DNA of 43,686 nt, taken from the NCBI GenBank assembly GCA_021792405.1, contig JAJYUU010000017.1, positions 1-43,686 of the forward strand. Reading direction: 5' to 3'. Each line of letters starts with the position of its first letter. Position 1 is the first letter of the stretch. The DNA is from Actinomycetes bacterium (lineage in GTDB: Bacteria; Actinomycetota; Actinomycetes; Streptosporangiales; Streptosporangiaceae). Below, in pieces: positions 1 to 43,686 of this stretch. The translations under genes were made by a program, and so were the position numbers. Under the pieces are notes generated by a model, which was not told the origin of the DNA, did not search any database, and saw nothing but the letters and a program-made list of their open reading frames with translations.

Positions 1-232
1 GTGTGTGACAGTAGTAGTCAAGTTCCTCGTCTCCGTTCCAGGCGGGGTCCTAGGCCCGGTCAGCGCGTTGTCGTCGCGCGGCCGGGCCGCTTTCCTAACG
101 GGGAGCCAGCCCGGATCCGGGCATGGCAAAGCGGCCCGTCGCCGTTGGCGGCGAGAGCCCCGGATGAGTGGTGACCTGACGCCGATGTGCGCGCAATGTG
201 CGCGCAGGCGGCAGATGAATCAAGGAAACGCG

Positions 233-260
233 GTTCCCCTGAATCGCAAGTCAGGGGAAC
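233..260 (-). terminator. Possible terminator/processing hairpin downstream of tRNA-Ser
   Basis: Perfect 10-bp inverted repeat GTTCCCCTGA-atcgcaag-TCAGGGGAAC, starting 17 bp beyond the 3' end of the tRNA at 277-365; no clear U-tract. Confidence 0.5.
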
Positions 261-276
261 GCCGCAGATCAGAGAG

Positions 277-365
277 CGGAGGCTCGGGGATTTGAACCCC
301 GGATGGGCGTGAACCCAAACCGCATTAGCAGTGCGGCGCCATAGACCGGACTAGGCGAAGCCTCC
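277..365 (-). tRNA. tRNA-Ser (GCT anticodon)
   Basis: Reverse complement GGAGGCTTCGCCTAGTCCGG...CTGCTAA...GGGTTCAAATCCCCGAGCCTCCG; acceptor stem GGAGGCT/AGCCTCC pairs, long variable arm, TTCAAAT T-loop. Confidence 0.95.
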
Positions 366-455
366 TGGTTGGCCCTACACCGGGCCGGGCCCTAGGCTAC
401 CGGTAGTGCCGGGCCCTCAGCAAAGCATGGTAACGAGCCATCGTCGACCGGGCTG

Positions 456-2087
456 TCAGGTCACTTCCATGATCTCATACTCCCCGTTCGCGTAGGCGTC
501 TCGCATCCGGGTCTTGGCGAACTTGCCGACGCTCGTCTTGGGCACCTCAGCGATGAATGACCAGCGCTCCGGCAGTTGCCAGCGCGGGACGCGGCCGGCC
601 AGGAACGCCCGCAGCTCAGCGGCTGTAGCAGTGGCTCCCTCGGCCAGGACTACCGCGGCCAGCGGGCGCTCGCCCCACTTCTCGTCCGCTACCCCGATCA
701 CGGCAGCCTCGGCCACCGCCGGGTGACCCATCAGAATGTTCTCCAGTTCCATCGAGGAGATCCACTCACCACCGGACTTGATGACGTCCTTTGCCCGATC
801 GGTCAATGTCACATAGCCGAGCGGGTCGATGGTGCCGACGTCGCCGGTCCGAAGCCAGCCGTCGCGGAACTTAGCCGGGTCGTCGTCCTTGTAATACGCG
901 CCGGTGACCCAGGGGCCGCGCACCTCGATCTCACCGACCGCTCCGCCGTCGCATGGCAGCAGGACGCCACCCTCGCCAACGAGCCGGTGCTCGACCTGGC
1001 ACATCAGCCGGCCGGCCGTGTCCCGGTACCGCCACGCCTCGTCGTCGGGTACCCCGGCGGGCGGATGCGCGACGCTGCCGAGCGGCGACGTCTCGGTCAT
1101 CCCCCAGGCCTGCACAATCCGGACTCCCAGCTCCTTTTCATATGCTTCCTGCAGCGAGTGCGGCACGGCGGAGCCGCCGCACGGAACGAGCCGGAGAGAG
1201 GTCAGGTCGCCGCCGTTGGCCCGAACGTGCTGGAGCAGTCCGTTCCAGATGGTCGGCACGGCACCGGCGACCGTTGGCCGCTCCGCCTCGATCAGGCGGA
1301 CCAGCGGCTCGGGTTGCAGGAAGCGGTCGGGCATGACGAGCGAGGCGCCGGCCAGCACGGCGGCATACGGCAGGCCCCATGCGTTGGCGTGGAACATCGG
1401 CACGACCGGGAGTACCCGGTCAGCGTCCGACAGCCCGAAGACTCCGCTCATGCAGACGGCCATCGAGTGCAGGTGCATGGACCGGTGGCTGTACACCACG
1501 CCCTTCGGGTGGCCGGTGGTTCCGCTGGTGTAGCACATGGCGGCTGCCGACCGCTCGTCCGCATCGGGCCAGTCAAAGGTGGCCGGCTGGGCTGCCAGCA
1601 GCGCCTCATAGGAGTGGACCGGGCGCCCTGCCGCGGTCAGTTCGGCAGGCGGTACGAATTCTTGCCCGTTCCCGCCAGAAGTGACGATGACGTGCCTGAT
1701 CTTCGGGGCGTGCGGCAGCACCTGGGCCAGCAGCGGCACCAGGGTGGAATCGACGATGACGACGTCATCCTCGGCATGGTCGGCGATGTACCCGATGACA
1801 AGCGGGTCGAGCCGCAGGTTCAGGGTGTGCAGTACCGCGCCCATCGAGGGGATGGCCAGGTAGGCCTCGAGGTGCTCGGCGTTGTTCCACATGAGGGTCG
1901 CCACTCGCTGGTCACCATCCACGCCGAGCGCCCGCAGGGCGTTTGCGAGCTTTGCCACCCGCGATCCGGTTTCCCCGTAGGTCTGACGGCGAGTGCCCGC
2001 GCTAGTAAGGCTGACGACTTCGGCATCGGGATAGGCGGTAGTGCCGTGGCGCATGATCGCTGTCACGGTGAGCGGGACGTCCATCAT
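456..2087 (-). CDS. Long-chain fatty acid--CoA ligase / AMP-dependent synthetase
   Basis: AMP-binding motif YTSGTTGHPKGVVYSHRS and GWLRTGDVGTIDPLGYVTLTDRAKDVIKSGGEWIS; start trimmed to the internal MMDVPLTV because the 589-aa ORF extends back to the sigma-factor stop. Confidence 0.93.
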   Translation of the reverse strand: MMDVPLTVTAIMRHGTTAYPDAEVVSLTSAGTRRQTYGETGSRVAKLANALRALGVDGDQRVATLMWNNAEHLEAYLAIPSMGAVLHTLNLRLDPLVIGYIADHAEDDVVIVDSTLVPLLAQVLPHAPKIRHVIVTSGGNGQEFVPPAELTAAGRPVHSYEALLAAQPATFDWPDADERSAAAMCYTSGTTGHPKGVVYSHRSMHLHSMAVCMSGVFGLSDADRVLPVVPMFHANAWGLPYAAVLAGASLVMPDRFLQPEPLVRLIEAERPTVAGAVPTIWNGLLQHVRANGGDLTSLRLVPCGGSAVPHSLQEAYEKELGVRIVQAWGMTETSPLGSVAHPPAGVPDDEAWRYRDTAGRLMCQVEHRLVGEGGVLLPCDGGAVGEIEVRGPWVTGAYYKDDDPAKFRDGWLRTGDVGTIDPLGYVTLTDRAKDVIKSGGEWISSMELENILMGHPAVAEAAVIGVADEKWGERPLAAVVLAEGATATAAELRAFLAGRVPRWQLPERWSFIAEVPKTSVGKFAKTRMRDAYANGEYEIMEVT

Positions 2088-2221
2088 CGTGCTGCGCACG
2101 GGTAGCCTCCTGCGAGAAAAGCGCGCCCGACGCGCTGCAACCGGCGGGTCGGCGAACTGCCCTGTCGTGAGTAAGCTCACGGTATCGGCAAACGTCAGCG
2201 CTGTCAGCAGGACTTTTGCGC

Positions 2222-2842
2222 TCAATCTGGCTGAAGCTCAACGTCGATGCGTAGCTTCGCGACCGCGCGTGAGATGGTGCTCTTCACGGTGCCGACACTG
2301 ACCCCGAGCACCTCGGCAACCTCCGCCTCGGTCATATCCTCGTAGTACCGCAGCATCACGGCGGCGCGCATCCGCTGCGGTAGCCGGTCGATCGCCCGCT
2401 GCAGCGAATCGCCCAGGTCCGAGCCGGCCGGAAAGTCGGTGACCGCCTGATCAGGGATCTCGTCGGTCGGGAACTCCTCTAGCCGGCGCCTCCGCCACCA
2501 GGAGATCTGGGTATTGATCATGGCGCGCCGGACGTAGCTGTCGACGGCGCCACGGTCCTCGATCCGGTTCCAGGCCAGATAGGTCTTGGCAAGCGCGGAC
2601 TGGACAAGGTCCTCGGCGTCGGCGAGATTGCCGGTCAGCAGGTAAGCGGTGCGCAGCAGCGCACGGCCGCGGGCACGCACGTACTCGCGAAACGCGGGAT
2701 CATCGGCCCGGCCAACGGCGGGCAGGGCGTCAGCAGGCTCTACTGTCCTTGCCGCGGGCACGCTCGGCAGCGGTGGCGCCCCCGCCGTCTCACCCGGGCC
2801 GGCGTATGTGCTGGCAACGCCGTGATCGCCCCCCACGTTCAC
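2222..2842 (-). CDS. SigE-family ECF RNA polymerase sigma factor
   Basis: Sigma region 2 (AYLLTGNLADAEDLVQSALAKTYLAWNRI) and region 4 (LPQRMRAAVMLRYYEDMTEAEVAEVLGVSVGTVKSTISRAVAKLR). Confidence 0.92.
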   Translation of the reverse strand: MNVGGDHGVASTYAGPGETAGAPPLPSVPAARTVEPADALPAVGRADDPAFREYVRARGRALLRTAYLLTGNLADAEDLVQSALAKTYLAWNRIEDRGAVDSYVRRAMINTQISWWRRRRLEEFPTDEIPDQAVTDFPAGSDLGDSLQRAIDRLPQRMRAAVMLRYYEDMTEAEVAEVLGVSVGTVKSTISRAVAKLRIDVELQPD

Positions 2843-3054
2843 ACCCCAACCGTACCCAGCGCAGCTCGGCTACAGTCAGTTACCCCTCGTAACGGCGAGT
2901 CTCAGGTGGCGGAATCCGGCAGAACGGGATGGGCTGTCGCTATGGCGGACCGGTGCCATATCCGTCTCTCCGGAGCAGAAAGATCAGCAAACCGCTTGAC
3001 GGCAACCCTGGGTGGTACGCATGGTCGTGAGGTTGGCAGAGCAGGCTGGAGGCG

Positions 3055-4167
3055 ATGCAGGTGCTTGGCGGCCGGCCGGACTTCGCCTGCTGTGATCGCT
3101 GTGCCGGCCTGACCGCCAGCACCGTTGGCAGCGCGACGGCCAGCGCGGCCGCGGTGGCGCGGCGCCGCCTGCTCAAGGCAGCCGTATTCCGGCCGCAGGC
3201 GGAAGCCGGCGCCGTCGGCGCCGTCGGCGGCAGCTCAGGCGGCAGCAGCCGCGCGCCAGACGACCCCGTAAGCCGGGACATCGGCTTCGCCGATTCCTTT
3301 CAGCTGCCGCGCACCGTCGCCGGGATCGTCCTGGACGTCAGCCCGCACGTGCTTGTCGTCGCGGACGGCGAATGCGAGCGGCGGTTCACCCTCACCGCCG
3401 CCGCCACCGCCTGGCGCGGAACTCAGTTAGAGCCCGCCGCTCTGCGCCGGGACGACCACGCGATCGTCCGGCTGCACCCCTTCGGCCGGAACGTGGCCGA
3501 CCGGATCTGGGCCAACATCGGCCGCGTCACGGGCATTATTACCGAGCGATCCGGCAATCAGCTAGTCGTTGACGAGGGGGCAACCCGTCAGCCGCAGGTG
3601 ATCACGCTCCGGCCCGGCGCGCTCGGCCGCATCCAGGTCCGATTCCCGACGCTCGAGCCCGGCTACCTGGTCGACATCATCGGCACCCGGCGGCAGGACG
3701 AGCTCATCGGCGTGATCCCGGCCACGTCGCAGCCAGCCTATCCGGCCCACCGCATGCCGGCCCCGCCGCTGGTCAGCGGCCACTTGCCCGGTTCCATCAC
3801 CGGATCGGCGACCTGGCATGAACCGCGAGAGGAGCCGCCTGGCATCCTGGGCACCTCTTATCCCGCGCTCGACCCTGAGACTCCGTGTGCCGAGAATCTG
3901 GCAGGCGGTGTTCACCAGAGTTATTCGCGGATGCCCTTCCTGTCCATCGGCAGCATCCTGCGGATCCGTAATGACTGCACCGGGGCTAGCTGCCTGATGC
4001 CGGTGACTGGCTGCGCGCCGATCGGACGGCTGTTCAACGACCGGTGCGTGACGTGTGGTACGTCACCCCGCGGCCGGGTGGCTGACCTGACGCTGGCCAG
4101 CTTCATCGCCCTGGGCGGCGAACTGGAACGCGGCTGCTTCAACGCCACCATCACGATCGGCGAGTGA
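3055..4167 (+). CDS. Hypothetical protein with Cys-containing N- and C-termini
   Basis: Good RBS-like GGAGG just upstream of ATG 3055; CCDRC near the N-terminus; Cys-rich C-terminal ~70 aa; overlaps the next gene by ATGA. Confidence 0.7.
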   Translation: MQVLGGRPDFACCDRCAGLTASTVGSATASAAAVARRRLLKAAVFRPQAEAGAVGAVGGSSGGSSRAPDDPVSRDIGFADSFQLPRTVAGIVLDVSPHVLVVADGECERRFTLTAAATAWRGTQLEPAALRRDDHAIVRLHPFGRNVADRIWANIGRVTGIITERSGNQLVVDEGATRQPQVITLRPGALGRIQVRFPTLEPGYLVDIIGTRRQDELIGVIPATSQPAYPAHRMPAPPLVSGHLPGSITGSATWHEPREEPPGILGTSYPALDPETPCAENLAGGVHQSYSRMPFLSIGSILRIRNDCTGASCLMPVTGCAPIGRLFNDRCVTCGTSPRGRVADLTLASFIALGGELERGCFNATITIGE

Positions 4168-5123
4168 CCATGCTGTATGCCATTCGCGAGGTCCAAGTTC
4201 CGCTGCTCGCCGTGATGCTGCTCGCCGGCTGCATCGCGAAGGTGCTGCAGATGGTGCGGGCCGGCTCAGCAGCCGAGCAGGCCAGCCCGACCGCGTTGTT
4301 CCCGCGGCAGCTACGCGGTCCACTGGCCATCGCGCTCTGCACCATCGAGGGCGCGCTAGGGCTCGGCCTTATCGTCACGGCATTCCGCGTCGGCGAGCAT
4401 GCGCTGGCCATCAGCTTCCGGATCGGCACGTCCATGCTGTTTCTCGTCGCGACCTGCGCGCTGATCGAGCTCAGGCAAAGCCGGCCGGATGCCAGCTGCG
4501 GCTGCTTCGGCGACTTCAGCACGGCACCGGTCAGCGGGCGGACGCTAGCCAGGTCCGCGCTGCTGGCAGTCGCGGGGCTGGTAACGGTCTGGCTCGGGCC
4601 TGTCACCTTGCCCCGGACAGCCGCTGGCGCTCTCGGCCTGCTGGCCATCCTGGGCGCCGAACTGCTCCTCGTCGTCGCGCTGTCACCAGAGGTAGGCGAG
4701 GGACTGGTCCGGTTCGGCTATTCCGAGCCATGCGAGGTGCGGCACGTGCCTGCCGCCCGGACGCTCGCGGCGCTCCGGCGCAGCAAGTACTGGCGCCGGT
4801 ACGCCAGCCTGATCACTTCGGAGGTGCCTACGGACACCTGGCGCGAGCTGTGCTGGCGCTTCATCGTCTATCCGGGCCGTTACGCTGGCCGGCCAGCCGA
4901 AGTGGTCTTCGCGGTATTCCTGCAGCACCGGCGGCCGATCGTGCACGTCGCGCTGGTCGACCCGGCTACCGGCGCACCGCTGGACTGGCCTGCCGGGAGG
5001 CGGGGACCGCTACGGCCGGGCCGGGCTGCGCTCCGACGTCTCGCGCCCCACCTGTCGCCTGGATTCACGACTGTCCAGGCGCGGCCGACGCGGGTCGATC
5101 TGCCCTTCTCTACTGATATCTAG
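4164..5123 (+). CDS. MauE/DoxX-like redox-associated membrane protein with C-terminal extension
   Basis: N-terminal multi-TM segment with the DASCGCFGDF motif typical of MauE-type proteins; ATGA overlap with the upstream ORF. Confidence 0.75.
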   Translation: MTMLYAIREVQVPLLAVMLLAGCIAKVLQMVRAGSAAEQASPTALFPRQLRGPLAIALCTIEGALGLGLIVTAFRVGEHALAISFRIGTSMLFLVATCALIELRQSRPDASCGCFGDFSTAPVSGRTLARSALLAVAGLVTVWLGPVTLPRTAAGALGLLAILGAELLLVVALSPEVGEGLVRFGYSEPCEVRHVPAARTLAALRRSKYWRRYASLITSEVPTDTWRELCWRFIVYPGRYAGRPAEVVFAVFLQHRRPIVHVALVDPATGAPLDWPAGRRGPLRPGRAALRRLAPHLSPGFTTVQARPTRVDLPFSTDI

Positions 5124-5139
5124 GCTGCATTCTAGACTC

Positions 5140-5159
5140 GCCTATACAACCCCATAGGC
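5140..5159. terminator. Possible bidirectional terminator hairpin
   Basis: GCCTAT-acaacccc-ATAGGC inverted repeat between convergent genes ending at 5123 (+) and 5195 (-). Confidence 0.4.
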
Positions 5160-5194
5160 CGGACGAGGGCTGGCTCGGGCTGGCCCGGGCTGGC

Positions 5195-6376
5195 TCAGCC
5201 GGGTTGAGTGCGCAGGAACCTGCCGAAATGCGGGACAGTGAATGCGATGAGACCACGCTCCGAGCTGTAGATCAGGCCCTTCTTGATCAGGTTGTCCCTA
5301 GCGGGCGAGACGCTTGACGGCCTGCGGCCAAGTTCCTCCGCCACTTGCGCCGTCGGCACAGGCTCGTCGCCGAGCGTCGCCATTGCGCGCATGTATTCCC
5401 GCTCCGCCGGCGTGGCGCGCTCGTACCGGCTGCCGAAGAAGCCGATCGCCAGTTCGCTGGCCGCGACCGGGCCGGCCACGCTGACATCGTGCGCCGTCAC
5501 CGGACTCGCGGCGGCCACGTCCCAGGTCACTTTCCCGTAGGCCTGCACGAAGTACGGATACCCGTCCGCGGCCGCGTACAGGGCATCCAGCGCGTCCGGC
5601 TCGAAGTCCGCGCCCTCGCGCCGGGCCGGGGCAAGCAGCGCGATGTCGGCCGACTCGCGGTCGAGCCGGTCGATCGCCACGTACCTGAAGAGCCGCTCGG
5701 AATAGCTCTTGCTCGCCGATAGCACGGACGGCAAGTGCGGCAGCCCGGCTCCGACGACGATCAGCGGCCCGTTGCTCTGGGACAGCTCATGGCAGGCCGC
5801 GCACAGCGCCGAGATGTCGGGGCCAGGGATGTCCTGCATCTCGTCGACGAACAGCGCGATGCCGACTCCCAGGTCGGCCGCAACGGATGCGGCGTCGGCG
5901 AATAGTTCGGTGAGGTCAACCTCCAGATCCCCGGAGTCAGCACGGCCGCGGACGGCCGGTGCATCGATGCCAAGCTGGCTGATGATCGAGCCCTTGGCCG
6001 CCTTGGCATCCCGGGCGGCGAATGCCTTGAGTACGCCGAGAAACTGGTCAATCCGATCCGGCGCGCGGTGCCGCGGCGCCAGTTCGCGCACGGCCATGTG
6101 CAGTGCACTGGCCACCGGCCGCCGGATCGACTGGTCTGGCCGGGCCTCAAGCTTGCCGGTGCCCCACAGCCGCTGCATCGCCATGGACCGGAACGAGTTC
6201 AGCAGCACGGTCTTGCCGACGCCGCGCAGCCCGGTGAGCACCATGCTGCGTTCCGGCCTGCCGCGCGCTACCCGCTCCAGGACGACCTCGAACTGGCCGA
6301 TCTCGCGGTCACGGCCCGCCAGCTCGGGCGGCCGCTGACCGGCACCCGGCGCGTAAGGGTTCCTGACGGGGTCCAT
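5195..6376 (-). CDS. AAA-family ATPase / ATP-binding protein (Orc1/Cdc6-like fold)
   Basis: Walker A GLRGVGKTVLL, Walker B GIALFVDEMQD, C-terminal winged-helix-like region. Confidence 0.88.
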   Translation of the reverse strand: MDPVRNPYAPGAGQRPPELAGRDREIGQFEVVLERVARGRPERSMVLTGLRGVGKTVLLNSFRSMAMQRLWGTGKLEARPDQSIRRPVASALHMAVRELAPRHRAPDRIDQFLGVLKAFAARDAKAAKGSIISQLGIDAPAVRGRADSGDLEVDLTELFADAASVAADLGVGIALFVDEMQDIPGPDISALCAACHELSQSNGPLIVVGAGLPHLPSVLSASKSYSERLFRYVAIDRLDRESADIALLAPARREGADFEPDALDALYAAADGYPYFVQAYGKVTWDVAAASPVTAHDVSVAGPVAASELAIGFFGSRYERATPAEREYMRAMATLGDEPVPTAQVAEELGRRPSSVSPARDNLIKKGLIYSSERGLIAFTVPHFGRFLRTQPG

Positions 6377-6498
6377 GCACAGGAGAATATGAGCGGATCT
6401 AGCACATTCCTTAGATTGACCTAGAAACCGCTACCGGCGTGTCGCCGACCCCCAATATCGCCGGGAACGCGGCCCGAGCGCCCAGCCGATTGCGCAGG

Positions 6499-7560
6499 CT
6501 AAGGTTCGCCGCGGGACGGGTGCTGATTCAGCCGGGCAAGATAAGCGTTGTAGGCGGCGAGGTGCTCGTCGTCGTCGATGCCGCCGCGGCCGTTCGCGGC
6601 ATGCTGCCCGGCGCTGGCCTCCGCTGGCGCGGCGGCTGCGACTGGTGTCGCGGTGGCCGGCTGATGCGATGCGACCAGGCTGGCCAGGTTCGCCTGCCTG
6701 GCGCGCTCGAAGAAGCCACGACCGCTGACGGCCGCGCGCTCGTCCCTGCTCCACATCCAGAACACCGCCATCATCAGCGCGAACATGATCCCGTCGCCGC
6801 CGATCCACATCACCGCGCCGCCCAGGTGCAGGTCGGAGACCGGCGACGGGGCCCAGGCAGGGCGCGGTCCGATCGGGATCCCTGGCGAGTGCGCGCTGCC
6901 ATAGCCGAGCGCGAGGCCGGTGAAGGTGTCGACCGGCATGAGCAGCACCAGGACGACGAACCGGATGGGATAGGACAGCCGCCACTTCACCGGCTCGCGG
7001 CCAAGGATCGGGAGGAAGAACAGGTAGCCGACGATCACGAACAGCGCGTGCTCGGCGCTGTGCGCGGCCTGACTCCGCTCGAAGTAGTTAGCCAGGCTGG
7101 TCAGGTGCGCAGCCAGGACACTGATTGCATACGCGGCCGCGCCGAATACCGGCCAGGTCAGGAAGCTGGCAACGGGCGACCGCAGCACCCGCTTGACCCA
7201 GCTGTGCAGCGGGTTCCGGCTGGCGTGCAACAGCAGGGTGAGCGGCTGCCCGACGATCAGCAGCGGCGGCGCGACCATGAGGAGCAGCAGGTGCTGCACC
7301 ATGTGGTCGTAGAAGAGCAGGCCGTCGTAACTGCCGATGCCGCTCTCGGTAGCAACCACCAGGACCAGCATGCCGCCAAGGAACGCCGCGGTCCGCCAGG
7401 CGGGCCATGGCCGGGCCGGATGCCGTTTTGCCACCCTGACGACGCCCCATAGGTACAGCGCTACGGCGACCACGACGAGGGCGGTCACGATCGGCGCGAA
7501 CTGCCACTGCGTCGCCACCGCCAGCAGGCCGAACCGCGGGAGCATGCTGTCTCCTTTCAC
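6499..7560 (-). CDS. Cytochrome c oxidase assembly protein (caa3_CtaG family)
   Basis: Multi-TM protein with DGLLFYDHMVQHLLLLMVAPPLLIVGQPLTLLLHA, characteristic of CtaG. Confidence 0.88.
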   Translation of the reverse strand: MKGDSMLPRFGLLAVATQWQFAPIVTALVVVAVALYLWGVVRVAKRHPARPWPAWRTAAFLGGMLVLVVATESGIGSYDGLLFYDHMVQHLLLLMVAPPLLIVGQPLTLLLHASRNPLHSWVKRVLRSPVASFLTWPVFGAAAYAISVLAAHLTSLANYFERSQAAHSAEHALFVIVGYLFFLPILGREPVKWRLSYPIRFVVLVLLMPVDTFTGLALGYGSAHSPGIPIGPRPAWAPSPVSDLHLGGAVMWIGGDGIMFALMMAVFWMWSRDERAAVSGRGFFERARQANLASLVASHQPATATPVAAAAPAEASAGQHAANGRGGIDDDEHLAAYNAYLARLNQHPSRGEP

Positions 7561-7625
7561 CGGCGAGCCTACTTGAGAACTGGGCAGGTACGTCCGCAGC
7601 TGCTCCCGCCGCTATCGTTGTCGGC

Positions 7626-7714
7626 GGAGGGTTCGCCTAGTGGCCGAGGGCGACGGTCTTGAAAATCGTTGTGGCGTGCAAGCGTCACCGTGGGTTCGAA
7701 TCCCACACCCTCCG
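7626..7714 (+). tRNA. tRNA-Ser (TGA anticodon)
   Basis: GGAGGGTTCGCCTAGTGGCCGAGGGCGACGGTCTTGAAAATCG...GGGTTCGAATCCCACACCCTCCG; acceptor GGAGGGT/ACACCCTCC and TGA anticodon in CTTGAAA loop. Confidence 0.95.
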
Positions 7715-7751
7715 CTCACCGCTCACCGAGCGCACCCCGCGGGAGGCCAGC

Positions 7752-8741
7752 ATGCGCGCCGTCGTGATCGACCAGCCAGGCGGACCAGAGGTACTCAAGC
7801 TCCGCGACGTGCCCGCCCCGGTTCCCGGACCGGGCGAGGTAGTGCTGGCGACAACCGCCGCTGGGGTGAACCGGGCCGATCTGATGCAGCGCCAGGGCCT
7901 GTACCCGCCGCCGCCGGGCGCGCCGCCCTACCCTGGCCTTGAGTGCTCAGGGCAGATCATCGCAGTCGGGTCCGGAGTCACTGACTGGCAATCGGGAGAC
8001 CAAGTCTGCGCACTGCTGGCCGGCGGGGGTTACGCCGAGCAGGTCGTGGTGCCCGCCGGCCAGTTGCTGCCAGCCCCGGACGGCCTGAGCCTGCGGGACG
8101 CCGCGGCGCTGCCCGAAGCGGCTTGCACGGTCCACTCCAACGTCGTGTCCTACGCCAGGCTGGCGCCGGGCGAGACGCTGCTTGTGCATGGCGGTGCCAG
8201 CGGCATCGGCACGATGGCGATCCAGCTAGGCCATGCTCTCGGCGCCCGGGTCGCGTGCACGGCCGGCTCGGCCGACAAGCTCGCCAGGTGCCGCGAACTC
8301 GGCGCTGATCTCGCCATCAACTACCGCGAGGAGGACTTTGCGTCCGCGGTTCAGGCGTTCACCGGCGGCCGCGGCGCCGACGTGATCCTGGATATCATCG
8401 GCGCCGCCTATCTGCCGCGTAACGTCAGTGCGCTGGCGACTGGCGGGCGGCTGGTGGTCATCGGCCTGCAGGGCGGCGCCACCGGCGAGCTGGACCTTGG
8501 CGAGCTGCTGCGCAAGCGGGCTACCCTGCACGCTTCCACCCTGCGCGCCCGGCCGCCGGAGCAGAAGGCTGCCATCGTGGCCGGAGTGCACGCCGAGGTA
8601 TGGCCGCTGATCAGTTCTGGCCTGATCAGGCCGGTGATCCAGGCCACGCTGCCGCTGGCCGAGGCAGCGCGGGCGCACCGGATGATGGACGCGGGCGGGC
8701 ACGTGGGCAAGATCCTGCTCACCGTCGGCCCGGCCGGCTGA
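7752..8741 (+). CDS. NAD(P)H-quinone oxidoreductase (zinc-type alcohol dehydrogenase family)
   Basis: MRAVVIDQPGGPEVLKLRDVPAPVPGPGEV, NAD(P)-binding HGGASGIGTMAIQL; start trimmed to the ATG downstream of the tRNA. Confidence 0.93.
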   Translation: MRAVVIDQPGGPEVLKLRDVPAPVPGPGEVVLATTAAGVNRADLMQRQGLYPPPPGAPPYPGLECSGQIIAVGSGVTDWQSGDQVCALLAGGGYAEQVVVPAGQLLPAPDGLSLRDAAALPEAACTVHSNVVSYARLAPGETLLVHGGASGIGTMAIQLGHALGARVACTAGSADKLARCRELGADLAINYREEDFASAVQAFTGGRGADVILDIIGAAYLPRNVSALATGGRLVVIGLQGGATGELDLGELLRKRATLHASTLRARPPEQKAAIVAGVHAEVWPLISSGLIRPVIQATLPLAEAARAHRMMDAGGHVGKILLTVGPAG

Positions 8742-8828
8742 GCCCGCCGAGGGCCGGCAACCTCGGCCGCGGCAGGCAGGCCGGCCCCAGATGTGCACAT
8801 CGCGCCCAGCGCCGGCAGACTAGGCACC

Positions 8829-9377
8829 ATGAGTGAGCAGAGCAACGGAGATATCCACGACAGTCCGCGGATCGTTGTCGTCGGGCCGGACGGTGTAGCG
8901 ACCGAATCCGAGACGGGTGAAGGACCGCGCGAGCGCCCGGTCACCGAGATGATCGAGCAGCCAGCGAAAGTTATGCGGGTCGGCAACATGATCCGGCAGC
9001 TGCTCGAGGAGGTCAGGGCAGCCCCGCTGGACGAGAAGAGCCGGGCCAGGCTCAAGGAGATCCACGCGAGCTCGATCAAGGAACTTGAGGACGGCCTTGC
9101 CCCGGAGCTGGTCGAGGAGCTCGAGCGGCTGTCGCTGCCGTTCGCCGAGGACGAGGTCCCCAGCGAGTCCGAGCTGCGGATAGCCCAGGCACAGCTGGTC
9201 GGCTGGCTCGAGGGGCTGTTCCACGGCATCCAGACCACGCTGTTTGCACAGCAGATGGCTGCAAGGGCCCAGCTTGAGCAAATGCGCCGGGCGCTGCCCG
9301 CCGGGATGATGGCGCCCCAGCCAGATGTCGAGGACATGACGCAGCGCCCCGGCCGGACATCGGGGCCCTATCTGTAA
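8829..9377 (+). CDS. bpa: Bacterial proteasome activator family protein (Bpa)
   Basis: Matches the Bpa core: VTEMIEQPAKVMRVGNMIRQLLEEVRAAPLDEKSRARLKEIHASSIKELEDGLAPELVEELERLSLPF; C-terminus GPYL resembles the proteasome-docking HbYX-type tail (GxYx). Confidence 0.92.
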   Translation: MSEQSNGDIHDSPRIVVVGPDGVATESETGEGPRERPVTEMIEQPAKVMRVGNMIRQLLEEVRAAPLDEKSRARLKEIHASSIKELEDGLAPELVEELERLSLPFAEDEVPSESELRIAQAQLVGWLEGLFHGIQTTLFAQQMAARAQLEQMRRALPAGMMAPQPDVEDMTQRPGRTSGPYL

Positions 9378-9466
9378 ACACGGCAGTGAAGGTGCTGCGG
9401 GCGGTGGCCACCGGCGCCGGGCTGAGAACGGCAATGCCGGGCTAGCCTTGGCCGCCGGCGCCGTCG

Positions 9467-10426
9467 TCAGACCTGACCCGACCGGATCCTGGCGAGCCAG
9501 TCGGCAGCCTCTATGTACTCAGCGTCCGATTTGTCCTGTTGCCTGTCCGCCTGCGCGTCCGCAGCTGCCGTGCCCGCGCCGTCGGCTGCCGCCGTTACTG
9601 CCTGCGGGTAACTGCCGAGGAAGCGGACGGCGCTGCAGACCCGGCGAAGCCCCATCAGCGCCTCGCCGACCCTGGCCTGGGCGACATGCCCCTCGCAGTC
9701 GATGAAGAACCGGTACCGGCCGATGCCATCGCCAGTAGGCCGCGACTCGATCCGGGTCAGGTTGACGCCGCGGAACGCGAACTGGCCGAGTATGTCCATC
9801 AGCGCACCAGGGTGGTCGTCCATCAGGAAGGCAACCACGGACGTCTTGTCCGCGCCGCTGCGGCCCGGCAGTTCGCCCGGCAGCCGGACCGCGACGAACC
9901 GGGTGACCGCGTCGTCCCGGTCGTGCACGGCGGCGGCTAGCGGTACCAGGCCGTAGAGGTCCGCGGCGAACGCCCCGGCGAGCGCGGCGTCCAGCCCGCC
10001 TTCGGCCACCTGGCGGGCAGCGTCAGAGTTGGAGGCGGCCGGCAGCCAGCGGGCGTGCGGCAGATTGGCCGCCAGCCAGTTACGGCACTGCGGCTGAGCC
10101 ACCGGGTGCCCGCCAACCCGCCGGATGTCGCCCAGGCTGGTGCCCGGCCTGGTCAGCAGGGCGAACTCCACCGGGATCAGCACCTCGGCGCATATCACCA
10201 GCTCGGTGCCGATGGCGAGCTCGTCGAGTGTGGCGGTGACCGCGCCCTCGACCGAGCTCTCGATTGGCACGACGCCGAGCTCGGCCCGGCCGCTGCGGAC
10301 CGCGTCAAGAGTGGCCTGAATCGACCCGCAGGGCAGCGCCTCCGGCTCGGCCCCCTGTGCCAGCTCGCGGACCGCGGTCTCGGTGAACGTCCCCCGCGGA
10401 CCGAGATAGGCGTACCGGTAGCTCAC
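9467..10426 (-). CDS. pheA: Prephenate dehydratase
   Basis: YAYLGPRGTFTETAV, VVPIESSVEGAVTATLDEL, ACT-domain ESRPTGDGIGRYRFFIDCEGH. Confidence 0.94.
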   Translation of the reverse strand: MSYRYAYLGPRGTFTETAVRELAQGAEPEALPCGSIQATLDAVRSGRAELGVVPIESSVEGAVTATLDELAIGTELVICAEVLIPVEFALLTRPGTSLGDIRRVGGHPVAQPQCRNWLAANLPHARWLPAASNSDAARQVAEGGLDAALAGAFAADLYGLVPLAAAVHDRDDAVTRFVAVRLPGELPGRSGADKTSVVAFLMDDHPGALMDILGQFAFRGVNLTRIESRPTGDGIGRYRFFIDCEGHVAQARVGEALMGLRRVCSAVRFLGSYPQAVTAAADGAGTAAADAQADRQQDKSDAEYIEAADWLARIRSGQV

Positions 10427-11199
10427 CGGGGCAGGCGGCCGTTCGCTCCGGCGCCAGGCGACGCCAGACTACTGCGCAGCCGCACCACCGCCGGCTCCCT
10501 GGCCAGCAGTGCCCTGCTGACGTCGGCAAGCTGATGCAGCCGGTGCAACTGGCTGCGCCAGTCCGTGCCGGTCGCCCGGTGTGACAGCGGGACTTCCACC
10601 TCGGTCACTCGCATGCCCATGCGCAGCAAGTCGATCGTCATGCCGGTCTCGGCTCCCCAGCCCGGCGCGAGCGGCAGCGCGGCGGTGAATGCTGCCCTGG
10701 TCAGGCACCGCTGCCCATTCAGCGGCTGGGCGGGGCGCCAGCCGGTCGCTCGCTGTATCCCCGTGCCTGCCGCCGTGGTGACGACGCCGAAGCCGCCGAT
10801 CCGGACCCGCGTGCTGAACACCGCGATGGTCATGTCCGCGATACCGGCCCGGACCGGATCGGCCAGCGGGCCGGCCTCGATCGCGCTGTCAGCCAGGTCG
10901 GCATCGAGAAAGAGCAGGTGGCGAGGCCCCGACGCGGGAACGCTGGCGGCACTAGCCTCGATCAGCCGGACCGCCTCCGCGCCGGTCTCGAGCGCGGCGG
11001 CCTTGCCGCGGCGGCGTGCATGCCGGACCAGGTGCGCGCCGGCGGAAACCGCCAGTGCGGCCGTGTCATCGGCCGATCCGTCGTCGACGACTACGACGAT
11101 ATCCGCGCCGCTGAGCTTGCTGGCCGCGCAGACAGTCGCGGCAACCCGCTCGGCCTCGTTCCGGGCAGGGATGATGACGGCTAGGTCGCCTGGCGGCAT
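10423..11199 (-). CDS. Family 2 glycosyltransferase
   Basis: LAVIIPARNEAERVAATV...VVVDDGSADDTAALA...LFLDADL; 4-bp overlap with pheA. Confidence 0.9.
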   Translation of the reverse strand: MPPGDLAVIIPARNEAERVAATVCAASKLSGADIVVVVDDGSADDTAALAVSAGAHLVRHARRRGKAAALETGAEAVRLIEASAASVPASGPRHLLFLDADLADSAIEAGPLADPVRAGIADMTIAVFSTRVRIGGFGVVTTAAGTGIQRATGWRPAQPLNGQRCLTRAAFTAALPLAPGWGAETGMTIDLLRMGMRVTEVEVPLSHRATGTDWRSQLHRLHQLADVSRALLAREPAVVRLRSSLASPGAGANGRLPR

Positions 11200-11281
11200 G
11201 GCATTGATCCTAGTGCGGGCGCACGCACGGCCGAGCCCGCTGGCGGCGAATCTGGCCGGGATGACCAGCCGGTCCCCGGGG

Positions 11282-11626
11282 CTACGGGCCGGTCACCTTT
11301 GCCGGGTCATCGAGCACGGTGAACACCGACTCCAGCCCTGTCACCTGGAGCACCTTCCTGGTAGCAGATCCTGGCCCGGCCAACTGCAGTTCCCCGCCGC
11401 GCTCGCGTGCCTGCCGGTGGGCAGCGAGCAGCACGTTGATGCCAGTCGAGTCGCAGAACCCGACGCCAGACAAGTCCACGACCAGCCGCGCCGGGCTCCG
11501 GCTCAAGGCGGTCATGAGTTCTGACTGCAACCTGGGCGCGGTATACAAGTCAATCTCGCCCGCCACGGTGATCATGGTGAGATCATCCTGCAACCTGGTC
11601 GTGACCTTTAGCTCCACCTGCCGCAC
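11282..11626 (-). CDS. STAS-domain anti-sigma factor antagonist
   Basis: ITVAGEIDLYTAPRLQSEL...LVVDLSGVGFCDSTGINVLLAAH. Confidence 0.93.
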   Translation of the reverse strand: MRQVELKVTTRLQDDLTMITVAGEIDLYTAPRLQSELMTALSRSPARLVVDLSGVGFCDSTGINVLLAAHRQARERGGELQLAGPGSATRKVLQVTGLESVFTVLDDPAKVTGP

Positions 11627-11749
11627 ACTACCGGTCCGGCGCTGAAGCGGCTAGATGGGCTTATCCAGTCGGCCGGTTAAGCCCGGCCTGTCCCGAAAAT
11701 CACGGCGCGCAGCTTTGTACCTTCCGGTGGCTGGCCATCCGCTCGCCGC

Positions 11750-13111
11750 TCAGGCGGCCGTCATTAAGCTCGCCGAGACCAGCTCGGCACCGTCGCGATC
11801 GGCACCGTCACGATCGGCACCGTCACGATCGGCACCGTCACGATCGGCACCGTCACGATCGGCACTGGCGGCCAGCGGCACCGGTGCGGTCTGCGGGCGC
11901 TTGGTCACCGCAGCCGTCGGCTCGCGGCTGACCGGACAGGTCATGCAGCGCGGTCCGCCGCGCAGGCTGGCCAGTTCGCTGCCCGGCACCCGGATGACCG
12001 TCACTCCGGCGCCCTCGAGCCGGTCGTTGGTCTCCGAATTCCGCTCATGGCTCACCACAATCCGGTGCCCGATGACGAGCACGTTGCTGCCGTCGTCGCC
12101 CCGGCCGGACTGGCCGAAGACCGGGTCCAGCCCCGAATCGATCACCTGCAGCCGGGCAATTCCCATGGCCTGCGCCGCCGCCTGCAGGAACGGCTGCGCC
12201 CTGGACACTCGCAGGCCGTCGCCCCGCCACGAGATCGCGTGGGCCGTCAGGGTGTACGCGATCCCCGGGTGCATGAGCACCGAGTCGTGGTCCACCACCG
12301 CGCAGAGGGTGTCCAGGTGCACGTCGCAGCTGTACTGGCGGATCGGAACCGCGAGTACGGCCCGGGCCAGGCGGGCAGCGAAGAGCTGGCGCGCGAGGCG
12401 CTCCGCTCCGGCCGCCGTGGTCCGCTGGCTCACCCCGATGGCCACCACGCCAGGCGCTAGCAACAGCACGTCGCCGCCGTCCATCGGCTCAAGATCGCGG
12501 TCATAGACCCACTTCGCTGCCGCGAACTGCGGGTGGTGCCGATACACCACGCTGGCCAGGTCGGTCTCCCGGCGCCGGTGCGGTGCGACCAGGCTCGCCA
12601 CCGCGAGCCGGTCACCGATCCAGAAGCTGGCGTCTTTGCTGAACACCAGGTTCGGCAGCGGATCGAGGACGAAGTCGTGCCGGTCGAGTAGCTCGAAGAC
12701 CACGCCGTGGCCCATCTTGAGTTCCTCCGGCGTCAGCCCGGCGATCAGCACCTGCGCCAGCCGCTCCGGACCCAGGTCGTCCAGGTGCGAGCGCAGTTGC
12801 GCGCGGAGATCGTCGCCCAGGCCCGCGTCGGCGACCGCCAGCCGGATGGCCTCGGTCCTGGCTGGCTCGTACTCCAGCGTGTCTTGCAGCAGTTCAGTCA
12901 GGTAGAGGACCTCTGTGCCATGGTCGCGCAGCACCTGGCAGAGCACATCGTGCTCTTCCCTGGCCTTGCTGACCCAGGGCAACGCCCGGAAAAGCAAGCC
13001 GCCCGGGTGCCGCGGGGTTATCCGCTGCATCTCCACGCCCGGCCTGTGCATGAGCACGGTCCTCAGCTGCCCGATCTCGCTGTCAACACCGTGCATGGCG
13101 GTCACGACCAT
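11750..13111 (-). CDS. arcA: Arginine deiminase
   Basis: MHGVDSEIGQLRTVLMHRPGVEMQRITP, FSKDASFWIGDRL, EPMDGGDVLLLAPGVVAIGVSQRT, C-terminal GGPRCMTCPVSRE; start trimmed to MVVTAMHG. Confidence 0.93.
   Translation of the reverse strand: MVVTAMHGVDSEIGQLRTVLMHRPGVEMQRITPRHPGGLLFRALPWVSKAREEHDVLCQVLRDHGTEVLYLTELLQDTLEYEPARTEAIRLAVADAGLGDDLRAQLRSHLDDLGPERLAQVLIAGLTPEELKMGHGVVFELLDRHDFVLDPLPNLVFSKDASFWIGDRLAVASLVAPHRRRETDLASVVYRHHPQFAAAKWVYDRDLEPMDGGDVLLLAPGVVAIGVSQRTTAAGAERLARQLFAARLARAVLAVPIRQYSCDVHLDTLCAVVDHDSVLMHPGIAYTLTAHAISWRGDGLRVSRAQPFLQAAAQAMGIARLQVIDSGLDPVFGQSGRGDDGSNVLVIGHRIVVSHERNSETNDRLEGAGVTVIRVPGSELASLRGGPRCMTCPVSREPTAAVTKRPQTAPVPLAASADRDGADRDGADRDGADRDGADRDGAELVSASLMTAA
11782..11865. 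repeat. 15-bp tandem repeat inside the arcA 3' end
   Basis: Four exact copies of GATCGGCACCGTCAC (11797-11856) flanked by one imperfect and one partial copy; encodes (DRDGA)n on the minus strand. Confidence 0.97.
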
Positions 13112-13269
13112 TCCCCCCGCTCTCACCGCCGGACCGCGATCCCGGCGGCCACCAGCCTCGCCGGTGACCCGGCGGGCCGGCAGCGCCCGCGATTCCAGCC
13201 GGCTAGGGAAGGTATTTCCGGCGCGGCGCGGCCTTACGCCTGGCCGGCCACGGACCGCGGCGCCGCGGG

Positions 13270-13752
13270 CTAGTCGCGCAGCGAATCCGCCGTCATGACG
13301 CGGACCAGGCCGCCCAAGCCTGCGGACAGGCCGGCGCGCTCCTCCGCGGACAGCGCGGCCAGGATCCGGGCATGACGCGATCGCCACGCTTCGAAGAGCC
13401 TGCCCGCGACCTCGCGCCCCTGCGGCGTCAGGTACAACCTGACGTAACGCTGATTGTCATCGTCTCGGCCGCGGCTAAGCCAGCCCTTGCGCTCCAGCCC
13501 GGCGGCGAGCCTGCTGACCGTGCTCTTGTCCAGCTCCAGCAGTGTGGCGAGCTCACCTTGGACGATGCCACGGGCTGACGCCAGTTCGATCAGCGCGCGG
13601 GCTTCCGAGGCCGAAACCGGCGGCGCGGCCGCCTCACCAGCCGACGCCGGCCGCGCGTCCGGGACCGGCCCGGTGAGCGCAGGAGATAGCATTCTGAGCA
13701 ACTGAGCCAGCAGGTGCTCAAGCTCGGCGCCGCCAGGCGACTCGTCGGCCAT
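13270..13752 (-). CDS. MarR-family transcriptional regulator
   Basis: Winged HTH with ASARGIVQGELATLLELDKSTVSRLAAGLERKGWLSRGRDDDNQRYVRLYLTPQGREV; ATG at 13752 (MADESPGG) preferred over the GTG at 13770 that lies within the palindrome. Confidence 0.88.
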   Translation of the reverse strand: MADESPGGAELEHLLAQLLRMLSPALTGPVPDARPASAGEAAAPPVSASEARALIELASARGIVQGELATLLELDKSTVSRLAAGLERKGWLSRGRDDDNQRYVRLYLTPQGREVAGRLFEAWRSRHARILAALSAEERAGLSAGLGGLVRVMTADSLRD

Positions 13753-13755
13753 GCA

Positions 13756-13790
13756 ACAGTTGTATCGCACAACTGTACTAATGGTACAGT
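13756..13790. promoter_or_regulatory. Candidate MarR operator region: two overlapping perfect inverted repeats
   Basis: ACAGTTGT-atcgc-ACAACTGT (13756-13776) and ACTGTAC-taatg-GTACAGT (13772-13790) between divergent marR and ABC permease genes. Confidence 0.75.
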
Positions 13791-13841
13791 CTCGGGCGTG
13801 AAGGCAGCCCCGCGCAACCCGGAGTCCCGCAGGAGTGCCGC

Positions 13842-14963
13842 GTGAGCGACCCGAACGTGCCGTCGCCGACGCTGCTGTCAGCAGGCGGCGATCCGGGTGC
13901 GGGCCGCATCGCCGCGGCAGCGGGGCTTGAGCGCCAGAGCGAGGTCCGCTCGCCCGATCTTCCGACCGAGCCGCTCGGCACCTATGCGCTCCGGCACGGC
14001 CTGCGGCCCAGTGCGGAGCGCCCGCCGGTCCTCGCCTACCTGGCCGAGATCTGGCGCAGGCGGCACTTCGTCATGGCCTTCGCGACCGCGCGCAACATCG
14101 CGATGTACACCGAGGCCAAGCTCGGCCAGATCTGGCAGGTGCTCACGCCGCTGCTGAACGCCGGCGTCTACTTCCTGATCTTCGGCGTGCTGGTGCCCAT
14201 CAACCGCGGCATCCCGAATTACCTGGCCTTCCTGGTCACCGGCGTGTTCGTGTTCAACTTCACCCAGCGGGCCTTCATCACCACCTCCTCAGTGATCACC
14301 GAGAGCCTGCCGCTGATCCGTGCGCTGCAGTTCCCGCGCGCTGCCCTGCCGCTCGCCTACGTGATCATCGAACTGGAGCAGATGGTCCTGGCCATGGCCG
14401 TCCTGGTCGTGATCGTGCTGGCGACCGGCGAGCCGGTCACCTGGTACTGGCTGCTGGTGATACCGGCGCTGCTGCTGCAGACCATCTTCAACATCGGGAT
14501 CGGGCTGTTCGCCGCCCGGCTCGGGGCTCAGGTCAACGACTTCAGCCAGCTCCTGCCGTTCCTGATGCGGACCTGGCTGTACGTCTCCGGCGTGCTGTTC
14601 AGCATCCAGAACCTCGGCCTCAGCCAGACATCGTTCCTCGCGAAGCACTCGTGGGCGGTGCAGGTGCTGGAGGTTAACCCGGCGGCGGTGTACATCACCA
14701 TGGTCCGCGATTCGGTCCTGCGCAGCCAGCGGCTGAGCGCTCCGGGCGCCAAGCCGTACAACGCCGCGCTGTGCACGCAGTGGCAGAACGCCGCGGCGCG
14801 TGGCGGCACCGTGCCGGTCAAGCTGCAATATGACAGCGCATATTGCGCTGCTCACATCACTGTTCAGCACTTCTGGTACTACGGCATCGGCTGGGCAGCG
14901 CTTGCCCTGGTCGTCGGCTTCTTCTTCTTCTGGCGCGCGGAAACACGGTACGGCCGTGGCTGA
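13842..14963 (+). CDS. ABC-2 type transporter permease (polysaccharide/teichoic-acid export type)
   Basis: Six-TM Wzm/TagG-like: RNIAMYTEAKLGQIWQVLTPLLNAGVYFLIFGVL; followed by overlapping ATPase gene. Confidence 0.87.
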   Translation: MSDPNVPSPTLLSAGGDPGAGRIAAAAGLERQSEVRSPDLPTEPLGTYALRHGLRPSAERPPVLAYLAEIWRRRHFVMAFATARNIAMYTEAKLGQIWQVLTPLLNAGVYFLIFGVLVPINRGIPNYLAFLVTGVFVFNFTQRAFITTSSVITESLPLIRALQFPRAALPLAYVIIELEQMVLAMAVLVVIVLATGEPVTWYWLLVIPALLLQTIFNIGIGLFAARLGAQVNDFSQLLPFLMRTWLYVSGVLFSIQNLGLSQTSFLAKHSWAVQVLEVNPAAVYITMVRDSVLRSQRLSAPGAKPYNAALCTQWQNAAARGGTVPVKLQYDSAYCAAHITVQHFWYYGIGWAALALVVGFFFFWRAETRYGRG

Positions 14964-15771
14964 GCCGATGGTCGTCGTCGACGACCTGCACATCGTGTAC
15001 AAGGTGTACGGCGCGGGCGGTGACCGCGGCTCTGCGGCCACGGTCTTGCTGCGCGCCCTCGGCCGCAGGACCCGAGGCAACATCCGCGAGGTCCACGCCA
15101 TCCGCGGCATCTCGTTCATCGCCTACCGGGGCGACGCGATCGGCATCATCGGCCGTAACGGCTCGGGCAAATCCACGCTGCTGCGGGCGATCGCCGGCCT
15201 GCTGCCGCCCGAGGACGGGAACGTCTACACCACCGGTGGCGCGTCGCTGCTCGGCGTGAACGCAGCGCTGCTCGACGACCTCACCGGCGAGCGCAACGTC
15301 GTGCTCGGCTGCCTGGCGATGGGCATGTCCAAGCAGGAAGCCAAGGTCAGGTACCAGAGCGTTGTCGATTTCTCCGGCGTCGGCGACTTCATCAACCTGC
15401 CGATGAAGACGTACTCGGCCGGGATGGGCTCCCGGCTGCGGTTCGCGATCGCCGCGGCCAAGCACCACGAGGTACTGCTGATCGACGAGGCCCTCGCCAC
15501 CGGCGACGCCGAGTTCCGGGTGCGCAGTCACAACCGGATCACTGAGCTCAGGCAGGCAGCGGGCACCGTGTTCCTGGTCGCGCACAACCTGGAAGAAGTC
15601 GAGCTGACCTGTAACCGGGTCGTCTGGATGGACCGGGGCAAGATCGTGATGCAGGGCGACGATGTCATCAGCATCGTGGACAAGTACATCGATGCCTCGG
15701 GCGGTATCCCGGTCGAGCGTGATCCAGCAACCAGGCGGCGGCTGCACCGGGCAGTCGGGGGCGAGAGCTAG
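14956..15771 (+). CDS. ABC transporter ATP-binding protein (Wzt/TagH type)
   Basis: Walker A GRNGSGKSTLLRAIAG, signature YSAGMGSRLRFAIAAA, Walker B EVLLIDEAL; GTG 14956 overlaps permease stop. Confidence 0.92.
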   Translation: MAEPMVVVDDLHIVYKVYGAGGDRGSAATVLLRALGRRTRGNIREVHAIRGISFIAYRGDAIGIIGRNGSGKSTLLRAIAGLLPPEDGNVYTTGGASLLGVNAALLDDLTGERNVVLGCLAMGMSKQEAKVRYQSVVDFSGVGDFINLPMKTYSAGMGSRLRFAIAAAKHHEVLLIDEALATGDAEFRVRSHNRITELRQAAGTVFLVAHNLEEVELTCNRVVWMDRGKIVMQGDDVISIVDKYIDASGGIPVERDPATRRRLHRAVGGES

Positions 15772-17678
15772 GCCGTCAGCCCGGCCGCCTCGGTATCCGC
15801 GGCCAGGCTGCCCGCGCTTCGCAGCCGAAGCCGCATGGTGGTGCCGCCGCCGTCGTTCCCGGTGGCGGCGATCTCGCCGTCCTGGGCCCTGGCGAGCTGC
15901 CGGACGATGTACAGGCCCAGGCCGATGCCGCCGAACCGGCGCCGGTCGCCGGTCTCACCCTGCACGAACCGCTCGAATACCCGCTCGCGGTCCGCGGGCG
16001 CGATGCCGATGCCCTGGTCGGTGACCTCGACTACGATCACCTCGCCATCCGGCCGGGCATGCACGCTGACCGTCCCGCCGTCGGGTGAGTACTTGAACGC
16101 GTTCTCAAGCAACTGCCCGATGATGATGTCGGTTGCCATCGGATCGCCGTTGGCCAGCGGGAGGTCATCGGCAATGTCGAGGCCGAGCGTGTGCCGGTCC
16201 GACAGCGGCCCGAACGCCGCCACGGCACCGCGCAGCAGCCCGCCGAGATCGAACGGGCCATTGCTCACCTGAAGCTGGTCGGCGCCGGCCCTGGAGCCGA
16301 GCAGCAGCTGCTCGACCAGCTTGGCGAGCGAGCCCGCCCGCTCGGCGATCGTCTGCACCGCCGCGCGCCGGTCGGCATCGGAGAGCTTGTCCCAGCGGCT
16401 GGCCAGCGTGCTGGCAAAGCCCCGGACCACGGTTATCGGCGTGCGCAGCTCGTGACTGGTCGTTGCCAGGAACAAGTCCTTGGCCTCCTCCAGTTCCTTT
16501 GCCGCGGTGATATCCCGGAAATCGAGCACCTTCTCGCCGCGGCCGCTCAGCCCGGTGCACAGCAGGTCGATCCACCGGCCGTTGGCGAGCCGGTAGGTCA
16601 GCTTCTCGCCGGGCGCCGGCAGCGGGAACGGCGGGCGCCGGCCGGCGGCCAGGTCCGGGGACAAGCCGGTAAGGCGGTGCGCCGCCGGGTTCCACTGCCG
16701 GACCAGGCCGTCGGCGTCCAGCACGGCGATGCCGTCGGCGCTGGCGTCGATCACCGCGCGCTCGTGGGCCCGCTGCCGGACGACTTCCTCGAAGGCGGTC
16801 ACGTTGGACAGCGCGACGCTCGCATGCCCGGCCAGCAGCTCGAGCAGCTCAAGCTCGACGTGGCCGACCTTGCGACCGCTGTAGAGCGCGTACAGCGCGC
16901 CGAACGGGCGCCCTGCCACATGCGAGAGGCTGAGCGTGATCGTGTGCAGGCCGGGCAGCGCGGCCCAGATCAGGTCATCGAAGCCACCCGAGTCGCTGGT
17001 GGCCATCAGCACCGTCTTGCCCGACCGCATGAGCTGGCCGACCATGCTGCTTTGCAGGTCAGCGGTGCGGCCGCGCAGCTCGGCGGGCAGCCCGTCCAGG
17101 CTGACCAGCCGAAGCCGGTCCTGCTCGATCAGCACGAAACCGCCGGCGTCTGCCCTGGTGAGTTCGCGCAGGCTGGCTGCGATCCGATCGAGTACCGCCT
17201 CGAGCTCAAGCTGCGCGTTCATATCGGCGACGACATCACCGAGACGGCGGACAACCCTGGCGCGCTCGGCCATGGAGTGCCGCACCGGCTCGTCGTCGTG
17301 ACTGCGGTGGCACACGCAGACCCAGCCGGCCAGCTCGCCCGCGCTGCCGGTCATCCTGCTCGCATCGATCCGCAAGTCGACCATCGAGCCGTCCTTGCAG
17401 ATCCGCCGGGTAGCGAAGGAGACATGACCACCGCTGGCCACTCGCTCGAGTACGGCGTTGTGCTCGGCTCGCAGTTCCTCCGGGACGTAGGGCGGCTCCA
17501 GGCCGACCACCTCTGTCGCGGTCCAGCCGAATAGCTTCTCAGCGGCCGGGTTCCACAGCGTCACGCAACGGTCGGTGCCGGTTGCGATGATCGCATCGGC
17601 CGCGCACTCGATGACAGCGCGGGCAGTGCGATCGATCCTGTCCCGGTCCGGCTGTGCCGCGGCGAGCTTCAACCCCAC
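15768..17678 (-). CDS. PAS/GAF-domain sensor histidine kinase
   Basis: PAS segments, GAF-like region, HisKA TTSHELRTPITVVRGFASTL, HATPase GIGIAPADRERVFERFVQGETGDRRRFGGIGLGLYIVRQLARAQDG. Confidence 0.93.
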   Translation of the reverse strand: MGLKLAAAQPDRDRIDRTARAVIECAADAIIATGTDRCVTLWNPAAEKLFGWTATEVVGLEPPYVPEELRAEHNAVLERVASGGHVSFATRRICKDGSMVDLRIDASRMTGSAGELAGWVCVCHRSHDDEPVRHSMAERARVVRRLGDVVADMNAQLELEAVLDRIAASLRELTRADAGGFVLIEQDRLRLVSLDGLPAELRGRTADLQSSMVGQLMRSGKTVLMATSDSGGFDDLIWAALPGLHTITLSLSHVAGRPFGALYALYSGRKVGHVELELLELLAGHASVALSNVTAFEEVVRQRAHERAVIDASADGIAVLDADGLVRQWNPAAHRLTGLSPDLAAGRRPPFPLPAPGEKLTYRLANGRWIDLLCTGLSGRGEKVLDFRDITAAKELEEAKDLFLATTSHELRTPITVVRGFASTLASRWDKLSDADRRAAVQTIAERAGSLAKLVEQLLLGSRAGADQLQVSNGPFDLGGLLRGAVAAFGPLSDRHTLGLDIADDLPLANGDPMATDIIIGQLLENAFKYSPDGGTVSVHARPDGEVIVVEVTDQGIGIAPADRERVFERFVQGETGDRRRFGGIGLGLYIVRQLARAQDGEIAATGNDGGGTTMRLRLRSAGSLAADTEAAGLTA

Positions 17679-17793
17679 CGCCTCATGGTGCCATCTGCAT
17701 CCGGCCCTGGCGCGGTGAACTGCGCAAACTACCTGCTAGCAGCCGGGCCGACAGCGGCCGGAACCAGCGCGGTAAGGCGGACGTCTAACGGGC

Positions 17794-18336
17794 ATGACGC
17801 CCACCGCGCAGCGCCCGCACGCACGCGTTCATCGGACACCGGCTCATCGGACACCGGCTCGTCCGGGTCAGCTACTGTGGCGCTGCGCGGCCGCAGCCAT
17901 GTGCGCGCTGCTGGCCGCCGCCTGCGGTAGCACTGCGGCACCCGGTCACGGCTCGTCGTCGACCCGGCCCGGCGGCGGGCACAGTACCAGCGAGCCGAGC
18001 GCAAGCAGCAGCGGGCCGGTGACCGCCGCCGCGGCAAAGATCTCGCTGTCCGTCAGCATCAGCGCGACGGCCACTAGCCCGGCGGCGCACTACACGCTGC
18101 GCTGCGATCCGGCCGGCGGCACCGTCTCCGATCCCGCCGCCGCCTGCGCCAGGCTGCTGGCAGGCGCTAGCCTGTTCGGCCCGCTGCCCGCGCACGTTGC
18201 CTGCCCGGCGATCATGGTTAACGCCGGCCGGGCAACGCTGACCGGCACCTTCCTCGGCGCTCCGGTGCACGAGACCATTGTCGCCGGCGGATGCGACATA
18301 GGCCGCTGGGCCAAGCTCAAGCAGGTGCTCGGCTAA
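17794..18336 (+). CDS. Putative lipoprotein with subtilisin inhibitor (SSI)-like domain
   Basis: Lipobox LLAAAC; YTLRCDPAGGTVSDPAAACARL...VACPAIMVNAGRATLTGTFLGAPVHETIVAGGCDIGRW matches SSI-like Cys/Gly pattern. Confidence 0.78.
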   Translation: MTPTAQRPHARVHRTPAHRTPARPGQLLWRCAAAAMCALLAAACGSTAAPGHGSSSTRPGGGHSTSEPSASSSGPVTAAAAKISLSVSISATATSPAAHYTLRCDPAGGTVSDPAAACARLLAGASLFGPLPAHVACPAIMVNAGRATLTGTFLGAPVHETIVAGGCDIGRWAKLKQVLG

Positions 18337-18352
18337 CGCCCGCTGACAGGCG

Positions 18353-19228
18353 CTACTTCAGCAGCCGCGACAACCGCCGGTCGGCAAGCGGCTTGCCCCC
18401 GGTCTGGCAGGACGGGCAGTACTGCAGCGCCGAGTCGGCGAAAGAGACCTCACGAATGGTGTCGCCGCACACCGGGCACGATTCGCCGGTCCTGCCGTGC
18501 ACGCGCAGGCCAGCCTTCTTTTCCTGCTTCAGGTCGCTGGCGGCGAGCCCGCCTGACCGGCCGATGGCCTCCCGGAGCGTAGCGATGATGACGGCATGCA
18601 GGTCTGCGACCTCCTGCGGGCTGAGACTCGAGGCGAGCCGGAACGGGGACATCCTGGCGGCGTGCAGCACCTCGTCGGAGTAGGCGTTGCCGATCCCGGC
18701 GATGAGCTTCTGGTCTCGCAGCAGCCCCTTGATCTGGGTACGGCGCCCGGCCAGTATCCCGGCCAGTACCTCGGTGGTGAAGCCGGCGTCCAGCGGTTCG
18801 GGGCCTAGTGACGCGACGCCGGGGATCTGCCCGAGCTCGGCCACGAGATACACAGCAAGGCGCTTCCTGGTCCCTGCTTCGGTGAGGTCGAAGCCGCTGC
18901 CGTCGCTGAAGCGCAGCCGGAACGCCAGCGGACCCTTGCCCGGCTTGGCTGGCGCCTCCGGCAGCGTATCCCGCCAGCGCAGCCACCCCGCCCTGGCCAG
19001 GTGCGTGACCAGGTGCAGAGCGCCGCCGGTGGCCGGCGCGCAGGTCAGGTCGAGGAACTTGCCCCGCCGCGAGGTACCGCTCAGTCGCGCCCCGTGCAGC
19101 GCCGACAGCGGCGGATCATAGGTCTTCAGTACGGAGAACTCGGCCACGTCGCCGCGATCGATTTCCCGGCCGACGGCGCGCTCGCGCAAGTCGGCTGCGA
19201 GCGCCTCTACTTCAGGCAGTTCCGGCAC
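18353..19228 (-). CDS. Fpg/Nei-family DNA glycosylase
   Basis: N-terminal MPELPEVEALAADLRERAVG; H2TH region IKGLLRDQKLIAGIGNAYSDEVLHAA; C-terminal zinc finger CPVCGDTIREVSFADSALQYCPSCQTGG. Confidence 0.94.
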   Translation of the reverse strand: MPELPEVEALAADLRERAVGREIDRGDVAEFSVLKTYDPPLSALHGARLSGTSRRGKFLDLTCAPATGGALHLVTHLARAGWLRWRDTLPEAPAKPGKGPLAFRLRFSDGSGFDLTEAGTRKRLAVYLVAELGQIPGVASLGPEPLDAGFTTEVLAGILAGRRTQIKGLLRDQKLIAGIGNAYSDEVLHAARMSPFRLASSLSPQEVADLHAVIIATLREAIGRSGGLAASDLKQEKKAGLRVHGRTGESCPVCGDTIREVSFADSALQYCPSCQTGGKPLADRRLSRLLK

Positions 19229-19452
19229 TCCTCGATTCTGCCCGATGCCGCCGCCGGCCGGCCACGGTCATGATCTCGATCACAGCGCAGCGTGCCGCTC
19301 GCCGCCCGCTGGCTGCTTACCTGAACGGGCAATACCGCGGTCATCTCGGTGACAAAGCCCGTCCTGGCGGCCTAAGCTGCGGCCAGCTAACCGACCGCGT
19401 TGCCGGGAGCGCCCGCGACGTCAGCACTCGATCGGCAGCCGCGCGTCAGGGG

Positions 19453-19535
19453 TGGGCGAGGAGGGATTTGAACCCTCACGTCCTCTCGGACACACGGACC
19501 TGAACCGTGCGCGTCTGCCGTTCCGCCACCCGCCC
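19453..19535 (-). tRNA. tRNA-Leu (CAG anticodon)
   Basis: Reverse complement GGGCGGGTGGCGGAACGGCAGACGCGCACGGTTCAGGTCCGTG...GAGGGTTCAAATCCCTCCTCGCCCA; acceptor and T-arm pair, CAG in anticodon loop. Confidence 0.94.
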
Positions 19536-19621
19536 CGGGAGCAGCAGACAGGTTAGCACGTCCGCAAGCTATCCCACATCGCCGATACCATCGGATACGG
19601 CAGGGAGAGGAGGGCGCCACG

Positions 19622-20377
19622 GTGGGAGTGCTGCAGCGCTTTGAGCACAGGCTCGAGGGAATGGTCGAAGGTGCCTTCGCGCGGGCGTTCAAGTCTGAGT
19701 TGCAGCCGGTCGAGGTGGCCAGCGCGATTCAGCGGGAAATGGACGACCGGGCAGCCATCGTGGCACAGGGCCGGACCCTGGTGCCCAACGACTTCGTCGT
19801 CGAGGTCGCCGAGGACGACTACGCGCGCCTCGACGTGTATGCCGACAGCCTCGGCATCGAACTGGCCACCCTCGCCCGCGAGTACGCCAAGGAGCAGGGT
19901 TACTCGTTCGTCGGACCAGTCCGGATGCGGTTTGAGGGCGTCCGGGATCTCACTACCGGCACGTTCAGGATCCTGTCCGGGGTGATCCGGGGCACGACGG
20001 TGGAGGACGGTGAGATCCGGCGGCCGGTGAGTGACCTCCCGCAGCGTGCGGGCGGCTTCCACGGCAACCCCCGGCTGCTGGTGTCCGGACCGGAGCCCGG
20101 CCCGGACGGCAGCACCCAGCGGACCTTCGAGATCGTCACGCCACTGATCATCCTGGGCCGCGGCACCGATTGTGACCTGCGGCTCGTCGATCCCGGTGTG
20201 TCCCGGCATCACGCCGAGATCCGGGTCGAGGACGGCGAGGTCGTGCTCGTCGACCTCGGCTCGACGAACGGGACATTCGTCGATGGCCAGCCGGTGCGAC
20301 GCATCCTGCTCACCGATGGCACCCAGGTCACCCTCGGCCGGACCACCCTGGTCTTCCGCCGGGACCGTTCTTACTGA
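19622..20377 (+). CDS. fhaA: FhaA-type protein (DUF3662 + FHA domain)
   Basis: GVLQRFEHRLEGMVEGAFARAFKSELQPVEVASAIQREMDD; FHA core ILGRGTDCDLRLVDPGVSRHHAEIRVEDGEVVLVDLGSTNGTFVDGQ. Confidence 0.94.
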   Translation: MGVLQRFEHRLEGMVEGAFARAFKSELQPVEVASAIQREMDDRAAIVAQGRTLVPNDFVVEVAEDDYARLDVYADSLGIELATLAREYAKEQGYSFVGPVRMRFEGVRDLTTGTFRILSGVIRGTTVEDGEIRRPVSDLPQRAGGFHGNPRLLVSGPEPGPDGSTQRTFEIVTPLIILGRGTDCDLRLVDPGVSRHHAEIRVEDGEVVLVDLGSTNGTFVDGQPVRRILLTDGTQVTLGRTTLVFRRDRSY

Positions 20378-20468
20378 CCTGGACCGCCGCCAGCCAGCCA
20401 CCCGACCGCGAACCGAAGGCGAGCCGACCGCGAACGCGCCGCCACGCCAGCCAAGGACTCATGACCCG

Positions 20469-20957
20469 ATGAACCCGCTTGAGCTCACTCTCGTCAGGAT
20501 AGGGTTCCTTGCCGTCCTGTGGCTCTTCGTCATCGCGGCGGTCGGCGTGGTCAGGACGGACATGTTCGGGCCGGTCAGCCAGCGGCGGCGGCGGTCGGCG
20601 GGCCGCCAGGCCACGCTGCCCCGGCAGCCGAGACCCAGGGCCAAGCCGGTCCGCTCGGCCAGGTCAGCGCCGCAGCAGCTGCTGGTGACGGCCGGCGCGC
20701 TTGCGGGCACCAGCCTCGTGCTCGCCGACGAGCAGATCACCATCGGCCGGGCTGATGATGCCACGCTAGTTCTCAGCGACGACTACGCTTCAACCCGACA
20801 TGCCCGACTCTTTCCACAAGATGGTCAGTGGCTGGTCGAGGATCTCGGTTCGACCAACGGCACCTACCTGGACCGGCAGAAGGTGACCCAGCCGACTCCG
20901 GTCCCCATCGGCGTCCCGATCCGCATCGGCAAGACCGTTCTGGAGCTGCGCAGATGA
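20469..20957 (+). CDS. fhaB: FhaB-type FHA domain protein
   Basis: Single N-terminal TM MNPLELTLVRIGFLAVLWLFVIAAVGVVRTDMFG; FHA core ITIGRADDATLVLSDDYASTRHARLFPQDGQWLVEDLGSTNGTYLD. Confidence 0.94.
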   Translation: MNPLELTLVRIGFLAVLWLFVIAAVGVVRTDMFGPVSQRRRRSAGRQATLPRQPRPRAKPVRSARSAPQQLLVTAGALAGTSLVLADEQITIGRADDATLVLSDDYASTRHARLFPQDGQWLVEDLGSTNGTYLDRQKVTQPTPVPIGVPIRIGKTVLELRR

Positions 20958-22369
20958 CCCTGGCACTGCACTACGCGCTCCGCTCAGACGTGGGGCTGCT
21001 CCGCGAGGGCAACGAGGACTCCGCGTATGCAGGCCCGCGACTGCTGGCAATCGCCGACGGCATGGGCGGCCACGCGGCGGGCGAAGTAGCCAGCGCGGTG
21101 GCGATCTCGGCCATCGCGCCGCTGGACCGGCAGAACCTCGTCAGCGATGACGACATGCTGAACGCGCTCGCGGACGCAATCTCCTCGGCTCGCGCCACGC
21201 TCCACGACATCAGCGCGGCCGACCCGGCCGTTGAAGGCATGGGAACCACTCTGACAGCCATGCTGTGGGCGGGCGCCCGGGTGGCGGTCTGCCATATCGG
21301 GGACTCCCGCGCATACCTGCTCCGCGACCATGATCTTTACCAGGTCACTCGCGATCACACCCTGGTCCAGTCGCTGGTCGATGAGGGACGGCTCAGCCCG
21401 GCAGCGGCGGCCAGCCACCCGCAGCGCTCGCTGATCCTGCGGGCGCTGCAGGGCAGCACCGACGCCGACCCCGATCTGGCCATGCACGATGCCATCCTGG
21501 GCGACCGGTACCTGCTGTGCTCGGACGGCCTCACCGATGTCGTCGGGGACGAGGCGGTGCACCGGGTACTGAGCACAGTGCCGGACGCCGAAGAAGCGGT
21601 GGACCAACTGATCGCGCTCGCCATCCACAACGGCGGCCCGGACAACATCACCTGCATTGTCGCGGATGTGGTCGACACTGTGGCCGGCCCGCTGCCACCG
21701 ACCAGGGACGCGGTACTGGCCGGCGCGGCCGCCAGCGGCGATGTCAGCACCTTGCTACGGGCAGCCGTCGGCAGTGCGGCAGGGGCAAGCGGCGCGGATC
21801 CGCACGCCGCGCCACCGGGCGCGAGCATGAACGGGCACCGCGGCCGGATCACAGCCGGGCCGGGTGGTGAAGACGATCAGGACGAGGGCTTCGACGAGCC
21901 CCGGCGGCGCTGGCCGGTAGTGACCTCGGTGCTGATCGTGCTGATCGTGCTGATCGCCACCGGTATTTACGTCGGCTACCGGAGTATTCAGGAGAACTAC
22001 TACCTGGCTGCGGATGGCTCGCACGTCAGCATCTACCGCGGGATCAGCCAGAAGATTGCCTTCGTCGGCCTGTCCAGCCTCTACCAGAAGACCGACGTGC
22101 TGACCAGCGAGGTCCCGGCGGGCCTCAGCCTGCCGACGACGCCGACCACGCTGGCGAAGACGCAGGCGACACTCACGCAGATCATGCAGGATCACGCCTG
22201 CGACGTCGCGAGCCAGCACATTGCCGGATGGCAATCCGAGTACGACAAGAAGCTGCAGGCGGCCAATGCCGCCAGGGCAGAGCGGGCCAGGCACAGGAAG
22301 GTCGCAATCCCGTCTGTCGCGATGCCGCGCAAGCCCGTCCTGCCGCCTTACTGTGCGGGGGCCGGGTGA
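20954..22369 (+). CDS. pstP: PP2C-family serine/threonine phosphatase (PstP)
   Basis: REGNEDSAYAGPRLLAIADGMGGHAAGEVAS...HIGDSRAYLLRD...LLCSDGLTDVV, C-terminal TM and extracellular region. Confidence 0.93.
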   Translation: MTLALHYALRSDVGLLREGNEDSAYAGPRLLAIADGMGGHAAGEVASAVAISAIAPLDRQNLVSDDDMLNALADAISSARATLHDISAADPAVEGMGTTLTAMLWAGARVAVCHIGDSRAYLLRDHDLYQVTRDHTLVQSLVDEGRLSPAAAASHPQRSLILRALQGSTDADPDLAMHDAILGDRYLLCSDGLTDVVGDEAVHRVLSTVPDAEEAVDQLIALAIHNGGPDNITCIVADVVDTVAGPLPPTRDAVLAGAAASGDVSTLLRAAVGSAAGASGADPHAAPPGASMNGHRGRITAGPGGEDDQDEGFDEPRRRWPVVTSVLIVLIVLIATGIYVGYRSIQENYYLAADGSHVSIYRGISQKIAFVGLSSLYQKTDVLTSEVPAGLSLPTTPTTLAKTQATLTQIMQDHACDVASQHIAGWQSEYDKKLQAANAARAERARHRKVAIPSVAMPRKPVLPPYCAGAG

Positions 22370-23778
22370 GCTTCACCGCAAGCAGCGAGCAGTCAGTTCC
22401 GTTGCCGCACGGGCGGCGCGGGACTGAGTTGCTCATGCTTGCCTTCGCGCTGGCCGTAGTGCTGTTCGCGTACAGCGCGGCCGGCCTCGGCTTGACGGGC
22501 AAGCTGCCGGGGCTGCCGGTCGACTTCCTGGTGTTCGCCGCGGTCATGCTGGCAGCGCACCTCGCTGTCCGCCGCTTCGCGCCCTATGCCGATCCGCTGC
22601 TGCTGCCACTTGCCGTGCTGCTCAATGGCCTCGGCCTGGTAATGATCTACCGGCTGGTCCAGTCTGGCCGGGGCGGTAATCCCGGCTACCAGGTGGCCGG
22701 CCTGCCCCCCACGGCCGCGACTAGCCAGTTGCTGTATTCCGGTGTTGGAGTCGTCGCCATGGTGGCGGTGCTGGTGCTGATCTCCGAGCCACGGGTGCTC
22801 CAGCGGTACACCTACACCCTCGGCGCGCTCGGCCTGCTGCTGCTGGCCCTCCCGGCGATGCTGCCGGCCAGCCACAGCGTGGTCAACGGAGCCAAGGTCT
22901 GGATCATCTTCGGCGGCTTCTCCGTCGAGCCAGGCGAGTTCGCCCGGCTCGCACTCGCCGTGTTCTTCGCCGGGTACCTGGTAGCCAAGCGAGACGCGCT
23001 GGCGCTGGCCGGGAGCCGGGTGGCCGGCATTGACCTGCCCCGCGCTCGTGACCTCGGCCCGGTGCTGGCGGCCTGGGCAGCGAGCCTGCTCATCCTGATC
23101 TTCGAGACCGACATCGGCACGTCAGCACTGTTCTTCGGGATGTTCGTGGTGATGCTCTACATCGCCACCCAGCGCACCTCCTGGCTGCTGATCGGGGTGA
23201 CCTTGTTCCTGGGCGGTTCGTACCTGACGGCGCTGATGTTCCACCACGTGATGGAGCGGTTCACGGTCTGGCTGCATCCGTTCATGGGCAGCAATCCGAC
23301 CGGGATCGCCTACCAGCCGGTCCAGGCTCTGGAGGGGATGGCCTTCGGCGGGCTGTTCGGCACCGGGCTTGGGGCCGGCCAGCCGTATCACACCCCCCTG
23401 GTGCAAAGCGACTTCATCTTCGCGGCATTCGGGGAAGAACTCGGCCTGGTGGGCGTCATGGCGCTGCTGCTGGTATTCGGACTGCTGGTGCAGCGCGGCC
23501 TGCGCGCGGCCCTGGCGGCCAAGGACCCGTTCTCGAAGCTGCTGGTGGGAGGCCTGTCGTTCGTGCTAGCACTGCAAGTCTTCGTGATCGTCGGCGGGGT
23601 GACCGGCCTTATCCCGCTGACTGGCATCACTACCCCGTTCCTGTCCCAGGGGGGTTCTTCGCTGGTAGCTAGCTGGATCCTGATCGGCGTGCTGATCAGG
23701 GTCAGCAACACCGCTCGCAAGCCGGCCCCGCAGCCGATCCAGGACGAGGGCATGACTCAGGTGGTGCGCGCCGCATGA
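22366..23778 (+). CDS. rodA: FtsW/RodA/SpoVE-family SEDS protein
   Basis: Multi-TM with VVNGAKVWIIFGGFSVEPGEFARLALAVFFAGYL and GIAYQPVQALEGMAFGGLFGTGLG; GTGA overlap with pstP. Confidence 0.93.
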   Translation: MSFTASSEQSVPLPHGRRGTELLMLAFALAVVLFAYSAAGLGLTGKLPGLPVDFLVFAAVMLAAHLAVRRFAPYADPLLLPLAVLLNGLGLVMIYRLVQSGRGGNPGYQVAGLPPTAATSQLLYSGVGVVAMVAVLVLISEPRVLQRYTYTLGALGLLLLALPAMLPASHSVVNGAKVWIIFGGFSVEPGEFARLALAVFFAGYLVAKRDALALAGSRVAGIDLPRARDLGPVLAAWAASLLILIFETDIGTSALFFGMFVVMLYIATQRTSWLLIGVTLFLGGSYLTALMFHHVMERFTVWLHPFMGSNPTGIAYQPVQALEGMAFGGLFGTGLGAGQPYHTPLVQSDFIFAAFGEELGLVGVMALLLVFGLLVQRGLRAALAAKDPFSKLLVGGLSFVLALQVFVIVGGVTGLIPLTGITTPFLSQGGSSLVASWILIGVLIRVSNTARKPAPQPIQDEGMTQVVRAA

Positions 23779-25271
23779 ACCGGGCACTGCTGAGGATCTC
23801 GCTTGCCTGCCTGGCCATGTTCGTGTTGCTGCTGCTCAACGTCAACTACCTGCAGGTTTTCAGGGCCACCGCGCTGGCCGCCGAGCCGGGCAACATCCGG
23901 GTGTTCGACCAGCAGTTCACCTACCAGCGCGGTGCGATCGTCGCGGCCGGGGATCGTAATGCCGTGACGATCGCCGAGTCCCGGCTGATCAAGGGAACCG
24001 ACATCTACCAGCGGTATTATCCGCAGGGCAAGGTGTACGCGCCGGTCACGGGCTATGACACGATCTACAGCCAGACCGGCATCGAGGCGGCCGAGAACGG
24101 CCTGCTGGCAGGGACAAGCCCGCAACTGGCTGTGCACAATCTGACCGCGCTGCTGACCGGAAAGCAGAAGCAGGGCGCCACCGTCGAGCTCACGATCAGC
24201 CCTGCCGCGCAGCAGGCCGCCTACGACGCCCTCGCCAGCGACGGCGGCCGCCCGGCGGCCGCGGTGGCGATCAACCCGAGCACGGGCGCGATCCTCGCGC
24301 TGGCGTCTTACCCGACGTTCAACCCCAACCAGCTCGCCACGTTCAACGGCGTCCAGCTGAATAAGGTCGATGGGCAGCTGCTCAACGACCCGTCGCAGCC
24401 GCTGCTCAACCGGGCCATCTCGCAGACCTATCCGCCCGGCTCGACATTCAAGATCGTTACGAGCTCGGCCGCCTTCTCGACCGGCCTGATCGCCAGCACC
24501 AGCACACCGGTGTCCGCGCCGCCCGTGTGGACGCTGCCGAACGGGCATACGCTGACCAACTACGACAGTGAGCTGTGCGGCAATGGCAACCCGCCGATCA
24601 TCCAGGCGTTCTGGATGTCATGCAACACGGCATTCGGCAAGATCGGCATGAAACTCACCGCGCCAGTCCTGCGGCAATGGGCGACCAGGTTCTGGCTGAA
24701 CAAGCCGCTGGACATCCCGCTGCCGGTAGCGCAGAGCGTCTACCCGCGGGGGCCTGGCTGGACGGACCCGTCGCTGACGGCGTACTCGGCCATTGGCCAG
24801 TACAACGACGCAGTCACGCCGTTGCAGGAGGCGATGCTCGCCGCCACCATCGCCAATCATGGCACCCTGATGCGGCCCTATCTGGTCCAGCAGGTCGTCG
24901 GCCCTGGCCTGTCCGTGATCTCCTCGACACAGAAGACCGTGCTGAGCCACGTCGATACGCCGAAGGTTGCCGGCCAGATCCAGGCAATGATGTACCAGGT
25001 CACCCATAATCCCACCGGCACCGCATATGGCTCAGCCGGGCCGCAGGTCACCGGCGGCATCACCATCGACGGCAAGACCGGAACGTCCCAGAACGGCGCC
25101 AACCCCAACGGGCTGGACGACGCGGTCTTCACCTGTTTCGTGCCAGGCTCCGGCGGCCAGCCGTCACCGATCGCGGTGGGAGTGGTCGTCAAGGAAGGCG
25201 GGTTCGGCGCCTCGGCGGCCGCGCCCATCGCCGTCAAGATCATCCAGGCTTACCTGAAGGCGCACCCGTGA
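23775..25271 (+). CDS. pbpA: Penicillin-binding transpeptidase PbpA
   Basis: SxxK PPGSTFKIV, SxN-type motif SCN, KTGTS at C-terminus; ATGA overlap with rodA. Confidence 0.94.
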   Translation: MNRALLRISLACLAMFVLLLLNVNYLQVFRATALAAEPGNIRVFDQQFTYQRGAIVAAGDRNAVTIAESRLIKGTDIYQRYYPQGKVYAPVTGYDTIYSQTGIEAAENGLLAGTSPQLAVHNLTALLTGKQKQGATVELTISPAAQQAAYDALASDGGRPAAAVAINPSTGAILALASYPTFNPNQLATFNGVQLNKVDGQLLNDPSQPLLNRAISQTYPPGSTFKIVTSSAAFSTGLIASTSTPVSAPPVWTLPNGHTLTNYDSELCGNGNPPIIQAFWMSCNTAFGKIGMKLTAPVLRQWATRFWLNKPLDIPLPVAQSVYPRGPGWTDPSLTAYSAIGQYNDAVTPLQEAMLAATIANHGTLMRPYLVQQVVGPGLSVISSTQKTVLSHVDTPKVAGQIQAMMYQVTHNPTGTAYGSAGPQVTGGITIDGKTGTSQNGANPNGLDDAVFTCFVPGSGGQPSPIAVGVVVKEGGFGASAAAPIAVKIIQAYLKAHP

Positions 25272-25291
25272 GCGCGCCCAGCCGGCCAGCC

Positions 25292-25317
25292 GCCGCGCAG
25301 CCGGCCGGCTGCGCGGC
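25292..25317. repeat. Perfect 26-bp palindrome between pbpA and pknB
   Basis: GCCGCGCAGCCGG|CCGGCTGCGCGGC, exactly self-complementary with no spacer. Confidence 0.9.
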
Positions 25318-25401
25318 CGCATGCCGAGAAGGCCAGGATCCCGGCTACACTCCGGCCAGCGATGCTGGTCGGAGCCCTCGATAAGCAGGACGGTAAGGTA
25401 A

Positions 25402-27216
25402 GTGCGCGACATGACTCAGCCTCGGCTGCTCGGCGGCCGCTACGAACTCGACGGAATCGTCGGGCGCGGCGGCATGGCCGAGGTCTTCCGGGCCCGCGAT
25501 ATTCGCCTCGACCGAATTGTCGGAGTTAAGACGCTTCGCGATGACCTGGCGCGGGATCAGACTTTCCAGGCCAGGTTCCGCCGCGAGGCGCAGTCCGCGG
25601 CGTCGCTGAATCACCCATCCATCGTCGCGGTGTACGACACCGGCGAGGACATGGTGGGCAGCGTCCCTGTCCCTTACATCGTGATGGAGTTCGTCGACGG
25701 CCGGACGCTGCGCGACCTGCTCAGAGACGACCGGAGACTGCTGCCGGAGCGGGCCGCCGAGATCACCGACGGGGTACTGCGCGCGCTGGACTACAGCCAC
25801 CGCAACGGCATCGTGCACCGCGATATCAAGCCCGGCAACGTGATGCTGACCCGCGCCGGCGACGTCAAGGTGATGGACTTCGGCATTGCCAGGGCGGTAT
25901 CCGACTCGCAGCTGACAATGACACAGACTGCCCAGGTCATCGGGACGGCGCAGTACCTGTCGCCGGAGCAGGCCAGGGGCGAGCGAGTGGACGCCCGCAG
26001 TGACCTGTACTCGACCGGCTGCCTGCTGTACGAACTGCTGACCGGCCGCCCGCCGTTCACCGGGGATTCGCCGGTAGCCATCGCCTACCAGCACGTCAAG
26101 GAGGAGCCGGTGCCGCCGTCCCGGCTGGATCCGGAAGTGCCAGGCTGGGCTGACGCGATCGTCCTCAAGGCGATGCAGAAGGACCCGGCTGACCGGTACC
26201 AGTCAGCCGGCGAGATGCGTAACGACATCCAGCGCGCGCTGTCCGGCGCGCCGGTCGCCGCGCCCATGCTCGGCGCGCGGCGGCCAACCGGCGCGCCGAC
26301 CCAGGTGGCCGGCCGTACCGCCGCCACCTCCCGGTATCAGTACGGCCCGGACGACGGGAGGCAGGGCGGCCCGCCGCAGCGTGAGCGGCGCGCGTGGCCC
26401 TGGGTGGTCCTGACTGCCGTCGTCGTGATCCTGATCGCGGCGATCGCGTTCAAGCTCCTCAGCGGCGGCGGCGGGACAGCGGTACCCAGCGTGGCCGGCG
26501 ATTCCGTCGCGGCAGCAAGAGCGGCGATTGTCAGGGCCGGCCTCACCGTCGGAGGCGTGACGCCGGTGCCGAGCACTGTCCCTAAGGGGGAGGTCATCAG
26601 GACCAGCCCGAGCGGGGGCACGACCGAACCGAAGGGGACCCCCGTCACCATCTTCGAGTCCGCCGGGCCGAAGACGAAGCTGGTGAACGTGCCGCCCGTG
26701 GTTGGTCTGAGCAAGAGCGCCGCAATCAGCAAGCTGACGGCGGACGGGTTCAAGGTGAGGGTAACTTCCGCTACCTCGGCGGGATATCCACCCAATACGG
26801 TGGCAAGCCAGTCGCCGCAGGCGGGCACCCCGGTGAAGCCAGGCGGCACGGTCACTATCGGCGTGACGGCCAAGGCGCAAGTGGTCAAGGTGCCGGGCAG
26901 CGTCATCGGGATGACGCAGGCGCAGGCCATGGCGCTGCTGCAAGGTCCGCCCTACAACTACTTCGTGACGCCCACACCGGGCTCCGGACCTGGCGCGGTC
27001 GGCACCGTGTATGCCACCAGCCCGCCCGTCGGCACCACGCTCGGACCCGGTTCGCCGATCACCATCTACGTGGTCCAGGCGCCGAGCCCAAGCCCGTCGG
27101 TCACGCCGTCCACCACGCCCAGCAATACCCCGACGCCGAACCCGTCGGGCTCACCCACGCCGTCAAGTGGCATCCTGCCCGGCGGCAACGGCAACGGGCG
27201 CGGCAAGTCGGGGTAA
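25402..27216 (+). CDS. pknB: Ser/Thr protein kinase PknB with three PASTA domains
   Basis: LGGRYELDGIVGRGGMAEVFRARD, HRDIKPGNVML, DFGIARA, TM segment, three PASTA repeats and Pro/Ser-rich tail. Confidence 0.96.
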   Translation: MRDMTQPRLLGGRYELDGIVGRGGMAEVFRARDIRLDRIVGVKTLRDDLARDQTFQARFRREAQSAASLNHPSIVAVYDTGEDMVGSVPVPYIVMEFVDGRTLRDLLRDDRRLLPERAAEITDGVLRALDYSHRNGIVHRDIKPGNVMLTRAGDVKVMDFGIARAVSDSQLTMTQTAQVIGTAQYLSPEQARGERVDARSDLYSTGCLLYELLTGRPPFTGDSPVAIAYQHVKEEPVPPSRLDPEVPGWADAIVLKAMQKDPADRYQSAGEMRNDIQRALSGAPVAAPMLGARRPTGAPTQVAGRTAATSRYQYGPDDGRQGGPPQRERRAWPWVVLTAVVVILIAAIAFKLLSGGGGTAVPSVAGDSVAAARAAIVRAGLTVGGVTPVPSTVPKGEVIRTSPSGGTTEPKGTPVTIFESAGPKTKLVNVPPVVGLSKSAAISKLTADGFKVRVTSATSAGYPPNTVASQSPQAGTPVKPGGTVTIGVTAKAQVVKVPGSVIGMTQAQAMALLQGPPYNYFVTPTPGSGPGAVGTVYATSPPVGTTLGPGSPITIYVVQAPSPSPSVTPSTTPSNTPTPNPSGSPTPSSGILPGGNGNGRGKSG

Positions 27217-27419
27217 CCGGCGAGCGAGCGAGCGGCGCTGGCCCGCGGCACGGCTGAGAAGCCGGACAGCTGACAAGCCGCGCGCCTGACGAGCCGCGTG
27301 CGGATGCACTCAGTGCCGCGGACCAACTACGCTTACGCGGACAGGCGCGCCCGGATCCGCGTGCCGAGGCCCCCGGCATATCGCCGGCGGGCAGGAAGTA
27401 GTCACCTCAGGAGACGACC

Positions 27420-27665
27420 GTGCCGAAGTCCCGCGTCAGAAGCAAGGCGGTCTACACCCCTCCGCCACGGTCCGCGAAAGCCAAGGTCAGCCCGCCCTGG
27501 CTGGCGCCGGTGATGCTCGGCAGCCTGATCGTCGGCTTGGTCTGGATCGTGGTCTTCTATGTCAGCCAGCAGAAGTGGCCGGTCAGCGCGCTCGGCTCGT
27601 GGAACCTGGTGGTCGGCTTTGCCTTCCTGGTCGCAGGCGTGGTGCTGTCGACGAAGTGGCGCTGA
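27420..27665 (+). CDS. crgA: Cell division protein CrgA
   Basis: MPKSRVRSKAVYTPPP...VGLVWIVVFYVSQQKWPVSALGSWNLVVGFAFLVAGVVLSTKWR. Confidence 0.95.
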   Translation: MPKSRVRSKAVYTPPPRSAKAKVSPPWLAPVMLGSLIVGLVWIVVFYVSQQKWPVSALGSWNLVVGFAFLVAGVVLSTKWR

Positions 27666-27676
27666 GCCGCCAGCGG

Positions 27677-28600
27677 CTAGAACAAGCGTCCCTGGTAGAA
27701 GGTGTACGTGCCGAGCAGCAGGTGGTTCCGGACGAGAACGCTCACCACGAACACAGCCAGCATGGCCAGGGTGGCGGCGACCTGGATAGCGGTGCGGTTC
27801 TTGCGCGGCGCGTAGGCAAAAGCCGCGGTGAGCAATCCGCCGGCGATCAATCCGCCCACGTGCGCCTGCCAGGCGATCTGCGGCACCGAGAAGCTGAGCG
27901 CCAGGTTGATCGCGATCAGCAGGACAACCGGGCGAGCGTCCGCCCGCAGCCGCTTGGCCAGCACGAACCATGCCCCGAACAGCCCGAAGATCGCGCCTGA
28001 CGCGCCAGCGGCGAGCTCGGATGGCACCAGGTAGTAGACCAGGATCGAGCCGCCCACCGCGCTGATCAGGTAGACGGTCAGGTACCGGATAGACCCGAGT
28101 GCCCGCTCGATCGCCGGGCCGACCACGAAGAGTGCCCACATGTTGAAGGCGATGTCCAGGAAGCCGAGATAGCCCACGCCGGGCGGCGGCAGGAACGCGC
28201 TGGTGATCAGCCGGTACCACTGGCCCGCCGCCACGCCGAAGACCGGCGCCCGCTGCGGGAACGCGCCGATCATGGCCCAGTCGTAGCCAAGCTGGGCGTG
28301 GGCCAGTTCGATGAGATACAGCACTATGTTCAGGCCGAGCAAGGTCCACGTCACCCGCGCATCGCGGGTGACAGCGCCGCCGAACCGGCCAGCCGGCCGC
28401 CGCACCGTCTGGTTACCTGACCTGATGCAATCCAGGCACTGGTGCCCCACAGCCGCGGGCCGCAGGCAGTCCGGGCACGCCGGCTTCCCGCAGCGGACGC
28501 AGGAGACGTAGGTCGGCCGACCCGGATGGCGGTAGCACACCGGCGGGGCGGCCTGACCCTGGCCGGGCTGAGCCTGGCCCTGGTCCGGGGGGTTGGCCAT
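27677..28600 (-). CDS. Rhomboid family intramembrane serine protease with N-terminal zinc-binding region
   Basis: GASGAIFGLFGAWF and HVGGLIAGG catalytic motifs; CYRHPGRPTYVSCVRCGKPACPDCLRPAAVGHQCLDC. Confidence 0.94.
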   Translation of the reverse strand: MANPPDQGQAQPGQGQAAPPVCYRHPGRPTYVSCVRCGKPACPDCLRPAAVGHQCLDCIRSGNQTVRRPAGRFGGAVTRDARVTWTLLGLNIVLYLIELAHAQLGYDWAMIGAFPQRAPVFGVAAGQWYRLITSAFLPPPGVGYLGFLDIAFNMWALFVVGPAIERALGSIRYLTVYLISAVGGSILVYYLVPSELAAGASGAIFGLFGAWFVLAKRLRADARPVVLLIAINLALSFSVPQIAWQAHVGGLIAGGLLTAAFAYAPRKNRTAIQVAATLAMLAVFVVSVLVRNHLLLGTYTFYQGRLF

Positions 28601-28615
28601 CGGGCAAATCCTGCC

Positions 28616-29143
28616 TTACTCGGTCTGCGCGCGCTCGATCTCGACGGACTCAAGCACGACGTCGGTCACCGGCCGGTCACCGCGGCCGGTCTGTACCCTG
28701 CTGATCCCATCGACGACGTCGCCGCCCTCGATGACCTCGCCGAAGATCGTGTGCTTGCCGTTCAGCCACGGGGTCGGGCCCGTGGTGATGAAGAACTGCG
28801 AGCCGTTCGTGCCGGGGCCTGCATTCGCCATCGCCAGCAGATACGGGCGGTCGAAGGCAAGATCCGGGTGGAACTCGTCGGCGAACTTGTAACCAGGGCC
28901 ACCGGTGCCGGTGCCAAGCGGATCGCCCCCCTGGATCATGAAGTCCGGGATTACCCGGTGAAAGATCGTTCCGTCATAAAGCGGCGCGTTACTCGCCTTG
29001 CCGGTGGCCGGGTCCGTCCACTCCCGGCTGCCCTCGGCAAGCTCGACGAAGTTCCGCACCGTCTTCGGCGCATGGTCAGGAAATAGCCGGACAACCACCT
29101 GGCCCCGGCTGGTCCGCAGCGTCGCGGTCAGCTTGTTGCTCAT
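28616..29143 (-). CDS. Cyclophilin-type peptidyl-prolyl cis-trans isomerase
   Basis: [32 protein letters not shown]...[35 protein letters not shown]. Confidence 0.95.
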
Positions 29144-29271
29144 ACCGGAATCCTGCCACGACCGGGCCGTGCTTCCGCCACGCCGGCCCCCGAGGTGGCG
29201 TTACGCGGCTGGATTGACTCGTCCTCGCAGGGGAAGGGGTCTGCCTGGGGAAGAACTTCCAGGAGGTCTGT

Positions 29272-29862
29272 GTGTCTGTTACGACGAAGAAGAAGCCTGC
29301 TAACGGGCTCCGCGTGCAGGCCATCCAGGCGGCCCGCCAGGCCGCTCCGCTGGCCAAGACCGTACCGCTGGCCCAGTTGGCCGCCCTGCAAGCCCAGCAG
29401 GCAGCCCAGCAGGCCGTGCCGCTGGCCCGGACAGCGGGCACGTCCATCCGGCATGGCGCCGACGACGCGGTGGCGTGGGCCACGCCGAAAGTCGATGCCG
29501 CCCGTTCCTGGGCCGCGCCGCAACTTGAGCATTCTGCCAGGGCGATCAGTGAGAGCCTCGCGCCGATGATCTCTAGCGCGCTGATCTCGGCGGCACACAA
29601 GATCGAGGTCCCGAAGCGGAAGTCGCCGCACCGCCGCTGGCTGCTAGCCGGCTCGATGATGCTCGCGACGGCGGCCGGGCTTGCGGCGGCGTTTGCCATG
29701 CGGGTGCGCCAGCAGACCGAGGCCTTCTCTGGCGCCAGCGCCGTCGGCAGCACGGCTGAACCGGGACCCGACGGCGCGCGCAACGAAGCGGGAACGGGCA
29801 TTGAATCGGCGGCCGATGACGGTCCCGACCCGGATATGAACGGCCACCCGACGATCACCTGA
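29272..29862 (+). CDS. DUF5324-like hypothetical membrane-anchored protein
   Basis: Ala/Gln-rich repeated helices (APLAKTVPLAQLAALQAQQAAQQAVPLA), basic stretch then single TM WLLAGSMMLATAAGLAAAFAM; AGGAGG-like RBS and GTG start. Confidence 0.65.
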   Translation: MSVTTKKKPANGLRVQAIQAARQAAPLAKTVPLAQLAALQAQQAAQQAVPLARTAGTSIRHGADDAVAWATPKVDAARSWAAPQLEHSARAISESLAPMISSALISAAHKIEVPKRKSPHRRWLLAGSMMLATAAGLAAAFAMRVRQQTEAFSGASAVGSTAEPGPDGARNEAGTGIESAADDGPDPDMNGHPTIT

Positions 29863-29967
29863 GCGCGCCAGCCGGTCCCGGCCTGGCCTGGGCGTGACAT
29901 AGGTCGTGACCAGGCCGCGACGGGCAGGACATGACACATCGTGACCGCGTGCCTAGCCTTGGGTCAT

Positions 29968-30490
29968 GCTCCTGCCGCCGTATGCGCCGTCACGGACCAG
30001 GACGGGCTGCGCCTGAGCCGCAGGATCGTCGCCAGCCTGTTCTTCGTGGTGATCTTGCTTCAGCCGTGCTTCACGATCATCCAGCACGGCCCGCGAACCG
30101 GTGAGCAGTGATAGCTCCGCTCGCCGCGTTCTTCGCCTATAGCGCCGCGCGGCGCGCCGAGGCGGTGGAGACACTCCGCCGGACGAGAGCTGAGCTCGCC
30201 AGGGCAGCCGTCGCCGAAGAGCGCCTCCGGATCGCCCGCGACCTGCACGACCTGCTCGGCCATTCGCTGTCGCTGATCACGCTGAAGGCCGAGTCCGGGC
30301 GAGCGGCCGGTGCCGGGCCCAGTGCCGGTGCCGGTGCCGGTGCTCGCAGGATCTGCATCGCCCGCCGGGTCTGCCGGGCTGGCCGGGCTCGCCGAACGTG
30401 TCTACAGCCTGGGCGGCGAGGTCACCGCCGGGGCCGACGGTCATGGCTTCCTGCTCCGGGTCGCCGTTCCGCTGACAACACCGGCCTGAC
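29968..30490 (+). pseudogene. Degraded DesK-type sensor histidine kinase
   Basis: Retains [32 protein letters not shown] and, in another frame, the HATPase tail [37 protein letters not shown]; most of the TM region and the ATPase core are missing. Confidence 0.82.
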
Positions 30491-30516
30491 CCGCGCCCGG
30501 CCGCGAGAATGAATAT

Positions 30517-30948
30517 ATGACCGTGCGGATCATGGTTGCCGAAGACCAGACGATGGTCCGGCAGGCGCTGGTGGCCCTGCTGGAGCTTGAGCCAGGCGGC
30601 CGCCTGCTCCGCGACGGCTTCGACGGCAAGGTCATCATCGTCACCACCTTTGACCGGCCCGGTTACCTGCGTGCCGCGATGACGGCCGGGGCGAGTGGGT
30701 TCCTGCTCAAGGACGCCCCGGCAGCCGACCTGGCGGCCGCCATCAGGCGGGTGGCCGCGGGCGAGCGGGTAGTCGACTCGTCGCTGGCCGCGGCGGCGCT
30801 TGCCCAGGGCGACAGCCCGCTGACCGGCAGGGAGCGGGAGGCCTTGGGCACCACTGTCCGCAACCACCTGTCGGCCGCAATCCAGAAGCTCGGCGCCCGC
30901 AACAGGGCCGAAGCCGTGCAGATCGCGCAACGCAAGGGCTGGCTGTAA
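30517..30948 (+). pseudogene. NarL/FixJ-type response regulator with internal in-frame deletions
   Basis: Starts MTVRIMVAEDQTMVRQALVALLELEP but jumps to RLLRDGFDGKVIIVTTFDRPGYLRAAMTAGASGFLLKDAP, omitting the phospho-acceptor region; LTGREREALG jumps to TVRNHLSAAIQKLGARNRAEAVQIAQRKGWL, omitting the first HTH helices. Confidence 0.8.
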
Positions 30949-30952
30949 CGCC

Positions 30953-32581
30953 ATGCTGCTCGACAGCGTGGTACGGACCTCGGCGGCCATCGCCGCCACG
31001 CCGGCCCGGCTCGCCAAGATCGACCACATCGCCGGCCTGCTGCGCAGCGTCCCGCCCGGCGAGGTCACGGTCGCCGTCGCGTTCCTGTCCGGTGACCTCA
31101 CCCAGCGCCAGATCGGCGTCGGCTACGCCGCATTGACTGACCTGCTTGGCGGATACGGGCGGCGCGATCCGGAGCCGCCTGGCCTGGCGCCGCCGCCGGA
31201 AGCACCGCAGCTCACGCTGACCGAGACCGATCGCGCGCTGGGCCAGATCGGCGCGCTGGCAGGCCAGGGATCGCAGGCCGAGCGGCGGCGGCTGCTGGCT
31301 GACCTGCTGGGCCTGGCCACCGGGCGAGAGCGGGAGTTCCTGGTGCGGCTGCTGGCAGGGGACTTGCGGCAGGGCGCACTGGACGGAGTGATGACGGACG
31401 CGGTCGCCAGGGCAGCGGGCGTTCCCGCCGCCGAAGTCCGGCGCGCCTATCAGCTCAGCGGATCACTCCCGGCCGCCGCGGCCACAGCACTCGGCGCTTC
31501 CGGCGCCGATGCCGCGATCGGTGCGCTCCGGGCAGTGGCACTGCAGGTCGGCCGGCCGGTCCGGCCGATGCTGGCCGCTTCCGCGCCGTCGGTCGCCGCC
31601 GCGCTGGAGCGGATCAGCCCGGCCGCGGTGGAGTGGAAGGTGGACGGCATCCGGGTGCAGGTACACCGGCAGGGCTCGGCGGTCCGCGTCTTCACCCGGA
31701 CCCTGGATGACATCACCGTCCGGGTGCCTGAACTGGTCCGGGCCGCGCTGACGCTGAACGTGACGGCGGCCGTGCTGGACGGAGAGGCGGTCGCGCTGCG
31801 CCCCGACGGCCGGCCACTGCCGTTCCAGGTCACCTCGGCTCGCGCGGCCAGCCAGTCGACCGCGAGCGACCAGCCTGGCCAGGTGCCGCTCGCGCTGTTC
31901 CTTTTCGACCTGCTGCACGTCGACGGGACGGATCTGCTCGAGCATCCGGCAGCGGATCGCTATGCCAGGCTCGCCGCGGTCACGCCCGCCGATCTGGTGA
32001 TCCCGCGGCTGGTCACGGCCGACGAGGCGGCCGCCGTCCGATTTTTCAGCACGGCCATCGAGCGCGGCCACGAGGGCGTGGTGATGAAGTCGCTGGACGC
32101 TCCGTACGGAGCCGGGCGCCGGGGCAGCGAGTGGATCAAGGTCAAGCCGCGGCACACGCTGGACCTGCTGGTCCTTGCGGCGGAGTGGGGTCACGGCCGG
32201 CGTCAGGGCTGGCTGTCCAACCTGCACCTGGGCGCGCGCGACCCGGCCACCGGCCAGGCCGTGATGCTCGGCAAGACGTTCAAGGGCCTTACCGACGCAC
32301 TGCTCGCCTGGCAGACGCAGCGGCTGCTCGAACTGGCCGATCCGCCGCACGATCCGGCAGCCAGCCTCCGGCGGGGGGTCGTGCGGGTCCGGCCGGAACT
32401 CGTCGTGGAGATCGCCTTCGACGGCGTGCAGGCGAGTACCAGGTATCCGGGCGGCGTGACGCTGCGGTTCGCTCGGGTGCTGCGCTACCGGCCGGACAAG
32501 AATCCGGCAGAGGCCGACACCATCGACGCCGTCCGTGCGCTGTGGCCGGGCGGTGCCCCAGGGATATTCCTGGCACACTAG
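30953..32581 (+). CDS. ATP-dependent DNA ligase (LigB-like)
   Basis: Active-site VEWKVDGIRVQVHR, ARYADLLHVDG-like LFDLLHVDGTDLLEHPAADRY, HEGVVMKSLDAPYGAGRRGSEWIKVKP. Confidence 0.93.
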   Translation: MLLDSVVRTSAAIAATPARLAKIDHIAGLLRSVPPGEVTVAVAFLSGDLTQRQIGVGYAALTDLLGGYGRRDPEPPGLAPPPEAPQLTLTETDRALGQIGALAGQGSQAERRRLLADLLGLATGREREFLVRLLAGDLRQGALDGVMTDAVARAAGVPAAEVRRAYQLSGSLPAAAATALGASGADAAIGALRAVALQVGRPVRPMLAASAPSVAAALERISPAAVEWKVDGIRVQVHRQGSAVRVFTRTLDDITVRVPELVRAALTLNVTAAVLDGEAVALRPDGRPLPFQVTSARAASQSTASDQPGQVPLALFLFDLLHVDGTDLLEHPAADRYARLAAVTPADLVIPRLVTADEAAAVRFFSTAIERGHEGVVMKSLDAPYGAGRRGSEWIKVKPRHTLDLLVLAAEWGHGRRQGWLSNLHLGARDPATGQAVMLGKTFKGLTDALLAWQTQRLLELADPPHDPAASLRRGVVRVRPELVVEIAFDGVQASTRYPGGVTLRFARVLRYRPDKNPAEADTIDAVRALWPGGAPGIFLAH

Positions 32582-32642
32582 GGCTGAACGTCATGCGCTG
32601 CCAGGACAGCAGCGGCAGGCACGGCCGAAGGGATAGCGACGA

Positions 32643-34346
32643 GTGCGAGCGGCATGGCTGGATGACGACGGCGCCTGGCGCACCACGCTGCGCGGGCGGC
32701 AGGTACTTGCCGATCCGAGGATCAACAAGGGCACCGCGTTCAGCGACGAGGAACGGGCCGCCCTCGGCCTGGTCGGCCTCATCCCGGCCGGGCACCTCAC
32801 GCTTGACCAGCAGGCCAGCCGTATCTACGCGCAGTTCCTCGGGCAGTCATCCGACCTGGCCCGCAATGTCCTGCTGAACGAGCTGCACGATCGCAACGAA
32901 GTGCTGTACTACCGGGTTCTGGCTGATCACCTCAGCGAGATGCTGCCGGTGATCTACACGCCCACAGTCGGCCAGGCGATCGAGCATTACAGCCACGAGT
33001 ACCGGCGGCCGCGCGGGATCTACCTGTCTGTCGACGAGCCGGGCCAGATCGAGCGGTCGCTGCGCGCGTTCGGACTGCAGGAAGACGACGTCGACCTGAT
33101 CGTGGCCACCGATGCCGGCGCGCTTCTGGGCATCGGTGACTGGGGCGTGGGAGGCATGAGCATCGCCGTCGGCAAGCTGGCCGTGTACACGGCCGCGGCC
33201 GGCATCGACCCTGGCCGGTCGCTTCCGGTCATGCTGGACGTCGGAACCGACCGCCAGGCGCTTCTCGACGACCCGATGTACATCGGCAACCGGCATCCGC
33301 GGGTAGCGGCCGACGAGTACGACGCGTTCCTGGCCGCCTTCATCGCCGCGGTCGGCACGGTCTTCCCGAAAGCGCTCTTGCACTGGGAGGACATGGGTAC
33401 TGCCAACGCACGCCGCCTGCTGACCCAGTACCGGGACAAGCTGCCCAGCTTCAACGACGACATCCAGGGTACCGGCGCGATCAACCTCGCCGCGGTGCTC
33501 GCGGCGGTGAAGGCCACCGGCACCGAACTGGCTGAGCACCGCGTCGTCATCTTCGGGGCCGGCTCGGCCGGCACCGGGATCGCCGACCAGCTGACGGCGG
33601 CGCTGACCGCCGACGGCCTGCCCGCGCAGCGGGCCAGAGCCCGGTTCTGGGCGGTTGACCGGCACGGCCTAGTCGTGGCCGGCGATGACGGGCTTACCGC
33701 CGGCCAGCGCAGATACGGCCGCGAACGGGCCGAAGTAGCAGACTGGCAGCGCGATCCGGTACTCGGCGGTATCCCGCTCGCCGAGGTCGTCCGCCGGGTG
33801 CACCCGACCGTGCTGATCGGCACCTCGGCTCGCGGCGGCGCGTTCACGCAGGAGATAGTCAAGGACATGGCTGCGCATGTCGAGCGGCCGATCATCATGC
33901 CGCTGTCCAATCCGACTGAGCTCTCCGAGGCCTGGCCCGCCGACCTGATCGAATGGACCGGCGGCCGTGCCCTGGTGGCGGCCGGCAGCCCGTTCCCGCC
34001 CATCGACTACGCCGGGACCAGGTATGCCATCGGCCAGGCGAACAACGCGCTGGTATTCCCCGGCCTCGGGCTCGGTGCCATCACCGCGCGCGCGTCCAGG
34101 ATCACCGACGGCATGCTCAGCGCCGCGGCCCATGCAGTGGCACGCCTGGTGGACGCCGGCACGCCCGGCGCCCCGCTGCTGCCGGAGATGGCGGCGCTGC
34201 GCGACACCTCACTCGCGGTCGCGGTCGCGGTCGCCGAGGCGGCCGCCGCCGACGGCGTGGCCGGCCGCGAACTCGCCGGCGACCTGCGGGATCGGGTAGC
34301 CGCGGCGATGTGGCAGCCGGTCTACCGCCCCGTCCGCCCGGCTTGA
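32643..34346 (+). CDS. NAD-dependent malic enzyme
   Basis: RNVLLNELHDRNEVLYYRVLADHLSEMLPVIYTPTVGQA, QYRDKLPSFNDDIQGTGAI, VIFGAGSAGTGIADQL, PLSNPTELSEA. Confidence 0.95.
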   Translation: MRAAWLDDDGAWRTTLRGRQVLADPRINKGTAFSDEERAALGLVGLIPAGHLTLDQQASRIYAQFLGQSSDLARNVLLNELHDRNEVLYYRVLADHLSEMLPVIYTPTVGQAIEHYSHEYRRPRGIYLSVDEPGQIERSLRAFGLQEDDVDLIVATDAGALLGIGDWGVGGMSIAVGKLAVYTAAAGIDPGRSLPVMLDVGTDRQALLDDPMYIGNRHPRVAADEYDAFLAAFIAAVGTVFPKALLHWEDMGTANARRLLTQYRDKLPSFNDDIQGTGAINLAAVLAAVKATGTELAEHRVVIFGAGSAGTGIADQLTAALTADGLPAQRARARFWAVDRHGLVVAGDDGLTAGQRRYGRERAEVADWQRDPVLGGIPLAEVVRRVHPTVLIGTSARGGAFTQEIVKDMAAHVERPIIMPLSNPTELSEAWPADLIEWTGGRALVAAGSPFPPIDYAGTRYAIGQANNALVFPGLGLGAITARASRITDGMLSAAAHAVARLVDAGTPGAPLLPEMAALRDTSLAVAVAVAEAAAADGVAGRELAGDLRDRVAAAMWQPVYRPVRPA

Positions 34347-34536
34347 GCTGCTTGCCCGCGATGGGCACGGCGTCACGAAGCTCTTTGCCGGGCCTGGTTA
34401 CGACGAGGCGCCACCCAGGCCGGCAAGAACGTCGCGGAGCCCTCAGCGAGGCGGTAGCCAGCGCCTGACCAACTCCGTTATGCCAGCCAGTCTGGCCCCA
34501 CGCCACTCTGTCAGGCGACGGGCGCAGGATCATTCG

Positions 34537-35559
34537 TCAGGCTCCGGCAGCCATTACCCTGACCGCCGCGATCGCCGCCGCCCGGACCGCCGAGATCCCG
34601 GCCCGTCCGCTGGCCCAGTCCTGCGACAGTACGACGACGAGCAGTTCATGGCCGTCGCACTCGACGACGCCGATGCTGCCGACCACGAAACGGCCGTGCA
34701 GCGGCAGATAGCCGTCGGCGACCGCGTAGTGAGTGCGGGACGTGGCTGCGGCCGGCACGCCCCAGCGCGGGGCCGCGGCCCTCACTTTGGCCATCAGGCC
34801 CAGCTCGTACGTGCGGTCGGCGAGATCCAGCGCGGAATGGCTGGTTGCCAGGTCAGCCAGCAGCTGCAACTGGTCGGCAACCGTCGTCCTGGTCATGCTC
34901 CACGCGCTGCCGGGTGCGGGGATCGTGTGCCGGAGCCGCAGCGCGCGGTCGCTCTCGGCCAGGCCTGTACTCTGCCCGATCGCCTGCCAGAGCCTGCCCG
35001 CCGCGGCGCCGCTCCCGTTGTCGATCATCTCAGCTGCCAGGCCGGCATCCAGGTGGCTGAGCCGCCTGCCAGCCCGATGATCCTGGTACAGCAAAGCGGC
35101 CAGGATGTCCGCCGCGGCGATACCGCCGGCATCGTAATGACTGGCCGCGCGGAACAGCGCCGTGGCGCCGGTCGCGGTGTCGGTTACGCCGACCGACAGC
35201 TGAGCCTTTCGTGTCCCGAGCGCGGCACGCAGGGCAGCGGCCAGCCGGGCGTTGAGCGCCTTTGCCTGAAGGGCGGGCGTAGTTCCGGCGGGGAGCTTGC
35301 GCAGGCTGTGCATCCCGATTGGATCCGTCCGCGTACTCGCGGCCACCGACTGTCCCAGTGCCGGACCCGGGCCCGCTCTGGCAGCCAGCACGCTGACTCC
35401 GACGACGAACGCCGCCATGAGGGCGAACGTGACGACGAACGCCAGCCGTTCGGCCACGCGCAGGCTCCCGGCATGGGCAGGCGCCCGCCTCACTTCGAAC
35501 TCCGGAGCACAGCTTCCCCCGCTTGCCCGTGTCACCCCGTCCAGGCGTGCCTTGCGCAC
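34537..35559 (-). CDS. Membrane-anchored beta-lactamase-fold (class A-like) protein, probably catalytically inactive
   Basis: N-terminal TM AFVVTFALMAAFVVGVSVLAA; overall pattern of serine-hydrolase family (HYDAGGIAAADILAALLYQDHRAGRRLS...AAEMIDNGSGAAAGRLWQAIG...YAVADGYLPL...VGSIGVVECDGHELLVVVLS). Confidence 0.78.
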   Translation of the reverse strand: MRKARLDGVTRASGGSCAPEFEVRRAPAHAGSLRVAERLAFVVTFALMAAFVVGVSVLAARAGPGPALGQSVAASTRTDPIGMHSLRKLPAGTTPALQAKALNARLAAALRAALGTRKAQLSVGVTDTATGATALFRAASHYDAGGIAAADILAALLYQDHRAGRRLSHLDAGLAAEMIDNGSGAAAGRLWQAIGQSTGLAESDRALRLRHTIPAPGSAWSMTRTTVADQLQLLADLATSHSALDLADRTYELGLMAKVRAAAPRWGVPAAATSRTHYAVADGYLPLHGRFVVGSIGVVECDGHELLVVVLSQDWASGRAGISAVRAAAIAAVRVMAAGA

Positions 35560-35646
35560 TGCCGCTGCGTTTGCCGCTGTTCGGTCGCTTTAGCAGTGTC
35601 AGGTACCGACGGAGGTTTATCGATTAATTTCCCCCGCTATTTTCAA

Positions 35647-35669
35647 GCTATTGACGACACGACAATAGC
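35647..35669. promoter_or_regulatory. Inverted repeat in AT-rich intergenic region
   Basis: GCTATTG-acgacacga-CAATAGC, perfect 7-bp arms, between divergent genes at 35559 (-) and ~35908 (+). Confidence 0.5.
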
Positions 35670-35907
35670 AGTGGCCCAAAATAGCTCTCTGGTACCTCTG
35701 AGCAGGGTATTCAAACCGTTATACGCTCGGCCCGAGCGCAGCAGAGAATAGTTGTCAGGGCATTTACCATTTTCCGCCGGACTATTACCTGGCCCGGTCG
35801 GCGGTGCCGCCAGCAGTCGCCGGCCCGCCTTCCGACCCATGTGACATGGGATGCGACCCGTCAGGTACTGGCCGCAACGCCGGCCGGCCGGGGCTACCCT
35901 GGGCACG

Positions 35908-37430
35908 TGTCATCACCCGCCGAGGCCGGCCTGCGGCCACCCCGATCCGTTGCAGCTGCGGTAGGCCGGGTCAGGCAGGCCGACAGTATCTGGTGGCTCG
36001 TCCTCGTGGCGGCTGCCTTCACCGTGGCACAACTCGCGGTTGTGGTGCCAAGGCTCGGGCTGAGCTGGGACGAGACCGTCTACATCAGCCAGGTCAGCAT
36101 TCACGCCCCGGCCGCGTATTTCGACCCGGCGCGAGCGCGCGGGATTCCGCTGCTGGTCGCGCCGGTCACGCTGCTTACGTCGTCGGTCCTGGCGGTGCGG
36201 ATCTACCTGGCCATTGCCTCCGGCGTAGCCCTGTTCCTGGCGTTGCTGTGCTGGCGCGGCCTGCGGCCGGCCTGGCAGCTTGCGCTCGCCGGGGTGATGT
36301 TCGCCGGGCTGTGGACCACTCTGTACTACGGCCCGCAGGCCATGCCGGACCTGTGGGTGGCGTTCAGTTCGCTGGCGGCCGTCGGCCTGTTCCTGCGAGC
36401 CGTTGGCGCTCAGGCTGGCGCAGCAGCCAGCGCTACGGCGGCCAGCGATTCGCCCGCGCGGCCGGCCCGCTGGGGTACGCTGACCGGGCTCGCCGTGTGC
36501 ATGGCGATCGCCGCGCTGGTCCGGCCTGGCGATGCCCTGTACCTGGTCGCGGCATTGTGTGTCGCCGCCATCTCGGTGCGGCCGTGGCGACGCTGGCAGG
36601 TGCTCGCGGCCGTCGTCGGCGGCTCAGCAGCCGGCGCCGCCGAGTGGATCATCGAAGCTTACGTCAGCTTCGGCGGGCCGCTTCAGCGGTTGCACGAAGC
36701 GAGCGCCGAGCAGAACGGCTTCGGCTTCCATCTCGGTTTCTGGGACGAGTTGCGCGCCGTCAACGGCCCCACGCTGTGCCGGCCTTGCACGGTCGGCTTC
36801 CGGTACCCCGAACTGAGCCTGTGGTGGCTCGCCTTGCCGGTCCTGGTCATACTCGGCGCCTACGCCGCTCGCCGTGCCGGACGGCTGGCATCCTCGGTGC
36901 TCGCCTCGGCGTGCGGCTTCGCCCTCGCCTTCCAGTACCTGTTCCTCATCGACTATGCGGCACCGCGATTCCTGCTGCCCGCATACGCCCTGGCCGCGAT
37001 CGGCGTCGCCGACGCCATCGGCGGGCTGCTGACTGGCGTTCAGCGCGACTTGCGTGCCCCGGCCACCTTGCTGGTCGCGGTCGTCCTCGGCGTCCAGCTA
37101 CTGATCCAGGCGACCGTGCTCGAGCATCAGGTCACTGAGAAGGTCAGCTTCTTCGGCGACTACACCCGCATCACCGCCGACCTGCGGGCACTCGGCATTC
37201 GCCCGCCTTGCCTGATCAAGGGAAAACAGGACATTCCGGTCGCGTTCTACGCTGGCTGCGCCTCGGCCCCAAGGTTCGCCGTCGGGCAGAAAGCTACCGA
37301 GCCGGTCGCAGTACTGGTGACGCCCGGCCAGCCGCCGCCGGCTTACGCTCGCGGCTGGACCCTGCACGTCCTGCCCGGCATCCGGTCCAAGTTGCTGGCG
37401 GCGAACGCCTATATAGCGCCCCGAGGGTAG
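35908..37430 (+). CDS. Polytopic membrane protein, probable ArnT/PMT-like glycosyltransferase
   Basis: Many TM segments; LGLSWDETVYISQV acidic loop typical of GT-C (WDE) enzymes; GTG start at 35908 proposed inside the 35841 ORF. Confidence 0.72.
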
Positions 37431-37471
37431 GCCGCACGGGGATCCCGCGCCGCGGCGTCACCGCGCTCCGG

Positions 37472-38434
37472 TTAGCAGTCGCCGCAGGCCCAGGCGTCCG
37501 CCACCATCTGGCGAAGGCCGTGCTGAGGCTGCCAGCCGAGTTCGCGGCCGATCCGCTCGCAGGACGCGACCAGCACTGCCGGGTCGCCGGGCCGCCGCTC
37601 AGTGATCTTGACCGGGATTTCCAGCCCCGTTACCTCCCGGCACGCTGCCAGTACCTCAAGGTTGGAGTAACCGGTACCGGAGCCGAGGTTGTAGATCTTG
37701 TGCTCAGCCGGACTGCATGCGCCCAGCGCGAGCAGGTGCGCGGCGGCGAGGTCGCCGACGTGGATGTAATCACGGATGCAGCTTCCGTCGGCTGTCGGGT
37801 AGTCGTCACCGAATATGCTGACCGGCCCGGACTGGTCCCGCGCGAGCTTGAGGATGTTCGGGATCAGGTGCGTTTCGACGGTATGCCGTTCCCCGAGCCA
37901 GCGGCCGCTGGCGTCCCGGACCGCGCCCGCCACGTTGAAGTAGCGCAGGCTGACGGCCGCCAGCCCATGCAGCCGGGCGTACTCGGTGAGCGCACTGTCC
38001 ACGGCCAGCTTCGATGCTCCGTACGGACTGGTCGGCCGCGGCCTGGCAGTCTCACCGATCGGGATGGCCTCCGGCTCACCGTAGACCGCTGCCGTCGAGG
38101 AGAACACGATGGCCGGGACTTTGGCCGCGCGCATGGCGTCGAGCAGTGCCAGCGTGCCGCCAAGGTTGTGACTCCAGTACAAGCCGGGGTCCGCGACCGA
38201 CTCGGCCACCAGCGACTTGGCAGCGAAGTGCAGCACTGCGTCCGCGCCCTCGGCCAGCAGCGCCGGGGCGTCGGCACGCAGGTCACCGCGCACGAAACGG
38301 GCACCGGGAGGGACCGCGTCGGCATGCCCGGTCGACAGGTCGTCCAGGATGGTGACCTGGTGGCCGGCTGCCGCAAGCTGCGCCGCCACTACGCTGCCGA
38401 TGTAGCCCGCACCGCCGGTGACAAGCAGCTTCAT
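37472..38434 (-). CDS. galE: UDP-glucose 4-epimerase
   Basis: MKLLVTGGAGYIGSVVAAQLAAAGHQVTILDDLSTGH, SSTAAVYGEPEAIPIGE...PTSPYGASKLA, RDYIHVGDLA. Confidence 0.94.
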   Translation of the reverse strand: MKLLVTGGAGYIGSVVAAQLAAAGHQVTILDDLSTGHADAVPPGARFVRGDLRADAPALLAEGADAVLHFAAKSLVAESVADPGLYWSHNLGGTLALLDAMRAAKVPAIVFSSTAAVYGEPEAIPIGETARPRPTSPYGASKLAVDSALTEYARLHGLAAVSLRYFNVAGAVRDASGRWLGERHTVETHLIPNILKLARDQSGPVSIFGDDYPTADGSCIRDYIHVGDLAAAHLLALGACSPAEHKIYNLGSGTGYSNLEVLAACREVTGLEIPVKITERRPGDPAVLVASCERIGRELGWQPQHGLRQMVADAWACGDC

Positions 38435-38552
38435 GCGCCCTCCGTTGTTAGTCACCCGGAGAGGATACTTGCGCCAGGGCCGGCCGGCCACGAGGATGCT
38501 CAGCCGCTGCCATGAACCCAGCCGTCCAGCACGGCCCGGTTGGGCGGATCAG

Positions 38553-38634
38553 CCCGGTGAATACCGTCAGGCGCCGCTCGGGATCTCGACGCTGGCGTCC
38601 TTGAGGTTGTTCTCGCGCGCGCCGTAGAGCCAGC
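38553..38634 (-). pseudogene. Remnant of UvrA-like protein N-terminus
   Basis: Minus strand reads WLYGARENNLKDASVEIP, then in the next frame RLTVFTG, matching the UvrA-family GARENNLKDVSVEIPKRRLTVFTG with one apparent base deletion; no Walker A follows. Confidence 0.75.
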
Positions 38635-38639
38635 GACGG

Positions 38640-39428
38640 TTAGGTGTCGAGCAGGTCGAGTCCGAGGCGGGTGTGCAGTCCGTGGCGGCCGGTGTCGGTG
38701 AGCCGGACGGCTCGTTGTCCTTGGATGCGGGTGATCCATCCAGCCTCGATGAACGCGGCCAACAGGTGCGCGCCTAGGCGCCCGGCGAGGTGGTGTTGTT
38801 GCTCTGACCAGTCCAGGCAGAAGCGCAGCAGCGGACGCTGCGATGAGCGGTCGTTGTCGGTGAGCCGGTCGGCGGCGACGCCGAGGCTGACGAGAATCTG
38901 GGTGGCGTGGGGGCCGAGCGTGTAGGGGTGCTCGGTGAGCTGGCTGGAGAGCCGGTCGCCGGGTCGGCGGCGGGTGTCGGTGATGCCGTCGCCTGCGGCG
39001 AGCGCGCCAGCGTCGATCAGGGCCTGGGTGATCTGCACGCCGAGACGTCCGGCAAGGTGGTCGTAGCAGGTGCGGGCACTGCGGAGTTGGGTCGCGCGGG
39101 TGGAGTGGCGCAGCGACCGGACTGGCTGCATCGGCGCGAGCTGCGCCAGCGCCTCCAGCACTACGGCGACCTGGCCGGTGGCGAGCTGGTAGTAGCGATG
39201 CCGACCGGATCGCTCGACGGTGAGCAGCCCGGCGCCGGTGAGCCGGGCAAGCTGGGTACTGGCGGCCTGCGGCGTGACCGCGGCCTCAGCGGCGAGCACG
39301 CTGGCGGGCAGCGCACGCCCGTCGCTGAGCGCCATCAGCACCCGAGCGCGGGTCGGGTCGGCGAACAATCCGGCGGCGGCGGCGATGTCGAGATCCCCGC
39401 CCGGAGCGATGGTGGCGGTCATGGTCAT
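38640..39428 (-). CDS. ArsR-family winged helix transcriptional regulator
   Basis: AAAAGLFADPTRARVLMALSDGRALPASVLAAEAAVTPQAASTQLARLTGAGLLTVERSGRHRYYQLA. Confidence 0.92.
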   Translation of the reverse strand: MTMTATIAPGGDLDIAAAAGLFADPTRARVLMALSDGRALPASVLAAEAAVTPQAASTQLARLTGAGLLTVERSGRHRYYQLATGQVAVVLEALAQLAPMQPVRSLRHSTRATQLRSARTCYDHLAGRLGVQITQALIDAGALAAGDGITDTRRRPGDRLSSQLTEHPYTLGPHATQILVSLGVAADRLTDNDRSSQRPLLRFCLDWSEQQHHLAGRLGAHLLAAFIEAGWITRIQGQRAVRLTDTGRHGLHTRLGLDLLDT

Positions 39429-39452
39429 GAGTCCAGTATGGCGCGGCGACAC

Positions 39453-39468
39453 TTCCACGAACATGGAA
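39453..39468. promoter_or_regulatory. Candidate ArsR operator
   Basis: TTCCA-cgaaca-TGGAA in the 65-bp divergent intergenic between arsR-like and MFS genes. Confidence 0.5.
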
Positions 39469-39493
39469 CCGATCGGGCCGCATCATTGGCTGC

Positions 39494-40894
39494 GTGGGCA
39501 AGGATCAACCAACGACGACACCCAACCAGTCCCGGTCCCCTGCCGTAGCCGTTCCCGCGCCGAGCGCGGGGCTGGTGCTGGTGGTGATGTGCGCCGGGAT
39601 GTTCCTGGTGCTGCTTGACGTGACGGTCGTCAACGTCGCGGTCCCGTCGATCACCACCGGGCTGCGGACTACGACCGCCGGGGTGCAGTGGGTCGTGGAC
39701 GGCTACACCGTCGCGCTCGCCAGTTTGCTGTTGGCGGGCGGGGCGCTCGGGGACCGACTCGGCCACCACCGCGTCGTCGCCGTTGGCCTGGTGATCTTCG
39801 GGGCGGCATCGGCCGGCTGCGCGCTCGCACCGTCCGCGGGCGTGCTGGTCGCCACCCGCGCGGCCCAGGGCGCCGGCGCGGCGATGCTGTTGCCGGGAAG
39901 TATCGCCGCGATCGCTGACGCCTACCCCGAGCGGGCGGCCCAGGCCAGAGCGCTCGGGATCTGGGCCGGGGTGTCGTCCCTGGCGCTGCCCGCAGGCCCG
40001 CTGCTCGGCGGCCTGCTGGTCTCGACGCTGGGGTGGCGGGCGGTGTTCTGGATCAACCCCCCGGTCACCGCGATCTGCCTCGTCGGAGTGCTGGTGTGGG
40101 TGCGAGCGCCTAGAGAGCATCGGCGGCGGCGCCTCGACCCCGCCGGACTCGTGCTGGGAACGATCGGCCTCGCAGCCGTCGTGTACGCGGTGATCGCCGC
40201 GCGGACGAATGCCGAGGTCGCAGTCGTCGCAGGCGGGTTCGGGGTGCTCGCCCTCGTAGCCCTAGTCGTGGTCGAGCGACGGGCCGCGGCTCCGCTGCTG
40301 CCGCCGAGCCTGTTCCGCCGTCCCGCATTCGCCGCCGCCAACGGAGCAGCGTTGGTGATGAACCTGACCAGCAACGGACTGCTGTTCCTGCTGACCCGCT
40401 ACCTCCAGTCCGTCCTCGGCCACAGCGCCCTGGAGGCCGGGGTCATGCTGCTGCCCCTGTTCATCCCGCTCGCTGCGCTGTCTCCGCTGGCAGGCAGGCT
40501 CACCGCCCGTTACGGCCCTCGCCCGGTCCTACTCGGCGGTGCGGTCCTGGCCGCCGCCGGGCAGATCTGCCTGCTAGCCGTCAGCACGACCAGCTCCTAT
40601 CCGCGGCTGATCCCGGCCCTGATCGGCGTCGGGCTCGGCGTCGGCCTGTTCACCGCACCCATCGTCGCGACCGCGATCCGATCCGTACCCGCTGAGCGGT
40701 CGGGCCTGGCCAGCGGCATCAACAACACCGCCCGCCAGGCCGGGACCGCCCTCGGCGTCGCCATCTACGGTGCTCTCGCCGCCAGCCCCGCACACCCAGG
40801 GCACTTCATCGCCGCGCTCCGAGACCTCGGGATCACCGCCGCAATCCTGTGGATCGCAGCGGCAGCACTCACCACCGCCACGACAAGAACATGA
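39494..40894 (+). CDS. MFS transporter, DHA2 (14-TM) drug exporter family
   Basis: LLDVTVVNVAVPSITTGLRTTTAGVQWVVDGYTVALASLLLAGGALGDRLGHHRVV. Confidence 0.94.
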   Translation: MGKDQPTTTPNQSRSPAVAVPAPSAGLVLVVMCAGMFLVLLDVTVVNVAVPSITTGLRTTTAGVQWVVDGYTVALASLLLAGGALGDRLGHHRVVAVGLVIFGAASAGCALAPSAGVLVATRAAQGAGAAMLLPGSIAAIADAYPERAAQARALGIWAGVSSLALPAGPLLGGLLVSTLGWRAVFWINPPVTAICLVGVLVWVRAPREHRRRRLDPAGLVLGTIGLAAVVYAVIAARTNAEVAVVAGGFGVLALVALVVVERRAAAPLLPPSLFRRPAFAAANGAALVMNLTSNGLLFLLTRYLQSVLGHSALEAGVMLLPLFIPLAALSPLAGRLTARYGPRPVLLGGAVLAAAGQICLLAVSTTSSYPRLIPALIGVGLGVGLFTAPIVATAIRSVPAERSGLASGINNTARQAGTALGVAIYGALAASPAHPGHFIAALRDLGITAAILWIAAAALTTATTRT

Positions 40895-41047
40895 CCAGCC
40901 CGGCACATGGCGCAGCCAACAACGCCTCAGACGATCCGGTTGGTGGGCCGAACGCATCACGATGCGAACCGCGATCTTGTAGTTGCCGGTGATCCGCTCG
41001 CGATCGGCCTGCGGTGGTCCCCTGCCCGGACGGCGGACGGCGCAAGG

Positions 41048-41281
41048 TCAGGCGGCGGCGCTGGTGCGCTCGATCCGCTCGGCGATCCAGACCTTGATGA
41101 TGGATTGCCGGGTGACGCCGAGGCGCCGTGCTTCCCGGTCCAGGGACTCGATCATCCATGTCGGGAAGTCGACGTTGACCCGGCGCTGCTCCAGCGCCGG
41201 GCGACGCAGGCCGTCGAGGTCCAGGTCGCCCGTCACGTCCTCGCCGGCGTCGAACTTGCGGTCGAACTCCTCAGCCTTCAT
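41048..41281 (-). CDS. brnA: BrnA-type antitoxin (CopG/RHH family)
   Basis: EQRRVNVDFPTWMIESLDREARRLGVTRQSIIKVWIAERIE; overlaps the BrnT gene by 11 bp. Confidence 0.85.
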   Translation of the reverse strand: MKAEEFDRKFDAGEDVTGDLDLDGLRRPALEQRRVNVDFPTWMIESLDREARRLGVTRQSIIKVWIAERIERTSAAA

Positions 41282-41531
41282 ACAGCGCCACTTCCTCCTT
41301 CCGGGACCGCCGGGCCGAGATGATCCTCGCTCGCCCCTGCCGGTAGGTCACCACGACAGACCAGTGCCTGCCGTCGATCCTGCCGATTACCAGCCATCGC
41401 GGCTCGTCGGTCGTGCGGGCCGGGATCTCGACCCTGGCGACGTCCTGCCACAGCTGCTGAGCCTGGGTTAAGTCGATGCCGTGCTTTTCGAGATTCGCCG
41501 CGCTCTTGGCCGCGTCAAACTCGAACTCCAC
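41271..41531 (-). CDS. brnT: BrnT-family toxin
   Basis: MEFEFDAAKSAANLEKHGIDLTQAQQLWQD...EPRWLVIGRIDGRHWSVVVTYRQGRARIISARRSRKEE; RBS GGAAGGAG upstream of GTG. Confidence 0.93.
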   Translation of the reverse strand: MEFEFDAAKSAANLEKHGIDLTQAQQLWQDVARVEIPARTTDEPRWLVIGRIDGRHWSVVVTYRQGRARIISARRSRKEEVALYEG

Positions 41532-41548
41532 AGAACAGGCTCCTTCCA

Positions 41549-41565
41549 GGTATGAAAACTATACC
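41549..41565. promoter_or_regulatory. Candidate BrnTA autoregulatory operator
   Basis: GGTAT-gaaaact-ATACC inverted repeat directly upstream of brnT RBS in an AT-rich patch. Confidence 0.55.
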
Positions 41566-41815
41566 ATAATTGCTATCCGCAGATCGGGTGGTCTACCAGG
41601 GCTGAGCTGCTCAGCGCGAGATGACTAGCCCCGGGCTTGGATCTCCGACGGACCTTCCGTGGTCCCTTCGAGACCCTGGGACGCCCTAACCGGGACGTCC
41701 GGTTTGCCGCACAGTTCCAGGAGACGGCGAGAACGGCTGGGGACGAATTCCGTGGCGCCCGGCCGAACTGTGTGTCCGGACCAGCGGACCAGGCTCGCGC
41801 GACACCCTGGTCCCG

Positions 41816-42665
41816 TTAGCTGGCTGCGCGCGGCGACGGGTGCCTGCCAGACGAATCGGCCCTTCGGGCCCTCAATGGCCCATCGGCCGCTCGGCCGACA
41901 GCGGCGTTCGGTACCTGGCGGGCTATGGCCTTCTTATTTCCTCGTCTGCGCAACTCGTAGACGTACGCGGAGGAGCCGTAGTCTGCGGCCGGGAGCAGCA
42001 GGATCGGCGATGACGCCGGCCCCTGGGTCCATCCGTCTTCTGAGTAGCTGGCTTGCGGGCTTGAGCCGGTGGTCAGGCAGATCCCAGGGGCGCTCGCGTC
42101 ACATGCTCCCCCGGCCTGCCAGGTGCCGGTGCCTGACCATCGAGTCGCGGTAGGCGCCTCGCCGTTGGCGAGGTTTATGGACAGGCCGGTCGCGGTGAAT
42201 TGCCCATCGCCGCTGAACACGATGACGCCGCCGTCGCTGGCATGCCAGGTCCCGGCGATCTCGGCTGTGGTCGGAACCAGGTCTGCCGGGGGCAGCAGCA
42301 CGCTTCCGGTGTCCTGGCCAGCGATGAACAGCGTGAACAGCAGGAAGGGGGGAGGCGAGGACGGTGAGGGCTGCGGCGGCTGCCACCTGCGGGTAGGCGC
42401 GTACCCGGTCCGGCCCGTAGCTGGCCGTGTTCCTCCTTGCCCGGGCAAACCAAGTGAGGAAGACAGTGCCCGTGATGCCGAACAGTACGAGCCACACCAT
42501 GTCGAGGAAGCCGGGCCAGTCCCTCGCCGTGCCAGCGGCAATGCCCACCAGGTTGAGCGCGATGATCCCGGCGAGCATGGTCACGGTCATTCGAGCGTTC
42601 GCGCGCAGATCACGCCGGCCGCTGATCTGGCCCCGCGGGAAACCGGGTACGTCGGAGGGAGCCAT
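41816..42665 (-). pseudogene. Frameshifted membrane protein with extracellular beta-rich domain
   Basis: N-terminal part (MAPSDVPGFPRGQISGRRDL...AAAAALTVLAS) in the 42099-42911 frame; continuation PPFLLFTLFIAGQDTGSVLLPPADLVPTTAEIAGTWHASDGGVIVFSGDGQF... in the 41816-42541 frame; frames join at a C6 run near 42345-42352. Confidence 0.75.
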
Positions 42666-42903
42666 CGTCTCGTCCTCCCTGGGACGATGAGGTTCGCTGA
42701 AGGCGGTCATCGTGTGATGACCGAGTGACTTGGGCTGCATGAGGGTGCGGGCATCAGCGGCTGCCGAACTGGTCAGATGATTGCCAGGCGTCGGCTGGTC
42801 AGCGTGCGCTGCCAGAAGCTGGCCGGATCTGACCGCGCATCTGGACCGGGGGTGCCGGGTACGGCGTCTGGGCCGGTCAGGTACTGGCGGGCGCGCGGCC
42901 GGG

Positions 42904-43270
42904 TCATGCACAGGACAGCCGCCACCGATAGGCAGCGCCCGACAAGCCGAGCATGCCGAACCCGTACGCCGGTACGGCTAGCCACAGGACGCCAAAGCCA
43001 GTCATTGGGAACTCGGTCGCAATGATCGCCCGCCAGGTCCGCTTAGACCGGCCGCGGTCGATTTGCAGGCCCAGCACCAGCTTCGCTGCCGTCAGGCCAC
43101 CCGTGAGAGCCGACCAGCCGAGCGCGAGAAGAGAAGTCGGCTCCCGGCCGTGCACTAGCGCTGCAGCAGACAGGAGTAGCCCGACGGCCGTGCCCAGTGC
43201 CCAGAAGCCAGCCTGCACGAACAGCAGGACTTGCGGGTAGATCGCTGACGGCGGTTTCCGCTGGCGGCTG
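42904..43270 (-). CDS. Possible multi-TM hypothetical protein (start uncertain)
   Basis: VLLFVQAGFWALGTAVGLLLSAAALVHG...LLALGWSALTGGLTAAKLVLGLQI...GVLWLAVPAYGFGMLGLSGAAYRW hydrophobic segments; no convincing start/RBS. Confidence 0.45.
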
Positions 43271-43686
43271 CATGGCGCCGGATGGGATGGCTGCCGGCTT
43301 GGTGCGCAAGTGTCCCGAGCCGCGCTGCGACGGATCCATGCTGGCGAAGTCACCAAGACGGCGGCCACCGGCCGCGGACAGCGGGCAATGCAGGTCCGCG
43401 CCTGGGTGGTCAGTCTTGTGCTGGCCGCGAGACGCGGCGACAGCCAGGCCGCCGCCGCACTGACCGGGCTGAGCCGCCCGCAGGCCAGCGCCTCCACGAC
43501 GACGGCAGCGGCGGGCCGATGCGCCGAGGTCTGCCCGCCACCCGTTAAGTGACAGGAACTGCAGCCCTGCCGCTACCGCTACCTGCTCGCCATGCCGGGG
43601 GAACGGGCGGTGCCGAAGCAGCGCGTGCATGAGCCCGATCCCGGCAAGAGCAGCCGTGTCCTGGACCGGTGATCGCGCTGCTTGTC

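Follow-up and report, generated by a model that had tools for sequence, protein, structure and literature searches.

The class A beta-lactamases, with the wider Beta-lactamase2 group of Pfam (PF13354), are recognized by a fold of one alpha/beta and one all-alpha lobe, by an SxxK motif that carries nucleophile and base, and by SDN and K(T/S/N)G motifs. Departures from this pattern have been described in actinobacteria. Cpe (Orf12) of the clavulanic acid cluster has a class A-like domain that shows no beta-lactamase activity and lacks the omega-loop residues, and its SxxK and SDN motifs are kept and are needed in vivo (PMC6478378). Table 2 of PMC6273383 lists class A homologues of Streptomyces, SCAT_1418 and SCAT_4581 among them, in which none of the SXXK, SDN, Glu166 and KT/SG motifs was scored as present; they stand there as table entries without functional or orthologue analysis. 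The protein discussed here can be set beside these Streptomyces homologues by motif scores, and it differs from Cpe, which keeps its catalytic residues and is not a dead enzyme. A limited search of the open-access literature turned up no beta-lactamase-fold pseudoenzyme matching the orthologue series described below.

Our protein is encoded in the window, by which we mean the whole 43,686-nucleotide stretch of DNA that was analyzed, part of a 5.4-Mb soil actinomycete assembly of 314 contigs that is 98% complete. It shares the fold, the motif order and the scaffold segments with the PF13354/class A superfamily and differs from it in having none of SxxK, SDN and K(T/N)G and in missing the Pfam model. 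In the alignment, the omega-loop stretch that bears the deacylating Glu166 appears short across the protein's subgroup, active relatives included. Because the three defining motifs are absent, the protein, judged by its sequence, is not a class A member as an enzyme and would instead be derived from the Beta-lactamase2/class A group. That it is a pseudoenzyme at all we regard as very probable.

Gene, topology and predicted fold

The open reading frame starts with GTG and encodes 340 residues. Its parts, with the two neighboring genes that matter here, are the following.

34537-35559, reverse strand: gene of the putative pseudoenzyme (open reading frame; one orthologue, L003, at 91% identity and others at 38-50% with common synteny)
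35449-35496, reverse strand: cytoplasmic juxtamembrane motif, residues 22-37 (EVRRAPAHAGSLRVAE), from the alignment and a tail profile search
35380-35448, reverse strand: single transmembrane helix, residues 38-60, a signal anchor with the N terminus inside (AlphaFold2 helix 35-61; hydrophobic stretch)
35275-35379, reverse strand: disordered linker, residues 61-95 (pLDDT below 50 at residues 63-88; 24% mean orthologue identity)
34540-35274, reverse strand: predicted extracytoplasmic domain of class A beta-lactamase fold, residues 96-340 (AlphaFold2, Foldseek, PDB profile search)
35113-35124, reverse strand: former SxxK, residues 146-149, now GIAA (alignment)
35008-35016, reverse strand: former SDN, residues 182-184, reading GSG in the alignment from which columns were counted
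34711-34719, reverse strand: former KNG/KTG, residues 281-283, now ADG (alignment)
32643-34346, forward strand: malic enzyme, a conserved syntenic neighbor that serves only as an anchor gene (family match, synteny)
35841-37430, forward strand: gene for a polytopic membrane protein, transcribed divergently, that by eye is GT-C-like (topology and an SWDE near its N terminus)

In this frame, GC content at the three codon positions is 0.73/0.59/0.82, L003 is open across the same 340 codons, and the position of the gene is kept in seven other genomes of the genus; we therefore take the gene to be real. Frame composition and orthologues rule out a random overlapping frame at 34537-35559, and the forward-strand frame that overlaps it (34480-35751) has the weaker codon-position composition. 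Residues 1-37 form the cytoplasmic tail. Inspection of the orthologue sequences revealed no lipobox and no consistent signal-peptidase site. An earlier note on this DNA had proposed an N-terminal transmembrane segment, which the helix and hydrophobic stretch listed above bear out, and the strings it quoted are all present (YDAGGIAAADIL at residue 142, IDNGSGAAAG at 179 and AVADGYLP at 279).

As a single query, the protein found no match in Pfam, NCBIfam or the PDB, and its homology emerged only with a family profile. Pfam Beta-lactamase2 is matched by 24 of the 28 aligned relatives, and the family profile retrieved class A beta-lactamases from the PDB (best E value 8e-10) whose SxxK and SDN motifs align in register. 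An AlphaFold2 model built on the alignment of 28 sequences has a mean pLDDT of 83, most domain residues scoring above 90, and Foldseek matched it to class A beta-lactamases with probability 1.00 and E of about 1e-12. The orthologue with intact SxxK and KNG (L004/L070), modeled likewise at pLDDT 87, resembles it closely in secondary structure and draws the same kind of matches. Residue equivalence with the active site was judged from the alignment and helix position; in the two models, G146 of the pseudoenzyme and S127 of this orthologue are both placed at the beginning of the corresponding helix. The beta-lactamase fold claimed in the earlier note is thus predicted by profile and model alike, and the homology of the protein to the serine beta-lactamase superfamily appears real on both counts.

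Loss of the catalytic motifs among the orthologues of the genus

Homologues were sought in 60 relatives, in the nine genomes of the genus, in 343 genomes of the family and in a public genome collection. About 90 different homologues were read, and 30 of the many family matches were read as loci, so that motif loss may also occur elsewhere in the family. Ten proteins share the cytoplasmic motif and form the orthologue group; a tree built without the catalytic columns also groups them (support 85/94), and the genus members have the neighboring membrane-protein gene in common as well. The close orthologues with a record title all come from metagenome-assembled genomes, one orthologue (L017) runs off the end of its contig, and no orthologue was found in one of the nine genus genomes (G006, 88% complete).

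Outside the orthologue group, the Ser and Lys of SxxK are present in 80 of 80 relatives, as is the Ser of SDN, and the Lys of KNG is found in 79 of 80, the remaining one being gapped across the KNG columns. Within the genus, all eight orthologues lack the Ser, the Lys or both: the SxxK columns read GIAA in the window protein and GIAG, GVVT, DVVT, SVEN, SVEN, NLDE and GLEK in the others. This motif loss is far beyond chance. In the window protein the SDN columns read GSG, and of K(T/N)G only the Gly is kept, so that the absence of all three motifs reported in the earlier note is confirmed by alignment, and the loss of SxxK proves general in the genus, with replacements that differ from one orthologue to the next. 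The two orthologues from other genera both read SIVK. One of them (L004) also has an intact KNG, with SND in place of SDN, and the other (L102) has SSD and NDG. The SVEN orthologues (L006 and L009) keep the Ser and have lost the Lys, and this form keeps SDN; L017 keeps the Lys and has lost the Ser. With opposite halves of the dyad surviving, catalysis must have been lost independently at least twice, barring the regain of a residue.

A Ser/Lys pair placed elsewhere in the active site would have told against a dead enzyme. The domain contains three lysines (100, 118 and 258), two of which are Arg in the 91% identical sister, and none in the domain is conserved across the orthologues. A relocated Ser/Lys pair is therefore unlikely, and we reject it; the catalytic residues have been lost with no substitute set in their place. 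Could the fold instead house a different catalytic mechanism? The polar residues D127, D151, D229, Q230, R265, W266 and S295 are invariant, as a changed enzyme might require, but those counted in active relatives (D229, W266 and S295) are conserved there too and so look like scaffold. With no new invariant nucleophile or base and no conserved lysine, such a changed enzyme seems very improbable.

Conservation, the cytoplasmic tail and selection

Mean pairwise identity among the ten orthologues reaches 61% in the cytoplasmic motif (22-37), against 49% for the domain, 44% for the transmembrane helix and 24% for the linker, and it falls to 22% at SxxK and 25% at SDN. At 49%, the KNG region is better conserved as a whole, largely owing to its Gly and a common N-to-D replacement, and the signs of release are therefore clearest at SxxK and SDN. 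Replacements in the catalytic columns (G/N/D/S; A/G/T/N/E/K; A/M/R/K/Y at the KNG lysine) form no shared set. These columns are as variable as the linker, as is expected where a site is no longer under selection. Constraint is strongest on the cytoplasmic tail and on scaffold segments of the domain, a pattern that the earlier note missed, the scaffold segments being 62-77% identical among orthologues, which argues that the domain is not a mere passenger. The tail motif, R-x-P-x-HAG-x-L-x-x-x-E, is more conserved than the domain, and its P27, H29, A30, G31 and E37 are invariant in all ten proteins.

The earlier note had suggested a binder or sensor of peptidoglycan fragments or beta-lactams, and this part of its reading is not supported. 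Such a protein would bind the old ligand noncovalently in its dead domain and signal through the membrane helix to the tail. The fold, the membrane topology and the conserved cytoplasmic tail would suit a transmembrane sensor, and the scaffold segments adjoining the pocket (TTTxxDQL, RWGV and GSIG) are conserved. The ligand-contacting catalytic columns, however, vary without any common replacement, which argues against a conserved ligand in the pocket, and there is no consistently linked regulator, a two-component pair adjoining only L006. We consider a sensor of this kind unlikely.

The tail itself was followed with a profile of tail plus transmembrane helix, run over the 343 family genomes, and with a second profile that included the sequence from one further genome (G228), run over 395 genomes of the class. 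The first profile returned the ten orthologues at E values of 5e-19 or better and the G228 sequence at E = 1.4e-8; across the family genomes, the cytoplasmic motif occurs only on the orthologue group and this one tail-only frame. The G228 frame (L144 1420-1707, G228:C15) is a 96-codon open stretch that encodes tail and transmembrane helix and then ends, with no trace of a beta-lactamase-fold domain after it in any frame. It lies beside genes for an RDD protein and a DUF2752-like protein, as found next to L004 and L102, with malic enzyme beyond, and these common neighbors identify it as the same locus. G228 is a single metagenome-assembled genome of 74% completeness, and its form could be a remnant, could descend from an ancestral gene with the tail alone, or could reflect loss of the domain. 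Weaker matches were discarded: those read among L145-L148 (E 2e-5 to 1e-3) look like chance transmembrane matches, L147 resembling the transmembrane segment of an ABC-2-like permease and the others having no tail-like frame, and the low-scoring genus matches L130-L133 also look like chance.

A motif that directly precedes a hydrophobic helix might also be an extended signal-peptide element for export or placement, as YSIRK/GxxS is, rather than a partner-binding site. In the genomes searched, however, the motif is confined to one orthologue group and is not shared by other exported proteins, and no consistent cleavage site follows it. We think a signal-peptide element rather unlikely.

Whether the gene is kept or decaying was addressed with substitution rates. 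NG86 dN/dS in three pairs of dead genes is 0.39 (bootstrap 95% 0.24-0.60), 0.29 (0.20-0.39) and 0.33 (0.22-0.49), values that are rough for GC-rich genes and for which other estimators gave lower figures. In each pair the observed amino-acid changes (31, 87 and 67) are fewer than in any of 2000 neutral simulations; the window pair, with its 31, compares with a simulated minimum of 35. Purifying selection after the loss of catalysis is thereby indicated. Between the window and the sister genome of that pair, neighboring genes have dN/dS of 0.14-0.21, so that some relaxation must be granted to the window pair and the constraint on it is real but weaker. A decaying gene, with catalysis redundant, drift toward loss under way and the G228 form as the next stage, would account for this raised ratio, for the diversity of the motif losses, for the genome with only the 5′ part remaining and for the presence of active-looking paralogues such as L002 elsewhere in the source genome. 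Against it, dN/dS is well below 1 with bootstrap limits that exclude 1 in all three pairs, the seven full-length dead genes contain no frameshift or stop, synteny is conserved, and the tail motif is invariant. Decay is accordingly a doubtful explanation. The earlier note had named an orthologue with intact motifs, together with decay of this copy, as grounds for abandoning its view; an orthologue with SIVK and KNG does exist in L004, decay is unsupported, and retention as a pseudoenzyme stands.

Proposed function, neighboring genes and significance

Our preferred reading, which we hold to be probable, is of a bitopic pseudoenzyme that acts mainly through its tail and transmembrane helix with the dead domain as scaffold. 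The ancestor would have been a membrane-anchored serine hydrolase of the Beta-lactamase2 group with a short omega loop and an unusual conserved cytoplasmic tail. Catalysis would then have been abandoned in the window's genus at least twice through different substitutions, while tail, transmembrane helix and folded domain stayed under purifying selection. The present protein would act without chemistry, its tail and helix contacting a membrane or cytoplasmic partner and its dead domain serving outside the cytoplasm as a scaffold or as a face for protein binding; the protein may also bind a ligand away from the old catalytic residues. More tentatively, the working part may be the new PxHAGxLxxxE tail with its helix, the domain having become dispensable in stages, the chemistry first and then, in G228, the whole domain.

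Linkage offers a hint of a partner. The polytopic protein at 35841-37430 (529 residues) has no Pfam or NCBIfam family match, is 61-96% identical across the genus and is encoded near the pseudoenzyme gene on all seven other genus orthologue contigs; it was not found near the orthologues of other genera (L004 and L102). By linkage only, it is a candidate partner.

In a sister genome (G004; L061 11910-15967), the RNA-repair pair Hen1-Pnkp follows immediately downstream of the pseudoenzyme gene, where the window has only about 190 bp (34347-34536); Hen1 was not found elsewhere in the 98% complete source genome, and in some of the other genus members a FUSC-like transporter gene occupies the slot. 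In several genomes of the genus (L066 7318-8151, L063 3060-3896 and L064 1958-2776), though not in the window, a gene for a DUF347 membrane protein separates the pseudoenzyme gene from the GT-C-like one. An ATP-dependent DNA ligase gene (window 30953-32581) adjoins malic enzyme and is conserved near it in G004 and G008, and a short frame at 30517-30948 matches parts of a response-regulator receiver and of a LuxR-type domain, both below Pfam cut-offs, in a gene that may begin upstream or be damaged. In G005 (L063 5210-7068), an OmpR-like response regulator and a histidine kinase directly adjoin the pseudoenzyme; they are not beside the other orthologues examined.

Pseudoenzymes are mostly encountered as end products. 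The orthologue series described here spans intact sites (SIVK/KNG), half-broken ones (SVEN with SDN; SIVK with SSD and NDG) and fully stripped ones, plus a locus without the domain, and it lets one test whether a noncatalytic role preceded the loss of catalysis, the short intracellular motif being the part to test. A homology-based annotation as serine hydrolase or beta-lactamase would mislabel the genus members of this group. If the staged loss of chemistry and then domain proves true, the protein would be a bitopic membrane adaptor of enzymatic origin, seen at successive stages in the loss of its enzyme.
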